The notes under the pieces were generated by a model, which worked only from the letters and a program-made list of their open reading frames with translations, made no database searches and was not told the DNA's origin. Below, one piece after another: positions 1 through 64,000 of a DNA stretch of 64,000 nucleotides (its first letter is position 1; each line of letters opens with the position of its first letter). The stretch comes from a bacterium (lineage in GTDB: Bacteria; Electryoneota; Electryoneia; Electryoneales; Electryoneaceae). The stretch covers positions 1 to 64,000 of the forward strand of contig JAHLLH010000003.1 in assembly GCA_020444265.1 (NCBI GenBank). Direction: 5' to 3'. The position numbers and the translations under genes were made by a program.

Positions 1-740
1 TGGACATTCAAGGGATTGGGCTGCTCTATTCGTTGATCGTGACGGATAACAAGATACGGAACGTGCAGCATGGCATTTACCTGCGAAACGAGCTGGGGTA
101 CCATAACTTCCTTTACGATGTGATCGTGGCGAACAATCACATTCTCGACGTCTCGTTCGATGGGGTGCAGATCTATACGGCTGATCGTGTGACGGTCGAG
201 GGGAATGTGGTCCGTACGGCCAACAGGAAGAACAAGTCGTTCGGGCGTGGGTTCACCATGCGTGAGATCAATGAATTGATCTTCACGGGCAATATGTACA
301 GCGAGGATTCGGGTGCGCCTGGTGGGGCGGAATCCGGGGTCACGTTCCATACGGATTCGACCTACATCGCACAGAACAACATTATGCTGTCGCTGAAGGA
401 AGTGGATTCGTACAACGGAAGCCTGTCGGCGAATATTGTCGATGGGGTGCAAACCCCTCTGCGACAACAAATGATCGGCGAGGCCCTGGCGGATGCGACG
501 AGCTACTACCTGCCGACCGGTGAAGCGGGGTGGGGGTTTGTGCAACTTGGCGATAATGCGGCCTGGGCATCCTTCAGTTTCACGTCTGCAGGGGTGGTGA
601 CTCTTATCGATAATGCCAATGCGAATACGGATTCGACTCTCGGGACGCTGTCCGTTTTCGATGCTGGGGCAGGGGTGGGGTTCAAGAACCATTCGGGTGG
701 ATCTGCAACGCTGCGGGCGTTGGTGCACTCGTCGCCGTAA
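1..740 (+). CDS. Right-handed beta-helix protein, phage tailspike-like C-terminal part (5' truncated by window edge)
   Basis: The reading frame is open from base 3, so the 5' end lies outside the window and the TTG at 33 should not be read as a start. The first ~140 residues show repeating short strands of the kind found in right-handed parallel beta-helices (NNHILDVSFDGVQI, GNVVRTANRK, AQNNIMLS). The last ~70 residues (W-G-F-V-Q-L-GDNAAW...SAGVVTLIDNANANT) resemble the trimeric C-terminal module of phage tailspike/pectate-lyase-like proteins; this is from memory of such proteins, not from a search. There is no T9SS sorting domain. It could be a prophage remnant or a surface polysaccharide-active protein. 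No neighbour supports a complete prophage. Confidence 0.55.
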   Translation, partial: DIQGIGLLYSLIVTDNKIRNVQHGIYLRNELGYHNFLYDVIVANNHILDVSFDGVQIYTADRVTVEGNVVRTANRKNKSFGRGFTMREINELIFTGNMYSEDSGAPGGAESGVTFHTDSTYIAQNNIMLSLKEVDSYNGSLSANIVDGVQTPLRQQMIGEALADATSYYLPTGEAGWGFVQLGDNAAWASFSFTSAGVVTLIDNANANTDSTLGTLSVFDAGAGVGFKNHSGGSATLRALVHSSP

Positions 741-859
741 ACAACGGGAAGAATGTGGGAAGAATCGCCAGCAAAACAGAGCGAAAAACAACGATATACG
801 ACAGAGGTGATCTGCTGGGGTGTACGTTTGAATCACACATGTAGCCCAGTGGGGAAGCC

Positions 860-902
860 AAAAAACAACAGGCCATTAGCGGATTTCCGCCGATGGCCTG
901 TT
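860..902 (-). terminator. Intrinsic terminator of tRNA-Pro
   Basis: AACAGGCCAT (867-876) pairs perfectly with ATGGCCTGTT (893-902), with further GCGGA/TCCGC pairing inside. On the minus strand the stem is followed by a T-rich run (complement of the A's at 858-865). It starts 4 nt beyond the 3' end of the tRNA gene. Confidence 0.8.
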
Positions 903-905
903 CTG

Positions 906-979
906 TCGGAGCGACTGGATTTGAACCAGCGACCCCCTGACCCCCAGTCAGGTGCGCTACCGGGCTGCGCCACGCTCCG
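906..979 (-). tRNA. tRNA-Pro (anticodon GGG)
   Basis: Read on the minus strand, this 74-nt gene folds as a full cloverleaf: acceptor stem CGGAGCG/CGCTCCG, D-arm GCGCAGCCCGGTAGCGC, anticodon stem CCTGA/TCAGG around a loop with GGG at positions 34-36, T-arm with GGTTCAAATCC, and discriminator A. The 3' CCA is not encoded (the bases after the discriminator are CAG), so CCA must be added enzymatically. It stands alone between the beta-helix gene and the merR-type gene and has its own terminator. Confidence 0.95.
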
Positions 980-1140
980 AGCCCTATCTATTCTTCATCA
1001 GCAATGACACCGTCCCGGCGGAGGGTGGAGGCGACTTGTTGCCAAGTGCTCTCGCGCGAATACGATCATCGCACCATTCCTGTAGGGGCCGATCCAAAGA
1101 CGATCGGCGGGTGCAAATATAGCCGGATTAAGCGGTAGGT

Positions 1141-1464
1141 TCAACTCAGCAGGTCGAGGATCTCCCTGAGAGTCCCCTTCATGTCTTCAACAAGCTTCTC
1201 TTTTGCGCCGTCCTGACGGATTGTTCCATCGCCACGTCGTTTCTTCAGTTCCTGACGTGCCCCCTCGATGGTGAAGCGGTTGTCGTGCAGAAGCTGCTTG
1301 ATCTCCAGGATCAACTCTAGATCGGTGTCCCGGTAAATACGGTTTCCGGCACGGTTCTTTTTTGGACGGAGGTCGCTGAACTCGGTTTCCCAGTAGCGCA
1401 GCACATGGGGCTGCAATCCGGCGAGGTCGGCGGCTTCACGGATGCTGTAGTACATCTTTTTCAT
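1141..1464 (-). CDS. MerR family transcriptional regulator
   Basis: A 107-residue protein with the N-terminal MerR winged helix: YYSIREAADLAGLQPHVLRYWE, then the wing with N-R-A-G-NRIY, followed by a short basic helical segment (residues ~55-107). No C-terminal ligand-binding domain is present, as in the short HspR/MlrA-like regulators found near translation genes; the ligand is unknown. I chose the ATG at 1464 rather than the upstream one at 1491 because GGGAG lies 9 nt before it and the MerR domain begins there. It lies 72 nt downstream of dut on the same strand and may be cotranscribed with it. Confidence 0.88.
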   Translation of the reverse strand: MKKMYYSIREAADLAGLQPHVLRYWETEFSDLRPKKNRAGNRIYRDTDLELILEIKQLLHDNRFTIEGARQELKKRRGDGTIRQDGAKEKLVEDMKGTLREILDLLS

Positions 1465-1536
1465 CGAAGGGTACTCCCAAGCACGGCACAATGCTCAAAC
1501 ATACGCCATCGAAGGCGCTCCCGGCAAGGAAAAGGC

Positions 1537-1992
1537 TCACACACCAGTATGTCCAAACCCACCCTCGCCACGTTCGGTTGAGTCGAGGTCATCGGTTTCA
1601 ACCCAGTCGGCAACGATCACCGGACAGATTACCATCTGGGCGATACGGTCGCCGCGTTTTATCTCGAAAGGTTCCGTGCTGAAATTGGTCAGGATGATTC
1701 TTACCTCACCTCGATAATCGCTGTCAATTGTGCCGGGACTGTTCAGTAGCCCGATCCGCTTCTTCAGCGCCAACCCGCTGCGTGGCCGGACCTGCGCTTC
1801 ATACCCATCTGGCACCGCGATGGCAAAACCGGTCGGTACAGCAACCGTCATACCGGGTGACAACATCAAAGGCTCATCGACAGCGGCATAAATGTCCATT
1901 CCCGCGGCGCCTTCGCTCATACGTTTGGGTAGAGGCACGTCCGCAGTTCTCGCAGGGTCAAGGCGACGGATTGCGATGGTGAGCTGGTTCAT
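1537..1992 (-). CDS. dut: dUTP diphosphatase (dUTPase)
   Basis: Hydrolyses dUTP to dUMP and pyrophosphate, keeping uracil out of DNA and feeding thymidylate synthesis. All five trimeric-dUTPase motifs are present: [29 protein letters not shown] (with the catalytic Asp), RGDRIAQMV and the C-terminal P-loop-like [12 protein letters not shown]. The start at 1992 gives 151 residues, the usual family length, with AGGA about 8 nt upstream. A frame extending upstream to 2094 adds 34 unrelated residues and is unlikely. In many bacteria dut directly follows rpsO-pnp-M16 peptidase; here it is on the same strand but about 9.5 kb downstream of the M16 gene. Confidence 0.95.
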
Positions 1993-2266
1993 GCTGGATC
2001 CTGGCAGTTTGATGAGGAAAAAGCTGGGGAAAGGTAAACGTTCCACCCTGTTTTTCAAAGCGTTCGGAGCGTATCCTTTCGGATACAAACTCAACTGTCA
2101 GAATACCTGGAGGTTCCCACTGCTCGGAAGACTTTCCGACACTTGCATTCGCAGGAGGCTTGCCCGGAGAATTGCTTTCAAGTACTTTCTGTAAGCGATT
2201 CAGCGCAACCTTCTCGATCTAATTAGTTTTCGCATACACAAACTGCCTTAAACACAGGAAAGCTCC

Positions 2267-3643
2267 GTGAAATTGCGTACTGTATTTGCCCCTCTTGTGA
2301 TGAGCTTTCTGGCACTCTCGCCACTGATCTCCTGCCAGGCTACTGCGTCTGAACCTCATTCCAACAGCAGAGGTTTTGCACCAGTCAAAGAACTTGATTC
2401 ATCTGATCTGCTGGCTGTTGCAATGGACGAATCATCTCTCTTCCTCGTTGGGGATGATGGCATGCTTACAGTCGTTTCCTACCAGGAAGATACACCAGTC
2501 GTGGTGTCAACAACAGCGTTCACGAACCAGCCTGAACAGGTGGTTCTGGATCAGGGTATTCTCGCTGCAGCCCTGGGGGAGTTCGGTGTTGAGCTGATGG
2601 ATGTTTCCGATCCTGGCGCGCCGCTATCCATAGCTACAATCAGCAGTGTGGACGGTTACCCGGAGTTTGAAGGAGATGGGGTCGGTTTTGGGAGCAATGG
2701 GGAGTTGCTGGTCGCTTCGGGTGACAATGTTCACCTTTTTGATATCACCACCCCGAGCGCCATCTCGATCCTTGGAACGTATACCGGTGAACGGACAGCT
2801 CGTGACCTGTCAGTCGAGGACAATCAACTCGCTATTGGGAACCGTGGCTTCGGGTTTGAATTGGTGGATGTCACGAACCCGTCAACACCGCAACACCAGG
2901 CAGCGTGGGGGGAACGTGCCGACCAGGTAACCCTTGTGGGTACCCTTGCCTTCACTGCTGCTGAGGAGTTTGAGACGGCTGTTCTGCGAGTGATTGATGT
3001 CAATCCTGAACTCGAAGATCCCTCCGAGTTGGGAAGTCACGATACTTATGCCGGGTATGATGGTGAGTTCACGATTCCTGAGCTGGTTGTCAACTCGGAA
3101 GGGACTGTTGCCGCTTTTCCCTTTATGTGGGAACATGGGGAGGGCAGCATCAACTACGGCATTTTTGTCTACGATACTTCCACGCCAGCCTCAACGGACG
3201 AGGTGGCGCAATTGACCTTGCCGTCCGAGCCGACAGATGCCGCACTGGCGGGCCAAATTATGGCTGTTACAGTCGGTATGCAGGTCGTGCTGTATGATCT
3301 GACCGATCCGTCCAACCCGTTAGAGCTCCCTGGCATCTCCACCTCGGTGGATGATCCCACCGATGAAGTTGCACTGCCTACCACTCCACGGATCGAATCG
3401 GTCTATCCCAATCCCTTCAATGCCCGCACGCGAGTTGTTTTCAGCTTGCCCGCCTCTCAGCAGGTGCGACTCGCGGTGTATGACATGTTGGGACGAGAAC
3501 GTCTGCTCTTGGCAGACCGGGTTTTCGAGGGCGGATCTCATAACGTGACCCTTAACACAGATCAGCTAGGATCCGGCACCTATGTTTTTCGGTTGCAAAC
3601 CTCACAGTTCCAGTCAACAAAAAAGCTTGTTCTGATTAAGTAG
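2267..3643 (+). CDS. Secreted LVIVD-repeat beta-propeller protein with T9SS sorting domain
   Basis: A 458-residue exported protein. It begins with a signal peptide ending in LISC, which matches a lipobox. The central region (~45-370) is built of degenerate LVIVD-type blades, for example VHLFDITTPSAISILG, FELVDVTNPSTPQ and VVLYDLTDPSNPLELPG, which normally form a surface beta-propeller. Residues ~375-458 form a T9SS type A sorting domain (SVYPNPFN, VYDMLGRE, GTYVFRLQT, KKLVLIK). The start is GTG with AGGAA upstream. A predicted lipid anchor together with a T9SS signal is unusual. The next two genes share orientation and sorting domain and may be cotranscribed. The binding partner is unknown. 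Confidence 0.8.
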   Translation: MKLRTVFAPLVMSFLALSPLISCQATASEPHSNSRGFAPVKELDSSDLLAVAMDESSLFLVGDDGMLTVVSYQEDTPVVVSTTAFTNQPEQVVLDQGILAAALGEFGVELMDVSDPGAPLSIATISSVDGYPEFEGDGVGFGSNGELLVASGDNVHLFDITTPSAISILGTYTGERTARDLSVEDNQLAIGNRGFGFELVDVTNPSTPQHQAAWGERADQVTLVGTLAFTAAEEFETAVLRVIDVNPELEDPSELGSHDTYAGYDGEFTIPELVVNSEGTVAAFPFMWEHGEGSINYGIFVYDTSTPASTDEVAQLTLPSEPTDAALAGQIMAVTVGMQVVLYDLTDPSNPLELPGISTSVDDPTDEVALPTTPRIESVYPNPFNARTRVVFSLPASQQVRLAVYDMLGRERLLLADRVFEGGSHNVTLNTDQLGSGTYVFRLQTSQFQSTKKLVLIK

Positions 3644-3683
3644 TTCGGAGTCTGCAAATAGTGAAACAATTGAGGACAGTTAG

Positions 3684-5459
3684 ATGAGGCATGTTCTGGG
3701 GATTTTCGGAATGTCAATGCTGACGGTATTGATGTTGATGGTTAGTTCATCCAGTTCGTCTGGTCAGATCGCGCCGGTATCGCTACCGTCTGACTTCTTC
3801 ACCTATACCATCACCGGGAATGGTGAAGTGGCAGAGGGGTACTACTACTTTGACATGCGTGTTAATAATCGTGACACCGGTCAGACCAGCAACTATATGG
3901 TGACCATGGACGAGGAAGGGGACGTTCTCTACTACCTCCGTGGTGGAGATACAGTCGTCGCGGACTTTGAACCCTTCGAGAACGTCAACAAGTTCGTCTG
4001 GACACTCGGCCCGGGTAATAACACCGAGATGATCTACATCATGGATGATACCTACACACTGATCGACTCGCTGAATTCGTTCAATGACCTGGATATCGAT
4101 GGTCATGAAATTTTGCTGATGGACGATGGGTCGATGTGGACCGAGTACTGGCGGGATTATGAAATCGATATGAGCGAAGTTGTCGAGGGCGGACTTGAGG
4201 ACGCGATCATTCGCTCCCACGTCATCCTGCATCTCGACGAGGATCAGAACATCATCTGGGAGTGGGACAGCTACAACCACCTTGATGAACTGCCGTTGCT
4301 GGATACAGATGATCTCGAATCCCTGACAGGAGAAGAGTTTGAACATCTTCATACCAATTCAATCGAGGTGGATACGGATGGCAATATTCTGCTGTCAAAT
4401 CGCAGGATGAGTGAAGTCATCAAGGTGAAGTATGGTGCTGGGGACGGCTACGAAGATGGTGATGTGATGTGGCGCTTCGGTGGAGGGTCGGGCAACCAGT
4501 TTACCCTCATCGATGATATTGAACCGGAAGGTTTTCGCAGTCAGCATGATGTCCGCAGATTGCCGAACGGGAACATCACGGTGTATGACAATGGGAACTA
4601 TCATGAAACCCCGACCTCTTACGCCCGTGAGTATGCGGTTGACGAGGAAAACCTGACCGCGACGCTAGTCTGGTCTTACGTCCACGAACCGCCGATTTAT
4701 TCGCGAGCGACCGGTTCGGCTCGTCGTCTTGGCAACGGCAATACTCTGATCAACTGGGGTATCGGGTCTGCGACCAGGCTCACTGAGGTCACTCCTGAAG
4801 GTGACATAGCCTTTGAACTGGTCCCCGATAGCATGTACAGCAGCGAGGTTGCCGGCTACCGTGGCTTTAAATCTACGATGCTGGGTACTGCAGCACGCCC
4901 CTACATCACAGCGATTGAAGGGGATACCGAGGTAGCAGTCTACCTGAACTTCTTCGGTCATGACGATATCGCATCTTACAACGTTACGTTCGTGAATGAG
5001 TCCACGATGGAAGAGACAACCTTTAACGTGGAGGACAACGTCACGACGATCACCGGGATGGAAAACGGAACCGTTTACACCATCTACGCGACATCGGTCA
5101 GCACGGGTGATGAGGTGAGTGATCCTTCAAACTCGATCCAGGTAACCCCACTGGTCAATTCGGTGGAGGATGAGGGTACCATCATCATGCCGGCAGGGTT
5201 TGTCTTGCAGGGCAACTATCCAAACCCCTTTAACCCGTCCACCACAGTTCGTCTGACAATGAATCGTCCAGGCACCATCAAGGTTGGCGTCTACGATGTT
5301 CTCGGTCGCCAGGTGACGATGCTGAAAGAGGGTGTGTTGACCACAGGCGAACATCGTTTTGTCTTCAATCCAACCCATCTTGCTTCCGGTGTTTACATCG
5401 TTCAGGCCCAGTTCGAGTCCGGTGCGACCCAAGCGCATCGCATGGTGTATATCCGGTAA
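3684..5459 (+). CDS. Arylsulfotransferase (ASST)-like secreted protein with T9SS sorting domain
   Basis: 591 residues with an N-terminal signal peptide. Residues ~40-430 resemble the ASST-type six-bladed propeller (PF05935/PF14269 group): GHEILLMDDG, HTNSIEVDTDGNILLSNR, SQHDVRRLPNGNITVYDNG and GSARRLGNGNTLINWG. The QHD histidine fits the family's conserved active-site region. A fibronectin-III-like segment (~430-490) precedes a type A sorting domain (NYPNPFNPSTT...VYDVLGRQVTML...SGVYIVQAQ). Known ASST enzymes move sulfate between phenolic compounds; activity here is inferred only. It is a tandem paralogue of the next gene, 26 nt downstream. Confidence 0.78.
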   Translation: MRHVLGIFGMSMLTVLMLMVSSSSSSGQIAPVSLPSDFFTYTITGNGEVAEGYYYFDMRVNNRDTGQTSNYMVTMDEEGDVLYYLRGGDTVVADFEPFENVNKFVWTLGPGNNTEMIYIMDDTYTLIDSLNSFNDLDIDGHEILLMDDGSMWTEYWRDYEIDMSEVVEGGLEDAIIRSHVILHLDEDQNIIWEWDSYNHLDELPLLDTDDLESLTGEEFEHLHTNSIEVDTDGNILLSNRRMSEVIKVKYGAGDGYEDGDVMWRFGGGSGNQFTLIDDIEPEGFRSQHDVRRLPNGNITVYDNGNYHETPTSYAREYAVDEENLTATLVWSYVHEPPIYSRATGSARRLGNGNTLINWGIGSATRLTEVTPEGDIAFELVPDSMYSSEVAGYRGFKSTMLGTAARPYITAIEGDTEVAVYLNFFGHDDIASYNVTFVNESTMEETTFNVEDNVTTITGMENGTVYTIYATSVSTGDEVSDPSNSIQVTPLVNSVEDEGTIIMPAGFVLQGNYPNPFNPSTTVRLTMNRPGTIKVGVYDVLGRQVTMLKEGVLTTGEHRFVFNPTHLASGVYIVQAQFESGATQAHRMVYIR

Positions 5460-5485
5460 TATCCGAAAAGTCGAGTGAGTTTTTT

Positions 5486-7648
5486 ATGCGCATTGTGATA
5501 AAAACCCTTTGCCTGCTGATTCTAATCCTTGCCTCGACAACTGGGCAGGCATTGGCGGTGACGAATGAGGTTAATACCAGTCCCCGACTTCTCAGGGTAC
5601 ATCCCATGGCGGATGCTCGTTGGGTGCCTGTTAGCACAGGTCTCACCTTTCATTTCAGCGAAGCAGTTCGTCCCGGTAGTATTCGTATCACTCTGATCGG
5701 CAGTGAAGGTGGTGTCTATCAAGCATCGATTCAGGCTACTCGCGACAATCGAACACTCGTTGCCCATCCTACACGTCCCTTTGCGATGAACGAGACTGTC
5801 ACTGTAACTCTCGCCGGTACGAACGGGATGCGAAGAACCTGGAGCTTCCACACCGTCCCTCGAGCGATTCCCGATGATGTAATTGCGAGAATGGATGAAG
5901 CGATGCTGGAAGAGTTTACCAACCCGGAACCCACTCGTAAATCATCGGAAGATCGTTCGTTTCCATGGCGTTCCCTTGATGAGACGGAAACGGTTGTTCC
6001 ACCTGTCACCATGCCGGAATTTGAGGTGACCAATCCAGGTGGAGCGTCGGATGGAGTGGTCTATGTCCAGGCTTTCAACTACCCGACCAGCGGGAGCGAA
6101 CGGTTCAACTTTGTCCTCAGCAATGAGGGCGATCTGCTCTATTATGAGTCATTTATCGAACAGATTCCCTTCGATTTTCACCCGCACGACAACGTATCCC
6201 GCATCCACTATTTCATCTACCCGGACCGCCAGATTCATGTGATGGACACCACCTGGACGATTGTCGATACCATCACTGCTGAGAATGGCTACCGTCTTGA
6301 TCCGCACGAGTGCCTTCTGATCGAGGATGGAAGTTATTGGCTGATTGCGCAGGATATCCGGATTGTTGACATGAGTGAGGTGGTGGAAGGGGGCGATGAA
6401 GAAGCCTCTGTCATTGGCATGGTGGTGCAGCATGTGGATGCGGACCAGAATGTACTGTTCGAATGGCGCAGCCTTGACCATATTCCGGTAACTGATGCTG
6501 ATTTGGTCTATGTCGATCTCACAGAAGAGTACATCGATTATTGCCACACGAATTCTATCGAGTTGGATAGTGATACATCGCTGGTCATCTCAAGCCGGAA
6601 CATCTCGGAAGCAACACGGATCAGCCGTGAGACAGGGGACGTTCTCTGGCGTCTTAGTGGTACCGGCAACCAGTTTGAGTTTGTAGATGATCCCAACCCG
6701 GGTTTTGCCATCCAGCATGATGCCCGTATCCTCGACAATGGCCATTTGACCATTTTCAACAATGGCGGCCATGAGTTCGATGCGATCAGTTCAGTCAAGG
6801 AATACGAGCTGGATACTGAGGCGATGACGGCACGGTTGGTCTGGTCGTATCAGAATGATGAGCTTGGAACCATCGGCTGGAAGATGGGCAGTGCACGTCG
6901 CATGCCGAACGGAAACACATTGATTGGGTGGGGCGCAGCGCGCAACAACCGACCTTATTACCCCATTGCATCCGAAATAGATATGGAAGGGAATGTCCTC
7001 TGGCAGTTGGATTTCGCGGAAGAAGGTTCCGGCGATCTTATCAGCTACCGTGCTTATCGCAGTTCGATTCGTGGACGAGCCGCCAAGCCATACCTCTATG
7101 CCCTATGGTACGGCGACGATGCAGATGTCTGGCTGAACTACTTCGGCCATGAGGAAACTTCCTCGTTCCGCCTGAGCTACGGGATACGGGGATCGGGGAC
7201 GAGTGAAACCGTGACCACAGACGAGGGCTATCTCAGCCTGACCGATCTCGATCCGGACGAGGAATATGAACTGACCATGGTGGCGCTGGATGGTGAAGGT
7301 GGCGAGAGTGAGGTGTCGAATACCGTCTACATTCACTGGAATGAGAATGATGTGGCCGACGAGAAACCTGGAGAGCTGCCTGCGACCATCACATTGCATG
7401 ATGTCTGGCCAAATCCCTTTAATGCGACCACCACCGCACAGATCGAGCTGGGGCGGACGAGTGAGGTTCAGATGAGTCTCGTCAACCTGCTGGGGCGTGA
7501 GGTTACGATGCTGAATCAGGGCAGGATGAGTGCCGGAGTGCATCGCCTGAGCATCGGCGGGGAGCATCTTGCGTCCGGTGTCTACTTCCTTCGTGTCGTT
7601 TCGCAAGGCGAAGTGGTAGGAACGAGGAAACTGGTGCTGCTACGCTAA
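5486..7648 (+). CDS. ASST-like secreted protein with N-terminal Big_5 Ig domain and T9SS sorting domain
   Basis: 720 residues. After the signal peptide, residues ~30-125 form a bacterial Ig-like (SbsA/Big_5 type) domain: P-R-L-L-R-V-H-P, LTFHFSEAVRPGS, NETVTVTLAG. The next ~400 residues are an ASST-like propeller parallel to the preceding gene: HECLLIEDGSYWL, HTNSIELDSDTSLVISSRN, IQHDARILDNGHLTIFNNG, GSARRMPNGNTLIGWG. The end is a sorting domain (DVWPNPFNATTT, LVNLLGREVTML, SGVYFLRVV, KLVLLR). The tandem copy plus the added Ig domain points to duplication and diversification. The following hairpin probably ends transcription. Confidence 0.78.
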   Translation: MRIVIKTLCLLILILASTTGQALAVTNEVNTSPRLLRVHPMADARWVPVSTGLTFHFSEAVRPGSIRITLIGSEGGVYQASIQATRDNRTLVAHPTRPFAMNETVTVTLAGTNGMRRTWSFHTVPRAIPDDVIARMDEAMLEEFTNPEPTRKSSEDRSFPWRSLDETETVVPPVTMPEFEVTNPGGASDGVVYVQAFNYPTSGSERFNFVLSNEGDLLYYESFIEQIPFDFHPHDNVSRIHYFIYPDRQIHVMDTTWTIVDTITAENGYRLDPHECLLIEDGSYWLIAQDIRIVDMSEVVEGGDEEASVIGMVVQHVDADQNVLFEWRSLDHIPVTDADLVYVDLTEEYIDYCHTNSIELDSDTSLVISSRNISEATRISRETGDVLWRLSGTGNQFEFVDDPNPGFAIQHDARILDNGHLTIFNNGGHEFDAISSVKEYELDTEAMTARLVWSYQNDELGTIGWKMGSARRMPNGNTLIGWGAARNNRPYYPIASEIDMEGNVLWQLDFAEEGSGDLISYRAYRSSIRGRAAKPYLYALWYGDDADVWLNYFGHEETSSFRLSYGIRGSGTSETVTTDEGYLSLTDLDPDEEYELTMVALDGEGGESEVSNTVYIHWNENDVADEKPGELPATITLHDVWPNPFNATTTAQIELGRTSEVQMSLVNLLGREVTMLNQGRMSAGVHRLSIGGEHLASGVYFLRVVSQGEVVGTRKLVLLR

Positions 7649-7667
7649 TGAATTACCGATCTAAGCG

Positions 7668-7699
7668 AGAAAGGCCACCGTGTAAACGGTGGCCTTTCT
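7668..7699. terminator. Bidirectional intrinsic terminator
   Basis: AGAAAGGCCACCGT (7668-7681) and ACGGTGGCCTTTCT (7686-7699) form a perfect 14-bp stem with loop GTAA. T-rich ends on both strands make it suitable for both converging genes, which end at 7648 (+) and 7719 (-). Confidence 0.9.
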
Positions 7700-7718
7700 G
7701 ATTAAAGATCTATCGTTG

Positions 7719-8918
7719 TCAACGGTTCTTCGCCATGAATTCGCCGATCTGGTTGTAGGCACGTTTAAGGACATCCTCGGGGGGCAGGAAGACGATACGG
7801 AAATGTTTCGTCCCCGGAACCTGGCCAAAACCATCTCCCGGCACCACCACAACACCCGTCTCCTTGATCAACGCCTTGATGAAGGTGTTGTCGTTTTCGT
7901 CAATCTCGAGCTTCGGAAAAGCGTAGAACGCCCCGCCCGGTTTGACACAGGAGATACCGTCGATCTGGTTCATCATAGTGTAGGTCAGGTCACGGCGGCT
8001 GTGTAGCTTCTTCATCATCTCCGGCAGGTGCGCATCATCGCCGTCCAAAGCGGCCGGAATGGCAAATTGCAGCGGATGATTGGCACACAGACGGGCACGT
8101 AGCAGCTTGTTAACCGCATCGATCAGGTCGGCGAGTTGGTCACGGGGGCCGCTGACAATGCCCCAACCGATCCGCCAACCCGGACCGACGTAATTCTTCG
8201 CGAGACCGTTGAAGGTAACCACCGGGCATTCCGGGTCGAGCGAGGCGATGGAAATGTGTTCCTGACCGTCAAACAGCAGCTTGTCGTAGATCTCGTCCGC
8301 GATGATAACCAAGCCATTTTCCTTCGCCAGCTTGATCACATCGAGCAGCAGCTCACGGCTGTAGTTGCTGCCAGTTGGGTTGTTCGGGTTAATCAGGACG
8401 ATGGCGCGCGTTTTGTGGTTGATCTTGGAACGAATATCCTCGACACTCGGCTGCCAATCGTTGCTCTCGTCCAGGTAGTAAGGATTCTCAACCGCTTTCA
8501 GCTTGGCGATAACGGCCGTGTAAAGCGGGTACCCCGGCGCAGGCGTGAGGATGTTCTCACCCTCTTCCAGCAAGCTGGTCAGCAGCAGCTCAATTCCTTC
8601 GCTGCCGCCTGTGGTGACAAAGATGTCCTGGATGTTGCTGATGCCCTTGGATGCAGCGTAACGTTCGATCGACTCAATCGCCTGCGGGATACCGGAGGAG
8701 GGGGAATAGCCGCATTTGTTGTCCATCATCGCCTTGTAGGCGGCGTCGATCAACGGCTGCGGAGTGGTGAAATCGTAGACGTTTGGATCGCCAATGTTGA
8801 GGTAGAGCATTTCCTTGCCCGACTTCGCCACTTCCTGCGCGTAAACCACGATGTCACGCACCGCGTAACGGACATGTTCGGTACGACTTGCCGCCTTGAT
8901 CACACTCCCGGATCCCAT
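7719..8918 (-). CDS. PLP-dependent class I/II aminotransferase (alanine aminotransferase-like)
   Basis: A cytosolic pyridoxal-phosphate aminotransferase of 399 residues. Fold-type I landmarks are visible: the substrate region YLNIGDP, the cofactor glycine-rich TTGGSEGIELLL, LINPNNPTGSNYS (Asn contacting PLP), IADEIYDKLLFDG (Asp pairing with the pyridine N), and GLAKNYVGPGWRIGWG carrying the Schiff-base lysine and phosphate-binding arginine. The V-P/G-P-GWRIGW stretch resembles AlaA and archaeal-type alanine aminotransferases; the amino acid used cannot be fixed from sequence. The start at 8918 is chosen for the AGGAGG 7 nt upstream; a longer frame from 8981 lacks such a site. Confidence 0.88.
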   Translation of the reverse strand: MGSGSVIKAASRTEHVRYAVRDIVVYAQEVAKSGKEMLYLNIGDPNVYDFTTPQPLIDAAYKAMMDNKCGYSPSSGIPQAIESIERYAASKGISNIQDIFVTTGGSEGIELLLTSLLEEGENILTPAPGYPLYTAVIAKLKAVENPYYLDESNDWQPSVEDIRSKINHKTRAIVLINPNNPTGSNYSRELLLDVIKLAKENGLVIIADEIYDKLLFDGQEHISIASLDPECPVVTFNGLAKNYVGPGWRIGWGIVSGPRDQLADLIDAVNKLLRARLCANHPLQFAIPAALDGDDAHLPEMMKKLHSRRDLTYTMMNQIDGISCVKPGGAFYAFPKLEIDENDNTFIKALIKETGVVVVPGDGFGQVPGTKHFRIVFLPPEDVLKRAYNQIGEFMAKNR

Positions 8919-9170
8919 CTTCCTGCCTCCTGATGACCTTGTGAAGCTTTCCACATCAAGGGAAGATACACTCCGCCTCATGCGGGCGCCAAAGAGGGGA
9001 GAGGTGTGGCTCGGGTCAGGAAATTGGAGAGGGCAATCTCAATGATCCGAGCTTTTGAGCTTCGTACGCGTCAATGTCGTACGCATCGCCTCGATCCTAT
9101 CGCACAGGTACCCCTTAGAGTTCTCTCCCAACGATCTGACCCCCTTGCCTTCTGGGGATGTATCCTTTAG

Positions 9171-9196
9171 TATAGTACAAGATGTTTAATACAAGA
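9171..9196 (+). promoter_or_regulatory. Possible PadR operator/promoter region
   Basis: Immediately upstream of the padR-type gene, TACAAGA occurs twice (9176-9182 and 9190-9196) within an AT-rich stretch containing TATAGT (9171-9176). PadR proteins often repress their own promoter, so this short direct repeat is a candidate site. No perfect palindrome is present, and the -10 assignment is weak. Confidence 0.3.
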
Positions 9197-9204
9197 GGCA
9201 AGTT

Positions 9205-9606
9205 ATGACGGACGTCAACCAGGCTGTCCCGTCCAGCGAGGACGAAAAGTACCTCCAGAAGCTGCTTCACACGTGGGAAGAGACGTACAAAAAGGGGCAG
9301 CTCACGCTTTGGACGCTATTAGCGTTGCGGGAGCAGCCGCATTATGTCTCCTCGTTGCGGGAGCGCATCCAGCAGTTGACCGAGGGGACGATGAGCGCGG
9401 AGGAGCAAAGCCTCTATCGCTCACTGCGCAAACTCTACGACCTCGAGGTGGTGGACTTCGAAACACGCGACGGGAAAAAGGGGCCGGATAGGAAGTATTA
9501 CCGTCTCACCCCCATCGGCGAGGATCTGCTGAACCGTTTCCTCGAGCGCAATATCCGTCTCTTCCTGAACGATCCGATTCGATCCATTTTAGAGGAGGAA
9601 AGATGA
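9205..9606 (+). CDS. PadR family transcriptional regulator
   Basis: 133 residues with the PadR winged-helix pattern: GQLTLWTLLALREQPHYVSSL, a helix leading to SLYRSLRKLYDLEVVDFE, and the wing GPDRKYYRLTPIGEDLL. The C-terminal helix is short, as in subfamily-2 PadR proteins. Its stop overlaps the start of the next membrane-protein gene by 4 nt (ATGA), so the two are translationally coupled, and the regulator probably controls its partner. The inducer is unknown. Confidence 0.85.
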   Translation: MTDVNQAVPSSEDEKYLQKLLHTWEETYKKGQLTLWTLLALREQPHYVSSLRERIQQLTEGTMSAEEQSLYRSLRKLYDLEVVDFETRDGKKGPDRKYYRLTPIGEDLLNRFLERNIRLFLNDPIRSILEEER

Positions 9607-10010
9607 AATACCTGACACGAAACCTGATTCTCTTCGGACTAGTCACGATAGCGCTGAGCCTGCTTTTCCATTTCAGACTGCATGGGATGCTGTTGAGCGA
9701 GACCTATGGCGGGATCTGGTGGATTGCATTTGCCTATGCAGGTGCAATGTTCCTTAATGGGTTCTTCTTTGGCATGTTCGACCCGCAACGAAAATCAAGA
9801 GTGGACCTGGGATTCATGTACCATCTGGTCACCTTTGTCGTCGTCATACCGATCTGGCTGGGTATGATCTTTTTCGGGCCTGCGAAGGGGAACTTTCTGC
9901 TCTGGATCGACCTGAACATTATGGTCGTCTGGGCCGTGGTGCTGCTTATGCATTTCCTGAAAATACGCAAGCAGGTGAAGGGCTATTCGCCGGACAAGGC
10001 GTTTGAGTAG
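9603..10010 (+). CDS. Four-helix integral membrane protein, PadR-linked
   Basis: 135 residues with about four predicted transmembrane helices (approx. 8-24, 38-58, 74-92, 98-118), separated by short polar loops, and a basic cytosolic tail (KIRKQVKGYSPDKAFE). I recognise no family. Pairing of a PadR regulator with a small membrane protein is common in envelope-stress or transport contexts, so a membrane role is likely, but nothing shows the substrate. It overlaps the regulator by 4 nt and is followed by a palindromic repeat element. Confidence 0.7.
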   Translation: MKYLTRNLILFGLVTIALSLLFHFRLHGMLLSETYGGIWWIAFAYAGAMFLNGFFFGMFDPQRKSRVDLGFMYHLVTFVVVIPIWLGMIFFGPAKGNFLLWIDLNIMVVWAVVLLMHFLKIRKQVKGYSPDKAFE

Positions 10011-10047
10011 GTTACAGTTTAGCAGACACAAGTGCACGACAGTCCGT

Positions 10048-10134
10048 CTGTCATCCCGGGCTTGACCCGGGATCCAGCATCCAAGGGTATGGCGGGGCGA
10101 GACGGCCCGATTTGGGGCTATCCGGCGTGACGGA
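10048..10134. repeat. Intergenic palindromic repeat with CCCGGG arms
   Basis: The segment opens with CTGTCATCCCGGGCTTGAC followed by CCGGGATCCAGCATCC, and closes with GGGGCTATCCGGCGTGACGG. Ends of the type TGTCATCC...GG-TGACG are typical of a dispersed palindromic intergenic repeat seen in many bacteria. It sits between two converging genes. The pairing is imperfect, suggesting an old copy. Confidence 0.5.
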
Positions 10135-10153
10135 GATTGATCCGACTGCCCCG

Positions 10154-10744
10154 TCAATTACCCTGAAACCCCATCGCACGACGTACGGTTTGCTCGTTTT
10201 CCTCAGATGTGAGCATACGAAGCAGCTTAAAAGCAACATCAAACCCGGTGCTGGGGCAGGAAGAGGTGATGATGTTGTTGTCTATGGCGAGAAACTCGTC
10301 GACCACATCCACCCCAAACTCCGCCAGCTGCTTGCGACGATGGCCATCGTTCAGGTGGTAGGTGGTCCCGCGACGGCCCTTCAGCACACCACTTTTTCCA
10401 AGTGGCAGGGCACCGACACATACAGCCGCGATCGGTTTGCCCGCTGCGTCAAAGTCACGAATGAGCTGCAGGAATTGCTCTTCATAGGCTTCGTCGTAAT
10501 AGCCGGCCTCTTCAAAGCCACCGGGGAAGGCGAGGGCATCGTAGTCCGCCGCCTTGATCTGCTCCATCATCACATCGGGTAAAACTCGGAGGTTCCATGT
10601 GGCCTTGATTGGCGATTGAAAAGCCCCGATGGTCACACCAACGCCTTCGAGACCTTCCGCACGACTCCAACCCATCACATCGGTGAATACCGCCGCCTCA
10701 ACCTCTTCAAAGCCTTTGGGCAGAAACAGGAGCAGCTGTTTCAT
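10154..10744 (-). CDS. DJ-1/PfpI family protein
   Basis: A 196-residue cytosolic protein of the DJ-1/PfpI superfamily. LLFLPKGFEEVEA carries the conserved early Glu, ALAFPGGFEEAG matches the PGG loop, and AAVCVGALPLGKSGVLKGRR holds the nucleophile-elbow cysteine. Family members include glyoxalase III/deglycase-like proteins, chaperones and proteases, so the exact activity is open. The start at 10744 is preferred because AAGGGGA lies 5 nt upstream; the frame extends only 7 residues further. It is preceded by the terminator of the upstream membrane-protein gene. Confidence 0.85.
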   Translation of the reverse strand: MKQLLLFLPKGFEEVEAAVFTDVMGWSRAEGLEGVGVTIGAFQSPIKATWNLRVLPDVMMEQIKAADYDALAFPGGFEEAGYYDEAYEEQFLQLIRDFDAAGKPIAAVCVGALPLGKSGVLKGRRGTTYHLNDGHRRKQLAEFGVDVVDEFLAIDNNIITSSCPSTGFDVAFKLLRMLTSEENEQTVRRAMGFQGN

Positions 10745-10771
10745 AAGGTTCCCCTTGGTGTTCATGATGAC

Positions 10772-10801
10772 AAAACCCCCCGCCAGCGGGCTGACAGGGG
10801 G
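10772..10801 (-). terminator. Intrinsic terminator after the 10.8-kb membrane protein
   Basis: On the minus strand, CCCCC-TGT-CAGC pairs with GCTG-GC-GGGGG and is followed by GTTTTG. It lies about 30 nt after the stop at 10834 and before the DJ-1 gene start. Confidence 0.65.
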
Positions 10802-10833
10802 AGTATACGACGCGTGTGTTGTTATAGGGAAGG

Positions 10834-11346
10834 CTACTTCTCCTCAGGCGGTGTTCCGTCCGAAACCTGGGCTGTCTCTTCCGGGGTGACCGGCGCTTCG
10901 ATTGGTGAAGGGGAGGGAGCTGGTGCTTCGGCCATCACTTCAGGAGTCCCCGATTTGCCCCTTAGTACCAGCCATCCACCAAACCAGATGGCGGGCATCA
11001 TCAGCACCGCACTGATGTAGTTGAAAGCAGGGACAGGGTGGTCTTTCGTGGTGACGGCATAAACAATCCGGACCAGGAAAAAGATCGCCATCATGATGAA
11101 AACATGACGCTTCTTGTCATCACGCGCCATCTTGGCCGTAATCCATCCAGCAAACGCTCCCGCCATCAGATCGATCACCATGAAGAGGGTCAATAGCCCC
11201 ATATCAAGATCGGGCATCTCGCCGCTTTCACTGATCTTCATCGCTTCGGGCCCTAGAAAAGCGATCGTAGCGGCAATTTGCAGCACAAACACAATCACCA
11301 TCGCAGCAACAAAGGCGACAAGAAAAGTCAGAATACTCCGTCCCAT
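10834..11346 (-). CDS. Small membrane protein with Pro/Ala-rich cytosolic tail
   Basis: 170 residues. Four hydrophobic helices are visible (about 5-30, 48-70, 80-98, 105-125). After VLRGKSGTP the last ~40 residues form a low-complexity acidic, proline-rich tail (APAPSPSPIEAPVTPEET). AAGGAGGAG lies just before the ATG. I do not recognise a family. The flanking genes do not clarify its role, and it appears monocistronic with its own terminator. Confidence 0.65.
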   Translation of the reverse strand: MGRSILTFLVAFVAAMVIVFVLQIAATIAFLGPEAMKISESGEMPDLDMGLLTLFMVIDLMAGAFAGWITAKMARDDKKRHVFIMMAIFFLVRIVYAVTTKDHPVPAFNYISAVLMMPAIWFGGWLVLRGKSGTPEVMAEAPAPSPSPIEAPVTPEETAQVSDGTPPEEK

Positions 11347-11447
11347 CGGCTCCTCCTTGTGAGTCGAATTGCTTCGAGCTCAAGATAGAAGGTCAAAAGT
11401 TAGAAGTCAGCATGAGGATGGTAGAAAGAAAGCCCGGATATAACAAA

Positions 11448-11469
11448 CCCGACTTGCATACAAGTCGGG
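11448..11469 (-). terminator. Hairpin CCCGACTTG/CAAGTCGGG, probable terminator
   Basis: A perfect 9-bp stem with loop CATA lies about 65 nt downstream of the M16 peptidase stop and is followed on the minus strand by TTTGTTAT. A near-identical hairpin (loop CTTG) recurs at 55610-55631, so this may be a dispersed repeat serving as a terminator. Confidence 0.6.
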
Positions 11470-11532
11470 CCACACGTGAAGAAGCGTTGAAGTCCAAAGA
11501 GACCCCCACTGAAGTGTTGGGTCAGCGTGTCA

Positions 11533-12771
11533 CTATTTCCCGTTTGCGGGCAGCACGTAGCTCACCGAGAGGTTCTCATCTCTGAAGAGGTCGGCGGCCA
11601 GCTCCTGGATTTCGTCGGCTGTCACCGAATCGATGCCATCAAGGAGCTCGTCCAGCGGCGTGTACTTCTTCAGGTAGATCTCCATGCGGGCCAAACGGTT
11701 CATGCGGGCGGAAACGTTCTCGAGGCCTAGTGTCAGGGCGCCTTTGAGCTGCGCTTTGGACCGTTTCAGCTCGGTTTTACCGAGCGGGGTTTCGACCAGC
11801 TTGCGCAGCTCGGCACGGATCATCGCTTCGGCACGTTTCACTTGCTTCTCTTCCAGCCCGGTGTAAATCCCGAACATCCCGTTGTCGCTGTACGCTTCGT
11901 GGAAGCTGTAAATCGAGTAGCAGAGGCCGTTGCGTTCACGGATGCGCTGGAACAGTCGTGAACTCATCCCGCTGCCGAGAACCGTATTCAGCACGAAGAA
12001 GGCATAGCGTCGTTTGTCGTGGTACGACAGCCCACGAGTCCCGAGGCACATATGGGCCTGGACAATCTCCTTGCGACGAAGGAAGTCACGCTCCCGGACA
12101 GGATCGGGCAATTCACGGCTCGGTAAGCCATTGTTGTGGCTCTGTAATTTCAACTTCCGCTCGACCATCTTCACAAGCTTGTCATGATCCACCGCACCGG
12201 CAGCAGCGACGACTGCACGTTCCGGGATGTAGTGGGTTGACCAGTACTTGATGAGGTCCTCCTGGGTGAAGGACGATACCGTTTCACGGGTGCCCAGGAC
12301 AGGTCGTCCCAGGCTGTGATCGCCGTACATCAGCTTGGTGAAGTCTTCATGGCAGACATCATCCGGCTGGTCTTCATAGCTGGAAATTTCTTCAAGAATG
12401 ACACCCTGCTCGCGCTGGACCATTTTTTCAGCAAAGGTCGATTCGCTCATCATGTCCGCGAGAGTATCGACCGCCATACGGTGATAATCGTCCAACAGGT
12501 GCGCATAGTAAGCGGTCACTTCCTTGCTGGTGAAGGCGTTGAGGAAACCGCCAACCTGCTCAATTTCACGTGCGATGCGCAGTGCGGACCGTCTCTTGGT
12601 TCCCTTGAACATCATGTGCTCGAGGAAGTGGCTGATGCCGGATTCGGCAGGGCTCTCGTCACGGGATCCCGTCTCGAACCAGAAGCCAGTGGCGACAGAA
12701 CGGACGGAATCCATCCGTTCGGTGACAACACGAACACCTTGGTCAGTAACCGTTTTGCGTACGTCGAGCAT
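11533..12771 (-). CDS. M16 family zinc metallopeptidase (YmxG/MPP-like)
   Basis: 412 residues, typical for single-unit bacterial M16B proteases related to the mitochondrial processing peptidase. The inverted zinc motif HFLEHMMF (HxxEH, residues ~48-55) and the downstream third zinc ligand region (QREQGVILEEISSYED) are present. The second half is the inactive-like M16_C domain (SYHDKRRYAFFVLNTVLGSGMSSRLFQ). No signal peptide is visible, so it is probably cytosolic. It follows rpsO-pnp on the same strand, as in many genomes, but a repeat and a terminator separate it from pnp. Confidence 0.92.
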   Translation of the reverse strand: MLDVRKTVTDQGVRVVTERMDSVRSVATGFWFETGSRDESPAESGISHFLEHMMFKGTKRRSALRIAREIEQVGGFLNAFTSKEVTAYYAHLLDDYHRMAVDTLADMMSESTFAEKMVQREQGVILEEISSYEDQPDDVCHEDFTKLMYGDHSLGRPVLGTRETVSSFTQEDLIKYWSTHYIPERAVVAAAGAVDHDKLVKMVERKLKLQSHNNGLPSRELPDPVRERDFLRRKEIVQAHMCLGTRGLSYHDKRRYAFFVLNTVLGSGMSSRLFQRIRERNGLCYSIYSFHEAYSDNGMFGIYTGLEEKQVKRAEAMIRAELRKLVETPLGKTELKRSKAQLKGALTLGLENVSARMNRLARMEIYLKKYTPLDELLDGIDSVTADEIQELAADLFRDENLSVSYVLPANGK

Positions 12772-12801
12772 AGCGTCCTTCAGAAGTCAAATGGTCGTGG
12801 T

Positions 12802-12894
12802 GTTCCGTCAGGTCCTGAACGAAGTGGAGACCTGATGGATGATCGCGCCCTCGGGCGCGAATGGTGTGTCAGATCTGAGGATCTGACACAACGG
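12802..12894. repeat. Palindromic repeat, GATCTGA family, copy 1
   Basis: A composite of three hairpins: TCAGGTC...GACCTGA, GCGCCCTCGGGCGC, and TGTCAGATC-TGAG-GATCTGACA. The same order of modules recurs at 15594 and 51430, with a partial copy at 50741. Located between pnp and the M16 gene. Confidence 0.8.
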
Positions 12895-12896
12895 AA

Positions 12897-12942
12897 GAAA
12901 AGACAACAGGTGACAGCCACCCGGATGGATGACTGTCACCTG
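12897..12942 (-). terminator. Probable intrinsic terminator of pnp
   Basis: CAGGTGACAG (12907-12916) and CTGTCACCTG (12933-12942) form a perfect 10-bp stem with additional CCA/TGG pairing inside. On the minus strand it is followed by TTGTCTTTTC. It begins about 18 nt after the pnp stop. Confidence 0.7.
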
Positions 12943-12959
12943 AGTAGGTACGCTTCAGC

Positions 12960-15143
12960 TTAACGACGGTTTCCACCGCCACTACCGCCACGACGAGGAC
13001 CGCGGTTTCCACCGCCGCCACTACCACCCGTACGCGGACGACGTTCCGGCTCGACATAGCCTTCCGGCTTCGGTAGGAGCGCCTTGCGGCTGAGATCAAG
13101 CTTCCCTTCCGGGGTGATCTTGATCAGCTTGACACGGACACGGTCACCGAGGTTGACCACATCGGTCACGTTCTCGACACGCTTCCACTCCAGTTCGGAG
13201 ATGTGCAGCAAGCCTTCCTTGCCCGGGAACAGTTCGACAAAGGCGCCGAAGTCAACAACCTTCACCACCTTGGCATCAAACTCTTCACCAACTTCCGGCT
13301 CGCGGGTCATGTTGCGGATCAAATCATGCACCGCAAGGACCGCATCTGCACTGGTCGAAGAAATGCTGACCGTGCCGTCATCATCGATCTCGATGTTGAC
13401 ACCATACTCGGTCTGCAACTGGCGAATCATCTTGCCTCCGGGGCCGATGACTTGGCCGATGTTGTCCGGGTTGATGTGCATCTGACGGATGGACGGGGCA
13501 TGGCTCGACAGTTTCGGACGTGCCTCGGAGATGGACTCATCCATGATGTCGAGGATGTGGAAACGGCCTTCCTTCGCCTGGGCGAGTGCCTCGGCCATGA
13601 TTTCCTTGCTGATGCCGGAAATTTTAATATCCATCTGGAAGGCGTTGATCCCCTCGCGGGTACCCGCAACCTTGAAGTCCATGTCGCCGAGGGCATCTTC
13701 GTCACCGAGGATGTCGCTCAGGATGACATAATCATCGCCCTTCTTGATCAGGCCCATGGCGATACCCGCCACCGAGCGCTTGAAGGGGACACCAGCATCC
13801 ATCAGGGCAAGCGAACCGGAACAGACGGTTGCCATCGAAGAGGAGCCGTTGGACTCCAGGACTTCGCTGACTACACGGACGGTGTAAGGGAAATCATCCC
13901 AGTCCGGCATCATCGCTTTGAGGGCACGTTCGGCCAGATGGCCGTGGCCCAGTTCACGACGGCCCGGGCTGAGGAAGCGCCGCACTTCACCCACGCTGTA
14001 AGGTGGGAAGTTGTAGTGCAGCATGAAGGTCTTCCAGTACTCACCGGAGAGATCGTCGATCTTCTGTTCGTCCATCTTCGTCCCGAGGGTCACAGCGCCC
14101 AGCGACTGGGTCTGGCCACGGGTGAACAGCGAGGAGCCGTGCGCACGCGGCAACAGACCAGTCTCGACGCTGATCGGACGGATCTCTTTCGGGTTACGGC
14201 CATCGATACGGGACTTCTCGGTCAGGACGCGGTCACGCATGGCTTCCTTGACCATCCCACCGATGACTTCCTTGATGTTCTTTTCCTGCTCGGGGAACTT
14301 CTCTTCGAGCTGTTCGACGATTTCGGCCGCAAGGGCTTTCTGCTGACGCTTGCGTTCGGCCTTCTCGGCGATGACAATCAAGGGGTTGACGCGGTCACCA
14401 ACCGCTTCACGCACGGCGGCATCAAGATCTTCCGGGATCAGGATGGCGTCCCACTCACGGTCCGGCTTGCCGAGGGCTTCGACAAACTCCTGCTGCATGG
14501 CGACAATCTTCTTGATTGCATCATGTGCAAAATCGAGCGCGTTGATGAAGTCGCCTTCATCGATTTCCTTGCCTTCGCCCTCAACCATCGCGATCGCATC
14601 GGCAGTACCGGCCACATGGATCTCCATGTCGCTCTCTTCCGCCTGCTGGATGGTGGGGTTCAGGACAAATTGACCGCCGATACGGCCAACACGGACCGCA
14701 GCCACCGCTTCATGGAAGGGGATGTCCGAGGTCAACAGCGCCACCGAGGCGCCTGTGAGGGCGAGGATGTCGCCCTCGTTTTCGCCATCATGCGAAAAGA
14801 CATTGCACAGCACCTGCGTCTCGTAATAGTACCCCTTGGGGAAGAGGGGACGCAGGGGACGGTCTGTCATGCGTGCAGTGAGGGTTTCCATGTCGTGGGG
14901 ACGTGCCTCACGCTTGAAGAACCCACCGGGGATCTTTCCGCCGGCATACTTCTTCTCCCGGTAGTCCACCGTCAGCGGGAAAAAGCTCGTGTTGGTGGAC
15001 TGATCGCGACTGGAGACCGCGGTGACCATGACGATTGTCTCGCCGTACTGGACCCACGCTGCACCATCCGCCTGCTTGGCGACTTTGCCCACCTCGATCG
15101 AGAGGGTGCGTCCGCCAAGTTCCATCTCTTTGCGAAATACCAT
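12960..15143 (-). CDS. pnp: Polyribonucleotide nucleotidyltransferase (PNPase)
   Basis: Phosphorolytic 3'-5' exoribonuclease of RNA turnover, 727 residues. Domains in order are RNase PH 1 (~1-140), the helical linker, RNase PH 2 (~310-540, with the catalytic-aspartate motif GDEDALGDMDFKVAGT), KH (~555-615, containing the I-G-P-G-G-K loop), and S1 (~620-695, VGEEFDAKVVKVVDFGAFVEL). The final ~27 residues form an Arg/Gly-rich tail, an RGG-like extension that could bind RNA and is not part of the E. coli protein. GGAGG stands 4 nt before the ATG. It lies 69 nt after rpsO, the usual rpsO-pnp arrangement. The opposite strand carries a long spurious frame. Confidence 0.98.
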   Translation of the reverse strand: MVFRKEMELGGRTLSIEVGKVAKQADGAAWVQYGETIVMVTAVSSRDQSTNTSFFPLTVDYREKKYAGGKIPGGFFKREARPHDMETLTARMTDRPLRPLFPKGYYYETQVLCNVFSHDGENEGDILALTGASVALLTSDIPFHEAVAAVRVGRIGGQFVLNPTIQQAEESDMEIHVAGTADAIAMVEGEGKEIDEGDFINALDFAHDAIKKIVAMQQEFVEALGKPDREWDAILIPEDLDAAVREAVGDRVNPLIVIAEKAERKRQQKALAAEIVEQLEEKFPEQEKNIKEVIGGMVKEAMRDRVLTEKSRIDGRNPKEIRPISVETGLLPRAHGSSLFTRGQTQSLGAVTLGTKMDEQKIDDLSGEYWKTFMLHYNFPPYSVGEVRRFLSPGRRELGHGHLAERALKAMMPDWDDFPYTVRVVSEVLESNGSSSMATVCSGSLALMDAGVPFKRSVAGIAMGLIKKGDDYVILSDILGDEDALGDMDFKVAGTREGINAFQMDIKISGISKEIMAEALAQAKEGRFHILDIMDESISEARPKLSSHAPSIRQMHINPDNIGQVIGPGGKMIRQLQTEYGVNIEIDDDGTVSISSTSADAVLAVHDLIRNMTREPEVGEEFDAKVVKVVDFGAFVELFPGKEGLLHISELEWKRVENVTDVVNLGDRVRVKLIKITPEGKLDLSRKALLPKPEGYVEPERRPRTGGSGGGGNRGPRRGGSGGGNRR

Positions 15144-15164
15144 GTTTCCTCCAAAGGCGAGTCG

Positions 15165-15188
15165 CCCGCCCGACGTTTGATTGGCGGG
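15165..15188 (-). promoter_or_regulatory. rpsO-pnp intercistronic hairpin
   Basis: CCCGCC (15165-15170) pairs with GGCGGG (15183-15188) in the 69-nt gap between rpsO and pnp. In E. coli an RNase III-cleaved hairpin in this place mediates pnp autocontrol; whether this shorter stem acts similarly is inference. Confidence 0.35.
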
Positions 15189-15212
15189 AGCTTCCTCGCA
15201 AAATCGACTCTC

Positions 15213-15482
15213 TTACCGACGAATCCCCAACTCCTTGATCAGCGCACGATAGCGCTCGATGTCCGTACCCTTGAGGTACTGCAGCAGACGCTGCCGCTTA
15301 CCTACGATCTGCAACAGACCGCGACGGGAATGGTGATCCTTGCCGTGCACACGGAAGTGCTCAGTAAGTTCCTTGATACGTTCGGTGAGCAATGCCACCT
15401 GTACTTCAGTGCGACCTGTGTCCGTCTCACTTGTGCCGAATTTCTTGATGATCTCGGCTTTTCGTTCAGCCGTCAGAGGCAT
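15213..15482 (-). CDS. rpsO: 30S ribosomal protein S15
   Basis: Binds 16S rRNA in the central domain and nucleates platform assembly. [37 protein letters not shown] and the C-terminal [17 protein letters not shown] are characteristic. Starting at the second ATG (15482) gives exactly 89 residues, the standard S15 length, with AGGAGG about 8 nt upstream. The ATG at 15488 is only 2-3 nt from that site. It sits between ribF and pnp in the conserved translation operon; a palindromic repeat separates it from ribF. Confidence 0.97.
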
Positions 15483-15593
15483 TTTCATGCCCTCCTTCAA
15501 ATGACTTAGGTTAGTGTGATGTACGTATGTGTGTTTTGTTTCGTTTCTCTTTGTTCTGCTGACCTGTCGTCCTGTTCCTTCAGGTCCGTTCCC

Positions 15594-15719
15594 GTTCTGT
15601 CAGGTCCTTAGCGTAAGCGGAGACCTGACTGATGATCGCGCCTTTGGCGCGAATGGTGTGTCAGATCTGAGGATCTGATACAACGGTTTTCTTCGTTCGG
15701 TCAGGAGACCTGACCGAAC
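15594..15719. repeat. Palindromic repeat, GATCTGA family, copy 2, plus adjacent hairpin
   Basis: Modules in the same order as copy 1: TCAGGTC...GACCTGA, GCGCCTTTGGCGC, TCAGATC-TGAG-GATCTGA. An extra perfect hairpin GTTCGGTCAGG/CCTGACCGAAC (15695-15719) lies next to the ribF stop. The whole array lies between ribF and rpsO. Confidence 0.8.
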
Positions 15720-15728
15720 CTTGACAGA

Positions 15729-16646
15729 TTAGACACCAAGAATCTGTTTCGCCCGGGCAGCATCCTTGTGCATTTGCTCGATCAGGTCTTTTGCGCTGGC
15801 GTAAGCTTCCTGTCCGCGCAGAAACTCCACCCATTCAACCTGGACAACCTGATCGTATAGGTCCTTTGCAAAGTTGAACAGGTGCACCTCGAGGGTCAGC
15901 GGGTTCTTGCCGAATGTCTCTTTCCGTCCGATCGACCCGACCCCATCATACAGCCGTCCCTCGTAATGGACTCGGACCACGTAAACCCCTTCCGCAGGGA
16001 CGAGCTGGTCCGGATCGTGCGGCTCGAGGTTGGCGGTGGGGAAGCCAAGATCGCGCCCCCGTCCCTCTCCCCGGACAACTGTAGCTTCCAAACGGTAGGC
16101 GCGTCCCAGGGACTTGTTCGCCTCGAAAAGATCGCCTTCGGTCAACGCATTACGAATGCGCGTGCTGGATACCGCGATTTGTTCGACCAGACGGGCATCC
16201 ACAACCTCAAGTTCGTAACCGTATTCAGGTGCTTTCGCCCTCATGAAGTCGATGTTGCCTTCACGGTCCCGCCCAAAAGAGTGGTTGAACCCGACGACTA
16301 GTCGGTTCATGCCAATTGTATCAAGCAGCAGCCCCTTGAGGAACTGGTTTGCACTCCAGCTTGCCAAGGCACGGGAGAAGGGGATGATAACCGTACGTTC
16401 TATCCCGGCCAGTTCCAGCTTCGCCAGTTTCTCGTGCACCGGAGTAAGGATGCGGAGACGATCCGCATGGATTCCCAGTACGTGCTGCGGATGCGGGTCG
16501 AAGGTGACCACGGTCGGATGATCGCCTTCGAGAACCCTGTCCAGCAGAGCATGATGCCCTAAATGGACACCATCAAAGGCGCCGAGCGTCAATGATGCGT
16601 GCGGTTCGCGGTCGATCTGGTCTTCGCCGTACCGGTACACCTTCAT
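15729..16646 (-). CDS. ribF: Bifunctional riboflavin kinase / FAD synthetase
   Basis: Converts riboflavin to FMN and FMN to FAD. The N-terminal FAD synthetase domain (~1-180) shows LGAFDGVHLGHHALL (nucleotidyltransferase HxGH-like motif), VTFDPHPQHVL and VSSTRIRNAL. The C-terminal kinase domain (~185-300) shows GRGRDLGFPTANLEP and VEVHLFNF-like residues. Length is 305 residues from ATG 16646, preceded by GGAG; this ATG overlaps the truB stop (ATGA), so the two are translationally coupled. It is the usual truB-ribF pair of this operon. Confidence 0.96.
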   Translation of the reverse strand: MKVYRYGEDQIDREPHASLTLGAFDGVHLGHHALLDRVLEGDHPTVVTFDPHPQHVLGIHADRLRILTPVHEKLAKLELAGIERTVIIPFSRALASWSANQFLKGLLLDTIGMNRLVVGFNHSFGRDREGNIDFMRAKAPEYGYELEVVDARLVEQIAVSSTRIRNALTEGDLFEANKSLGRAYRLEATVVRGEGRGRDLGFPTANLEPHDPDQLVPAEGVYVVRVHYEGRLYDGVGSIGRKETFGKNPLTLEVHLFNFAKDLYDQVVQVEWVEFLRGQEAYASAKDLIEQMHKDAARAKQILGV

Positions 16647-17353
16647 GCCTTCTCCGCCCACATCGTTTCGGCCTGCTCCAGGGTGACGGCATCCTCAACC
16701 CGGAAAGGGCCGACCGCCAGCCGTCTCAAAGCGGTTAAACCGGCGGGCACTCCAAGTGCCGCACCTATGTCGCGAACCAGTGCACGAACATAAAAGCCGC
16801 CGCCCGCTGCAACATCCACAACAAACTGTCCCTCTTCCGCCTCAAATCCGACCAGCTCAAGGGATTCAATGGTACCGTCGCGTGGATCTCGATCCAGCCA
16901 CCAGCCGCGACGAATCATCTTGTAGAGCGGGATCCCGAACCGTTTAATCGCCGAGACCATCGGTGGAATCTGGAAGGGTTGAGTTCGAATAACTCCCAGC
17001 ACCTCCACTAGACGCTCCTGTTCAAAGACCGGGACTCGCCCTTCGATCCGCCAGGGTGCATCCTCATCGCCGGTTGGGGTCAAGACCCCCAGTTTCCCAG
17101 TGGCGATGTATCGTTTCCCGCCCTCAAGCCCTTCCGCGAGCTGCTTGGTTGCTTTGCCCAGCGCGACCACCAGCAGGCCTGTCGCCATTGGGTCCAGTGT
17201 ACCAGCATGACCGACCTTCTTCTCACCGGTCAGCCGTCTCACCCGGTCCACTACATCATGGGATGTGATCCCGGCAGGCTTGTCAATCAGTAGCCAATGG
17301 CCACCATTCTCCAGCGGGATTAACCCGCGGTGCTGGGCAGCGCTTTGATGCAC
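16643..17353 (-). CDS. truB: tRNA pseudouridine(55) synthase
   Basis: Isomerises U55 in the T-loop of tRNAs. GHAGTLDPMATGLLVV contains the catalytic aspartate; IDKPAGITSHDVV at the N terminus and G-G-F-Y-V-R-ALVRDIGAALG are conserved TruB blocks. 236 residues, near the short end for the family, with no PUA-like C-terminal domain. The start at 17353 overlaps the upstream nrnA gene by 34 nt; no alternative ATG precedes the conserved block. Coupled to ribF downstream. Confidence 0.95.
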   Translation of the reverse strand: MHQSAAQHRGLIPLENGGHWLLIDKPAGITSHDVVDRVRRLTGEKKVGHAGTLDPMATGLLVVALGKATKQLAEGLEGGKRYIATGKLGVLTPTGDEDAPWRIEGRVPVFEQERLVEVLGVIRTQPFQIPPMVSAIKRFGIPLYKMIRRGWWLDRDPRDGTIESLELVGFEAEEGQFVVDVAAGGGFYVRALVRDIGAALGVPAGLTALRRLAVGPFRVEDAVTLEQAETMWAEKA

Positions 17354-18279
17354 GCGTCCACCACCAGTTTACGGGCCTCGTCAATCGGACCCTTTACAAT
17401 GCCGCCAGCTGCCTTTGCGTGACCGCCACCGCCGAAGAGCTGGGCGAGGTCGGAAACATTTACATCTCCCGTTGCCCGGAACGAGATTTTCCACTCGTCT
17501 GGACCAATGGGACGCAGCAAAACCGCCACTTCGACGGTGGTTATCGCGACCAAGTGGTCGATGAACCCTTCCGTGTCCATCCCTTCCTCGGAAGGATCAA
17601 GATGCGAAAAGGCAATCTGGCCATCAGCGAACATCAGCAAACGGGTCAACACATGACCCATCAAAACAGTCGTTTCGTATTTCGTGCGGAAATAGATCTC
17701 TTTCGAAATCCTGTCCGGGTCAGCCCCACGTGACACCAGGTTCGCGCAGGTCGCGAATACTTTCGGCGTCGTGTTCGAGAAACGGAAACGGCCTGTGTCA
17801 GTCATGATGCCGGTATAGAGCAATTCGGCAACATCCGGTTCAATGGCGATTTTTGCTGTACGGAACAAGTCCACCAGCATTTCGCAGGTTGCGCTTGCGC
17901 CGGTGTCGATATAGGCCGCGTTTCCGTAGGAATCGTTCGACAGGTGATGGTCAATGTTGACAATTCGCATGCCATCTTTGACCAAAGACTGCACCTCGCC
18001 AATCCGGTCATAGTCACCGGCGTCGAGGATTACAATCCCATCGAATGGACCCAGTTTGCCTGCCTGCTCGACCAGGGAAACTTTGTCCGATCCGCTCATA
18101 AAATGGTAGCGTTCGGGGACTGGTTTCGGGAGCACGGGTACGGCCCGTTTGCCCATCGCTTCGAGCAGACGCACCATGCCCAGCAGAGCGCCAATGGCAT
18201 CTCCGTCGGGATTGATATGAACGGTCACGAGGAAGGACTCAGACTCGCGCAATTCCTTTAATACTTCAGGAATCGGCAC
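17320..18279 (-). CDS. nrnA: DHH/DHHA1 phosphoesterase (NrnA-like nanoRNase / pAp phosphatase)
   Basis: 319 residues. DHH-domain metal motifs are clear: INPDGDAIGALLGM, VILDAGDYDRIG, VNIDHHLSND (the DHH signature). The C-terminal DHHA1 substrate domain ends with FGGGGHAKAAGGIV. NrnA proteins degrade 2-5-nt RNAs and dephosphorylate 3'-phosphoadenosine 5'-phosphate. Position between rbfA and truB is the usual place for this family. It overlaps rbfA by 14 nt and truB by 34 nt. Confidence 0.92.
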   Translation of the reverse strand: MPIPEVLKELRESESFLVTVHINPDGDAIGALLGMVRLLEAMGKRAVPVLPKPVPERYHFMSGSDKVSLVEQAGKLGPFDGIVILDAGDYDRIGEVQSLVKDGMRIVNIDHHLSNDSYGNAAYIDTGASATCEMLVDLFRTAKIAIEPDVAELLYTGIMTDTGRFRFSNTTPKVFATCANLVSRGADPDRISKEIYFRTKYETTVLMGHVLTRLLMFADGQIAFSHLDPSEEGMDTEGFIDHLVAITTVEVAVLLRPIGPDEWKISFRATGDVNVSDLAQLFGGGGHAKAAGGIVKGPIDEARKLVVDACIKALPSTAG

Positions 18280-18655
18280 CGTCGTCCTCTGTAGGTGGGA
18301 CTGAGGAGTTGTTAATCTTGGTCAACAACTGCTCAATCCGGTCAGCACGTTCCATCGTGTCATCCCAGATAAAGCGAAGTTCAGGCACCTGCCTGATGTG
18401 CAAGCCGTCTGCGGCAAGCTTGCGCATCTTCGGGGCTGCCTTCAAAATCGTACGCTTCACAACCTGATCGTCCTCCGCTCCAATCCAGGAACAGTAGACT
18501 GCCGCATGTTTCAGGTCGTCGCTCAATCGTACTTCAGGGACGGTCACCACAACACCGGGGAGCTGAACACTCACAAGGCGACGCAAGCCGTCCGAAACAA
18601 TCTTCTGTATCTCAACGCCCACACGGCGGGCGCGTTTTGACTTCGGTATCTTCAT
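18266..18655 (-). CDS. rbfA: Ribosome-binding factor A
   Basis: A small KH-like protein (129 residues) that helps mature the 5' end of 16S rRNA and the 30S subunit. R-A-R-RVGVEIQKIVSDGL, TVPEVRLSDDLKHAAVYCSW and the terminal LRFIWDDTMERADRIEQLL match RbfA. Its acidic tail is short. It follows DUF503 and infB on the same strand, with a ~134-bp terminal-inverted-repeat element between DUF503 and rbfA. Confidence 0.95.
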   Translation of the reverse strand: MKIPKSKRARRVGVEIQKIVSDGLRRLVSVQLPGVVVTVPEVRLSDDLKHAAVYCSWIGAEDDQVVKRTILKAAPKMRKLAADGLHIRQVPELRFIWDDTMERADRIEQLLTKINNSSVPPTEDDGADS

Positions 18656-18669
18656 GCTACCTATCCAAC

Positions 18670-18803
18670 GGTGTCGTTGCGAACGAAGTGAAGCAACCTC
18701 GAATCACTTTCCTGTTTTCCCTGCACGCAAAGTGTGCAGCCAAAACCATCTCGGTGCTATGAGACTGCTTCGTTGGCGCTTCGCGCCGCCTCGCAGCGAC
18801 ACC
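18670..18803. repeat. MITE-like element with terminal inverted repeats, copy 1
   Basis: Ends are GGTGTCGTTGCGA (18670-18682) and TCGCAGCGACACC (18791-18803), matching 12 of 13 when inverted. Internal features GAAGCAA-CTCG and GACTGCTTCGT are shared with the copies at 24590 and 24790. No ORF is inside. It is inserted within the infB-rbfA operon. Confidence 0.8.
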
Positions 18804-18819
18804 TCTTCCAGCTCGTCTG

Positions 18820-19107
18820 TCAAAGCCACGTACGTTGACGGTCTGTAACCTGAATCTCCAGGTTCTCATCAACAATCTGTTCGGCGACCGTCAATCGCCC
18901 TTCCGCATCCCGCCGGGACGAACTAATCGTTACCACGGCAAGGTGACAGCGGCCCCATTTTTCCTGGTGGTCCACTTCAGCAACAGAAACATTCAGCTTG
19001 TTGCGAAGCTTGTCTTTGATCGACTTGACCACCCGCCGCTTGTCCTTCAGCGATTGCGATAGCGGAATCAGAAACTCGACTTCCAGCATTCCGATCGCTG
19101 CAGGCAT
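18820..19107 (-). CDS. DUF503 (YlxP-like) protein
   Basis: 95 residues matching the DUF503/YlxP family: GMLEVEFLIPLSQSLKDKRR, LRNKLNVSVAEVDHQEKWGR and LAVVTISSSRRDAEG. These small proteins are encoded between infB and rbfA in many bacteria and are linked to ribosome assembly, but their mechanism is not settled. The start at 19107 directly abuts the infB stop. Confidence 0.9.
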   Translation of the reverse strand: MPAAIGMLEVEFLIPLSQSLKDKRRVVKSIKDKLRNKLNVSVAEVDHQEKWGRCHLAVVTISSSRRDAEGRLTVAEQIVDENLEIQVTDRQRTWL

Positions 19108-21879
19108 TTACATCCCGACTTCGATCTCACGGTCCACTTCGACAATCTTGAAGGCCTGAATCATGTCGCCAACCTTGATGTCGTTGTAGTTCTGGACCTT
19201 GATACCGCACTCGTAACCCTGGGCCACTTCCTTAGCATCGTCCTTGAAACGCTTCAGCGTATCAAGCTCGCCCGTGTAGATCTCTGTACCATCACGGATG
19301 ATCCGGACACGGTTGGAGCGTTCGATCTTCCCCTCGACCACATAGCAACCGGCAATGGTGCCGATGCGGCTGATCTTGAAGGTGTCACGAACTTCCGCCA
19401 TGCCGACCACCTCTTCGGCGGTCTCACGCCTGTGCATACCGATGATGATGCCCTTGATATCCTCGATCAACTCGTAGATGATCCGGTAGGTTTCAAAGGG
19501 TACATCATTGATCTGCGCCATCTCGCGCGCTTTGATGTTCGGGTGTACGTTAAACCCGATCACCATTGCATTACTGGCGCTGGCAAGCAGAATATCGGAC
19601 TCGTTGATCGGACCGACCGCGCGGCGAATGATCTTCACCTGCACTTCTTCGGTACTCAGGCGCATCAGGGAGTCGGCGATTGCTTCCACCGAACCATCCA
19701 CATCGCCCTTGATCACGAGCTGAAGTTCACGTTTCTCGCTGCCACCTACGAATTGCAACAGGTCTCCACGTCCGCTCCCCTCGCTGATACGCTGGGCTTG
19801 CTCGCGTTGCTGCTGCTGACGTCGGCTGGCGATTTCCTTCGCCTCACGCTCTTCTTTAAAGACGATGAGCTGGTCACCGACATGAGGCGGGGACTCGAAA
19901 CCGGTGATCTGAACCGGCTGGCCGGGGAGGACATTGGTTCGTTTCTCACCGCGCTCATCATACATCGCACGAACACGTCCGAAGTAGTGGCCCGCGACAA
20001 AGACATCCCCGACTTTTAGCGTACCACGCTGAATCAGGATGGTGCAGACCGTACCACGGCCCTTTTCCTGCTTGGATTCAATCACATATCCTCGTGCCTG
20101 GGTATCCTTGACCGCTTTGAGGTCGAGGATCTCAGTCGAGAGCAGAATCTTGTCAAGCAGATCCGGGATACCGGTACCCTTCTTCGCGGAGACTTCGGCC
20201 GCCTGCACTTCACCGCCCCATTCCTCAACGAGGACACCATGGTCGGCGAGTTGCTGACGGACCTTCTCGGCGTTGGCACCGGGCTTGTCCATCTTGTTGA
20301 TCGCGACAACCATCGGAACATCAGCGGCTTTCGCGTGGTCAATTGCTTCAACTGTCTGTGGCATAACTTGGTCGTCCGCTGCGACAACCAGCACGACAAC
20401 ATCGGTCACCTGTGCACCACGGGCACGCATCGCCGTAAAGGCCTCGTGACCCGGGGTATCAAGGAAGGTGATCTTGTTATCGTTATGTTCGATTTCGTAG
20501 GCACCGATATGCTGGGTGATACCACCCGCTTCGCCTTCGGCAACGGCGGACTTGCGGATGAAATCGAGCAGGGTGGTCTTACCATGATCAACGTGACCCA
20601 TGATAGTGACAACCGGCGCACGCGGAACCTTCTCGCCCGTGTCATCGTCCTCGAAGACCGTTTCCGCCATCATTTCCTGCTGCTCGAGATCGTCGACAAA
20701 TTCGACCTTATACTCGTGCTCTTCGGCCAGCAGGGTAATGGTATCTTTATCAAGACGCTGGTTGATGGTCACACGCAGGCCGAGCATCATGCATTCCTTA
20801 ATGAGCTCAACAACCTGAATGTCCATCAGGTCCGCAAGTTCCTGCGTCGAGACGAATTCGGTTATCTTGAGGAGGTTCGTATCCTCATCAATCATGCCGA
20901 TTTCGGTCTGGACACGGCGTTTCTTGCGTTTCTTGCCCGACCCCTCCATCGCTGCAAGGGTCTGCTTGATTGATGCCTGGACTTCAGCGGCATCAGGCTT
21001 CTTTTTCTTATCGCGTTTCCGCTTCCGCTTCCCGGAACCGGAGGAATCACCAGTGGATACCCAACCACCGCCACCTGTCTTGGGACGGTCTGCGCCCGGC
21101 TGCTCGCCGCCGCGACCCGGCTTACGCTTTCTTTTGCGCTTGCCACGGGGTTTCTCGTCATCTTCCTCATCCTTTGGCGTGTGAACCTGGGGAGAAGGAG
21201 CGACTGGTGCGGGTCGTTCCGGTTTCGGAGGGGGAGGTGTAAAAGCGAGGATGTCATCGTTACTGACACCACCGCGTACCGACGGACTCGCGGTTCGTTT
21301 TCCACGAGGTGCATCGGGGGATACGTCTTCATCGGTAGGAGCCGCAGGTTCCTCTTTCGCTGAGGTTCTAGCCTGCGGTGCCTCGTCCCGCTTCGGGGCC
21401 ACTTCTGCAGCACCGCGGACGCTTGGAGCAGCCTTCTTCTTCGCGGCTGGTCTGGGTGCTTCCTTTTCCTCGGCAGGAACCTCAGGTTCGGGCTCGACCG
21501 CCTTGGGGGCAGGCTTTTCCGGATCCTTAAACGGACGAATCTCGGTGTTGTCAATCTTCCGCGTGCTCGGAGCGGGCTTTTTGGGCGGAGTTTCGTCCTT
21601 CCCCATCTGATAGATGCGTTCAACTTCCGCATCTTTCATCTGCTGGGTTTCCGCCTCCTGACGTCTTGCCTCTTCCATCGAGGCTTCGCGTTTCATCGCG
21701 TCCAGACGATCGGGAGCGAATTTGCGCAGAAGGTTGCCGTACATCTCGTCATCGATGACGGTCATCTGCGCTTTTGTCACCTTGTAGCCCTGGCTCTCAA
21801 GTTCCTCTGTCAGGGTCGACGTTGCGAGGTTGAGTTCCTTAGCCACTTGGAACAGTTTGCGGTTCTTTTTCGCCGCCAA
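19108..21879 (-). CDS. infB: Translation initiation factor IF-2
   Basis: A 923-residue GTPase that places initiator tRNA on the 30S subunit. The N-terminal IF2_N helix (~8-55) is followed by a long charged, Pro/Lys/Arg-rich low-complexity linker (~60-320). The G domain starts near residue 425 with GHVDHGKTT, then DTPGHEAF, and NKMDKPGAN. Domains II-IV follow, with [17 protein letters not shown] and the C-terminal I-K-G-I-I-I-G-M-H region. It lies 40 nt downstream of nusA in the conserved order rimP-nusA-infB. Confidence 0.98.
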
Positions 21880-21919
21880 ATCCTACTCCGTTGTGAAACT
21901 ACTACACAGCCATGCTGCG

Positions 21920-23146
21920 TTATTCGAAGTAATTACCCAGGATATCAAGAATCTTCTGGGCAGTTGCTTCACCGATACCGGGAATCTCTTTCAGTCGTTC
22001 AAGACCGGCATCCATCACATCATCCGCGTTGGTCAAGCCAGCCGCGGTCAACTTCTCAAGCATGGTGGGAGTCAACTCTTCCACCTCTGCGAGGGGAAGC
22101 TCCTCAATATAATACTCGCTCTCCTTCACGGGCTGTATCTGGTATCCCGTGATTTCGCAAGCGAGACGGATGTTCTGTCCACGGCGGCCAATCGCCATAG
22201 ACATCTGGTCATCCGGAATCACCACCACCACCTGCTTGTCGGCATCCTGGAAGAGAATCTCAATCGGGATGACCGGTGCGAGCGAACGGCGAACCATCAG
22301 TTCACGGTCGCTGGTGAAGTGGATGATATCAATCTTCTCGTTGTTCAGTTCGCGCACGATGGCCTGGATACGGACACCCTTCATCCCGACACAGGCGCCA
22401 ACCGGGTCGACACGCTTATCGTTCGAAGTGACCGCGATCTTGGTCCGGTCGCCCGCTTCACGTGCAATCGCCTTGACCTCGACGATGCCATCGTAAATCT
22501 CCGGCACCTCAAGCTCAAACAGACGGCGCACGAACATCTCGCTGCGGCGCGAAACGATGATCTCCGGGTCGCGGTTGGTTTCGCGTACCTCAGTGATGAT
22601 CGCTTTAATCGACTGACCTCTGCGATACCGCTCGTTGTAAATCTGCTCGTTCTGCGGCATCACAACTTCGGTCTTGTCCACATTGATGCGAAGCTCGTAC
22701 TTGTTCGACTGGTGGACATCGCCGATAACAATTTCGCCGATCCGTTTCGAAAATTCGTCGTACAGGTTCTGCTTCTCGATTTCCTTGATCTTCTGGATCA
22801 GGTTCTGCTTGGCGGAGAGCACCAAACGCCTGCCGAAGGAGTGGAAATCGATCACTTCAACGAAATCATCCCCGACCTCGATATCCGGGTCGGTTGCCAG
22901 CGCACGGGAAAGCTCGATCTCAGTCGCCTCATCTTCCATCTCGCCGTCTTCAACTACTTCCTTCTCGGCGTAGATCTCGATGTCACCCTTTTCAACGTTG
23001 AAAATGACCGTGAAGTTGTCGCTTTCACCGTACCGTTTCTCGATCGCCTTCAGGAAGACCGATTCAATGATCTCCTGGAAGGTGTCCCGGTCGATGTTTT
23101 TTTCGCGGATAATCTGCGAGATCGCATCAACGACCGCTTGATTCAT
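21920..23146 (-). CDS. nusA: Transcription termination/antitermination protein NusA
   Basis: 408 residues. The N-terminal RNA polymerase-binding domain (~1-125) is followed by S1 (~130-200), two KH domains (~205-345, with VGACVGMKGVRIQAIVREL and MAIGRRGQNIRLA), and a short helix-hairpin-helix C terminus (LKEIPGIGEATAQKILDIL). NusA modulates pausing, termination and antitermination, and often autoregulates this operon. Spacing to rimP (15 nt) and infB (40 nt) fits one transcript. Confidence 0.97.
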   Translation of the reverse strand: MNQAVVDAISQIIREKNIDRDTFQEIIESVFLKAIEKRYGESDNFTVIFNVEKGDIEIYAEKEVVEDGEMEDEATEIELSRALATDPDIEVGDDFVEVIDFHSFGRRLVLSAKQNLIQKIKEIEKQNLYDEFSKRIGEIVIGDVHQSNKYELRINVDKTEVVMPQNEQIYNERYRRGQSIKAIITEVRETNRDPEIIVSRRSEMFVRRLFELEVPEIYDGIVEVKAIAREAGDRTKIAVTSNDKRVDPVGACVGMKGVRIQAIVRELNNEKIDIIHFTSDRELMVRRSLAPVIPIEILFQDADKQVVVVIPDDQMSMAIGRRGQNIRLACEITGYQIQPVKESEYYIEELPLAEVEELTPTMLEKLTAAGLTNADDVMDAGLERLKEIPGIGEATAQKILDILGNYFE

Positions 23147-23161
23147 CGGATAGCCCCGTCG

Positions 23162-23614
23162 TTACCAGGGTAATGAAACTTTTGCCTGTTGTATCTCCGC
23201 ACGCGGGACAACATGGTCCCCCTCGATGCGGAGTGTCTTGTCGTCAACACCTTCCAGCTCGCCCTTGATTTTCTTCGCCTTCTTCTCGCCAGGCTGGGGA
23301 AGGAGCTTGATCTCAAGCACACGGCCCACATTTTTGGCGAACTCCCAGGTTTCGACCAATGGCCGGCCAACCCCGGGGGAAGATACATCGAGAGCGTACG
23401 TGCGCGGAATGTCATCCGCCATGTCGAACAGGTCCTCGAATGCACGGGACCAGTGCTCGATTTCAGCAATCTGAATGCCGCGTTCACGGTGGTCGAGAAT
23501 GACGACGAACTTGGGCTGGCCGGGTCCACCCTGGACCTTCAGCTCAACCAGTTCAATCGGACTGCCCTCGAGCAACGGCAACAGACGCGCACGTATGGAT
23601 TCTGGTGTCAGCAC
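23162..23614 (-). CDS. rimP: Ribosome maturation factor RimP
   Basis: 150 residues, the usual RimP length, when started at GTG 23614 (AGGA 8 nt upstream). Key blocks are ELVELKVQGGPGQPKFVVIL, IAEIEHWSRAFEDLFD and YALDVSSPGVGRPL, followed by the SH3-like C-terminal domain (KIKGELEGVDDKTLRI). A longer frame from ATG 23674 would begin inside the stem of a terminator-like hairpin and is less likely. First gene of the rimP-nusA-infB operon. Confidence 0.93.
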   Translation of the reverse strand: MLTPESIRARLLPLLEGSPIELVELKVQGGPGQPKFVVILDHRERGIQIAEIEHWSRAFEDLFDMADDIPRTYALDVSSPGVGRPLVETWEFAKNVGRVLEIKLLPQPGEKKAKKIKGELEGVDDKTLRIEGDHVVPRAEIQQAKVSLPW

Positions 23615-23640
23615 TTCTTCGTTCCTGCCTGCTACATGCA

Positions 23641-23669
23641 AAAGAAAGAGTGGGCATTGACCCACTCTC
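23641..23669 (-). terminator. Terminator/attenuator hairpin before rimP
   Basis: AGAGTGGG/CCCACTCT (23648-23655, 23662-23669) is a perfect 8-bp stem with a 6-nt loop. On the minus strand it is followed by TTCTTTTG. It lies about 80 nt after the upstream TPR gene stop and only about 34 nt before the rimP GTG, so it either ends the TPR transcript or attenuates readthrough into rimP-nusA-infB. Confidence 0.65.
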
Positions 23670-23749
23670 TCCACAGAACGCCAATATACAACGCTTTTCC
23701 GGAATCGTCAAGCAGGATCAAGCAAGTCCCTCCCGCAACGAGTCACGGA

Positions 23750-24430
23750 TCAGCCCTCGAGTTCGAGACGTGCTTTGAGCACATCCGCTTCGGTTTTCAC
23801 CGATGCGGTCGGCTCGGTTTCGAGCGCCTGGTCGACCCGCTTCAAAGCTTCCTCGAGCTGCCCATCCTTTTCGTAGCAACGAGCCGCTTTGAGCAGCAGG
23901 TTGGCCTTGACATGGGTCGCATCATCCATACGAAGGACACGGTCATAGACTTCGGCCGCTTCCTCATACTGCTCGAGGTTCGACAGCGCAGTCGCCTTGC
24001 CCTCATAGGCCGCAGCGGTCAGCATGTAGCTGCTGGGATACTCTTTGATGAAACGCTCGTAGGCTTCCAGCGCCTTCTCGTTGTCCCCATCGTTCAGAGC
24101 GAGGTCAGCGATGGCGATCAACGCTTCTGCACCACCGGAGGTGCCTTTGTACGTTGTCGCAACGTCATCCAGCTGTTCGGTAACATCCGCATCCGGCTGG
24201 TTGGTGAGGGTTTGACGGACCGAGGCGAGCTCCGCCATGGACTCAGCATTGGCTGCGTGACGGGAATTGATCATCATCACGGAGATGATGACAACCGCAA
24301 CAACGGCTGCGACACCAATCGCGAGCCATTTGCTATTCTGTTCCAGCCATACCTGCGTCTGAGCCACCGACTTCATCAGAGGGTCTTCACGCAGTTCCTG
24401 TTTCGACAGTTTTTTCTGTTGACGCGCCAT
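23750..24430 (-). CDS. Membrane-anchored tetratricopeptide (YfgM-like) protein
   Basis: 226 residues. A basic N-terminal cytosolic segment precedes one transmembrane helix (WLAIGVAAVVAVVIISVMM, ~37-55). The rest is alpha-helical with at least three TPR-like repeats: ALEAYERFIKEYPSS, YEEAAEVYDRVLRMD and LEEALKRVDQALETEP. This matches the TPR_21/YfgM layout, in which a periplasmic TPR domain associates with envelope chaperones or the Sec translocon; that role is inferred. It lies upstream of rimP but is separated by a hairpin. Confidence 0.75.
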   Translation of the reverse strand: MARQQKKLSKQELREDPLMKSVAQTQVWLEQNSKWLAIGVAAVVAVVIISVMMINSRHAANAESMAELASVRQTLTNQPDADVTEQLDDVATTYKGTSGGAEALIAIADLALNDGDNEKALEAYERFIKEYPSSYMLTAAAYEGKATALSNLEQYEEAAEVYDRVLRMDDATHVKANLLLKAARCYEKDGQLEEALKRVDQALETEPTASVKTEADVLKARLELEG

Positions 24431-24589
24431 GGTGCGTACGGGCCTCGGTTACCATTGGTTCTCGACTTGTCCCCATCCAGAGAAGGTGGGGCTTTACAAA
24501 CCGTGAAATGTAACACGCCCCCCAAGCCCCCACAAGCGAAAGGGAGGGGTTCGGCTCGGATACATGGCCTCTCTGGGATGTACCCACAA

Positions 24590-24752
24590 GGTGTCGTTGC
24601 GAATCCGGCACACGCCGGATGAAGCAATCTCGTATCGCTCGCTTGGTATCCCTGCGCGTTTTACGCGCAGCTGAGAATGGGGTAGTGATTCGAGACTGCT
24701 TCGTCGCTTCGCTTCTCGCAGCGACACTTTAAGCCCATGCCACGATTTTTGT
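24590..24752. repeat. MITE-like element, copy 2, with 3' extension
   Basis: Begins GGTGTCGTTGCGA and reaches TCTCGCAGCGACAC at 24727. A further ~25 bp (TTAAGCCCATGCCACGATTT) is shared with copy 3, so this copy and copy 3 are a larger direct duplication. Confidence 0.8.
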
Positions 24753-24789
24753 TCTGCCAGGTCCGTGAGACCCGACGGGGAGGGATGCT

Positions 24790-24950
24790 GGTGTCGTTGC
24801 GAACCCGGCGTCAGCGGGTGAAGCAATCTCGTATCGCTCGCCTGGTATCCTTGCGCGCGATGCGCACAGCCGAGTATGTGTAGTGATTCGAAACTGCTTC
24901 GTCGCTTCGCTTCTCGCAGCGACACATTAAACCCATGCTACGATTTGTTG
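24790..24950. repeat. MITE-like element, copy 3, with 3' extension
   Basis: Begins GGTGTCGTTGCGA at 24790 and reaches TCTCGCAGCGACAC at 24925, then continues with TTAAACCCATGCTACGATTT. It differs from copy 2 at scattered positions and lies 200 bp away from it in the same orientation. Confidence 0.8.
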
Positions 24951-25024
24951 CTTTTTTGGTTGGAGCCCGAAGAAGCCCGGATTGTCTCCTGCCTGTTGAC
25001 CCGTCTTTCAGGCGACTCTACATT

Positions 25025-25444
25025 ATGGGTGCTATGCGAAGAACTCTGCACATCACATTACTGGCCGCCGTGCTGATGCTGGCCTCGACCGCTGCCTTTG
25101 CTGCGGTCAGCTTTCGCACGTTCAACCTGAAGAACCTGGGTGGACGTGTCGAAGTGTCGTGGACCACCAGCACGGAACAGGGCTGCACGGAATACATCGT
25201 GGAACGTTCCACGGATGGCATCGAGTTTTTCCCGATCGCCACCGGCATCTCACCACACGGCTCCAACCTCGAGTACCGGTACATCGACTCCTCGATCTTC
25301 AAAGAGAAGACCAGCACCTTCTATTACAGGGTGGTGGGGAAGACGGGACAAGGTGCCAACACCTACACCCGAAGCGAGGAAATCCAGGTTGACACCAATG
25401 GGTTCCAACGATCCTGGGGCGGCCTGAAAGCGATGTTCCGCTAG
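25025..25444 (+). CDS. Small secreted FN3-like protein
   Basis: 139 residues. A signal peptide (hydrophobic core LLAAVLMLASTAAFAA) is followed by a single fibronectin-III-like fold of the kind common before sorting domains in FCB proteins: GRVEVSWTTSTEQGCTEYIV, ERSTDGIEFFPIATG, YRYIDSS, STFYYRVVGKTG. No sorting domain follows; the end is a short basic tail. The start at 25025 (or 25034) is chosen because the frame upstream to 24935 runs into the repeat element. A strong terminator follows. Function unknown. Confidence 0.75.
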   Translation: MGAMRRTLHITLLAAVLMLASTAAFAAVSFRTFNLKNLGGRVEVSWTTSTEQGCTEYIVERSTDGIEFFPIATGISPHGSNLEYRYIDSSIFKEKTSTFYYRVVGKTGQGANTYTRSEEIQVDTNGFQRSWGGLKAMFR

Positions 25445-25464
25445 CGAGACTTTCATTCGACTTC

Positions 25465-25493
25465 AAAAGGACCGGCGATGCCGGTCCTTTTTT
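25465..25493 (+). terminator. Intrinsic terminator
   Basis: AAAAGGACCGGC (25465-25476) pairs with GCCGGTCCTTTT (25480-25491) around GAT and runs into further T's. It ends the FN3-like gene. Confidence 0.92.
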
Positions 25494-25507
25494 GTCTAGT
25501 GGCTTGA

Positions 25508-25536
25508 GTGCCCCGTCACCCAAGCGTGCATATCAG
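25508..25536. repeat. 29-nt repeat shared in inverted orientation with 58469-58497
   Basis: The segment around CCCCGTCACCCAAGCGTGCA is identical to the reverse complement of 58469-58497, 33 kb away. It lies between a terminator and the mevalonate operon. Confidence 0.75.
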
Positions 25537-25741
25537 TATGCGGCGAGGTGATGGAGCCTAAGTCATTTCATTTTTTATCTGTGGGTACCCATCCACTCTT
25601 AACCTCGCATCGATCTGCAGGCGTCACTCTTCCAAGAAGCAATGGTTCAGGCAGGGGCACCACTTTTCGTTTTTTTCTGGCATCCGACTATTCAAGCTCT
25701 TATTTTCGCTATGCTGGAGCCCACTTGAATTTTGAGGGATG

Positions 25742-26815
25742 ATGGATACGACGCTTTCACAGCGTAAAAGCGAACACCTGAAGCTGGTTGCAGAGGGACA
25801 GGTGTCTCATCATGGGACAAACCTGCTCGAGGAGGTGCACCTGTTGCACCAGGCCTTGCCGGGGCTCGATCTCGACGAGGTCAGACTCGACTCCACCTTC
25901 TTCAACCGTACCATCCATGCGCCTTTGATGATCACCAGCATGACCGGCGGGGCCGAGTATGCAGGGCGCTTAAACCACGGTCTGGCACGGGTTGCTGAAA
26001 AGTTAGGCATTCCTTTTGCAGTAGGCAGCCAGCGAGTGATGATCCGTCACCCGGAAACCACCTCGGACTTCGCGGTTCGTGAGGTGATCCCGAACGGCGT
26101 CCTGCTTGGCAACATTGGCGCGGTTCAGCTGCTCGAACATCCGGTTGAGGTCATCGCCGGCTTGGCGGAAGCGATTGATGCGGATGGCCTTTGTGTCCAT
26201 TTGAATGTGGCGCAGGAGCTGATGCAGGTGGATGGCAACCGAAGTTTCCGTGGCCTACTCGAAGCGATGGATCGTCTGATGGAAAAGATGGACGGTCGCA
26301 TCCTGGTCAAGGAGACCGGTGCCGGTTTGTCGCCGCAGGTGTTGCAGAGCCTGCACACGATTGGTGTACCCTACATTGATGTTTCTGGTGCAGGGGGAAC
26401 CTCGTGGACAAGGGTGGAAAGCCTGCGGGAAGCCAACGCACCGCTGCATCAGAGCGGGGAACTGTTTGGCGATTGGGGCATACCAACTGCGGTCTGCGTT
26501 GCTGCAGCCCATTCCACGTTCGGAGACAAGGCGACGATCATCGCTTCCGGTGGCATCCGAAATGGGCTTGATGCTGCACGTTCCATCGCCCTGGGCGCGG
26601 ACATCGCAGGCTTTGCTCGGGAGGTGCTCCTCCGGTTCCTCGAGGGGGATGAGGAGGGTGCAATTGGTTACATTAATGGGTTCATCCATGATTTGAAGCT
26701 TGCCATGTTGCTCAGCGGAGCGGTGGATGTTTCTGCGATGAAGCAGGCACCACGTGTCCTTTCCGGTGAGTTGCATCGCTGGCTCCATACACTTGGCCTT
26801 TTGGACGGGGAGTAA
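25742..26815 (+). CDS. fni: Isopentenyl-diphosphate delta-isomerase, type 2 (FMN-dependent)
   Basis: Interconverts IPP and DMAPP using reduced FMN. Family blocks are visible: RKSEHLKLV at the N terminus, NRTIHAPLMITSMTGG, VGSQRVMIRHPET, HLNVAQELMQVDG, VKETGAGLSPQV, DVSGAGGTSW and IIASGGIRNGLDAARSIALGAD (FMN phosphate site). Length 357 is typical. ATG 25742 is favoured over ATG 25739 because GAGG sits 4-5 nt before it. It is the first gene of the mevalonate operon, and its stop almost touches the next start. Confidence 0.95.
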   Translation: MDTTLSQRKSEHLKLVAEGQVSHHGTNLLEEVHLLHQALPGLDLDEVRLDSTFFNRTIHAPLMITSMTGGAEYAGRLNHGLARVAEKLGIPFAVGSQRVMIRHPETTSDFAVREVIPNGVLLGNIGAVQLLEHPVEVIAGLAEAIDADGLCVHLNVAQELMQVDGNRSFRGLLEAMDRLMEKMDGRILVKETGAGLSPQVLQSLHTIGVPYIDVSGAGGTSWTRVESLREANAPLHQSGELFGDWGIPTAVCVAAAHSTFGDKATIIASGGIRNGLDAARSIALGADIAGFAREVLLRFLEGDEEGAIGYINGFIHDLKLAMLLSGAVDVSAMKQAPRVLSGELHRWLHTLGLLDGE

Positions 26816-26817
26816 CG

Positions 26818-29139
26818 TTGAACGGAAAAACGGCGAAAAGCCGGCGGGAGATACCTTCCCTGGGGGATCAAACCCAGCGTTTAGAACCAGTATCCTCTCG
26901 CATTCCCGGCTTCTACCGGTTACCGGTGGAACGCAGGCTCGCGCACCTGAAGCGCGGGTTCAACCTTTCGGACGAACAGATCGCTGACCTGCGCGAAGGC
27001 CGTGCACTCCGCATCGAACATGCGGTCAACATGGTTGAAAATGCGGTCGGTGTTCATGGCATGCCACTCGGCATCGCCCTCAATTTTGTCGTCGATGAGC
27101 TCGAATACCTCGTGCCAATGGCCATCGAGGAAGCATCGATTATCGCCGCTGCCTCAAAAGCAGCCCTGATGATCCGTGCCGGTGGCGGGTTCCGAACCTC
27201 CGTGGATGATCCGATCATGATCGGCCAGATCCAGGTGATGGACCTCGAGGACCCGGAGGCTGCGTCGCAGCAGATTCTCGAACGCAAGCAGGAGATCATC
27301 GATCAGGCCAATCTGGCCAACCCGAGAATGGTCCATCGTGGTGGTGGGGTACGCGACATCGAAACACGTGTCCTGCCCGCGACCGACCGGGTCGGCCCAA
27401 TGCTCATCGTCCACCTGCTGGTGGATGTCCGCGAGGCGATGGGCGCCAACATGATCAATTACGCCTGCGAAGCGGCGGGTCCGGTCGTCGAAAAGATCAC
27501 CGGGGGCCGTGTCAATCTGCGAATTCTGTCCAACCTGGCAGATCGCCGTATCGCACGCGCTGAGTTTTCCCTCCCGTTTGAATTCCTGAAAACCGAAGAG
27601 ATGAGTGGGGAAGAGGTGGCAAAGCGAATGGTCGAAGCGGGCGAATTCGCCTGGGCTGACCCCTACCGTGCCACCACCCACAATAAGGGCATCTTTAATG
27701 GCATCGGTGCCGCCGCCCTCGCTTTGGGGCAGGATTGGCGCGCCATCGAAGCGGGTGGGCATGCCTTCGCCGCACGGGATGGTGTCTACCGCAGCTTGAC
27801 CCGATACTGGATAGAAGACGAAACCCTGTACGGCTCAATCGAAGTGCCAATGCAGGTCGGCTCGGTCGGTGGAGCACTCAACTCCCACCCCGGAGTCCGC
27901 ATCCTTCGTCAGATATCCGGGGTCCGAACTGCTAAAGAAATCGCTTCCCTCTTCGCATCTGTTGGCCTGGCGCAGAACTTTGCCGCCTGCCTCGCATTGA
28001 GCACGGTGGGGATTCAGCAGGGACATATGGCCTTGCACGCTCGCAGTGTGGCGATCAGTGTTGGTGTGCCGCCCGAGATGGTGGAAGGTGTCGCCAGCGA
28101 AATGATTCGCCGTGGCGATGTCAAGGTGGCCGTAGCGGAGGAGATTTTCGAATCCATGCAGCACGCCGAAGAGGTGCAGGATCAAGGGGACGCTCTGCCG
28201 ATCGAAAGCTATGCGCCAGGCAAGGTGGTCCTCTTTGGTGAGCATGCCACGGTGTACAACTACCCGGGCATCACCGCCGCGATTGATATCGGGATGACCA
28301 TCAAGGTAAAGCGTGATGGCGATGGCCCCCGTTTCTTGAACCCGCATTTTCACCAGGTCTTCTCTGCCCCTGAATCCGATGAGGATATTCGCTTGTTCAG
28401 TCAAGCAGTGGACGAAGCCCTGGAACATTACAGCCTGCAGCGTGAACCCCTTGCCATTCAGATCGAGTCACAACTGGTTCCAGGGATGGGATTGGGTTCC
28501 TCAGCGGCCTTCTCCGCAGCCTTGATCTCCGCCTTGCGGACGTATCGGCAGAGTGATGGCCGCTTGACCCTCGCGGGCAACATGTTCGAAGATGTTCAGC
28601 GTCTGGAACAGATTTTCCACGGTCATCCGTCCGGTATGGATGCGGCCACTGTGCTTTCGGACGGTGTCATCTGGTTCCGTAAGGGCCCGCCGCGTGAGAT
28701 CGTCCCGATCCATCTACCGCGCCCGATGTCCGGACTCGTCTGCCTTGTAGAACCGGGCGCACGGACCATTGACATGGTGCGCCAGGTCAAGCAGAGCCGT
28801 GACTTGAACCCGAAACGGGTCGGAGCAATCCTCGATGATATTGGCCAGTTGACCAGCGATGCCGGCATTGCGCTAGGAACTGGCGATGAGGTTGAAGTGG
28901 GCCGTCTGATGTTCCGCAATCATGAATTACTGGCACGTCTTGGTGTCTCGACACCGAAACTCGATGCGGCAGTATCAACTCTGCTGGACCATGGTGTCCT
29001 TGGTGCGAAGCTGACCGGCAGTGGTGGTGGTGGGGCTGTGGTCGCGCTGGTACGTCCAGAAGATCAGAAAGCGCTGGTCCACGAACTTGCTGAGAAATTC
29101 CCGATGGTTTATCCCTTTACTGTGAGAGCGTCGGCATGA
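26818..29139 (+). CDS. Fusion protein: class II HMG-CoA reductase (N) :: mevalonate kinase (C)
   Basis: 773 residues with two enzymes in one chain. Residues ~25-445 are class II HMG-CoA reductase: ENAVGVHGMPLGIALNF, EEASIIAAAS (catalytic Glu ~103), THNKGIFNG (Lys ~290), GQDW (Asp 306) and QQGHMALHA (His ~403). Residues ~460-773 are a GHMP kinase of mevalonate-kinase type: YAPGKVVLFGEHATVY, PGMGLGSSAAFSAAL and KLTGSGGGGAVVAL. There is no stop or frame change at the junction near 28190. It would make mevalonate and phosphorylate it at once. Start TTG 26818 has GGGGAG 5 nt upstream. The next gene overlaps by 4 nt. Confidence 0.93.
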   Translation: MNGKTAKSRREIPSLGDQTQRLEPVSSRIPGFYRLPVERRLAHLKRGFNLSDEQIADLREGRALRIEHAVNMVENAVGVHGMPLGIALNFVVDELEYLVPMAIEEASIIAAASKAALMIRAGGGFRTSVDDPIMIGQIQVMDLEDPEAASQQILERKQEIIDQANLANPRMVHRGGGVRDIETRVLPATDRVGPMLIVHLLVDVREAMGANMINYACEAAGPVVEKITGGRVNLRILSNLADRRIARAEFSLPFEFLKTEEMSGEEVAKRMVEAGEFAWADPYRATTHNKGIFNGIGAAALALGQDWRAIEAGGHAFAARDGVYRSLTRYWIEDETLYGSIEVPMQVGSVGGALNSHPGVRILRQISGVRTAKEIASLFASVGLAQNFAACLALSTVGIQQGHMALHARSVAISVGVPPEMVEGVASEMIRRGDVKVAVAEEIFESMQHAEEVQDQGDALPIESYAPGKVVLFGEHATVYNYPGITAAIDIGMTIKVKRDGDGPRFLNPHFHQVFSAPESDEDIRLFSQAVDEALEHYSLQREPLAIQIESQLVPGMGLGSSAAFSAALISALRTYRQSDGRLTLAGNMFEDVQRLEQIFHGHPSGMDAATVLSDGVIWFRKGPPREIVPIHLPRPMSGLVCLVEPGARTIDMVRQVKQSRDLNPKRVGAILDDIGQLTSDAGIALGTGDEVEVGRLMFRNHELLARLGVSTPKLDAAVSTLLDHGVLGAKLTGSGGGGAVVALVRPEDQKALVHELAEKFPMVYPFTVRASA

Positions 29140-30107
29140 TCCAGGCGGTCAGCGCCCGTGCCTATGCCAACATCGCGCTGGTGAAATACTGGGGGAAACG
29201 GGACAACGAACTGAATGCTCCCGCGACTCCGTCGATTTCCCTCGCGCTCGAGGCACTCCGTACCGATACAACAATCGAACGGATCAGCGCTGGCCCGGAC
29301 CGTGTCCAGCTCGATGGTAAGACAGCGGACCAGAAGACCACCTCGCGAATTCAGCAGTATCTCCAACTTTGGCGCGACCTCGACTTGCTTGAGGGCGCGT
29401 TTTCCATCTCCAGCACGAATACCTTCCCGACTGCAGCAGGTCTCGCTTCGAGCGCATCCGGATTTGCCGCCCTGGCGACGGGGCTGGCAGCCCTGGCGAA
29501 AAGGAAGGTGAATCGACGAGAACTGTCGCGTCTCGCACGGCGGGGAAGTGGTTCGGCGGCACGTTCCATCCCGGGAGGCATCTCAGCCCTACCTGCCGGT
29601 CCCGACCCGACCGCTCGTAAAATCATGTCCCCGGATGCTATCCCGTGGGGTATGGTGGTGGCGGTGGTGCATGCGCCAGCGAAAGAGATCGGCAGCACCG
29701 AGGGGATGGTCCGCAGTCGTTTGAGCAGCCCCTATTTCAATGCCTGGGTGAGGACAGCACGACATGATTACCGTCGCATGCGCTACGCCTTCCAGGAGAT
29801 GGACCTCGATCAGGTTGGGGCGATTACCGAAGGCAATGCCCTTGCGATGCACGCCTGCATGATCGCGACACGGCCATCACTGGTCTACTGGTCGGAAGCG
29901 ACTGTCGAGTTGTTGCGACAGGTGCGTAACTGGCGTGAAGAAGGTTTGCAGGCCTATGCAACCATTGATGCCGGACCGCATGTTGTCTTCCTCTGCCCGC
30001 GCGAGCAACTCGAGGATGTCCGTCAACGAGCGGCGAATGTCGATGGGGTCGATGACTGTTTTGCCAGCCTGCCCGCGCCCGCTGCCCGGGTGATGAAATG
30101 GAGCTGA
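29136..30107 (+). CDS. mvaD: Diphosphomevalonate decarboxylase
   Basis: Makes isopentenyl diphosphate from mevalonate 5-diphosphate with ATP and loss of CO2. 323 residues. Diagnostic motifs: ANIALVKYWGKRD at the N terminus, TNTFPTAAGLASSASGFAAL (GHMP motif 2), RRGSGSAARSIPGGI, and YATIDAGPHVVFL, whose aspartate corresponds to the catalytic Asp of the yeast enzyme. Overlaps the fusion gene by 4 nt (ATGA) and the phosphomevalonate kinase gene by 10 nt. Confidence 0.96.
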   Translation: MIQAVSARAYANIALVKYWGKRDNELNAPATPSISLALEALRTDTTIERISAGPDRVQLDGKTADQKTTSRIQQYLQLWRDLDLLEGAFSISSTNTFPTAAGLASSASGFAALATGLAALAKRKVNRRELSRLARRGSGSAARSIPGGISALPAGPDPTARKIMSPDAIPWGMVVAVVHAPAKEIGSTEGMVRSRLSSPYFNAWVRTARHDYRRMRYAFQEMDLDQVGAITEGNALAMHACMIATRPSLVYWSEATVELLRQVRNWREEGLQAYATIDAGPHVVFLCPREQLEDVRQRAANVDGVDDCFASLPAPAARVMKWS

Positions 30108-31012
30108 ATAGCGTCCGCATTCCCGGCAAAGTGATGTTGTCCGGCGAGTATGCGGTGCTCTATGGCGCCACTGCTGTGCTGATGCCTGTCCCGCGTTTCC
30201 TTACCATTTCCGAATCCCTTGGCCCGTCCACCAACCCTTCGCCTGTCCTCGAACATGCGCTTCGTGAACCGATCGAACCGATTGCCGTTTGGGAAGAAAA
30301 ATACCCCTTGAGGTCGGTCGAGGTGGACCGGAGTGATTTTTACATCGAGCAGGACGGCAGGTTGATCAAGCTTGGGATTGGTTCCTCGGCAGCGGAAGCG
30401 GTGGGAGTGATCGCCTTGCGACTGGAGCGAGCCGGAGTTGCCTGGCAGGACAACCGTGAGCTTGTCGCGACCCTCGCGGAACGTGCTCACCGTCGCGCTC
30501 AAGGTGGAATAGGCAGTGGGGCGGATGTTGCGGCAGTAGCCTATGGCTGTCCGATTCGTTTTAATCGGTCCAACGATACCATCACGGTCGACCCGATTGA
30601 TACCGCCACCTCACCAGTATCGTTGCCTCTCGCCTTGCTGCACAGCGGAACAGCAGCCAATACACGTGTGCTGGTTCGTCTTTTCGAAGGATGGGCCTGT
30701 TTGGGGGATCGTCAAAAGCACCAACTCGAGCAGCTTGTGGCCCTTAGCGATGAGCTTGCACCGTTCTGGTTCGGCGGTGATTCGGGAGTGCTGCTCGATA
30801 TGCTTACACGCTTCGACGAAACGATGAGTCGTTTGACGGACGAGGCGACACTGCCTTGGAAGACTACGGTCCATCGTGATATCGAGACATGGGCGAAGAA
30901 GAATGGTGGAGCAGCAAAGCCGACCGGAGCGGGTGGGGGCGATCTTGTGCTGACGGTGGGTAATCTCCCCCTTTCTGAGAGGTCAGAACCGCGAATAGAC
31001 CTCCAGACCTGA
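30098..31012 (+). CDS. Phosphomevalonate kinase (GHMP family)
   Basis: 304 residues, a GHMP kinase distinct from mevalonate kinase: RIPGKVMLSGEYAVLYGAT, KLGIGSSAAEAVGVIAL, the PMK-type block QGGIGSGADVAAVAYG, and PTGAGGGDLVLTV near the C terminus. By family and position it converts mevalonate 5-phosphate to the diphosphate, completing the HMG-CoA-to-IPP route with the three preceding genes. Length is slightly below typical bacterial MvaK2. Its start lies inside the mvaD gene. Confidence 0.9.
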   Translation: MELNSVRIPGKVMLSGEYAVLYGATAVLMPVPRFLTISESLGPSTNPSPVLEHALREPIEPIAVWEEKYPLRSVEVDRSDFYIEQDGRLIKLGIGSSAAEAVGVIALRLERAGVAWQDNRELVATLAERAHRRAQGGIGSGADVAAVAYGCPIRFNRSNDTITVDPIDTATSPVSLPLALLHSGTAANTRVLVRLFEGWACLGDRQKHQLEQLVALSDELAPFWFGGDSGVLLDMLTRFDETMSRLTDEATLPWKTTVHRDIETWAKKNGGAAKPTGAGGGDLVLTVGNLPLSERSEPRIDLQT

Positions 31013-31109
31013 ACCGATGCAGGCGATTTTTCTTTCGAGGGGATGCGTCGCCAAGATGCGTCCCCTATCTTTGACCCATCCTTGATGCAGGCAGAGTGAG
31101 AGTCCATTC

Positions 31110-31574
31110 ATGGTTCGTACGCTTCTTCTATCCATATTGATCCTCTTCACCGCCCTCTGCTTCGCGGCAGCTCCCAATGATCCGACTGCTGCCCCCGAAA
31201 TGCCTGATTTGGAATCCCTGAAGCTTCAGACCACGCCTTCCGGGTTGCAGTATGCGATCCTCGAACGAGGGGATGACATCTTCACGCCGGGGACTGGTCA
31301 GACTGCTGTCGTCCACTATACGGGGTGGCTGGAGAACGGAACCAAGTTTGACAGTTCGTACGATCTTGGTGAACCGATCCGCTTCTCCGTCGGGAAACGG
31401 CAGGTGATTCAGGGTTGGGATGAAGGAGTCGCCATGATGGGAAAGGGTGCGCACTGGATCCTCGTTGTCCCGCCGAAACTTGCCTACGGCAAAGAGGGGA
31501 AGCTGGGCGGTAAGGTTCCAATTCGTGGCAACACCACACTCATTTTTAACCTCACATTATTGGATATCGAATAG
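31110..31574 (+). CDS. Secreted FKBP-type peptidyl-prolyl isomerase
   Basis: 154 residues with a signal peptide (LLLSILILFTALCFAA) cleaved near A-A-A-P-N. The FKBP domain (~45-153) carries TAVVHYTGWLENGTKFDSS, VIQGWDEGVAMMGKGAHW and LIFNLTLLDIE; the usual Y-G at the active rim is LAYGKEGKLGGKVPIRGNT. It catalyses cis-trans prolyl isomerisation, probably in the periplasm. First of three consecutive FKBP genes, 98 nt after the mevalonate operon. Confidence 0.9.
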   Translation: MVRTLLLSILILFTALCFAAAPNDPTAAPEMPDLESLKLQTTPSGLQYAILERGDDIFTPGTGQTAVVHYTGWLENGTKFDSSYDLGEPIRFSVGKRQVIQGWDEGVAMMGKGAHWILVVPPKLAYGKEGKLGGKVPIRGNTTLIFNLTLLDIE

Positions 31575-31648
31575 CTGACCCGCTGATAGCGTCAGCAGAG
31601 ACAGGTGCCGGACTACCTGGGAGTCGTTCGGAGAAAAAGGGAGACACA

Positions 31649-32161
31649 ATGCGTAAAGTGTTAGCACTTGCCCTCATTGCAGTCGTGTTGGTCGGTTGCT
31701 CGGGCAAAAAAGATGCAAAAACAGATAGCGAACAGACTCATGAGGCGACTCATGAGACGGCTGTTCAGGATCAAAAGGTGGAGGTGCCTGCGGACGGCAC
31801 CATGCCCGACCTTTCCGGGATCACCTGGATGGATGGTCCGGAAGGACTGCAATACCATTCGCTCAAAGATGGTGATGGCCAGCAGCCGCAGAATGGCCAG
31901 CGTGTGGAAATGAGCTACACCGTCTGGTTTACCGATGGCAAAATGCTCGACAGCAGTCGCATGAAAAACACGACGTACACCTTCACCCTAGGCAACCGTG
32001 AGGTGATCCGCGGTTGGGATGTTGGCGTCGCTCAGATGCAACAGGGCGATCGTTGGCTGCTCAAGATTCCGCCGAACCTTGCCTATGGCGAGCGTGGTCG
32101 TCCTGGCGTGCCACCGAATGCGACCCTGATCTTTGACCTGGAAGTCGTCGGTATTCAATAA
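31649..32161 (+). CDS. FKBP-type peptidyl-prolyl isomerase, lipoprotein
   Basis: 170 residues. The N terminus LALIAVVLVGCSGKK is a lipoprotein signal with cysteine anchor. A charged Glu/His/Thr linker precedes the shared segment MPDLSGITWMDGPEGLQYH and an FKBP domain (YTVWFTDGKMLDSS, VIRGWDVGVAQMQQGDRW, LAYGERGRPGVPPNATLIF). A lipid-anchored folding factor is the likely role. Ribosome site GGGAG is close upstream. The middle of the three paralogues. Confidence 0.92.
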   Translation: MRKVLALALIAVVLVGCSGKKDAKTDSEQTHEATHETAVQDQKVEVPADGTMPDLSGITWMDGPEGLQYHSLKDGDGQQPQNGQRVEMSYTVWFTDGKMLDSSRMKNTTYTFTLGNREVIRGWDVGVAQMQQGDRWLLKIPPNLAYGERGRPGVPPNATLIFDLEVVGIQ

Positions 32162-32218
32162 GTTGACGTCCGGGTACACCAATTGAGTTGTACCATGAAG
32201 GCAAACGAGGATCCAGAT

Positions 32219-32602
32219 ATGGCCAAACCGACTACCGAGATGCCGGATCTTTCCGGTATCACATTCCAGTCGGGTCCTGAGGGGCTCGAATACCATGTGA
32301 TCACCAGCGGTGATGGCGTCAAGGTGCAGAACGGCCAGACCGCCGTAGTGCATTACACTGGCTGGTTGATGAACGGGAAGAAGTTTGACAGCAGCCGTGA
32401 CCGTGGAAACACATTTGAATTTGTCCTCGGCCAGGGTCGTGTGATCCGTGGCTGGGAGCTGGGTGTAGCCTTGATGAAAATCGGAGACCGTTGCCTGCTT
32501 AAACTGCCTTCGACAATCGCCTATGGCCCCCGTGGCGCGGGCGGAGTCATTCCGCCGAATGCCACCCTCATCTTTGATGTGGAAGTGGTTGGTGTGAAGT
32601 AA
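32219..32602 (+). CDS. Cytoplasmic FKBP-type peptidyl-prolyl isomerase
   Basis: 127 residues from ATG 32219 (GAGG about 8 nt upstream); ATG 32195 is an alternative. No signal peptide, so probably cytosolic. It shares TEMPDLSGITF with its lipoprotein neighbour, followed by a canonical FKBP domain: TAVVHYTGWLMNGKKFDSS, VIRGWELGVALMKIGDR and GVIPPNATLIFDVEVVGV. It appears to be a duplicate that lost its export signal, or the reverse. A terminator follows. Confidence 0.9.
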   Translation: MAKPTTEMPDLSGITFQSGPEGLEYHVITSGDGVKVQNGQTAVVHYTGWLMNGKKFDSSRDRGNTFEFVLGQGRVIRGWELGVALMKIGDRCLLKLPSTIAYGPRGAGGVIPPNATLIFDVEVVGVK

Positions 32603-32620
32603 GCGGACGTCCAAGATTCG

Positions 32621-32656
32621 AAAGCCCCTCCTCCGAATTGGATGAGGGGCTTTTTC
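32621..32656 (+). terminator. Intrinsic terminator of the FKBP genes
   Basis: AAAGCCCCTC (32621-32630) pairs with GAGGGGCTTT (32644-32653), followed by TT and a T-rich run. It begins 18 nt after the third FKBP stop. Confidence 0.9.
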
Positions 32657-32840
32657 TTGTGTGACAGTGAGATCACCAGTCATTGCTCGCGAGTCGGAAA
32701 CAGCTAAATGTGTGATTTCAATCACAGGATCTTCGCTTGATTATCCCCCATTATACTACATTTACATCGTATATCATGGGACGTTCTCCCGCACCTCCCA
32801 TGCATAGCCCACGACACGGATTTTCTTTCAGGGAGGAGCC

Positions 32841-35800
32841 ATGAAGCGGCATGGCATGCTCGCAGTTGTTGTACCAATGATCCTTATCACTCTCCTCGCA
32901 GGTTTTTCACCCATCTCCACACAGGCGAGAACCTCTGCACAAACCAACATCTGGCAACAGGTCCACTCAACAGGCACCGGCGTTGAGGCCCGTTTGACAT
33001 TGCCTGAACTGGCCATTCAACAGGATGATCAAGGCGAGTTTGTTGCCGCTCCGGGCTTGATGAACAATGATTCACCTTTCCCGATGATCGCCACCCTGGT
33101 TGCTGTGCCGAATAATCTCGGGTTAACTGTCCATGTCACTGCGTCTGATTACCTGGAAACAGGCATCGAGAGTGAACTGGCGACAAGTGCAACACCTCTT
33201 GCACAGATTGGCGACCCGTTCACCTTCCGCGGCATCCGTCTTTTTCCGGTGGCTATTCCCGCAGGACGCGTCAATGATTCCGGGGAAGTGGAAGTCGCTG
33301 AGACAATGGATCTGCAAGTTTCCTTCTCGGGCAATGATGGTCGCGCCCCGGGTGAAAACGGGCCACGTAACCTGACCGAAGATTCCTACCGCTTCCTCCG
33401 CTCACAAGTGCTCAACCTGGATGATCTCGACATCAACCTTGTCGCTCCGCTTGGTCGATTGCTGATCGTTGGACGTTCGAATCTCGAAGAAACCATGCTG
33501 CCCTATATCACCTGGAAACGCCAGCAGGGCTATACGGTCAACTATGTCACACCCAGCAGCCTGACCTCAACGGCGGTTAAATCGACAATTCAGACCCAGT
33601 ACAACCTGAACAATCCATTGCCGCTGGAGTATGTCCTCATCGTGGGCGACCACAATGGTGGGCTTTCGATGCCGGGTTGGGATCCGCCGGGGGGTTGGAG
33701 TGGCGATATCACAGACCATTACTACACCCAACTCGATGGAACGAACATCCTCGGCGATGTCGCGATTGGCCGTTTCAGTGCCCAGAGTGTGAATGAGCTA
33801 GTCACCATCATCAACAAGACGATCCTCTACGAACGTGACCTCTACCTGGAGGATAGTGATTGGCTGCACAAGGTGACGCTTGCGGCGGGCAACAACTCCG
33901 GCATCAGTCCGATCGCAACCAATCGCACCATCAAATGGATGTTCAACCGCCAGGGGATTGAGGCAGACACCATGTGGTGGACCATGCCGGGTGGGGATGA
34001 TGCCATCCCGGACTTCCTGGTGCAGACGATCAATGCAGGTGTCCACTTCATGAACTACCGTGGTTTTATCGGTATGAGTGGGTGGAATAACTCAGATCTG
34101 AACCGTCTCACCAACGTCGCGAGAACCCCGGTGGTGGTTACCATTACCTGTGGGACGGGATCGTGGGGCACGGAAACCACCGCCTTGAGTGAAGGATTCC
34201 TCCGTGCTGGTACTGCCTCTTCCCCGCGTGGCGGTGTTGCCTGTATCGGAACCGGTACGGTGCATACCCACACACGGTACAACAACGTGGTCGATGCCAG
34301 CATCTTCGGGGCGATGAACCTGCACAACATGCGTTCCTTCGGTTGGGCACTGGTTTATGGCAAGCAGCAGCTTTACAACGCCTATGTTGGGACGAGTGAT
34401 GCTGGCGGGATTGCAGAGTTTTCCTACTGGAACAACCTGATGGGAGATCCGGCCCTCCGTGTCTGGATCGGCGAACCGGTGAGTGCTACTGTCTCCCACG
34501 ATGCTGAATTGCCCGTCGGGCAGAACTTCCTCGATGTCGATGTAGAACTTCCCATCGAATGGCCGGAAATGGTCTGGGCAACCCTGGCCACTCCAAGCCA
34601 GGTGATTGATTCACGCCGTATCGATGAGTCCGGCCACATCCGTCTCGTCATGGATTCCGGTGCAGATCTTGATGACCTTGTATTAACAGTCTCAGGCGAT
34701 AATGTGCTGCCGTACCAGTCGGACATTACGACTTCGACAGCATCGAACTACGTTGCCGTGCAGTCATTCTCAATTGATGATGGAGATTTCGGAGATGGTG
34801 TTGCCAACCCGGGCGAGACGATTGATCTCAATCTCGTCCTGGTGAACCAGGGCAGCTCTGCTACGAGTGAACTCTCCGCATCACTGGTAGCAGGCGATGA
34901 ACGGCTAGTCATCGACAATGGCAGCAGCCTGACCATCCCCGCTCTGAATCCCGGAGCCACCACCTTCGTCAATGGTGAAGTGACCTTCTCAATTCCGGAT
35001 TGGGTGGATGATGGCTCACGGCCCGAGCTCCTCTTGACCGTCGGAGAGGACCAGGAAAGCACCGTTGCGATTGATGTTGTCAGTTACGCGATTGTGCTTA
35101 GTGAAGATCGTCCTCAAATGGATCCAGACGGTGATGATCGTATCCTGCCAGGTGAATCGGGTGATCTCTACATCACCGTTCTAAATGTCGGATCGAAGAC
35201 GGCAACCGCTCTAACGGGCACCTTGACGAGCCTGACGGAGGGTGTCACCATTTCCAACCCGATGCAACCATTCCACACGATTTCAGTCGGTGAGGAAGAT
35301 GATAATGTCAACCCCTTCACGCTCGCCTTTGGCGAAGGGTTGTATGAGGGGCAGGTGGTTGATCTTCAGCTTGAGTTTGTAGATGCGACGAATGCTGTAG
35401 ACTTGCTGCCGCTGACTTTGACAGTTGGTGATCCCGGTGGTGCTGGCGCGACCGGCCCTGATGGTGACGGCTACTGGGCGATTGATAACTCGGACACCTC
35501 CATTGACCTCGCACCAGAATTTGAGTGGGTATCGAACATCAGCACCGAAAACCGTCTGGGGATCAATGATACCTCCAACGAGGATGATGAATCGGTCGCG
35601 GTGCAGCTTCCGTTTTTGTTTGCCTATTACGGCGAGGTGTATGACGAAATCACCGTCTGCAGCAATGGTTGGCTGGCGATGGGGGATCACAGCACACAGA
35701 CCCTCTTCCGAAACTGGCCAATTCCAAATCCGAATGGCCCCCCAGCGATGATCGCTCCATTCTGGGATGACCTGTTGACGAATGGTGGTGGAGTTTACGC

Positions 35801-38180
35801 TTCGTATGATGATGAGGAAAACCGTTTCGTCATCACCTGGATTGTTCGCACGACAACCGGACAGAACGAGCAATTCCAGGCGATTCTCTACGACCCGCTT
35901 TACTGGCCAACCCATACGGGCAACGGAAAAATCCTCTTCCAGTACAATGATATTCAACAGACTGGATCCGCGACATCGGACAATGACTACGCAACGGTCG
36001 GGATTGAAAGCCCGGATCAGACGGATGGGGTTGAGTATTCTTACTGGAACAGTTATTCGACGGGTGCGGCCCCGTTGATTGATGGACGTGCCATCCTGTT
36101 TACTGATGATCTATCCGGATTCGGTGGAGCAGCAGTAGCGGAGTTCAATCCGGAATCCTTCGATGTGACCCTGCTGAGGGGGATGACCCAGCTTGATTCC
36201 GTTTTCATCAACAATACTGGAGACGGAGCATTAATCTGGAGTATGGTCGCGCAAGATGGTGAAGTCGGATTGACCGAATGGCGAAACCAGTTCTCAGATG
36301 CTGTAGATCAGCTTCTTCCCGGTGGTGGAGGAAATGCTGTTCCTCTGACAGAGTTGAAACGTAAGAGCTCCAAAATCGGGAGCGGAGGGACTAGCTCGAC
36401 ACAGTCGATGCCCAAGGTTAGCAAGGACGAGGGAGGGTTGAATGATGTTGTGCCGTTGCTGAATGCCGGTGGCCCGGATGAATTCGGCTATGTCTGGCGC
36501 GACAGCAACGAGCCCGATGGACCGGCTGTACAATGGGTCAGTGAATTCGGCACTCTGCTCGACACGACGACTGTGATTGGTGGCGATCCGGATGATGGTT
36601 ATTTCCCGGCGGTGGACATTCCTTTCGCCTTCCCATTCTACGCGACCGACTACAGCCAGGTCTGGATTAACAGCAATGGCTTCGTGACTTTCCAGGGAGT
36701 AGAGCTTGACCCGGATTCGACCTGGCGAAATGAGTCGATGCCCCGCCTGACCGTTCCGCGTGGCAATGCTCCACAAACCGTTATCGCGCCCTGGTGGGAT
36801 GACCTGGATATGCAAGCCCAGGGCGAAGTCTACGTCAATACAACCATTCCTGACCATTTGGTCATCACCTGGTCCGAAATCCGCGGCTGGGGGTCCGATG
36901 CCCCTCGTGGTGGCCCCTACAGCTTCCAGCTCGTCCTGACCTCGAGTGGTCGGTTTTTCATGAACTACCTCGCGATGGGCGAAGATCGTCTCGATGAAGC
37001 AACTGTCGGCTTCCAGGATGCAGCGGGTGAGATCGGGCAGACCATCGTACACAACGCGGGCTATATCCAGGACAACATGACGATTGAGGTACTCATCCCG
37101 CGCATCTGGCTCTACACAATTGACCATAGTGGTCTGAACGCACCAGGATCCGGCCAGTATGCCCGTTTCATGCTCACCGCCGAACATGTCCAGGATGGTA
37201 ACTACTCAGGATCGCTTCTTTTCCACACCAATGATCCGGAGCAGACCACTCTGACCATACCTGTGGAGTTGACAGTAGGATCGGTGGGGAATCCGCCTGA
37301 GGTCAGCGATATCCCGGATCAGACGGTTGAGGAGGGAACACCGTTTGCGACGATTGAGCTGGATGACTATGTAACCGATGATGTTTGGCCGGACAATCGC
37401 ATCGAGTGGGAAATCAGTGGTGCGGAGGAGTTGATCGTCGGCTTGGCGGGACGTACGGTGACCCTGACTGTTCCAGATGAGGAATGGTCCGGCAGTGAAA
37501 CCTTGACCTTTACCGCCACCAACCCGGAGGATTTGTCTGAAAGTGATCAGGCAACGTTCGCGGTGACGGCAGTGGATGATCCGCCCACATCGTTCTCGCT
37601 TTTGCAACCCACTGATAATTCCGAAACTCCGTACGAGGAAAACACTTTTGAGTGGGGAGGATCGGTTGATCCCGAAGAGACCGCAATTCATTACGATCTG
37701 GTGATCACGCGTGAAGACCAGACTGTCACGATTTCAGATATTGAGACGACCAGTTCGACCGTCAACCTGGTTGACGAAGGCTTCCCGTTTAACATTTTTG
37801 ACGAGTTCAGCTGGTATGTTATTGCGTATGATGAAACGGGCCAGCAGACAGAATCAAGTCAGACGTGGACCTTCTTTGTCCGATCCATCGACGTTGCTGA
37901 AAGGGTTGAAACTCCAACGGACTTCTCAATCGGCGAGCTCTATCCGAACCCGTTTAACCCGACCACCAGTGTGACCATTGGCCTGCCACAGGCAGCTCCG
38001 GTCAAGCTGCAAATCTTTGATGTGCTGGGACGGCAGGTGACGAAACTGGATTACGGCACCCGCACAGCGGGCTATCACCAGTTAAGTTGGGGCGGAGCGA
38101 CCCACTCGAGCGGCATCTACTTCATGGTGATCGATGCCGGTCCGATGCACGAGGTCCGCAAGGCGGTCTTGATGAAGTAA
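32841..38180 (+). CDS. Large secreted C25 (gingipain-like) protein with T9SS sorting domain
   Basis: 1779 residues. Signal peptide, then a propeptide-like region (~35-200). A C25-type domain (~205-545) follows: RLLIVGRSNLEETMLPYITW, EYVLIVGDHNG, FMNYRGFIGMSGW, TITCGTGSWG (Cys437) and YWNNLMGDPALRVW. The usual G-H-G histidine reads G-F-I-G, so activity is uncertain. Then come CARDB/Ig-like modules (~560-870), two repeated nidogen-like beta domains (around ~880-1090 and ~1210-1420, each with F-x-W-D-D-L), a cadherin-like (~1480-1590) and an FN3-like domain, and a type A sorting domain (ELYPNPFNPTTS, FDVLGRQVTKL). AGGGAGGAG precedes the ATG. Monocistronic. Confidence 0.82.
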   Translation: MKRHGMLAVVVPMILITLLAGFSPISTQARTSAQTNIWQQVHSTGTGVEARLTLPELAIQQDDQGEFVAAPGLMNNDSPFPMIATLVAVPNNLGLTVHVTASDYLETGIESELATSATPLAQIGDPFTFRGIRLFPVAIPAGRVNDSGEVEVAETMDLQVSFSGNDGRAPGENGPRNLTEDSYRFLRSQVLNLDDLDINLVAPLGRLLIVGRSNLEETMLPYITWKRQQGYTVNYVTPSSLTSTAVKSTIQTQYNLNNPLPLEYVLIVGDHNGGLSMPGWDPPGGWSGDITDHYYTQLDGTNILGDVAIGRFSAQSVNELVTIINKTILYERDLYLEDSDWLHKVTLAAGNNSGISPIATNRTIKWMFNRQGIEADTMWWTMPGGDDAIPDFLVQTINAGVHFMNYRGFIGMSGWNNSDLNRLTNVARTPVVVTITCGTGSWGTETTALSEGFLRAGTASSPRGGVACIGTGTVHTHTRYNNVVDASIFGAMNLHNMRSFGWALVYGKQQLYNAYVGTSDAGGIAEFSYWNNLMGDPALRVWIGEPVSATVSHDAELPVGQNFLDVDVELPIEWPEMVWATLATPSQVIDSRRIDESGHIRLVMDSGADLDDLVLTVSGDNVLPYQSDITTSTASNYVAVQSFSIDDGDFGDGVANPGETIDLNLVLVNQGSSATSELSASLVAGDERLVIDNGSSLTIPALNPGATTFVNGEVTFSIPDWVDDGSRPELLLTVGEDQESTVAIDVVSYAIVLSEDRPQMDPDGDDRILPGESGDLYITVLNVGSKTATALTGTLTSLTEGVTISNPMQPFHTISVGEEDDNVNPFTLAFGEGLYEGQVVDLQLEFVDATNAVDLLPLTLTVGDPGGAGATGPDGDGYWAIDNSDTSIDLAPEFEWVSNISTENRLGINDTSNEDDESVAVQLPFLFAYYGEVYDEITVCSNGWLAMGDHSTQTLFRNWPIPNPNGPPAMIAPFWDDLLTNGGGVYASYDDEENRFVITWIVRTTTGQNEQFQAILYDPLYWPTHTGNGKILFQYNDIQQTGSATSDNDYATVGIESPDQTDGVEYSYWNSYSTGAAPLIDGRAILFTDDLSGFGGAAVAEFNPESFDVTLLRGMTQLDSVFINNTGDGALIWSMVAQDGEVGLTEWRNQFSDAVDQLLPGGGGNAVPLTELKRKSSKIGSGGTSSTQSMPKVSKDEGGLNDVVPLLNAGGPDEFGYVWRDSNEPDGPAVQWVSEFGTLLDTTTVIGGDPDDGYFPAVDIPFAFPFYATDYSQVWINSNGFVTFQGVELDPDSTWRNESMPRLTVPRGNAPQTVIAPWWDDLDMQAQGEVYVNTTIPDHLVITWSEIRGWGSDAPRGGPYSFQLVLTSSGRFFMNYLAMGEDRLDEATVGFQDAAGEIGQTIVHNAGYIQDNMTIEVLIPRIWLYTIDHSGLNAPGSGQYARFMLTAEHVQDGNYSGSLLFHTNDPEQTTLTIPVELTVGSVGNPPEVSDIPDQTVEEGTPFATIELDDYVTDDVWPDNRIEWEISGAEELIVGLAGRTVTLTVPDEEWSGSETLTFTATNPEDLSESDQATFAVTAVDDPPTSFSLLQPTDNSETPYEENTFEWGGSVDPEETAIHYDLVITREDQTVTISDIETTSSTVNLVDEGFPFNIFDEFSWYVIAYDETGQQTESSQTWTFFVRSIDVAERVETPTDFSIGELYPNPFNPTTSVTIGLPQAAPVKLQIFDVLGRQVTKLDYGTRTAGYHQLSWGGATHSSGIYFMVIDAGPMHEVRKAVLMK

Positions 38181-38200
38181 GCACTCAGATATTCTAGCGG

Positions 38201-38232
38201 GTCCCCGTCCATCTTGGACGGGGACTTTTTTT
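38201..38232 (+). terminator. Intrinsic terminator of the C25 gene
   Basis: GTCCCCGTCC (38201-38210) and GGACGGGGAC (38216-38225) form a perfect stem followed by seven T's. Confidence 0.95.
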
Positions 38233-38291
38233 GGTTCGTCACTTGGGTGGCCTGGGGGTTCAGTCCCCGTTTTCATTTTCTACCGGGATAA

Positions 38292-39125
38292 TCAACCCCT
38301 CGAACTACTCCGTTTCGCGAAGGGAAGGGTCAGGGCGAAGAGGATGGCTGCCGCGAGAATCACCGTCGCTCCGGTCGAGCTGTCAAGGGTCCAGGATGCA
38401 GACAGGCCGATCAAGGAAGCAAGCAGGGCAATCCCCACAGTCCATCCCATCGCTCCAGCGGCACCACGTGCGAGGTTACGTCCTGCGGCTGCTGGAACCA
38501 CCATCAGCGAAGTGACCATCAAAAGGCCGACGACACGCAGGCCAACCAGCGTTACCACCGCCACCCAGAGGGCGAGGACGGTTTCCCAGAAGCGGGTACG
38601 AATGCCGTGGGAACGGGCCATCGGTTCGCTGAACGAGATCAGGATGAGTCGGTTGAAGGCGAGGATTTCGAACAGCAGAGTGCCGACCAGCACCAGTCCG
38701 ATCAACAGCAGATCGCCGTTGGAGATGGTTAGCACATCACCATAGAGCGCCGCTTGAAAGTCCTGAGCTAACCGTTTCTCCATGCTGACAATCACAATAC
38801 CAAAGCTGACCGCCACAGCGAGCAGGACCGCGATCAGCGAATCTCGCGACAGGGTTGAGCGACGGGATAGCTGGATCAGCACAAGCCCGAGCAGCAAACC
38901 AAAGAGCAACGTGCTGAATTGCGGATTGATCCCCAACAGCAACCCGAGTGCGATGCCGGTAAAGACACTGTGACTGATGGCATCCGAGAAGAAGGCCATG
39001 CGGAAGGAGACAACATGCACTCCCAATGCTGCGCAGGAGGGAGCCAGAAGCAGAAGCGCCAGCAGAGCTCGCAGCATGAAGGGTTCCTGAACCCAACCGA
39101 GCAGGGAGGAGGTCATGGGGATCAT
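38292..39125 (-). CDS. znuB: Zinc/manganese ABC transporter permease
   Basis: 277 residues, an ABC-3 family integral membrane protein with about eight hydrophobic helices. The FRMAFFSDAISHSVFTGIALG segment is the typical coupling/cytoplasmic motif of ZnuB/MntB permeases, followed by SREEPMARSHG-like FSEPMARSHGI. It imports divalent metal with the ATPase and binding protein encoded immediately upstream on the same strand. Its start overlaps the ATPase stop by 4 nt. Zn versus Mn cannot be decided from the permease. Confidence 0.92.
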   Translation of the reverse strand: MIPMTSSLLGWVQEPFMLRALLALLLLAPSCAALGVHVVSFRMAFFSDAISHSVFTGIALGLLLGINPQFSTLLFGLLLGLVLIQLSRRSTLSRDSLIAVLLAVAVSFGIVIVSMEKRLAQDFQAALYGDVLTISNGDLLLIGLVLVGTLLFEILAFNRLILISFSEPMARSHGIRTRFWETVLALWVAVVTLVGLRVVGLLMVTSLMVVPAAAGRNLARGAAGAMGWTVGIALLASLIGLSASWTLDSSTGATVILAAAILFALTLPFAKRSSSRG

Positions 39126-39886
39126 GCGCCATCCTCCCGGTGCACGGGTTCATGTGTATGGGAATGTGGCTGCGACCAGCGATCCGAGTGGGGGCCGAAG
39201 AGACGGACCAGGTTGTCGCTGTTCAACACCTCGGAAGTCTCGCCTTCAAAGACGACATTGCCATTCAATCCAATGACACGGTTTGCATGATCCGCGACGA
39301 CACCCAGGTCATGAGTGACGAGCAACGTGGTTACCTGACGTTGCTCGTGCACCTGTTCGACCAGCGAACAGAAGAGTTGGTTGCCGATGATGTCGACCCC
39401 GGTATTCGGCTCGTCCAGGATGAGCAGGTCCGGTTCACGCAGCAGCGCCTGTGCCAGCAGCACTCGTTGAAACTCCCCGCCCGAAAGCTCGTCCATGCGA
39501 CGGCTCCTTCGCTCAGGAATACCGACATCACGTAACGCGGTACGTATACGATCGGTAAGGGTAGAACTACGTCCTGTCCAGACAGGGCGATGTGCAAGCC
39601 CGGAGGCGAGGAAGTCAGCAACGGTGACAGGTGCGCCACGTTCCAGCTCGACCCGCTGCGGGACATACCCAATGCGTGGCGCGCGCTCAATACCATCGTA
39701 GCGGATGGAACCTGTATACGGAACAAAATTCAAGAGGGCATGAAGCAGGGTAGTCTTCCCGGCACCATTTGGACCAATCAAGGCGTTTAGACGGTTTTTC
39801 TCGACGGTGCAACTGACCTCGTCAAGAACCGTTTCGTCGCCAAAAGCGACCTTCAAACGGTCAAAATGGATGGTGAGACCGCTCAT
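39122..39886 (-). CDS. znuC: Zinc/manganese ABC transporter ATP-binding protein
   Basis: 254 residues. Walker A GPNGAGKTT, Q-loop YVPQRVEL, signature LSGGEFQRV, Walker B LLILDEPNTGVD and H-loop LLVTHDLGVV are all intact. The last ~20 residues are His-rich (QPHSHTHEPVHREDGA), an unusual tail for the ATPase that might sense cytosolic metal. Overlaps both neighbours by 4 nt in the operon znuA-znuC-znuB. Confidence 0.93.
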   Translation of the reverse strand: MSGLTIHFDRLKVAFGDETVLDEVSCTVEKNRLNALIGPNGAGKTTLLHALLNFVPYTGSIRYDGIERAPRIGYVPQRVELERGAPVTVADFLASGLAHRPVWTGRSSTLTDRIRTALRDVGIPERRSRRMDELSGGEFQRVLLAQALLREPDLLILDEPNTGVDIIGNQLFCSLVEQVHEQRQVTTLLVTHDLGVVADHANRVIGLNGNVVFEGETSEVLNSDNLVRLFGPHSDRWSQPHSHTHEPVHREDGA

Positions 39887-40815
39887 TTTTCTCCCTGGAG
39901 TGCCCGGCTCAAGGTAAGCAGGTTTTCCTCGTGCATCGCCAGGAGATCCAATTCAGAGTCCGTTCCCACCCCCGTATTGAGACGGATTAGCTCCACTCCT
40001 GCACGTTCCGCCAGGGAATTCTCCAGCGCACCCTCCATCTGAGGTTCGCTAAGCAGGATTGAGATACGGCCCTCCTTCAGCTCCCGGGTGATCCGTTCCA
40101 GCGTGCGTGGCCCGGGTGACGCGACTGGATCCACTTGCACGACGAGGTCCATTTCAAGGCCGATGTCCTGGGCGAGGATATCGAATGAAGTGTGCATTGA
40201 AGCAATGTGCCTGTTGCTGCTGGCTTCAACGGAGGCGGTGAAGCGTTGATGGAGGTCGAGCAAACTCGCCTCAAGCCGCTCACCGCGTTGGGTGATGGAA
40301 TCGCGGTAGGCGGGGAAAATGTAGGCCAGGGAATCCGTCAACAGGGCGGTGTGCCGGGCGACCCGCAACGGCGACACCCAGACGTGAGGGGTCGTTGCTG
40401 GCTGGTGATCATCGCCCATGTGTGCATGGACATGCTCTTCGTCGCTCATCTCAAAAGGGTGCGGGTCGGAAAGGGAAAGGTCAATGAAATGCGCAGTGGG
40501 GTTGCTGCGACGGATCTCATCGGTGAAGAGGAAGGCATCCATCTCATAACCCTGTCCGATGACTAGGGATGCTTTCCTGATCAGTCCCAGGTCAGCCGGG
40601 GTCATCGTATAATGATGCGGGCAACCCGCGCTGGCGGGAGCGACCGAACGAACGTCGAAACCGGGCAGATCATGCAAAAGGTACCCAGCAAGCTGCTGAA
40701 CCGGGTGAAAACTGGCTACCACCAATGTTTCGCTGTCGCTTCCTTTTTCTTTGGGAGCGGTGCAACCGGCGAGAAGAACAAGAGTGGTCACAAGGGCAAC
40801 GGTGAAGCGTTTCAT
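39883..40815 (-). CDS. znuA: Zinc/manganese ABC transporter substrate-binding lipoprotein
   Basis: 310 residues with a lipoprotein signal (TLVLLAGCTAPKEK). A ZnuA-type cluster A-I fold is indicated by ASFHPVQQLAGYLL, P-H-H-Y and MTPADLGLIRKASLVIGQG, a His-rich loop (EEHVHAHMGDDHQ), TPHVWVSPLRVARH, and the second lobe with ASMHTSFDILAQDIGLEM. The His-rich loop favours zinc. First gene of the operon; a palindrome lies 28 nt upstream. Confidence 0.92.
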   Translation of the reverse strand: MKRFTVALVTTLVLLAGCTAPKEKGSDSETLVVASFHPVQQLAGYLLHDLPGFDVRSVAPASAGCPHHYTMTPADLGLIRKASLVIGQGYEMDAFLFTDEIRRSNPTAHFIDLSLSDPHPFEMSDEEHVHAHMGDDHQPATTPHVWVSPLRVARHTALLTDSLAYIFPAYRDSITQRGERLEASLLDLHQRFTASVEASSNRHIASMHTSFDILAQDIGLEMDLVVQVDPVASPGPRTLERITRELKEGRISILLSEPQMEGALENSLAERAGVELIRLNTGVGTDSELDLLAMHEENLLTLSRALQGEK

Positions 40816-40842
40816 CGCTTATCCGCCTTTCTGATAATCTAT

Positions 40843-40856
40843 TCGCAATAATGCGA
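40843..40856 (-). promoter_or_regulatory. Candidate metal-responsive operator upstream of znuA
   Basis: TCGCA-ATAA-TGCGA is a perfect 5-bp inverted repeat located 28 nt before the znuA start. Zinc importers are usually controlled by Zur, so this is a candidate site, although it does not match the proteobacterial Zur box. Confidence 0.3.
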
Positions 40857-40913
40857 CCAATCGACCAACCTCAGCAATGCCCCGTTGCTACGATTCTGCG
40901 TAGCGCGAGACAG

Positions 40914-40940
40914 AAAAACCGGGACCCAGAAGGGTCCCGG
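40914..40940 (-). terminator. Intrinsic terminator of ppiD
   Basis: CCGGGACCC (40919-40927) pairs with GGGTCCCGG (40932-40940); on the minus strand five T's follow. Located about 30 nt after the ppiD-like stop. Confidence 0.92.
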
Positions 40941-40969
40941 CTGAATGCTCAAGTTCGGCGTAGCGTCGA

Positions 40970-42781
40970 TCAATAGTCCGTGTAGTAAAGGTAACGGTAA
41001 TCATCGATGTCGGCCTTGTCGCGCTGCTGCTCAATCCAGCTGTTCAGAACAATATTCTGACGCTGCGAGTAAATCCGGCCAATCTGCTCGTCACGAATCT
41101 CCGCCCAATTGTCCATCTCGGGAACTGTCTTGTTGTCCAGACGGATCAGGAAGTAACCCTTGTCCGTACGGACCGGCTTGGAGATGTCACCCTCGTCCAT
41201 CTCAAGTGCAGCCACGCTGAAATGGGCGTCGCGGCCAACACCGGCGATGTACTCGCCCATCTTGAACTCACGGCTGGTTGCCTGAATCTCAAGACCGGCT
41301 GCAGCAGCCACCTGATCAAGGCTCTGGCCTGCTTCAACAAGCTGGTAGAGGCTGTCAGCACGCTGGCTGGCCTTGTCGAGACGATGTTCGTCTGCCAAGT
41401 CCTTCAACAAGGTGCCACGCACCTCTTCAAAGGGCTTAACACCGGCCTTTTTCACCTCAATGACGCGCAGGACAGCGAAACCATCCCGGAAGGAATAGAC
41501 CGGGCTGATGTCACCTTTTGGGCGATTGAAGAGGAACTCGGACGCTGCCTTATTCCGCCCGATACGGGGAATGAACCCGGAGCGGGAAACCTTGGTCAGC
41601 GTATCAACTTCGATGTTGAAGATGCGAGCCGCCTCGTGGAAACCTTGTTCTTCAGCTTCCTCACGGAATGCATCGGCACGGTTCCGGATGTCATCCAATG
41701 TTTCCGGGCTGCGTTCGACACGGACCAGGATGTGACGGGCTTTGACTTCCGGGTCACCCTTGTCGTCCGTGCGACGGTCATCAACTCGAATCAGGTGATA
41801 GCCGAACTGGGACTGGACAGGGCCAACCACGTCGCCGATGTTCGCGGAGAATGCTGCCTCTTCGAATGGTTTGACCATACGGCCACGGCCGAACCAACCG
41901 AGGTCGCCGCCTTCCTGGGCCGAACCATCTTCGCTGTACTCACGAGCCATCTCTTCGAAGGTGGCACCAGTGCTTAGACGGTCCAGGACATGGTCAATCA
42001 AGCGACGGGCATCAAGGCTGTCCTCGCGGGAGGGCTCATCGGGAATCGATGCCATCTCGACGACACGATTCTCCTCAATCTTGAACTCATCCTGGCGGGA
42101 ACGATAGGCGCTGCGAAGCTCCTGGTCGGCGATGCCGGTGGTGTCCTGTACGAAGTCACGAGTTGCGACCAGGATGTAGGACACCGTTCCCTTGGTGTTG
42201 TCACGGATATAGGACTGCTTCGCTTCGAGATCGCTGATGTGATCGACCGATGCGATGCGGGAAAGCATCTTCTGCTGCAGCAGCTGTTGACGGATGTTGT
42301 TCTCGATGGAGACAACAAAGTCAATGTTCTGCGGGTCAGCAAGCACGCTGTAGTAAAAGTTCCAGTCGAAGCTACCGGTGCTGTCCACAAAGTTCGGGCT
42401 GCTGGTAATGCTCGCGGGCGGGTTGTTTTTAACCGCGATCGCGATTTCCTTGTCGCCCACGACAATGCCAGACTTTTCCCGTGCCTGGTTCAGCAGGATC
42501 TCGTTGACCAGACCATCCCAAACTTCGGTACGAAGCTGGTCGGTACGGTTTTCATCAATCTCACCGGTTTCTGAAACCTGGCGCTCGTAGTTGAAACGGT
42601 TCTGCAGCGCCTGGTCGTACTGTTCACGCGTGATTTTGACACCGTTCACCTTCGCAAGGACACCAGGTTCGTACTGGCCCTTGAAACCTCCCATACCCCA
42701 GGAGAAAATAATCGTACCGATGAACGCGAACACCAGAATCCATAGGACAGTTGCGGTGTTCTTCCGCATGGCTGACATCAT
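40970..42781 (-). CDS. PpiD/SurA-like membrane-anchored peptidyl-prolyl isomerase
   Basis: 603 residues. One N-terminal transmembrane helix (VLWILVFAFIGTIIFSWGM, ~12-30) anchors a periplasmic chaperone. A SurA_N-like helical region (~40-200) is followed by a parvulin rotamase domain (~250-335: FEEMAREYSEDGSAQEGGDL, GWFGRGRMVKPFEEAAF, VQSQFGYHLIRVDDR), then a second helical/rotamase-like region reaching the C terminus (RTDKGYFLIRLDNK). Layout matches PpiD, which assists folding of newly exported proteins at the Sec exit. GAGGG lies upstream of the paired ATGs at 42781/42778. Monocistronic with its own terminator. Confidence 0.88.
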   Translation of the reverse strand: MMSAMRKNTATVLWILVFAFIGTIIFSWGMGGFKGQYEPGVLAKVNGVKITREQYDQALQNRFNYERQVSETGEIDENRTDQLRTEVWDGLVNEILLNQAREKSGIVVGDKEIAIAVKNNPPASITSSPNFVDSTGSFDWNFYYSVLADPQNIDFVVSIENNIRQQLLQQKMLSRIASVDHISDLEAKQSYIRDNTKGTVSYILVATRDFVQDTTGIADQELRSAYRSRQDEFKIEENRVVEMASIPDEPSREDSLDARRLIDHVLDRLSTGATFEEMAREYSEDGSAQEGGDLGWFGRGRMVKPFEEAAFSANIGDVVGPVQSQFGYHLIRVDDRRTDDKGDPEVKARHILVRVERSPETLDDIRNRADAFREEAEEQGFHEAARIFNIEVDTLTKVSRSGFIPRIGRNKAASEFLFNRPKGDISPVYSFRDGFAVLRVIEVKKAGVKPFEEVRGTLLKDLADEHRLDKASQRADSLYQLVEAGQSLDQVAAAAGLEIQATSREFKMGEYIAGVGRDAHFSVAALEMDEGDISKPVRTDKGYFLIRLDNKTVPEMDNWAEIRDEQIGRIYSQRQNIVLNSWIEQQRDKADIDDYRYLYYTDY

Positions 42782-43122
42782 GGTTGGATACCCTCGTGCA
42801 ACCTCTTAAAGTTGTCATGCAAACCGGGCTGAATATAGAGGTACACGGTCAGACCCGCAAGCCTGTGACAACAGTTCGAATGACCGTTGTCCAAGACTTT
42901 GTGAAGCCTGTCCGCAGCAGCCGGTAGTCTCCCGACCTGAAGCAGGCCGGAAATGGTGAATGTACGCCTATAATAGAGCCGTTGTCGCCCCAATCCCGCT
43001 CTCTGAGAGCGGCAGGAGTGCAACAGGTGTTGGCTGGATGCATCCAAGAAGACAAAAGATGCTATACTCCAGACGGGATGATGATCTGCCCCGGTGGGCA
43101 AAACAGAAAAGAAGAGGATGTC
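42782..43122. other. Divergent intergenic region between ppiD and osmC
   Basis: About 340 bp without a gene. It contains the perfect palindrome GGATGCATCC (43036-43045) and an extended -10-like TGCTATACT (43060-43068) about 55 nt before the osmC start. Both could belong to the osmC promoter; no -35 is evident. Confidence 0.35.
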
Positions 43123-43569
43123 ATGGCAATGATCGCACACGCGACACTTGAAGATGGGATGAAGTTTGTCGCCGAAACCGCATCCGGCCACCAGGTGGTG
43201 ATGGATGCACATCCGAAATCGGGCGGCGAGGATTCCGCTGCACGTCCCCTCGAGCTTCCTTTTGCTGGCTTGGCGGGATGCACGGGGATGGATGTCATCA
43301 GCATCCTGCGCAAAATGCGTCAGGAACCGGAGCACTACTCGATCGAGGTGGAAGGAGTCGAGAGGGAAGAAGACTACCCGAAACAGTATCTCGCGATTCG
43401 AGTCACCTTCCACGTCAAGGGAGATGTGGCCGCCGACAAGCTGGAACGTGCGATTGACCTGTCCCGTACACGCTATTGCAGTGTCTCTGTATCACTCCGT
43501 AAGGCGATGCGCATCGAGTACAACTACGTGCTGAATGGTGAACGAACGGTGATGAAAGACCAGGAGTAA
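43123..43569 (+). CDS. OsmC family peroxide-reductase-like protein
   Basis: 148 residues from ATG 43123 (GAAGAGG 5 nt upstream); a frame running back to 42982 has no supporting homology. The OsmC/Ohr fold motifs are present: PLELPFAGLAGCTGMDVISI with the first redox cysteine on the long helix, and RTRYCSVSVSLRKA with the second. These proteins reduce organic hydroperoxides in the cytosol; the YhfA-like subclass has uncertain substrates. Ends with a strong terminator. Confidence 0.9.
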   Translation: MAMIAHATLEDGMKFVAETASGHQVVMDAHPKSGGEDSAARPLELPFAGLAGCTGMDVISILRKMRQEPEHYSIEVEGVEREEDYPKQYLAIRVTFHVKGDVAADKLERAIDLSRTRYCSVSVSLRKAMRIEYNYVLNGERTVMKDQE

Positions 43570-43591
43570 AGGGTCGTTCAGATAGGCATTG

Positions 43592-43625
43592 ATCCTCCTG
43601 CCTCGGGGCAGGGGGATTTTTTTTT
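43592..43625 (+). terminator. Intrinsic terminator of osmC
   Basis: Eleven-base arms (43592-43602 and 43607-43617, one G-T pair) around TCGG, followed by nine T's counting the stem end. Confidence 0.93.
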
Positions 43626-43631
43626 GAATAA

Positions 43632-43677
43632 TATATCAGAAAGATATATATTGATTATACTGTATCAAGAAGATATA
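43632..43677 (+). promoter_or_regulatory. Twin operator over the padR promoter
   Basis: Two 17-bp sites of the same design: TATATC-AGAAA-GATATA (43632-43648) and TGTATC-AAGAA-GATATA (43661-43677), 29 bp apart centre to centre. Between them lies TATACT (43656-43661), a good -10 hexamer whose last base is the first of the second site. This arrangement suits autorepression by the PadR encoded 10 nt downstream. Confidence 0.6.
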
Positions 43678-43686
43678 GGAGCGGAA

Positions 43687-44232
43687 ATGAAGGGCGGTAA
43701 AACACGGTACGCGCTTTTGGGGTGGTTGAGTGTGAAACCGATGAGCGGGTACGATGTGAAAAGGCTGACTGAAGAGAACCTCAGCTTTTTCTGGGGAGGA
43801 AGCTTCGGCCAGATTTACCCCATCCTGCACGAGATGGCAGAGGCTGGGTTGGTGACAGTTCATGAGGAGAAGCAAGGGTCCTATCCAGCACGGAAGGTTT
43901 ACACGATTACCGAAGCAGGTCGAGCTGAGTTGACCGAGTGGTTGAGCGATCCCTCTTTCGAAGAATCCTTCCGAAGTGAACTGCTCTTGAAACTCTTCTT
44001 CAGCGCCGAAGTGGGTCCTGATCTAGCCATCGAGAAAGTGAAGAAAGCGCGAGACGAATCGAAGCAACTGTTGCAGCAGTACCGGGGGATTGAGGAACAA
44101 TTGTCGAATTCGTCTGACCCGGGTCAGGTTTACTTCTGGTTAACCCTCGACATGGGCAGACGAGTGGAACAGGCGGTGTTGGAGTGGAGCCAATCAGCAC
44201 TGCAGATCCTGGAGGGATTGAACGATGCATAA
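43687..44232 (+). CDS. PadR family transcriptional regulator
   Basis: 181 residues from ATG 43687 (AGGAG upstream). The winged helix is clear: TRYALLGWLSVKPMSGYDVKR, SFGQIYPILHEMAEAGLVTV and RKVYTITEAGRAELTEWL. The long C-terminal helical domain (~95-181, VIR4-like) is the dimerisation/ligand region of PadR subfamily 1. It ends 8 nt inside the TonB-receptor gene, so the two are coupled, and probably controls that operon through the twin sites just upstream. Confidence 0.9.
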   Translation: MKGGKTRYALLGWLSVKPMSGYDVKRLTEENLSFFWGGSFGQIYPILHEMAEAGLVTVHEEKQGSYPARKVYTITEAGRAELTEWLSDPSFEESFRSELLLKLFFSAEVGPDLAIEKVKKARDESKQLLQQYRGIEEQLSNSSDPGQVYFWLTLDMGRRVEQAVLEWSQSALQILEGLNDA

Positions 44233-46696
44233 CTCACTGCCTGCATCCCGGACCCTGAATCTCCTGTTGATTATTCTGCTCTTCCTGCTTCCGCTTACCT
44301 TGAGTGCTGCAGATGCAGTGATTCAGGCAGAGGGGCAATTGAGGGGAGTTGTGCTTGACAAAACAACACGTGAACCAATCCCCTCGGCGAACATTGTCCT
44401 TGAGGGAGAGGGGCGCGGCACAGCGGCTGATCTGGAAGGCAGATTTGAGATCCAACATCTTGTTCCGGGTACCTACCACCTCCGTGCCAGCGCACTCGGC
44501 TACGGAGTGCAGGAAATCAGCGAATTGCTTGTCCTGCCGGGTCGTGAGCGCAAGGTCGAATTTCTGCTTCAACCCACCGCCGTGGTTGGTGAAGAAGTGA
44601 CTGTCACTGCCTCCAAAGTGAAGAGTGTTTCTGCCAACCTGCCGACCTCGGCACGTTCCCTTCGCTACGAGGAGGTCCGTCGTTCACCCGGTGCGACCGA
44701 GGATGTACAACGGATGATTCAGAGCCTGCCGGGTGTCGCGGGTGAGAGCGATCAGAACAACGAGATCGTGGTTCGTGGCGGCAGTCCGTTCGAGAACCTG
44801 ATTGTCCTCGATGGAATCGAAGTGGAGAACCTGAATCACTTCGGCTACCCGGCCGGGACCGGTGGGCCAATCAGTGCGTTAAATGCCGAGTTCCTGCAGG
44901 AGGTAACCTTTGCGTCCGGTGGTTTTTCGGCACGTTATGGCGACAAGCTTTCCAGCGTACTCGACCTGAACCTTCGTGAGGGGAGCCGTGAAGGGATCGG
45001 CGGCAGCGCTGATTTCAACATGGCTGGTGTTGGCGGCAGTCTGGAGGGACCGTGGCCGGGAAAACGAGGCAGCTACCTGATCTCCTACCACAAGTCCTAC
45101 CTCGACCTTGTAAATGATGCCGTTGGTCTGACGGCGATCCCGCAGTATTGGAATGCGCAGGGGAAATTCACCTACGACATCAGCAACCGTCACCTCCTCT
45201 CGCTCAACACACTCTACGCAGACGATTCGATCAACATCGAGGATGAATCAGGCTACAGCCGCGGCGCGCAGAAGGTGGACAACGCCAACAGCAAGTTCCT
45301 GCTCGGAGGTCGTCTACGCAGCCTGTGGGGGCCCGGTTACACCGATCTCGTCGTAGCTCGAACGCGCAACAATTTTATGGTGGATGTGTTCAGGGTGGAT
45401 AGCACTGATGCGGGGGAACGTGTCGTCTGGCCGTGGGTCTACCAGGAGTACAACGAGACAACGTGGCAGACGAGCCTGAGCTGGACCGGCAAGGCGAGGC
45501 GTGCGGATGAGTGGTCCATCGGAGCAGGTATCAAACCAATTCGTTTTGAACGTCAGCAGCGGGTTGGGCCCGATACCACAATCTTCAATGACGGATACCT
45601 CACTTACCAGGGGCCGCCCGATGGCATTCCAGACACCCTCGTCCACATTCCGCAGGAGATTCACCGAAGCACGACCGCCATGAAAACGTCCGGGTTTGTT
45701 CAGTATGTCTGGCGTCCCTCGAACCTGATGACTATGGTCGGAGGGGTGCGCTACGATGGCTTCGAGATCTCCGGTCAGCACACCTTTGCGCCGCGCTTCT
45801 CGATCCAGTACCTGATCCACTCCGATTGGCGCGCAGGTCTGGCTCTTGGACGATATTACCAGGCCCAGCCAACGATTATCTACTCGGACGATCCGAACGG
45901 GGCGAACGAATCTCTTGCGCATTCCCATGCGGACCAATTTGTCGCCAGCCTCGCCTGGTTCCCGGTTCCCTCGACTCATTTTACCGCAGAAGCCTACTTC
46001 AAGCAGTACAGCGATCTGTTGGTCAGTGAAGAGGCGGTGGTTCGTGAGACGACAGGGGATTACACGTTCAACAGCGAACGCTATTTCACGCAACGAGAAA
46101 AAAAGGCGTGGGGTTTCGAGCTCTTTGCCCATCGCAGGCTGACGGGTGCCTGGTATGGCACACTTAGCTACTCGTACGGTCATGCAAAAGCGGAAGATCC
46201 GGCCTACGGTGAGTTTGATGCTGCCTACGATTTCCGTCAAGTTCTGACCGGTGTGATCGGCTACAGGATGAATCTCAGTCGAAGAAAGGGCTACAAGGAT
46301 CTGCTGGAGAAGCCGGTGATTGGCGGCATCCTGAAAGTGCTGCCGATCAATGGAGATGATTTGATCTTCTCCTCACGGTACCGCTACATCTCCGGACGAC
46401 CCTATACGAACCAGGTCTGGTTCGGTGAAGGAGAAGTCAGTCCACGACCCATCTATGAGGGCCACTGGGAACATGTGGGCGTGAACAACCGTCGCTACCC
46501 CGCCTATTTGAGATGGGACCTGCGTGTGGATAACAAACATTACTTCGGTGGCAGCGCGTTGACCTTCTACATGGAGGCCCAGAACGTGCTGGATCGTGGC
46601 AATGTCGCCGAGTATGCGTATGCGGATGATGGTGAGATTGATACGGTTTACCAGTTCCGCTTCTTCTTCGTTGGTGGTGTGAAGTACGAGTTTTAA
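44225..46696 (+). CDS. TonB-dependent outer-membrane receptor with CarboxypepD_reg domain
   Basis: 823 residues. Signal peptide, then a carboxypeptidase regulatory-like domain (~38-118: GVVLDKTTREPIPSANIVLE, GRFEIQHLVPGTYHLRA). A plug domain follows (~125-250: DVQRMIQSLPGVAGESDQNN, EIVVRGGSPFENLIVLDGIE, SGGFSARYGDKLSSVLD), and a 22-strand-type barrel to the terminal FFFVGGVKYEF. It imports an unknown ligand using TonB energy. The gene overlaps the PadR regulator and precedes, by 123 nt without a terminator, the hydrolase/flavoprotein/radical SAM genes, so its ligand may be linked to them. Confidence 0.92.
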   Translation: MHNSLPASRTLNLLLIILLFLLPLTLSAADAVIQAEGQLRGVVLDKTTREPIPSANIVLEGEGRGTAADLEGRFEIQHLVPGTYHLRASALGYGVQEISELLVLPGRERKVEFLLQPTAVVGEEVTVTASKVKSVSANLPTSARSLRYEEVRRSPGATEDVQRMIQSLPGVAGESDQNNEIVVRGGSPFENLIVLDGIEVENLNHFGYPAGTGGPISALNAEFLQEVTFASGGFSARYGDKLSSVLDLNLREGSREGIGGSADFNMAGVGGSLEGPWPGKRGSYLISYHKSYLDLVNDAVGLTAIPQYWNAQGKFTYDISNRHLLSLNTLYADDSINIEDESGYSRGAQKVDNANSKFLLGGRLRSLWGPGYTDLVVARTRNNFMVDVFRVDSTDAGERVVWPWVYQEYNETTWQTSLSWTGKARRADEWSIGAGIKPIRFERQQRVGPDTTIFNDGYLTYQGPPDGIPDTLVHIPQEIHRSTTAMKTSGFVQYVWRPSNLMTMVGGVRYDGFEISGQHTFAPRFSIQYLIHSDWRAGLALGRYYQAQPTIIYSDDPNGANESLAHSHADQFVASLAWFPVPSTHFTAEAYFKQYSDLLVSEEAVVRETTGDYTFNSERYFTQREKKAWGFELFAHRRLTGAWYGTLSYSYGHAKAEDPAYGEFDAAYDFRQVLTGVIGYRMNLSRRKGYKDLLEKPVIGGILKVLPINGDDLIFSSRYRYISGRPYTNQVWFGEGEVSPRPIYEGHWEHVGVNNRRYPAYLRWDLRVDNKHYFGGSALTFYMEAQNVLDRGNVAEYAYADDGEIDTVYQFRFFFVGGVKYEF

Positions 46697-46819
46697 TGTG
46701 GTCCGTTTGTCTGGAAATAATCCCTGCCAGCAGCATGCATGAGCATGCGGGGGATGCTCTCCTGCTCGGAAGCGCGAACCAGAAATCAGTACCTTCCGGC
46801 AGGTTCTCAAGGGGGCATT

Positions 46820-47473
46820 TTGCGTCAGCCATACTTCACAGAGGCTACTCTTCGTCCGGTTACGGATGAGCTGTACGAGCAGCATGTAAACAAACATCAC
46901 ACGGTGGATGACTTTCGACCAGAACACTCAGCCTTGCTGGTTCTGGACTGTCAACAGTATTTCTTCCACCCTGATTCACATGCCTTTGCCCCGAGTGCGC
47001 CTCCCATTCTCGGCGGAATCCTCGACATGATCGATGAGTTTCAGCAAAGGGAACGTCCGGTCATATTGACTCGCCATGAAAACACGCTGGAAAATGCCGG
47101 CAGGATGGCTTCATGGTGGCGTGATCTTCTGACCGCAGACCACCCCTTCGCGGCTCTACTGCCTGAACTTGAGGAACGGCACCTCGATACAATCCGAAAA
47201 ACTCAGTATGATGCCTTTTTGAACAGCGATTTGGATGCTCGACTACGCTCCGCTGGAGTCCAACAAGTCGTTGTAACAGGCGTGTTGACCCACCTATGCT
47301 GTGAGACCACTGCTCGTTCAGCCTTCATGCATGGGTACGACGTTTTCTTCCCTGTTGATGGGACCGCAACCTATTCGATTGACTACCATCGCGGTAGTCT
47401 CAAAAACCTTGCCCATGCCTGCGCGAGCCTGACTCGAATGAGCGACCTGCTCCATCGGATGGAGAAGATATGA
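46820..47473 (+). CDS. Isochorismatase-like cysteine hydrolase
   Basis: 217 residues from TTG 46820 (AAGGGGG 4-5 nt upstream); an ATG at 46739 would add unconserved residues. The cysteine-hydrolase triad is present: Asp in ALLVLDCQQYF, Lys in IRKTQYDAFLNSDLD, and Cys in VVTGVLTHLCCETTARSAFM. Family members include isochorismatase, nicotinamidase and N-carbamoylsarcosine amidase; the substrate is unknown. The stop overlaps the next gene by 4 nt. First of a tightly coupled three-gene set. Confidence 0.85.
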   Translation: MRQPYFTEATLRPVTDELYEQHVNKHHTVDDFRPEHSALLVLDCQQYFFHPDSHAFAPSAPPILGGILDMIDEFQQRERPVILTRHENTLENAGRMASWWRDLLTADHPFAALLPELEERHLDTIRKTQYDAFLNSDLDARLRSAGVQQVVVTGVLTHLCCETTARSAFMHGYDVFFPVDGTATYSIDYHRGSLKNLAHACASLTRMSDLLHRMEKI

Positions 47474-48360
47474 CCGACACAATTGTGATCGTTGGGGGTG
47501 GACCGGCGGGGATTACAGCGGCGATTCAGTTAAAACGGCTTGGACGGTCTGTGATACTCGTTGAGTCCGGCCGTCTGGGTGGCATGCTGTGGGAAGCGAA
47601 TTTAGTAGAGAATTATCCCGGTTTCCCAAAGGGAATCCAGGGCCCTCGTCTCGCCCGGTTGATGGAACGGCACGTGAAGGAACTGGGCATTGAAGTGATA
47701 CAGCATCACGTCGCAAAAGCCGGGTATTCAGCGGGCCGTTTTGCGCTCAAATTGTCCAATGGACAAACCACTCTCGGCACCATTCTTGTCCTGGCCACAG
47801 GGACTGTCCCGGGGACATGGGAAATGCCTCGGATATCCGGCGATGTCGACCAGATGATCCATCGGGAGATCACCCCTCTGCTTTCCCTGGACGGAAAGCA
47901 GATTGCGGTTATTGGTAGTGGGGACGCTGCGTTCGACTATGCCCTCAATTTGTCGCAGAATAACACGGTCCAGTTGGGCACTCGAACGGAGGGTGAGAAG
48001 AGTCTGCAACTGTTGCGGGATCGTGTTGAAGAATCGAACTCCATTACCTGGAATAAAGGGGCGTACCTTGGCAAAATCGAACGGCTTGAGGAGAAGCTCC
48101 GCTTGACCTGGATGGACACTGGGGGGACGTGGACAACCGATGTTGATGCCCTTGTCGCTGCTGTGGGACGGGTTGCGAACAATCGTCTCTATGAGGGTTT
48201 GTCGGCGGAATTACGTGAACGGTTGCTGGAAGAGGGCAAGTTGCATCTGATCGGTGATGTGGTGAATGGTGTGGAACGTCAGACCGCTATTGCCGTTGGG
48301 GACGGGATGAACGTCGCGATGAAAATTGAGCGACAGTTGACGAGGGAGCGTGTTGAGTGA
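47470..48360 (+). CDS. Thioredoxin-reductase-like flavoprotein without the redox CxxC (FNR-type)
   Basis: 296 residues. FAD-binding VIVGGGPAGITAAIQLKRLG, TrxR-type LGGMLWEANLVENYPGFP, the ATG loop LVLATGTVPG, a second Rossmann fold IAVIGSGDAAFDYALNLS for NAD(P)H, and C-terminal LIGDVVNGVERQTAIAVGDG. The CATC-type disulfide expected just before the second Rossmann fold is replaced by DQMIHREITPLL. TrxR-fold proteins lacking this pair include bacterial ferredoxin/flavodoxin-NADP reductases, so electron delivery to the downstream radical SAM enzyme is plausible. Overlaps both neighbours by 4 nt. Confidence 0.85.
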   Translation: MTDTIVIVGGGPAGITAAIQLKRLGRSVILVESGRLGGMLWEANLVENYPGFPKGIQGPRLARLMERHVKELGIEVIQHHVAKAGYSAGRFALKLSNGQTTLGTILVLATGTVPGTWEMPRISGDVDQMIHREITPLLSLDGKQIAVIGSGDAAFDYALNLSQNNTVQLGTRTEGEKSLQLLRDRVEESNSITWNKGAYLGKIERLEEKLRLTWMDTGGTWTTDVDALVAAVGRVANNRLYEGLSAELRERLLEEGKLHLIGDVVNGVERQTAIAVGDGMNVAMKIERQLTRERVE

Positions 48361-49298
48361 AGGTTGTCCAGCGGGCAGGAAATCCAGACGTGGCGATGGT
48401 CTATATCGCCCAAATGGATTCCGGTCACAAGATTGAGTTTGTTGAATCAGTTGAGCCCCCCATCCCTCGTGATACAAAATGGGTCAACATTCTCTCCACC
48501 CTTCACGGCTGCCCGGTTCGCTGTGCATTTTGTGATGCCGGTCTTCGTTACAAAGGGAAGCTTTCCGCTCAAGAGATGCTCGATCAAATCGATTACATGG
48601 TCGGACGTAGGTACCCTTCGAAATCCATCCCCTGTGAGAAATGGAAAATTCAGTTTGCACGGATGGGAGATCCCGCCTTCAACCGAGCTGTGATGGACGT
48701 CCTCCGCGACCTGCCACAGCGCTATGATGCACCCGGGTTGTTCCCCTCAATTTCGACCATTGCGCCATGTGGCTGCGATCGATTCTTTGAAGAGTTGATC
48801 AACGTAAAGCATGAGCTTTATCCCGAACGGTTCCAGTTCCAGTTTTCGCTTCACTCTTCAAAGGAGGCGACCCGTAAGCGGTTGATTCCTGTTGACACAT
48901 GGAGCTTTGTTGAGATGGCGGAGTATGCGGAACGTCTCTACTCGGGAGTCGGAAGGAAACCATCCCTCAACTTTGCCTTGATGCAGGGTGTCGAAGTCGA
49001 TCCAGTTGTCTTGCGGAACTCATTTTCCCCGGACCTCTTTGTGATCAAGTTGACCCCGCTCAATCCGACTTGCCAGTCGGAGGACAATCGCCTCAACTCG
49101 CTCTACAAACAGGAGGATGAGTGGAACAGGACGGTGGAGCGGTTGCGATCAGTTGGTTATACGGTGATTGTGAGTGTGGGCGAACTGGAAGAGAATGCCA
49201 TCGGCAGCAACTGCGGGCAGTACATCCAGGCCCTCGAGGGGAATGGAGAGAAGCCTGAGGGGTCATACTGCTATGCTATCGAAACCGAACCCGTTTAA
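48357..49298 (+). CDS. RlmN/Cfr-like radical SAM enzyme, divergent and N-terminally short
   Basis: 313 residues, starting with GTG that overlaps the preceding stop. STLHGCPVRCAFCDAGL holds the CxxxCxxC cluster motif. Further blocks align with RlmN: ARMGDPAFNRAVMD (RlmN MGEPLLN), FSLHSSKEATRKRLIPVD (SLHAPNDEIRDEIVPIN), VIKLTPLNPTC (INLIPWNP) and SNCGQYIQ (AACGQL). The last keeps the methyl-carrying cysteine (E. coli C355). The position of E. coli C118, seven residues before the first cluster cysteine, is Ile. The ~90-residue N-terminal RNA-binding domain of RlmN is absent. The substrate is therefore probably not the standard 23S/tRNA site. Confidence 0.85.
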   Translation: MKVVQRAGNPDVAMVYIAQMDSGHKIEFVESVEPPIPRDTKWVNILSTLHGCPVRCAFCDAGLRYKGKLSAQEMLDQIDYMVGRRYPSKSIPCEKWKIQFARMGDPAFNRAVMDVLRDLPQRYDAPGLFPSISTIAPCGCDRFFEELINVKHELYPERFQFQFSLHSSKEATRKRLIPVDTWSFVEMAEYAERLYSGVGRKPSLNFALMQGVEVDPVVLRNSFSPDLFVIKLTPLNPTCQSEDNRLNSLYKQEDEWNRTVERLRSVGYTVIVSVGELEENAIGSNCGQYIQALEGNGEKPEGSYCYAIETEPV

Positions 49299-49320
49299 GC
49301 TTGGTTGATTACGATTAGAA

Positions 49321-50004
49321 TCACACGTATTTGCCCGCCTCACGCAGGGTCAAGCCTGCCATGTTTTCCTGGTGACGGTCAAGAAACTGACGCACGCTGT
49401 CCGGGTCGGTTTTGGAGTGTTGACGCAACGCCCAGCCGATCGCTTTCCGCATCCAGAAGGTGCTGTCCTTCAATTGCGCTTCGCAGAAAGCGAATAGCAT
49501 CTCGGTGTCGGTCTCGTCCTTGAACTTGAGCTGACTCAGGATCGCGGATCGTCGAATCCACAAATCGTCATTCCGAATCCATTTCTTCAGGATTGGCTTC
49601 ATTTCGTCCGGGTGCCGCATCAGCAGCTCGCCAATTAAGTTGGCTGCGATAAAATCGACATGGTCCCACCACGCCCCTGTGATGATCATCTCCTGATAGA
49701 GTGGTAGCATCTCCATGTTGATGAATTTCTTGAAACGCCAGGCGATGTCCTGCGCAGCGTAGCGCTCCTCACGGTACCGGGCATTCTCCCACAGGTGACG
49801 GACCACCCACTCGTAGTCATCCGTATTCTTGATCGGGCACTCTTTCCAGGCAGTTCGTTCAACCTGCTTCACAATTGCCGCTTTCACTCCGAGATAGGGC
49901 ATTTCGGACTTCATGTAGGCTTGCATTTGCGGGGCACGTTCCGGGTCACGAGCCATGTGCAGGCCCTTACGGATGGCAGCGGGCAGTGGGTGTAGGTCGG
50001 GCAT
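49321..50004 (-). CDS. DNA alkylation repair protein (AlkD-like HEAT repeat)
   Basis: 227 residues of AlkD-type HEAT-like repeats: P-Y-LGVKAAIVKQVER, ERYAAQDIAWRFKKFI, WWDHVDFIAANLIGELL, DDLWIRRSAILSQLKFK and FWMRKAIGWALRQHSKTDP. AlkD glycosylases remove bulky or cationic alkyl purines (3mA, 7mG). The aromatic and Asp residues of the DNA-facing cleft (W-W-D, W-I-R-R, F-W-M-R-K) are kept. It converges on the radical SAM gene with only 22 nt between stops. Confidence 0.9.
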   Translation of the reverse strand: MPDLHPLPAAIRKGLHMARDPERAPQMQAYMKSEMPYLGVKAAIVKQVERTAWKECPIKNTDDYEWVVRHLWENARYREERYAAQDIAWRFKKFINMEMLPLYQEMIITGAWWDHVDFIAANLIGELLMRHPDEMKPILKKWIRNDDLWIRRSAILSQLKFKDETDTEMLFAFCEAQLKDSTFWMRKAIGWALRQHSKTDPDSVRQFLDRHQENMAGLTLREAGKYV

Positions 50005-50090
50005 GGTCAGTCCTTGCTGGGTGGTTTGTCCGGTGAAAGATAGGGGAGGGTAGCTCGAAAAGAATAGTGGGTGAGGTGGTAAAACCTAAG

Positions 50091-50123
50091 AGAAAATCCC
50101 CGACCGGATTGCCAGTCGGGGAT
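50091..50123 (-). terminator. Intrinsic terminator of the redox operon
   Basis: ATCCCCGAC (50096-50104) pairs with GTCGGGGAT (50115-50123), with extra GG/CC inside; on the minus strand TTTTCTC follows. It lies about 22 nt after the polyferredoxin stop. Confidence 0.88.
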
Positions 50124-50144
50124 GGAATCTTTAGAGAGTTGACT

Positions 50145-50627
50145 TTATTTCGCGGGCATGGTCATCGCCCAGGGGAGAGGTTTGACCTCGACCTGTTCCT
50201 CGACCTTGTGATCGGGGATGGGTTCATCAGCCCAGACCAGAGCGCCGGTGGGGCAGACCTTGGCGCAAGCAGGGTCGCCGCCACAAGTGTCACACTTGAC
50301 AATCTCCTCGTACTGCTCGTCGAAGTGGATGTTGCCGAAGGGGCAAGCGACCGTACACATCTTGCAGAGGATGCATTTGTCGGTCCGTTCAATTGCGCCG
50401 GTTTCCGGGTTGCGTTCCAGTGCACCCGTCGGACAGACCATCTGGCAGGCCGCTTCCTCACACTGCAAACAGAGGACGACCGATTTGACCTCGTTTTTAA
50501 GCGTGTAGGCACGCACACGAGTCAGTGCCGGGTGACGCGGGTCTTTTGTGTGCACAAAGCTGCAGGCGACTTCACAGTTTTTGCAGTCGGTGCAGCGATA
50601 AGGTGTCACAAACAGTCGTTTCGCCAT
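50145..50627 (-). CDS. Four-cluster ferredoxin (HycB/CooF-like electron-transfer subunit)
   Basis: 160 residues from ATG 50627 (GAGGG 5 nt upstream). Four CxxCxxC...C-type groups bind up to four [4Fe-4S] clusters: CTDCKNCEVAC, CLQCEEAACQMVCP, CILCKMCTVACP and CDTCGGDPACAKVCP. This is the DMSO-reductase/hydrogenase electron-transfer subunit family. No partner catalytic subunit is adjacent, so it probably serves as a shared carrier for the oxidoreductase genes upstream on the same strand. The last gene before the terminator. Confidence 0.9.
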   Translation of the reverse strand: MAKRLFVTPYRCTDCKNCEVACSFVHTKDPRHPALTRVRAYTLKNEVKSVVLCLQCEEAACQMVCPTGALERNPETGAIERTDKCILCKMCTVACPFGNIHFDEQYEEIVKCDTCGGDPACAKVCPTGALVWADEPIPDHKVEEQVEVKPLPWAMTMPAK

Positions 50628-50649
50628 CGTATCCCTCGACATCGATATG

Positions 50650-50786
50650 TCTGGCCCGGGCAATCTTGTTGCCCGGGTTTCTTCACGTTATTTTCTGCGT
50701 CAAGACCTTTTACCGATTCAGCCCTGACTGCTTTTTCGCACCTTGGGCGCGATGTGTGTGTCAGATCTGAGGATCTGACACAACGG
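50650..50786. repeat. Palindromic repeats between LOG gene and polyferredoxin
   Basis: Contains CCCGGGCAATCTTGTTGCCCGGG (50656 region; arms CCCGGGCAA/TTGCCCGGG) and a partial GATCTGA-family copy (50741-50786) with GTGTCAGATC-TGAG-GATCTGACAC. Confidence 0.75.
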
Positions 50787-50789
50787 TAA

Positions 50790-51380
50790 CTACACTTCAT
50801 CCTTGCCAAACCACTTGTTCGGCAATGCAGGCGGTTGGTAGGTCGCGAGATACTCGGGTACCTGTTCGACTCTCTCCACCACCTTGAACACTCGAAGCAC
50901 ATCCATCTTGATGAAGCGCTTCTCAATCATCTCGTCAAAGAGTTCGAACAGCCGTTCGTAATAGCCTTCCAGATTGACCACCACAATCGGCTTGGCATGC
51001 TGCTTCAGCGACTTCAGCACCGCCTGTTCTAGCATTTCTTCCATCGTGCCGATGGAACCGGGAAGGGCGATAAAAGCATCCGCCTTCGCTGCGATGGTCG
51101 CCTTGCGGGTCTTCATGTCAGGAGTGACAATCATCTCCTCGACATGCTCGCTGGCGATCCCACGTGCCACCAGCATCTCAGGCACCACTCCAATGGATCG
51201 TCCGCCTGCGGCTTTCACCGTCTCGGCTAGATGCCCCATCAGCCCAACACTCGCACCGCCAAAGATCATCTCCCAACCATGCTCGCCGATAATCCGGCCA
51301 AGTTTGCGTGCGCCGTTGACATAGATCTCATCAATCGCATCGCTGGAGGAACAGAAGACAGCTACTCGTCGAATCTCCAT
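50790..51380 (-). CDS. LOG family protein (putative nucleotide phosphoribohydrolase)
   Basis: 196 residues. LOG/Rossmann motifs: VAVFCSSSDAIDEIY, MIFGGASVGLMGHLAETVKAAGG, DMKTRKATIAAKADAFIALPG. The usual PGGxGTxxE reads PGSIGTMEE, with Ser for the second Gly, but the catalytic Glu and Arg of MxxRK are kept. Family enzymes release free base from nucleoside 5'-monophosphates. It sits inside the redox gene block between repeat arrays, with no obvious functional link. Confidence 0.88.
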   Translation of the reverse strand: MEIRRVAVFCSSSDAIDEIYVNGARKLGRIIGEHGWEMIFGGASVGLMGHLAETVKAAGGRSIGVVPEMLVARGIASEHVEEMIVTPDMKTRKATIAAKADAFIALPGSIGTMEEMLEQAVLKSLKQHAKPIVVVNLEGYYERLFELFDEMIEKRFIKMDVLRVFKVVERVEQVPEYLATYQPPALPNKWFGKDEV

Positions 51381-51429
51381 CGGATCCCCGTCTGTCCCCC
51401 ATTCTATTGCGCTGCTTGTTTCGCTTCCC

Positions 51430-51580
51430 GTTCCGTCAGGTCCTAAGCGTAGCGGAGACCTGACGGTTCTATCGCGCCTTCGGCGCGAATGGTGTGTCAG
51501 ATCTGAGGATCTGACACAACTTCAAATGCGGTCGATGGACTTCGCCCATCCTCGCCTGATTCGGAGAATCCGGCCTACAG
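51430..51580. repeat. Palindromic repeat array, GATCTGA family copy 4 plus CCGGATTC-type module
   Basis: 51430-51520 repeats the order TCAGGTC...GACCTGA, GCGCCTTCGGCGC, TGTCAGATC-TGAG-GATCTGACA. 51528-51580 continues with GCGGTCGATGGACTTCGCCC and ATTCGGAGAATCCGGCCTAC, which resembles the 55770 region. Confidence 0.8.
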
Positions 51581-51581
51581 C

Positions 51582-52349
51582 TTAATCAAACATCACCCGC
51601 GCAAAGCTCGCCGCGGTTTCTTTTTTACGTGTTGCATCCGACTTGGTGAAATAGTCTTCCGGCAGGCCGGACTGCTTCGAGAAGTGGGCAATCTGTTCGG
51701 GTGTGGCGATCGGCTTTTTATTGACCGGGTCGAGCACCACCTCGAAGGTCTTGTCCCAGATCGTCCGCATGTTGCCCTCTTCGATGTACTCAATCGCATT
51801 GGTTGGGCAGGTCAGCGCGCAGGCGAGGCAGCCGATGCAGGCATCCTTGTTCGGCACATCGACATACTTCTCCGGACCACGGCTCAGAGTCGAAATCGCA
51901 TGCGCACCGATGGCGTCGCAGACACGGACACAGAGCCCGCACATGATGCAGTCGTCCGCATCTTCGCGTTTCTCGTACGAGGTGTCATGGATGCCGTACT
52001 CTGCGGCGAGTTGACGGATCACATCGCTGTTCGGGACACGAGCAAGCTGCAGGTCGAGGACCACCTTGCGGTTCTCCATCACCTCTGGGGAACGTGTCTC
52101 GACAATCAGCCCCTCCTCAACAGGGAATAAGCAGGAGGTGACGAGTTGTTTCCAGTCCGGGGTCCAGTTGTGCTTGCGAATTTCTACCACACAGAGACGG
52201 CAGGCGCCGAAGGCTTCTACGCCGGGATGGTAGCAGAGGCTCGGGATGTCAATGTTGTGCTGACGTGCCGCTTCCAGGACCGTCTGGCCGACCGGTGCAT
52301 CGATCGAACGCCCGTCAATCGTGATCCGAACTGTCTTTGTCTCGCTCAT
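51582..52349 (-). CDS. HoxU/NuoG-N-like iron-sulfur subunit
   Basis: 255 residues. The N-terminal [2Fe-2S] domain has SLCYHPGVEAFGACRLCVVE and LVTSCLFP. The region where NuoG/HoxU carry HxxxCxxCxxxxxC instead reads LARVPNSDVIRQLAAEYG, so that cluster appears lost. Two [4Fe-4S] motifs follow: CIMCGLCVRVCD and CIGCLACALTCP. The ~70-residue C terminus has no cysteine. It is the third subunit of a NuoE-NuoF-HoxU-like diaphorase module, but no hydrogenase gene is nearby; the KOR genes lie upstream on the same strand. Confidence 0.88.
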   Translation of the reverse strand: MSETKTVRITIDGRSIDAPVGQTVLEAARQHNIDIPSLCYHPGVEAFGACRLCVVEIRKHNWTPDWKQLVTSCLFPVEEGLIVETRSPEVMENRKVVLDLQLARVPNSDVIRQLAAEYGIHDTSYEKREDADDCIMCGLCVRVCDAIGAHAISTLSRGPEKYVDVPNKDACIGCLACALTCPTNAIEYIEEGNMRTIWDKTFEVVLDPVNKKPIATPEQIAHFSKQSGLPEDYFTKSDATRKKETAASFARVMFD

Positions 52350-52372
52350 GCTCTTGCCTCATTTGGTCCGTT

Positions 52373-52430
52373 CCGCCAAGCTTTCCGACCTGGCGGAGTG
52401 TCTGTCAGGTCGGGAGACCTGACAGAACAG
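52373..52430. repeat. Twin hairpins between HoxU-like and NuoF-like genes
   Basis: CCGCCA...TGGCGG (52373-52396) and the perfect CTGTCAGGTC/GACCTGACAG (52402-52425). The second shares its TCAGGTC/GACCTGA core with the GATCTGA family. Confidence 0.7.
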
Positions 52431-52445
52431 TAAACCTCACTACTT

Positions 52446-54383
52446 TCAGGCCATCGCGGGTTCTTTACCCGCTACGATCTTCCCCTGGCTGATGATGTCC
52501 ACGCTGTCGAACTTGCAGACATTCCGACATATGCCACAGGAAATGCACTTGTCATCGTCAATCACATGCAACTTCTTCCGTTCGCCCGTGATCGCCTCGG
52601 TCGGGCAGTGACGCAGACAGACCATGCAGCCGGTGCAGGAATCGTTGATGTGGAAGTTGATCAACTCTTTGCAGACACCGCCTCGGCAGAACTTATCGTG
52701 GATGTGTTCCTCATACTCCTCGCGGAAGAACCGCAGGGTCGACAGGACCGGGAAGGGAGCGCCTTTGCCGAGTGCACAGAGGCTGGCCACTTCCATCGTG
52801 TGGCAGAGCTTCTCGATCAGTTCGATGTCGCCCTCACGACCCTCGCCCTTGGTAATCCGGTCGAGGATCTGGTAGACCTGCTTCAGACCTTCGCGGCAGG
52901 GGACGCACTTCCCGCAGCTCTCATCGCTGAGGAACTTGATGAAGTACTTGGCGACATCGACCATGCAGGTCTGATCGTCCATGACAATCATCCCGCCGGA
53001 GCCCATCATGGCCCCTTCACGGGTCAACGTATCAAAATCGACCGGAAGGTCGAGCTTGTCTGCGGGCAGGCAGCCGCCGGAAGGACCACCGGTCTGCACG
53101 GCTTTGAAGGGACGGTCATCGATGATGCCGCCGCCGATATCGTAGATGATCTCACGCAGGGTACGGCCCATCGGCACTTCGACCAGGCCGGTCTGCTTCA
53201 CCTTACCGACCAGGCTGAAGACCTTGGTGCCCTTCGACTTGGCGGTACCCATCGAGGAGAACCAGTCCGCGCCTCGGCTGATGATTGAGGGGACACAGGC
53301 GTAGGTTTCGACATTGTTCAGTACCGTCGGCTCGTCCTTGAAGCCCTTCTCGACACTGCGTACGTACTTCGCACGCGGTTCGCCGACTTTGCCCTCGAGG
53401 GAACGCATCAAGGCGGAGGATTCACCACAGACAAAGGCGCCGCCACCGCGTGACAACTTCAGGTTGAAGTTGAGGCCGCTGCCGAGGATGTTTTCGCCCA
53501 GCAGGCCCAAGGCCTTCATGTTCTCGATGGCCATTGTCAGGTGTTTGACCGCCAGCGGGTACTCATGGCGGACATAGATGTAGCCATCCGTCGCACCGAG
53601 CCCATATGCCGCGATCAGCATGCCTTCGATGACGGTGTAGGGGTCCGAGTCCATGATGACACGGTCCATGAACGCGCCGGGATCGCCCTCGTCGCCGTTG
53701 CAGACGAGCCAGACACGGTCCTGCTTGACCCTCAGGGCGCTCTTCCATTTGCGTCCCGTCGGGAATCCCGCACCACCACGTCCACGCAACCCGGACTCAT
53801 CCACCGCATCGACTACCTCTTCCGGGGTCATTGTGGTGAGCGCTTTGACCAATCCCTTGAAGCCATCGTTCAGCAGGAAGTCTTCGAAATTGGTCGGGTC
53901 GATGGTGCCGACATTCTTCAGCGCGATCCGGTTCTGGAGAGCGTAGAAGGGGATGTCGGAGTGATGCTTCGCCTTTTCGCCGCCCTTGGTGAAGTCGAGG
54001 CTGTAGAGCAGTTCCTTGACCGGTTCACCTTCGAGCAGGGTGGTTTCGACGATGGACTTGGCATGCTTCGGTTTGACATGGGTGTAGAAAATTTCCATCG
54101 GCTCGAGGATGACCAGAGGGCCCGCCTCGCACATACCATGGCAACCGGTACATTTTTCGATCAGACTCGTACCAACCGTCAACCCGGCTTTTTTCAGCTG
54201 GGGAGCGTGCGCATCGAGTTCCTTCTGCAGCTCGTCACGAAACTCCAGCGCGCCACCGGCGACACAGGATGGACCTGCGCAGATACGGACTTCGAGCTTA
54301 CGGGAGTCACGGTCTTTTTTCACCTTCTCGGCATAGTCGAGCAAGGATTTCGGGGTCTTGAATGCTTTTGGCCGCTTGATCAT
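52446..54383 (-). CDS. NuoF/HydB-like NAD(H)-binding flavoprotein subunit
   Basis: 645 residues, longer than NuoF. The N-terminal thioredoxin-like [2Fe-2S] domain (~30-125) has CAGPSC and CTGCHGMC. The FMN/NADH core shows GLRGRGGAGFPTGRKW, CNGDEGDPGAFMDR and GGGAFVCGESSALMRSLEG. The N3-type [4Fe-4S] site is ESCGKCVPCREG with LCALGKGAP. Two C-terminal ferredoxin clusters are CTGCMVCLRHCP and CISCGICRNVC. This is the layout of bifurcating HydB/HndC/Bfu flavoproteins. It overlaps the NuoE-like gene by 4 nt. Confidence 0.93.
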   Translation of the reverse strand: MIKRPKAFKTPKSLLDYAEKVKKDRDSRKLEVRICAGPSCVAGGALEFRDELQKELDAHAPQLKKAGLTVGTSLIEKCTGCHGMCEAGPLVILEPMEIFYTHVKPKHAKSIVETTLLEGEPVKELLYSLDFTKGGEKAKHHSDIPFYALQNRIALKNVGTIDPTNFEDFLLNDGFKGLVKALTTMTPEEVVDAVDESGLRGRGGAGFPTGRKWKSALRVKQDRVWLVCNGDEGDPGAFMDRVIMDSDPYTVIEGMLIAAYGLGATDGYIYVRHEYPLAVKHLTMAIENMKALGLLGENILGSGLNFNLKLSRGGGAFVCGESSALMRSLEGKVGEPRAKYVRSVEKGFKDEPTVLNNVETYACVPSIISRGADWFSSMGTAKSKGTKVFSLVGKVKQTGLVEVPMGRTLREIIYDIGGGIIDDRPFKAVQTGGPSGGCLPADKLDLPVDFDTLTREGAMMGSGGMIVMDDQTCMVDVAKYFIKFLSDESCGKCVPCREGLKQVYQILDRITKGEGREGDIELIEKLCHTMEVASLCALGKGAPFPVLSTLRFFREEYEEHIHDKFCRGGVCKELINFHINDSCTGCMVCLRHCPTEAITGERKKLHVIDDDKCISCGICRNVCKFDSVDIISQGKIVAGKEPAMA

Positions 54384-54985
54384 GATTCCCGCTCCTTCGT
54401 CAGCAGCTTGCCCAAATTACCGGGGCCGACTTTGGCGTAGTAACGGTCATTGACGAGGACCGCAGGGGCCATGGCGCACGCGCCTACACAGTTGACCGAT
54501 TCGAGGCTGAAGGTGCCATCATCGGTCATGCCTTCGCCCACGGGAATGTCCAAGACACGTTCGAATTCTTCCAGCAGCATCCCTGCACCGCGAACATGGC
54601 AGGCGGTGCCTGTGCAGACCTTGATTACTTTCCGGCCGCGCGGATCGAGGCTGAAGGATTTGTAGAAGGTGGATACGGCGAGGATGCGAGACTTCGGAAT
54701 GTCAAGTTCCTCGGCGATCCGTTCGAGTGCCGCATCGGGCAGCCAGTTGAAGCGGTCCTGTAGCTCCTGCAGGATCATGATCAAGCTGGCTTCTTCACGC
54801 GGGTAATGGGTGAAGATCTCATCCATTGTATCGCAAATGCAGACCGGGTCCATAGGATCGCAGGAATCACCAGTTGCTTTGGATGGGGATGCGGGAACCT
54901 TTGCCCCGGTATCTCCGGCGGTCGGTTCGAGGGCAGCAACATCCCCCGGATCACGCCGTTTCCCCGTCTTCGACTTCGGGCTCAT
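54380..54985 (-). CDS. NuoE/HydC-like [2Fe-2S] subunit
   Basis: 201 residues. After an unusual N-terminal extension of ~55 residues (Lys/Ala/Pro-rich, with DSCDPMDPVCICD), the NuoE domain shows EEASLIMILQELQDRFNWLP, STFYKSFSLDPRG, and the thioredoxin-like [2Fe-2S] ligands CTGTAC and CVGAC. It partners the NuoF-like subunit. Its start overlaps the KOR gamma gene by 4 nt, tying the diaphorase and KOR modules into one transcript. Confidence 0.92.
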   Translation of the reverse strand: MSPKSKTGKRRDPGDVAALEPTAGDTGAKVPASPSKATGDSCDPMDPVCICDTMDEIFTHYPREEASLIMILQELQDRFNWLPDAALERIAEELDIPKSRILAVSTFYKSFSLDPRGRKVIKVCTGTACHVRGAGMLLEEFERVLDIPVGEGMTDDGTFSLESVNCVGACAMAPAVLVNDRYYAKVGPGNLGKLLTKERES

Positions 54986-55536
54986 AGAACCGCCTCCAGG
55001 GCTTCACGGGCCAGACGTGCGCCCTCACGGACACACGCGATGTTCGACTCAACAAATTGCGGCTTGCGCGCGAATGCGACCGGCATCATCTCAACGATGG
55101 TGTCCAGCTTGACAATCCCGCTGCAGGTGACATAAGCACCGAGGATGACCATGTTCGCACCGCGATTGTTCTTGTTCTTGATCGCGATATCGTTCGCCGG
55201 GATGAGAATCTCGTGGACATCCTTACGCTCGACACGGTCCGGGATCAGGCTCGAATTGACCAGGATGAATCCGCCCGGCTTGACCGTATCCACGAATTTC
55301 TCGAGCGAGGGACGGTTCATCGCGACCAGGTCCATCGGCGTATTTACCACCGGGCTGCCAATGGGATCATCGGAGATCACCACTGTGCAGTAGGCAGTTC
55401 CACCGCGCATCTCGGGGCCATAGGAGGGCACCCAGGCCACTTCCTTGCCCTCTTCCAGGGCGGCATCGGCGAGGAAATGCCCCGCAGACAAAATGCCCTG
55501 GCCACCAAATCCGGCAAATTTCACTTCACGCTGCAT
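54982..55536 (-). CDS. korC: 2-oxoacid:ferredoxin oxidoreductase, gamma subunit
   Basis: 184 residues of the POR/KOR gamma family: KFAGFGGQGILSAGHFLADAA at the N terminus, VAWVPSYGPEMRGGTAYCTV, and the central VNTPMDLVAMNRPSLEKF with LVNSSLIP. It helps hold the CoA/2-oxoacid active site of the complex formed with KorA, KorB and KorD. Substrate preference (2-oxoglutarate, branched-chain or aromatic) is not resolved. It is separated from korB by a ~330-bp repeat array but overlaps nuoE-like. Confidence 0.9.
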   Translation of the reverse strand: MQREVKFAGFGGQGILSAGHFLADAALEEGKEVAWVPSYGPEMRGGTAYCTVVISDDPIGSPVVNTPMDLVAMNRPSLEKFVDTVKPGGFILVNSSLIPDRVERKDVHEILIPANDIAIKNKNNRGANMVILGAYVTCSGIVKLDTIVEMMPVAFARKPQFVESNIACVREGARLAREALEAVL

Positions 55537-55551
55537 CGTCTATCCCCACTG

Positions 55552-55864
55552 TTCCGTCAGGTCTTTAGCGCAGCGATGACCGGACGGTCCTTCTTACCTC
55601 TATGGGTGGCCCGACTTGCTTGCAAGTCGGGTTTATTCGTCGATACTGGCCCGGGCCTGCGGCCCGGGTTTTACCTTTCTTCACACCTTCTCGCGCGATA
55701 TGCGCGATTCAGATGTAAGCAGGGGTTTCCAACCCCGGCAATGAGAACCACAGGTTCGCATTCCTTCTATGCGGTCGATGGGCTTTGCCCATCATCGCCG
55801 GTGTTGGAAACACCGGCCTACACTCTGTCAGGTCTCCGCTTCGCTAAAGACCTGACAGAACAGA
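55552..55864. repeat. Mosaic palindrome array between korB and korC
   Basis: About 310 bp with no gene. In order: a diverged TCAGGTC module, CCCGACTTG-CTTG-CAAGTCGGG (55610-55631), GGCCCGGGCCTGCGGCCCGGG (from 55646, split arms), GCGCGATATGCGCG, GCGGTCGATGGGCTTTGCCC, and CTGTCAGGTC...GACCTGACAG near 55826-55860. Confidence 0.85.
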
Positions 55865-56641
55865 TCAGCCCAGCATCTTCCCGACCAGGGCATCGTCCTC
55901 ATCCGGGGTTTTCAGCTCGCCCAACGGGTAGTAAGGGATCATGTTGTCGGCCAGCCACTTGGTCGACTCGGTTGGGGTCATGCCCCAGTTGGTCGGGCAA
56001 GTGGACAGCACTTCGATCAGGCTGAAGCAACGGTTGGCTTCCTGGTACTCGAAGGCCTTTTTGATGTACTGCTTTGTCCGGATAACCCACTGCGGGCTGT
56101 GCGAGGAACCACGTGCGATATAGGCCGGTGTGCGGAGCGTGCTGAGCAGCTCACGCATCCGGATCGGCCAACCCGCTGTGTTCACATCACGACCGGTCGG
56201 GCTGGTCGTCGTGATTTGGCCCGGCAGGGTGGTCGGGGCCATCTGACCGCCCGTCATACCGTAAATCGCGTTGTTGACAAAAATGACGGTGATCTTCTCG
56301 CCACGGTTCGCAGCATGCAGGATCTCGTTGGTGCCGATCGACGCCAGGTCGCCATCACCCTGGTAGGTGAAGACGGTCATTTCCGGGCTGACACGTTTCA
56401 ACCCGACTGCGAAGGCCGGGGCACGTCCATGCGCCGCCTCGAGGAAGTCGCAGTTGAAGTAGTTGTAGGCGAGCACCGAGCAGCCGACTGGGGCGACCCC
56501 GCATGCTTTTTCACGCAACCCGAGTTCATCGAGCGACTCGGCGACCATCCGGTGGATGATGCCATGGGTACATCCCGGGCAGTAGTGGGTGGTTGCATCC
56601 GTCATCGACTCGGGACGGCAGAAAATTGTGTGCTGCGCCAT
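55865..56641 (-). CDS. korB: 2-oxoacid:ferredoxin oxidoreductase, beta (TPP-binding) subunit
   Basis: 258 residues. CPGCTHGIIHRMVAESLDEL, GDGDLASIGTNEILHAANRG (thiamine diphosphate/Mg motif GDGD), FVNNAIYGMTGGQMAPT and LIEVLSTCPTNWGM are canonical. This subunit carries TPP and decarboxylates the 2-oxoacid, passing electrons to ferredoxin clusters. No cluster-binding cysteine extension is present, so the separate KorD ferredoxin supplies clusters. Second of the kor genes in transcription order after korA. Confidence 0.95.
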   Translation of the reverse strand: MAQHTIFCRPESMTDATTHYCPGCTHGIIHRMVAESLDELGLREKACGVAPVGCSVLAYNYFNCDFLEAAHGRAPAFAVGLKRVSPEMTVFTYQGDGDLASIGTNEILHAANRGEKITVIFVNNAIYGMTGGQMAPTTLPGQITTTSPTGRDVNTAGWPIRMRELLSTLRTPAYIARGSSHSPQWVIRTKQYIKKAFEYQEANRCFSLIEVLSTCPTNWGMTPTESTKWLADNMIPYYPLGELKTPDEDDALVGKMLG

Positions 56642-56664
56642 GATCGTCTCACGGTTGTGGATCG

Positions 56665-56860
56665 TCTGGCCCGGGCCTGCGGCCCGGGTCTATCCTGTCT
56701 TTACAACATCTCGCGCCTTGAGCGCGATTCAGATGTAGGCCGGATTCTTGAATCCGGCGATGTCCGGCGTATGCCGGACGTTCTACATCGTTTTTCAAAA
56801 AGGTACCAGGCGCTTCCAGCGCCTTCTCCTTTGCCGGATTCAAGGATCCGGCCTACATCT
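56665..56860. repeat. Mosaic palindrome array between korA and korB
   Basis: About 195 bp: CCCGGGCCTGCGGCCCGGG, GCGCCTTGAGCGC, GGCCGGATTCTTGAATCCGG, GTCCGGCGTATGCCGGAC, GGCGCTTCCAGCGCC and GCCGGATTCAAGGATCCGGC in series. Nearly the same series stands at 58257-58450. Confidence 0.88.
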
Positions 56861-56861
56861 A

Positions 56862-57947
56862 TTACTTCTTCGCTGCTGCTTTTTTCTTCGGCAGAATCTT
56901 ACGGATCGCGTCCACCACCTCTTCCGGGCTGGGGACGATGCCGCCATGACGTCCGAAGAAATGCACCGGCTTGGCGTCCTTCGTGTACAAGCGGACATCC
57001 TCAATCATCTGGCCGCTGCTCATTTCGACAGACAGCAACTGCTTGACATGCGCTTTGCCCGCTTCCTTCGCGAGGGCAACCTTCGGGAAGGGGTAAAGGG
57101 AGATGGGACGGAAGAGTGCCACATCAATGCCCTCAGCGTTGAGCATGTCAACGGCGGTCTTGCAGACACGTGCCGAGGTGCCGAACGCGGTGATCAGCAA
57201 TTCGGGCTTACCCAGGCCACCGTACATCTCGCTGCGCTGCTCGGCCTTGTCCATCCTCGCGTACTTTTCCGCGAGGTGATGGTTGTGCTTCTCGTTGTCG
57301 AGCGGGTTGAGGTAGAGGGTTTTGACGATGTGCGGGGCACGTCCCTTGGCACCCGTCGTCGCCCAGTCGCTGTGATCGGCGGGTTTGCCAACCTTGACCG
57401 CATCGAAGTCCACCGGCTCCATCATCTGGCCGATAAGGCCATCCGCGAAGATCATGACCGGGTTACGGTACTTGTCGGCGAGGTCGAAGGCCTGCATCAT
57501 GTGTTCAACCGCTTCCTGCACGGTCGAAGGCGCAAGGACAAGCAGATGAAAATCACCATGCCCGGAGGCATGGGTCGCCTGCATGTAATCGCCTTGGCTG
57601 GGCAGAATGCCGCCGAGGCCGGGGCCTGCACGGCAAACATTGATAAAGACACAGGGCAGCTCGGCGCAGGTGATGTAGGAAAGCGCTTCGCTCATCAGGC
57701 TGATGCCTGGGCTTGAGGACGAGGTAAAGACCCGCTTGCCGCTGCTGGCCGCACCGAAAATCATGTTGCTGGCGCCCAATTCGGACTCTGCTTGCAGGAA
57801 GACACCGTCGACCTCGGGCAGACGTCTTGCGAGGTATTCGGCAACTTCGGTCTGCGGGGTGATCGGGTAGGCGAAATAGTACTTGGATCCAGCACGGATC
57901 GCGGCTTCGCCGATCGCCTCGTTGCCTTTCATCAACTTCTTGGCCAT
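56862..57947 (-). CDS. korA: 2-oxoacid:ferredoxin oxidoreductase, alpha subunit (KorA/VorB-like)
   Basis: 361 residues. MKGNEAIGEAAIRAGSKYYF, AYPITPQTEVAEYLARRLPE, FLQAESELGASNMIFGAASS and FTSSSSPGISLMSEALSY are the POR/KOR alpha blocks; domain II follows with ELLITAFGTSARVCKTA and HGGIVPSPEEV. The length and G-L-G-G-I-L-P-S-Q-G-D-Y match VorB-type (branched-chain) and KorA proteins. Ends with a Lys/Ala tail. It follows the small ferredoxin korD by 51 nt. Confidence 0.94.
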   Translation of the reverse strand: MAKKLMKGNEAIGEAAIRAGSKYYFAYPITPQTEVAEYLARRLPEVDGVFLQAESELGASNMIFGAASSGKRVFTSSSSPGISLMSEALSYITCAELPCVFINVCRAGPGLGGILPSQGDYMQATHASGHGDFHLLVLAPSTVQEAVEHMMQAFDLADKYRNPVMIFADGLIGQMMEPVDFDAVKVGKPADHSDWATTGAKGRAPHIVKTLYLNPLDNEKHNHHLAEKYARMDKAEQRSEMYGGLGKPELLITAFGTSARVCKTAVDMLNAEGIDVALFRPISLYPFPKVALAKEAGKAHVKQLLSVEMSSGQMIEDVRLYTKDAKPVHFFGRHGGIVPSPEEVVDAIRKILPKKKAAAKK

Positions 57948-57998
57948 ATCACACGCTCCAGATTGTTCTGGATGGACCTGACAATCCTTTTCCCCGGA

Positions 57999-58232
57999 TC
58001 AATAGGGGAAATACTGGTATTGCACCGCATTCACCTGCACATCGATGGCAACATCAGGACAGGTGATGGCGCAGAGCCGGCAGCCGATGCAACGCGGCTG
58101 ATCGAACACCTTGGCGTAGAAATAGCCCTTGGTGTTGATCGTGTCGGCCATGGTGATGATTTCCTGCGGACACGCCTGCACACAGAGTTCACACCCTTTG
58201 CAGACTTCCGGTTTGATGGTCACCAGCGGCAT
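57999..58232 (-). CDS. korD: Two-cluster ferredoxin, delta subunit of 2-oxoacid oxidoreductase
   Basis: 77 residues with two [4Fe-4S] motifs: CKGCELCVQACP and CIGCRLCAITCP. The GYFYAKVFDQPR linker is typical of KorD/VorD. It wires TPP-derived electrons out of the complex. GAGGG stands just before the ATG. First of the kor genes proper. Confidence 0.92.
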   Translation of the reverse strand: MPLVTIKPEVCKGCELCVQACPQEIITMADTINTKGYFYAKVFDQPRCIGCRLCAITCPDVAIDVQVNAVQYQYFPY

Positions 58233-58256
58233 CGTACCCTCATCGGTGGTCTATCT

Positions 58257-58503
58257 TCTGGCCCGGGCCTGCGGCCCAGGTCTATTCTTTCTCTTCACCA
58301 TACCGCGCCTTTGGCGCGATTCAGATGTAGGCCGGATTCTTGAATCCGGCGAGGTCCGGTGCAAACCGGACGTTCCACATCGTGTTTTTAAAAGGTGTCA
58401 GGCGAATGCTGCGCCTTCTCTTTTGCCGGATTAAAGAATCCGGCCTACACATCATCGACCTTGTCGTGCTGATATGCACGCTTGGGTGACGGGGCACCCA
58501 AGC
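58257..58503. repeat. Mosaic palindrome array upstream of korD
   Basis: Same series as at 56665: CCCGGGCCTGCGGCCC, GCGCCTTTGGCGC, GGCCGGATTCTTGAATCCGG, GTCCGGTGCAAACCGGAC and GCCGGATTAAAGAATCCGGC. It ends with the 29-nt segment 58469-58497 that is the inverse of 25508-25536. Confidence 0.88.
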
Positions 58504-58508
58504 CACAA

Positions 58509-59303
58509 TTACTTGATCAACCTCGCGAAACCATCCCGGCTGTGGGTTGCCATCGAACCGGGGGCCGGACCACCCATCCAGGGTGGCAGCATGATGCGCC
58601 TGAGCGGCAGCACCGGGGCATCAAACCCTTCCAGTTCCAGCACGCCTACCGGGTCGGTGTAATCCTCCGGCAGCAACCCCTCGTTGCGAAGGATCAGCTC
58701 GGGGCAGGTGACAAACCCTACCTTCACGCCACGTTTCTCGGCGGCCAGACGGCAAAACTCCGCCCCCTGCTTCGCCATCTCGAGATCGGTCTGGTCCATC
58801 AGATGGGTGTTGCCCACCACACCCGTGACCTTCAAACGCGATGCCACCTCGATCTCGTCCATCAGGCGCATCGCGCCGTCGATGGTGTCGGTGAAGGGAC
58901 GGTTCTGGTTGAGAACGAACAACATCTCGTGCGGACGATTCGTCAACATCGGCTTGAGTGAAGCCAGCACGGTTGCGCCCACATTGTCCCCGCCAACATC
59001 CAGCAGGGTGACACCCTCACGGTTGCGAATCGCGCCCAGCACTTCCGGCAGCAGGATCGGCAGGTCCGCGTTGTGCATGTCCCCGCCGGGAGCAACCACA
59101 CGAACCCCCAGCTCTTCCATTGGTTCGCGTGCTTCGCGGCAGCGGAAGTAGGGGTTCACCAGGTCGAGGTCGGCGATGGTGAGTGGCTTGACTCCGGCAC
59201 GTGCCAGGGTGGTCGCCACATTCACCGACACTTCGGTCTTGCCCGACCCGTAGTTGCCGGTAAAAAGAAAAAGTTCACGATCATCCGGGAAAAGCGGCAT
59301 CAC
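58509..59303 (-). CDS. P-loop ATPase (MinD/CobQ-like) encoded with kor genes
   Basis: 264 residues. TGNYGSGKTEVSVNVATTLA is a deviant Walker A; IADLDLVNPYFRCRE and LLDVGGDNVGA resemble SIMIBI switch regions. No membrane-targeting helix of MinD is seen. Such ATPases occur beside KOR clusters and may help cofactor or cluster loading; this is inference. GTG 59303 (GGGAG 9 nt upstream) is followed directly by an ATG at 59300, either of which may be the start. It is the first gene of the redox block. Confidence 0.8.
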   Translation of the reverse strand: MMPLFPDDRELFLFTGNYGSGKTEVSVNVATTLARAGVKPLTIADLDLVNPYFRCREAREPMEELGVRVVAPGGDMHNADLPILLPEVLGAIRNREGVTLLDVGGDNVGATVLASLKPMLTNRPHEMLFVLNQNRPFTDTIDGAMRLMDEIEVASRLKVTGVVGNTHLMDQTDLEMAKQGAEFCRLAAEKRGVKVGFVTCPELILRNEGLLPEDYTDPVGVLELEGFDAPVLPLRRIMLPPWMGGPAPGSMATHSRDGFARLIK

Positions 59304-59799
59304 AGCTGATCACTCCCTGCCTGTCCATCCGTTTGAGCCAAAATCGTCCGACCCCTCTTCATCTGGACAGCGCTTCCTGAACCACCTGATGCGCTGGACG
59401 CCCCCCAACGGACGTTGACGTAACGTGTACGTCGAGGGAAAAGTACGAAACCGACCCCACCTCCGCAACCGCGCGCCCTCGCCGTAAACTTCGGAAAGCC
59501 TAACGTTTAGCTTCTGTTCGGGCACCTTTTCTCGGGAGGGTGTCTGCTTGCGGGAAATGGTCAAGGGTTAGGGTGACGAGGAAGTTCGCTAACTATGCTT
59601 GTTGCAGCCTAGAGAGGAGAGTCTAACCAATGGAAAAGTTTCACAAAGTGGCTCGGGATGGTGCCGATTTGTCGCGTCTTGTCACGATGGCTTGTTTTTG
59701 AAGTAGAGGGGGTGGGGCAGGAGAGGGAGTGAGATAAGGGACAGTCACCAATCTCCGCCGAGATCGGTGACTGTCCCTTATCTCTTGCGGTGGATGTTG
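59304..59799. other. Intergenic region without a supported gene
   Basis: About 500 bp. Presumably holds the promoter of the minus-strand redox block. A 23-codon frame at 59630-59701 with GAGGAGAG upstream is the only small candidate. A long REP-like hairpin sits at 59731-59784. Confidence 0.5.
59731..59784. repeat. REP-like hairpin with 25-bp arms
   Basis: GAGATAAGGGACAGTCACC (from 59731) and its complement (59760-59784) form 25-bp arms with one mismatch and loop CGCC. GGGACAGTCAC-type palindromes occur near REP-associated IS200-like transposases in other genomes. It may also terminate the minus-strand gene ending at 59800, from which it is 16 nt away. Confidence 0.85.
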
Positions 59800-61788
59800 T
59801 TACTTCAGGTGCACGATCCGCCGGACATCACGGCTGCCATCGGGGAAGTGGGCTCGGACGAGGTAGATGCCGCTTGCGAGTGTGGTGCTGGACAGGGAGA
59901 GGGTGTGCTCGCCCACTTGCATGGGACCGTTGTGCAGGGTGCCGACAGAGCGTCCCAATACATCAACGAGTTCGAGGGTCAGCTCGCCTGAACGGGGCAG
60001 GGTGACTGTGATCGAGGTGGATTCGTTGAAGGGATTGGGATAGACCTCGATGATCGCAAAGGATGTCGGCAGCTCAGCATCCTCAGCCACCGCACTTTCC
60101 CCTGTGGCAAAACCACGCAGGATGATGTCAACGGTCGGCCTTTGAGGATCATCGGTCTGTAAGGTCAGTACCGCCTCACGCCACCCGGCTTGCTGGGGAT
60201 GGAAGAGGAGATCGAAGCCCGTCGTATCGAGCGGTTCGACACGCCAATCGTCAGGAGCCACAATCGAGAAATCCTCGGACCCGTTCAAATCAGGCGTCAA
60301 CTCGAGCCAGTAAAATCCCTCGTTGCCAATCTGGACCTGGAATTGATCATAATCTCCATAGGGAACTTCGCCAGCATGGAGGGTCGAATCCACAAAGCTG
60401 AGACGTGGTGGGGGCGGTGTGTTTATTCGTTCAGAATCGAAGGGGAGAATGTTGATCACCGCCTGAACCGAATCACCTCCGCCATGAGGATTCTGGGCAG
60501 GATGGTTCGGTCCGGTCGGTGAGCCCCAGAATTTGTCAGGTGCGTCTACGGAACTTGTGGGCCGTTCAGTCAATGCCAATGCACAGAAATTATGCCCCGA
60601 AATGTCATTTTCCAATAATTCAACTTGACTGTCAATTTGTACATGAATAGAAGCTCTAGGAAATGTACTATTGCTGAAAAGAATCCGGTTATTCTCAATA
60701 ATGTTATTTCTAACTGTTAATACAGATTGTATGGCATTTGCAGAATTAAATTCTATTGCAGACTAATTATACGCTGAATTAAGTAGGAATACATTATTGT
60801 GAATAACTCCGCGACCTCCAAGTCTAGCAGCTCCTCCCTCTAAATGACTAATATTTCTGATTAGAATATTGTTACTGAATGTAAGGGTGTCGACTACTAC
60901 AATGTCAGCTCCAGCCCCAAATGGCACCAGTTGTTGATTGGAGAAGGTCTCATTCTCCAGGAATAAATTTTGGTCCACTACCGCTCGATCCAAATCTCGA
61001 AGGTCCAATCCTGCACCCATAACGGACATGTTCTGATGAAATGTATTGTTAGCAATTAGCCAGGTATCGTGGTTGCCATTAATCATTACGCCACCACCAT
61101 ACGTCAATGAAACATTGCCTGTGAAGGTACAGTTCTCCAATGTCCCACTGGCATTATGAACACAAAGCCCCCCACCCTCAAAAGGTGAGGCATAGTTAAA
61201 TTTGAAGGAACTGGTTTCAATAACCCATTCGCCTGAATTGACTTGAATCCCTCCTCCGGTGTACACAGACGTGTTACCAATGAATTCACAATCTTTTATT
61301 TGTCCACTACAACTATCAAATGCAGCAGCTCCGCCCCAGAAGCCGTACGAATCGAAGATTCGACAGCCAAGAAGACTTACATACGCGTTACTAAAGTAGA
61401 GCGCCCCGCCAGGTAAGAGATTTGGCTCACGAGGTGAGCTGAAGGATAGGCCAACAAGTGTCACATACTTCCTCTGGTCATTTTCAAAAGTGAAAACACG
61501 GCGAGGGTTTCCGTTCTGATCGGTACCTTTTATTATAGTTTCAGACCTGTAGTTATATTCTCTATCTCGAATGTTCGAGAGAAGGTCATAACTTCCAAGA
61601 GTGATCTGAACATTGTCAAATCCATGACTAAGTTCATAGATCCCTGGTTCGAAAACGATGGTGTCACCATCAATAGCGTGCTCAAAAGCAGCATATGCAT
61701 TGAGGTTCGAATTGACGATCGTGATGTCACAAAGACCAGGTAGGGAGATCAACAGGAAGAAGGCCAAACTGAGTAAAATTGTTTTCAT
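59800..61788 (-). pseudogene. Secreted parallel beta-helix protein with T9SS sorting domain, interrupted by in-frame TAG
   Basis: One reading frame of 662 codons, broken only by TAG at 60765-60763 (codon 342). Upstream: signal peptide (ILLSLAFFLLISLPGLC), a DGDTIVFEPGIYEL start and repeated beta-helix rungs (VSLLGCRIFDSYGFWGGAA, LENCTFTGNVSLTYGGGV). Downstream in the same frame the rungs continue (TVRNNIIENNRILFSN, VELLENDISGHNF), then a beta-sandwich (~430-570) and a sorting domain (EVYPNPFNESTS, LVDVLGRSVGTL). A nonsense mutation, sequencing error or stop readthrough are all possible. The 5' two thirds is visibly more AT-rich than flanking genes. Start chosen at 61788; the frame extends 10 residues further. 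Confidence 0.8.
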
Positions 61789-61854
61789 GTTTCGCTCAAA
61801 TAAAAATGATCCCGGCATGACAGGAAGCCATGCCGGGAATGGAAATGTATAGGA

Positions 61855-62226
61855 TTATTCCCATGCAGTCGTCAGGTAGGCCGTCCCCGAAGTCAGCGTA
61901 TCTCCAGGGGTTAGGTGATGGGCAACCACACCACCTCGGGGGAACTCAATATTTGTCCAGCTTACATCTCTTTCTGGGTTATTCTCATCAGCATATATAT
62001 CGTAAACACCATCTCCCGTGATGTTTGTTACATTCCCTGCTGTGAAAGAGTATGATACTCCTGTAGCATCAATTTTTGCGTGAAGTACTTCGTCATCCTG
62101 AGCCAGGGCGGCAGCGATCGGGTACAGCGCAGTATTGCTTTGTGGATCAGGCTGAAGCTCCGAGTAGTGTTGCCAGGCAAAACAGGGTGCACTAATCATT
62201 AGTACGATCAGTGCTGCGAGTAACAA
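61855..62226 (-). CDS. Small exported protein of unknown function with damaged 5' end
   Basis: 123 residues from TTG 62226. The N terminus has a hydrophobic signal core (LLAALIVLMISAPCFA) but lacks the usual basic start. Just upstream, the same frame reads K-K-N-I-W before a TAA formed at an A10 run (62234-62243), where an ATG would be expected after the AGGAGAG at about 62260. Thus the original start may have been lost by a change in the A-run. The mature part contains YELQP-, FTAGNVTNITGDGVYDIYAD and LTPGDTLTSGTAYLTTAW; I recognise no family. Adjacent to the beta-helix gene, AT-rich. Confidence 0.55.
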   Translation of the reverse strand: MLLAALIVLMISAPCFAWQHYSELQPDPQSNTALYPIAAALAQDDEVLHAKIDATGVSYSFTAGNVTNITGDGVYDIYADENNPERDVSWTNIEFPRGGVVAHHLTPGDTLTSGTAYLTTAWE

Positions 62227-62250
62227 CCAAATGTTTTTTTTTTATCTTAC

Positions 62251-62626
62251 TACTCTCCTGAACTAGTATTGCATATATGAAATACTCGGAGTGGATGTCT
62301 ATTCACACAATCCACCCCGTACTGCATGATATACGTATGATTGTTTTTACATAATACAGATGAAGGTTCGTGTACAGTTAGCAGATATGATTTGTTTGTG
62401 AAATTGTGAACTCCAGGAGGGTCTGGTCAGTGGACTTGCAGGTATAAGCCTTTTGAAAACCATGTCGAATTTTGTGCAGACACAAACGGAGCGAAGGTGA
62501 GGATGAGTCGTTGCTCCATCCCCCCTTCACTCCGTACGTTCCCTGATCTGGTAAACGACTGTAAACATGTGTCCGGACGGTGGAAACCGTGGACCGGACT
62601 GACGAGTTGAATAGGGAGAGTAGAAC
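62251..62626. other. Intergenic region, AT-rich then GC-rich
   Basis: About 375 bp between divergent genes, with no supported ORF. The AT-rich part (62251-62400) belongs with the neighbouring low-GC patch; the GC content rises toward yajC, whose promoter should lie here. Confidence 0.5.
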
Positions 62627-62959
62627 ATGGTGCCGATGAGCTTCATTCTGATGATGGCGTCCAACCCGGAGGCGGCTCCGCAGGGCGGCGCGGCGGGCGG
62701 GATCCTCGGTTTCTTGCCGTTCCTGCTGATTTTCGCGGTCCTCTATTTCCTGATGATCCGTCCCCAGGCCAAGCGTCAGAAAGAGCAGCAGAACATGCTG
62801 AAGGAGCTGAACCAGGGCGACGATATTGTCACCATCGGCGGCATGCACGGCACCATCGCCGGCATCCGTGAGCAGGATAACACCCTGATTGTCAAGGTCG
62901 CCGACAACACGAAGATCATTATCGACCGCAGCGCGGTCGGGCGCAAGGTGACCGCCTGA
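62627..62959 (+). CDS. yajC: Preprotein translocase subunit YajC
   Basis: 110 residues. One transmembrane helix (LPFLLIFAVLYFLMIRPQAK) followed by the cytosolic domain KEQQNMLKELNQGDDIVTIG, GMHGTIAGI and IIDRSAVGRK. It is the accessory subunit of the SecDF-YajC complex. AGGGAGAG stands before the ATG. It begins a plus-strand run with def and fmt. Confidence 0.95.
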   Translation: MVPMSFILMMASNPEAAPQGGAAGGILGFLPFLLIFAVLYFLMIRPQAKRQKEQQNMLKELNQGDDIVTIGGMHGTIAGIREQDNTLIVKVADNTKIIIDRSAVGRKVTA

Positions 62960-62984
62960 CCCGCCGTTTCAGGAGTAAAGCGTA

Positions 62985-63503
62985 GTGGCAGAGATGAAGA
63001 TACGCATCTACGGTGATCCGGTTCTGCGTGAACCCGCCGAAGATGTTACCGAATTTGGCAGCAAGCTCGAGGACCTGGCCGGGCAAATGGTCCAGGCGAT
63101 GATCGAGGCGGATGGTATCGGCCTGGCCGCCCCACAGGTTGGGCTATCGCTCCGCTTTCTTGTGGTCGGTCTTCCGACCGGCGAGGATGCGACCCGCCGT
63201 CGTGTGTTCGCGATGGCGAACCCGGAGATCATCGACGAGGGCGACGAGATGATCATCATGGAAGAGGGCTGTCTCTCGATCCCCGGGATCAGTGAAGAAG
63301 TGGAACGTCCCGAAAAAATCACCATCCGCTTTCAGAACCTGAAAGGTGAGACGGTGGAGATGGAGGCGAACGATATCCTCGCACGTGTGGTTCAGCACGA
63401 AATGGACCACCTCGATGGTGTCCTCTTCACCGACCGCATCAGCCCGTTGAAAAAGACCATGCTGCGAGGACGATTGAAACGTCTTGCGCAGGATGGCGCT
63501 TGA
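62985..63503 (+). CDS. def: Peptide deformylase
   Basis: Removes the formyl group from nascent proteins. 172 residues with the three metal-site motifs: GIGLAAPQVG, EEGCLSIPG and VQHEMDHLDG (HExxH type). GTG 62985 is favoured, AGGAG lying 9 nt upstream; ATG 62994 is possible. It is followed 15 nt later by fmt, the enzyme whose product it reverses. Confidence 0.97.
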   Translation: MAEMKIRIYGDPVLREPAEDVTEFGSKLEDLAGQMVQAMIEADGIGLAAPQVGLSLRFLVVGLPTGEDATRRRVFAMANPEIIDEGDEMIIMEEGCLSIPGISEEVERPEKITIRFQNLKGETVEMEANDILARVVQHEMDHLDGVLFTDRISPLKKTMLRGRLKRLAQDGA

Positions 63504-63518
63504 TAAAAGGCAACACCT

Positions 63519-64000
63519 ATGCGACTCGCATTCTTCGGTACTGCCGGGTTTGCCTTGCCGATTTTAGACCGTCTCCTCGCAAGCGACCATGAGGTCGTGG
63601 GAGTGGTTACCGGCCCGGACAAACCTGTTGGCCGGGGCCGAAAGTTGACCCCTACTGTTATAAAGCAGCGAGCCCTCGACGAGGGCTTGCCTGTTTTGAC
63701 CCCGGAACGTCTCAAAGACCAGGATTTCCTCGACGACTATGCCGAGTGGGAACCGGAGGTGGCAGTTGTTGTCGCTTTCCGTATCCTGCCGCGCGAAGTT
63801 TTCGATTTGCCCCGCCATGGCACTTTGAATGTTCACCCCAGCCTGCTGCCCAAGTATCGCGGCCCCGCGCCATTGAACTGGGCGATCATCAAGGGGGAAC
63901 GCGAGACAGGTGTCAGCATCATCCGCATCAGCGAAAAGGTGGATGGTGGCGGAGTGGTGTTACAAGACCGTTTCCCGCTCGACCCGACCATCACCGCCGG
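63519..64000 (+). CDS. fmt: Methionyl-tRNA formyltransferase (3' truncated by window end)
   Basis: The first ~160 residues of a protein that formylates initiator Met-tRNA. MRLAFFGTAGFALPILDRL, GPDKPVGRGRKLTPTVIKQ and NVHPSLLPKYRGPAPLNWAI (catalytic Asn-His and SLLPxxRG loop) are characteristic. The ATG lies 15 nt after the def stop, the common def-fmt pair. The frame continues beyond base 64000. Confidence 0.95.
   Translation, partial: MRLAFFGTAGFALPILDRLLASDHEVVGVVTGPDKPVGRGRKLTPTVIKQRALDEGLPVLTPERLKDQDFLDDYAEWEPEVAVVVAFRILPREVFDLPRHGTLNVHPSLLPKYRGPAPLNWAIIKGERETGVSIIRISEKVDGGGVVLQDRFPLDPTITA

Follow-up and report, generated by a model that had tools for sequence, protein, structure and literature searches.

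An in-frame HMG-CoA reductase–mevalonate kinase fusion in a bacterial mevalonate operon, a probable bifunctional enzyme

Does a single bacterial reading frame carrying the motifs of two consecutive mevalonate pathway enzymes encode one working bifunctional protein? The question is raised by a locus of the Electryoneaceae, contained in a stretch of 64,000 nucleotides (contig JAHLLH010000003.1, positions 1 to 64,000), here referred to as the window. It is highly probable that this frame, originated by the in-frame joining of adjacent genes, encodes a natural enzyme of isoprenoid biosynthesis leading from HMG-CoA to mevalonate and then to mevalonate-5-phosphate. Support for the bifunctional reading comes from the fused frame, the intact catalytic sets, the operon, the conservation of the protein and the pathway context.

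The fusion gene and its two domains

A Shine-Dalgarno-like GGGGAG (nt 26807–26812) precedes by 5 nt the TTG start of the fusion (Table 1). Equivalog models of both enzymes were matched above cut-off, namely TIGR00532 (NCBIfam) with 371 bits (cut-off 260; aa 25–408, model positions 20–395 of 395) and TIGR00549 (NCBIfam) with 209 bits (cut-off 163; aa 466–744, model positions 1–276 of 276), thus ruling out a chance open frame, and PF00368, PF00288 and PF08544 (Pfam) each exceeded their own cut-off on the fusion protein. The first-pass annotation had proposed a single 773-codon frame with the full motifs of HMG-CoA reductase (HMGR) and mevalonate kinase (MK), in this order and catalyzing consecutive steps, with a junction near nt 28190; all of this was borne out, the frame being unbroken and the junction falling inside the linker.

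Table 1. Features of the fusion gene and of the surrounding operon (nucleotide positions refer to the window, residues to the fusion protein).
Feature	Position (nt)	Strand	Residues	Remarks
Type 2 isopentenyl-diphosphate isomerase, idi2	25739–26815	+		TIGR02151 368 bits (cut-off 281); stop codon 2 nt upstream of the fusion
HMGR–MK fusion gene	26818–29139	+	773 aa	uninterrupted frame, TTG start, TGA stop
Class II HMGR part	26890–28155	+	25–446	includes C-terminal flap helices; TIGR00532, PF00368, alignment to 1qax
HMGR catalytic codon	27130–27132	+	E105	
HMGR catalytic codon	27685–27687	+	K290	
HMGR catalytic codon	27733–27735	+	D306	
HMGR catalytic codon	28024–28026	+	H403	
Interdomain linker	28156–28212	+	447–465	MQHAEEVQDQGDALPIESY
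MK part (GHMP family)	28213–29136	+	466–773	TIGR00549, PF00288, PF08544
MK motif 1			466–476	APGKVVLFGEH
MK motif 2			554–564	VPGMGLGSSAA
MK HGHPSGMD stretch				with E597 and D608
MK motif 3			731–739	KLTGSGGGG
Diphosphomevalonate decarboxylase (MVD)	29136–30107	+		TIGR01240 250 bits (cut-off 171); ATGA overlap with the fusion stop
GHMP kinase, presumed phosphomevalonate kinase	30098–31012	+		overlaps the decarboxylase gene; PF00288 26 bits

When aligned with the P. mevalonii and Delftia HMGRs, the reductase part reaches approximately aa 446, thus indicating that the C-terminal flap helices are complete. Residues E105, K290, D306 and H403 are identical in 37/37 aligned rows and align, in the comparison with 1qax, with the catalytic residues E83, K267, D283 and H381 of P. 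mevalonii HMGR (PmHMGR). On the kinase side, K469, S562, E597 and D608 are identical in all the 30 fused rows. Mean identity within the clade of fused proteins to which the window belongs (FA) is 69% for HMGR, 64% for MK and 22% for the linker, and within a second clade (FB) 70%, 67% and 19%, respectively, with linkers of 18–27 aa and about 20% identity among fused homologues. Conserved domains on either side of a freely varying tether are the pattern that a working bifunctional enzyme should leave in an alignment.

An AlphaFold2 model, obtained with the alignment described above as input, reached a mean pLDDT of 84 and a pTM of 0.58, with pLDDT below 50 at aa 451–458, inside the linker, so that the relative placement of the two domains is not predicted. 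By Foldseek, the HMGR part of the model matched PmHMGR with a TM score by target up to 0.96, and the MK part matched the L. major and M. mazei MKs with 0.83–0.86; among solved structures no chain spanning both domains was found.

That one half could be inactive or regulatory, for example with a kinase fold merely sensing a downstream metabolite, might be argued from the fact that fused partners can degenerate and from the GLGGSA found in place of GLGSSA in the MK half of FB members. We give this reading very little credit, however, since the kinase half retains every catalytic motif, comes close to the reductase in its conservation within clade FA and is the only MK above cut-off in the window genome.

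Two observations on kinase parts of other genomes are added here. The fused kinase of G385 (L040, L106) scores 204 bits and a second, free-standing MK scores higher (240 bits), while in L022 (G021, a fragmented MAG) an in-frame TAA occurs near the end of the kinase part of the fusion.

As for the cofactor, class II HMGRs are reported to carry Asp at a specifying site if they depend on NAD(H), and either Tyr or His if they depend on NADP(H) (PMC12292504). At this NADH-specifying Asp site FB members have His and, following the residue rule, probably prefer NADPH; the window protein has Asn at this position (residue 168) and may use NADH or NADPH.

Operon context and direction of the pathway

The order idi2, HMGR-MK, MVD and GHMP kinase is retained in relatives. 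The closest solved relatives of the product of nt 29136–30107 are diphosphomevalonate decarboxylases. The product of nt 30098–31012, scoring 64 bits with TIGR00549 and 54 bits with TIGR01220, both under cut-off, is presumed to be the phosphomevalonate kinase from its position in the operon. Directly downstream, on the same (+) strand, three tandem genes resembling FKBP-type peptidyl-prolyl isomerases were observed, two confirmed by Pfam (nt 31110–31574 and 31649–32161) and one judged by its translation alone (nt 32183–32602).

Elsewhere in the window genome, an archaeal-type HMG-CoA synthase (G000:C2:139440-140543, minus strand) was identified with TIGR00748 (498 bits, cut-off 353), the archaeal-type model resolving the weak signal given by PF01154, and its gene is followed by those for a thiolase and a DUF35 (OB_ChsH2_C) protein. 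This cluster, which resembles the archaeal thiolase/HMG-CoA synthase/DUF35 complex, probably supplies the HMG-CoA, and the route from acetyl-CoA to DMAPP thereby appears complete on paper. DXR, an enzyme of the MEP pathway, was not found in the genomes of the window's family (7/7) and is present in 7/8 sampled genomes from other families of its phylum; HMGR was found in 0/32 genomes examined from these other families. Two members of the phylum having DXR and no HMGR, L082 (G001) and L083 (G025), also carry an archaeal-type HMG-CoA synthase scoring 541 bits, far above cut-off.

Since TIGR00532 carries the name "degradative", the direction of the reaction does not follow from the reductase part by itself. 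A catabolic role, with the reductase working in reverse, as it does in Pseudomonas mevalonii, to turn mevalonate into HMG-CoA and the kinase acting as a side branch, would agree with this name and with the nearest solved HMGRs, which are of the degradative P. mevalonii/Delftia type. It is nevertheless very improbable, the fusion gene being located within a complete IPP operon, in a genome in which DXR was not found and a biosynthetic archaeal-type HMG-CoA synthase cluster is present, and in a cell that would have no identified IPP route without it. The complete pathway from acetyl-CoA to DMAPP, as read from sequence and context, makes the biosynthetic direction of the reductase most likely.

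In the biosynthetic reading, the N-terminal class II HMGR would reduce HMG-CoA to mevalonate using NAD(P)H, and the GHMP-family MK in the same chain would phosphorylate mevalonate with ATP to mevalonate-5-phosphate, which the products of the two following genes would convert to IPP, with Idi2 yielding DMAPP. We infer that both activities are exerted in vivo. The likely gains would be a fixed 1:1 stoichiometry and the co-location of both activities in the HMGR oligomer, trapping mevalonate as its phosphate. A more demanding version, in which the MK tethered to the HMGR flap domain of the oligomer takes mevalonate directly or nearly so and imposes a shared feedback control, the fusion having arisen at least twice independently, seems to us rather unlikely.

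Distribution and origin of the fusion

The fusion was counted in 46 genomes, two of them truncated by a contig end within the kinase part. It was present in 7/7 genomes examined of the window's family and also in records labelled Zixiibacteriota (four) and Planctomycetota (one); one contig of the window's own family is labelled Calditrichaeota. Within a sample of 386 bacterial genomes, a class II HMGR scored above cut-off in 31, of which 13 carried the fusion; seven of these 13 belong to the window's family, and outside its phylum 6/24 were fused. HMGR was found in 37/40 genomes of the phylum of G381, with 29 of the 30 inspected loci fused and the remaining one ending at a contig end, and in 3/10 genomes of the phylum of G339, all fused (3/3), one ending at a contig end inside the kinase. 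No match spanning 80% of the query was found among plasmid records, the best matches being with HMGR alone.

An assembly or sequencing artefact joining two neighbouring genes, conceivable for a draft genome of 19 contigs and given that HMGR and MK genes are adjacent yet separate in some bacteria (L039), has practically no chance, the identical in-frame fusion recurring in 46 genomes of different projects, in G381 on a single 4.98 Mb contig. This recurrence excludes a chance or assembly origin and confirms the fused frame as genuine.

These counts speak against the pairing being uncommon, as the first-pass annotation had supposed; its alternative, that the pairing is undescribed, held, no description of an HMGR–MK fusion being found in the searchable full-text literature, which omits most subscription papers. 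The refutation named in that annotation, a well-populated known architecture, is thereby borne out for "well-populated" but not for "known". The pairing is a well-populated and apparently undescribed variant of a known pathway, although sequence databases must already contain it.

Besides the fusion, several FB genomes contain an additional, distant match to HMGR, located in frames of about 520–560 aa and perhaps class I (G111:C59:4015-4419 and G252:C26:1282-1644, among others). L006 (G388), a MAG labelled Planctomycetota, contains both the fusion and a DXR gene, reflecting either both pathways or mixed bins.

FA and FB, the latter composed of the phylum of G381 and of G278, each form one group at 100% in both the HMGR and the MK tree, indicating that the two halves were inherited together. 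A third fused protein, from G385 (clade FC), clusters with unfused HMGRs (support 98/95). The HMGR tree speaks against one origin for FA, FB and FC (AU p 0.033), while the MK tree does not reject it (p 0.094); a single origin of FA and FB is neither shown nor rejected (AU p 0.36 in the HMGR tree and 0.079 in the MK tree). The fusion spans three HMGR clades and likely had at least two origins. The gene order, idi2, fusion, MVD and PMK-like kinase in FA and MVD, PMK-like kinase and fusion in FB, fits separate origins without proving them. L039, which is unfused and branches as the sister of FA in the HMGR tree (support 95/86), has separate idi2, HMGR, MK and MVD genes in the FA order, with the HMGR stop at nt 2824–2826 and a possible MK ATG at nt 2840 in a different frame, leaving 13 bp between the genes; as judged from the sequence, this arrangement looks like the precursor state.

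Significance and comparison with known systems

What is new in the fusion is how known enzymes are arranged, not the chemistry. The fusion would be a second natural one containing HMGR, joining consecutive steps around a rate-limiting enzyme and fixed across whole lineages, and it would offer metabolic engineers a ready-made HMGR-MK module. It also singles out one family relying on the mevalonate pathway within a phylum otherwise mostly dependent on MEP, and warns annotators that entries of about 770 aa named "HMG-CoA reductase, degradative" can be bifunctional. Real surprise would come only with channelling, if true; otherwise the finding is neat and useful to specialists.

With P. mevalonii MvaA (1qax) the window protein shares the entire fold and all four catalytic residues (45–48% identity in fold alignments) but it adds an MK after the flap domain and has Asn168 at the site of the NADH-specifying Asp. 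With the M. jannaschii (1kkh) and L. major (2hfs) MKs it shares the three GHMP motifs and the catalytic Lys/Glu/Asp set, whereas its kinase is joined behind HMGR and not free-standing. MvaE (thiolase-HMGR) and IspDF are natural fusions of the isoprenoid pathways (PMC13001223). IspDF likewise unites two enzymes of isoprenoid synthesis, but those of non-consecutive steps of the MEP pathway (PMC13001223). MvaE of Enterococcus (acetyl-CoA acetyltransferase/HMGR) is, like the window protein, a bifunctional mevalonate pathway fusion with a class II HMGR. No thiolase domain was matched in the window protein (Pfam, NCBIfam), ruling out an MvaE-like fusion: in MvaE the thiolase precedes HMGR in the chain and catalyzes a step separated from that of HMGR by the HMG-CoA synthase reaction, whereas in the window protein the partner is MK, C-terminal to HMGR, and the two steps are consecutive.

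Follow-up and report, generated by a model that had tools for sequence, protein, structure and literature searches.

Three overlapping genes in a 64,000-nucleotide stretch of bacterial DNA (referred to as the window here, meaning the whole stretch analyzed) are very likely to make up a so far unexplored metabolic unit centered on an altered relative of a ribosome-methylating enzyme, given that they keep the same order in very distant bacteria, including Thermotoga maritima. All three lie on the forward strand. The first (positions 46820 to 47473, TTG start) encodes Ico, an isochorismatase-fold cysteine hydrolase of 217 amino acids; the second (47470 to 48360) encodes Flv, a thioredoxin reductase (TrxR)-like FAD/NAD(P) flavoprotein of 296 amino acids that lacks the CxxC disulfide; and the third (48357 to 49298, GTG start) encodes an RlmN/Cfr-related radical SAM protein of 313 amino acids, called rSAM here. 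Stop and start codons overlap by 4 nucleotides at both forward-strand junctions, as read from the sequence: ATGA between Ico and Flv (47470 to 47473) and GTGA between Flv and rSAM (48357 to 48360). The Ico start at 46820 is preceded by AGGGGG, and Ico relatives start at the same point (MKxxYF). The gene order and overlaps are thus as described in a first-pass annotation of the window, and the identities it proposed for the three proteins agree with their Pfam and NCBIfam assignments.

We read 104 loci encoding rSAM, from at least six phylum-level groups. Flv is encoded directly upstream of rSAM and on the same strand in 102 of the 103 testable loci (102 of the 104 read); of the two loci without an upstream Flv, one is cut by a contig end and the other is a true exception. 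In 77 of about 99 loci, the gene immediately before flv encodes Ico, and among the 25 loci without an adjacent Ico, three are cut by contig ends and two have an Ico gene nearby on the opposite strand. The Flv-rSAM pair is the core of the unit and Ico is an optional partner; with about a quarter of the loci lacking an adjacent Ico, this protein may be dispensable or replaced. Overlap or near-overlap of the genes is usual across the loci, and no fusions among the three partners were found in the 104 loci. The gene neighborhood search suggested in the first-pass annotation therefore shows that the homologs do co-occur, and the Flv-rSAM order bears out a fixed-order unit conserved across many phyla.

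In the home phylum of the window, rSAM is present in 18 of 39 genomes (the window itself left out), at 45 to 61% identity. A profile search for Flv set a top class of matches clearly apart from the rest, and these matches fall in precisely the same 18 of 39 genomes, each time adjacent to rSAM; one copy is frameshifted and another is truncated by a contig end. Tree distances over 57 loci are correlated between the partners (r = 0.73 for rSAM-Flv, 0.76 for rSAM-Ico, and 0.87 for Flv-Ico), while the maximum reached in 2,000 permutations was 0.24. This shows that the genes are inherited as a block, with a contribution from shared species history.

The unit extends far beyond the home phylum. A broader sample of 386 genomes yielded 26 further carriers outside it, from about 20 families, and phylum-level searches around four of those carriers found rSAM in 45 of 103, 8 of 10, 7 of 14, and 33 of 42 genomes; in a two-genome phylum, one of the two carries it. 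The named-genome collection contained a single relative, in “Candidatus Neomarinimicrobiota” (JABMPO010000394.1). No relatives on phage contigs were found, and a plasmid search returned only weak RlmN-like matches. Among the phyla searched, the one with 103 genomes is very probably Thermotogota. Beside one copy (locus L124) lies a trpF gene whose protein matches PDB entries 1LBM/1NSJ, from T. maritima, at each of its 205 residues. Between flv and the rSAM gene, T. maritima has a TnpB gene of the IS605 type (L124:4519-5763), and in other Thermotoga a gene for a metallo-beta-lactamase-fold hydrolase (L123:6350-6922) sits at the same position. The rSAM gene is broken, in pieces with stops, in genome G443 of the Thermotogota-like phylum (locus L161), so the system can be lost.

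Around the loci, no neighbor outside the triplet is shared, so that the wider context gives no pointer to a pathway. A function from individual neighbors (aspartate/ornithine carbamoyltransferase-like genes, adenylosuccinate lyase, PTH, flagellar genes, or RecG) was considered and rejected, as their adjacency looks incidental. In one family (loci L042 to L045), where Ico is absent, the Flv-rSAM pair is flanked by PyrK-like and PyrD genes, with IMPDH and Sir2 genes further up; this placement, too, looks incidental.

The rSAM protein matches RlmN and Cfr models at E values of about 1e-11, and yet the window protein scores only 29 bits against an RlmN cutoff of 290 and 43 bits against a Cfr cutoff of 550 (NCBIfam equivalogs), with its relatives likewise below. 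Identity within the family ranges from 37 to 100% (median, 50%), compared with 17 to 26% to RlmN, and in a FastTree phylogeny the family is monophyletic (local support, 0.905) on a long stem. Its AlphaFold model has a mean pLDDT of only 60; a Foldseek search with this low-confidence model gave RlmN for all of the top four matches. To place individual residues, a profile of 19 members was aligned to the RlmN and Cfr PDB structures with hmmsearch. C52, C56, and C59 align with the cysteines of the [4Fe-4S] cluster (CxxxCxxC motif) and C286 with the methyl-accepting cysteine (RlmN C355, Cfr C338), and all four are invariant in 83 of 83 members. The resolving cysteine (RlmN C118, Cfr C105), in contrast, aligns with I45, a position occupied by Ile in 67 of the 83 members, Val in 6, Met in 5, Leu in 2, and Thr, Cys, and Ser in 1 each.

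With RlmN (the C2-methylase of 23S rRNA A2503 and tRNA A37), rSAM has in common the radical SAM core, CxxxCxxC, GEP, NP, and the C-terminal CG(Q), and the likenesses to Cfr (the C8-methylase of 23S rRNA A2503) are the same. Its SNCG motif is aligned with ACGQ, which accepts the methyl group. What sets rSAM apart from RlmN, besides its nearly constant pairing with Flv, is the loss of the resolving cysteine, also absent relative to Cfr, and of the N-terminal helical RNA-binding domain: the window protein begins at position 70 of the RlmN profile, and the family has a median length of 314 amino acids versus 326 to 364 for RlmN open reading frames. An invariant DAG follows the cluster where RlmN has ATG. 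Furthermore, K97, Q99, R102, N205, and K231 are found in 83 of 83 members, at positions where RlmN of the home phylum has N, V, G, E (in 4 of 5), and N, respectively, and Q162 replaces an alanine. From the alignment, we infer that Lys97, Arg102, and Lys231 line the active site. True RlmN proteins of the home phylum, including one in the window’s own genome, keep C118, ATG, and AACGQLA. By these sequence criteria rSAM is a distinct family, and it is probably not an RlmN-type RNA methylase, given that C118 and the N-terminal domain have been lost and Lys97, Arg102, and Lys231 gained at positions held by neutral residues in RlmN.

The main clues to its chemistry, absent from the first-pass annotation, are the loss of the C118 equivalent while that of C355 is kept, the loss of the N-terminal domain, and the Lys/Arg switches. 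In RlmN, the methyl group that turns into the radical and the covalent link is borne by C355, resolution of the adduct requires C118, and the one-electron donor for the closing step of the cycle is described as unidentified (PMC9692996). Cfr without its methylated cysteine barely cleaves SAM (PMC3702613). With the C355 equivalent kept and C118 lost, the family has the loading side of the class A machinery but lacks the unloading side as it is known.

Flv matches Pyr_redox_2 and TrxR-like models (E = 2e-20 and 5e-36, respectively) and, by phmmer, TrxR structures, but reaches only 124 bits against a TrxR cutoff of 343. The FAD/NAD(P) domains and motifs that it has in common with thioredoxin reductase and the TrxR-like ferredoxin-NADP reductases are kept (GxGxxG and GAGDAAFDYA), whereas the redox-active CxxC of the NADPH domain of thioredoxin reductase is absent. 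As the first-pass annotation had it, the window protein is a TrxR-fold flavoprotein without this motif, which is also absent from 80 of 81 relatives, the remaining one containing a single such string, which may lie outside the active site. Its sequence is less conserved than that of rSAM, and its structure model has a mean pLDDT of 44.

Ico belongs to the isochorismatase family (PF00857, E = 1e-36), and the nearest solved structures are EntB, VibB, and cysteine hydrolases. Its catalytic residues D43 (55/55), K127 (57/57), and C160 (57/57) are invariant among the Ico proteins of the gene triad that cover each position, as are H86 (57/57) and R166. The Asp-Lys-Cys triad, the fold, and the GVxTHLCxExTAR motif are common to Ico and the isochorismatase-fold cysteine hydrolases (EntB/VibB, RutB, and the biuret and N-carbamoylsarcosine amidohydrolases). 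Unlike them, Ico falls below every equivalog cutoff and forms a group of its own linked to Flv-rSAM, and EntB has Gly in place of the catalytic Cys. Ico proteins of the triad separate with a support of 1.0 from a clade of standalone paralogs. These paralogs (L112 to L120), which have no adjoining Flv-rSAM, are common in the home phylum and also occur in genomes without the triplet.

Taking these features together, the most likely reading, with chances of about even, is that Ico, Flv, and rSAM form a conserved enzyme module for one metabolic transformation, acting on a small, probably anionic substrate, with Flv as the dedicated reductant. In such a module, Flv would take hydride from NAD(P)H and pass single electrons, directly or via ferredoxin, to the rSAM cluster and/or, as the cycle ends, to a radical on the cysteine or the substrate. 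Cys286 of rSAM, which by homology to RlmN and Cfr is probably methylated by one SAM, would add a one-carbon unit to the small substrate, whose negative charges could be held by the invariant Lys97, Arg102, and Lys231. Release from Cys286 would then need another base or reduction through Flv, the C118 route being absent. Finally, like related enzymes, Ico may hydrolyze a bond of the amide, ureido, or enol-ether type, either in the precursor or in the product.

Other readings of the triplet place rSAM or Flv differently; they are not mutually exclusive. One is that rSAM is a second RlmN-like methylase acting on another adenosine or RNA, with Flv and Ico providing electrons and an accessory step. 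Even though RlmN and Cfr come out first for it by profile and by fold and the CG motif equivalent to RlmN C355 is invariant, we regard this as improbable: rSAM lacks C118 and the N-terminal helical domain, the base-pocket positions differ, the phylum and the window’s own genome already have a normal RlmN (with C118 and AACGQLA), and a dedicated amidohydrolase has no obvious use to an RNA methylase. Another is that Cys286 stays unmethylated and serves as hydrogen-atom donor to a radical on the substrate, which would make rSAM a radical epimerase, lyase, or reductase; Flv would re-reduce the cysteine or the cluster or reduce an intermediate. Other radical SAM enzymes offer examples of a single cysteine acting as hydrogen donor, and the loss of C118 in 82 of 83 members blocks the known course of the RlmN methyl-transfer cycle. 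However, the alignment of SNCG with the methyl-accepting motif and the otherwise intact class A core speak for a methylated cysteine, and we consider hydrogen donation rather unlikely. A third reading concerns one step only, namely, that Flv carries out its own redox reaction on the pathway substrate while a general ferredoxin or flavodoxin serves rSAM. TrxR-fold proteins do perform many substrate redox reactions, Flv has no iron-sulfur cluster and would have to switch from two- to one-electron chemistry, and its sequence is conserved less than that of rSAM. The near-obligate partner of Flv being rSAM rather than Ico speaks against this role for Flv, which is a serious contender but one that we hold to be somewhat doubtful.

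The genes upstream raise the question of whether the unit is larger. A PadR gene (43687 to 44232) and a gene for a TonB-dependent receptor with CarboxypepD_reg and Plug domains (44225 to 46696) overlap by 8 nucleotides (44225 to 44232) and are co-oriented with the triplet. Two operator-like repeats of 21 nucleotides, 81% identical, precede PadR (43628 to 43648 and 43657 to 43677) and are probably its autoregulatory site; their core is TATC-N5-GATATA, with the copies 29 nucleotides apart. The first-pass annotation had placed PadR, with its twin operators, and the receptor upstream of the triplet without an intervening terminator. This description stands, in that no terminator-like site was found between the TonB gene and the triplet, and such an arrangement would suit a single regulated operon for uptake and metabolism running from PadR to rSAM. 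Their membership in the system does not stand: PadR/TonB homologs adjoin none of the 104 other copies, and a gap of 123 nucleotides separates the TonB gene from Ico, which places the pair outside the conserved unit and makes the single operon very unlikely. Among the loci compared, the PadR-receptor pair is confined to the window genome. The OsmC and repair genes of the window do not recur at the other loci either; the gene downstream of the triplet, on the opposite strand, is DNA-alkylation-repair-like. Further on, genes for a 4Fe-4S ferredoxin-like protein and for NADH-dehydrogenase/hydrogenase-like flavin and iron-sulfur subunits (50145 to 54383, reverse strand) suggest an anaerobic lifestyle. 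No Rfam elements were found. An anti-phage defense system was rejected, as PADLOC models gave no match for Ico, rSAM, or PadR and, for Flv, nothing beyond a short, generic match to the FAD motif.

Returning to the Ico-Flv-rSAM module, no description of this gene set and, in line with the first-pass annotation, no named pathway with this combination was found in the open-license literature; the module is real, broad, and apparently undescribed. RNA methylation is, to our knowledge, the only known role of class A radical SAM enzymes. At its core, the module has a class A-like family that is without one of the features defining class A and has fixed partners. Put at its boldest, and only tentatively, an RlmN-fold enzyme may have moved off RNA to add a carbon to a small anionic metabolite through a single methyl-cysteine, with no resolving cysteine; an NAD(P)H flavoprotein of its own would turn it over, and a dedicated amidohydrolase would take part, in a pathway of biosynthesis or salvage that is ancient, undescribed, and found in bacteria that include Thermotoga. 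A large natural family, with a median identity of 50% across phyla, in which the methyl-carrier cysteine stays, C118 is gone, and a flavoprotein has become a fixed partner makes two questions testable, namely, what the reductant of class A-type enzymes is and how much further the scope of methyl-cysteine chemistry extends. The Thermotogota copies, including those of T. maritima and its relatives, are a source of heat-stable proteins. The conservation of the triplet suggests that a metabolite or pathway is missing from current maps.
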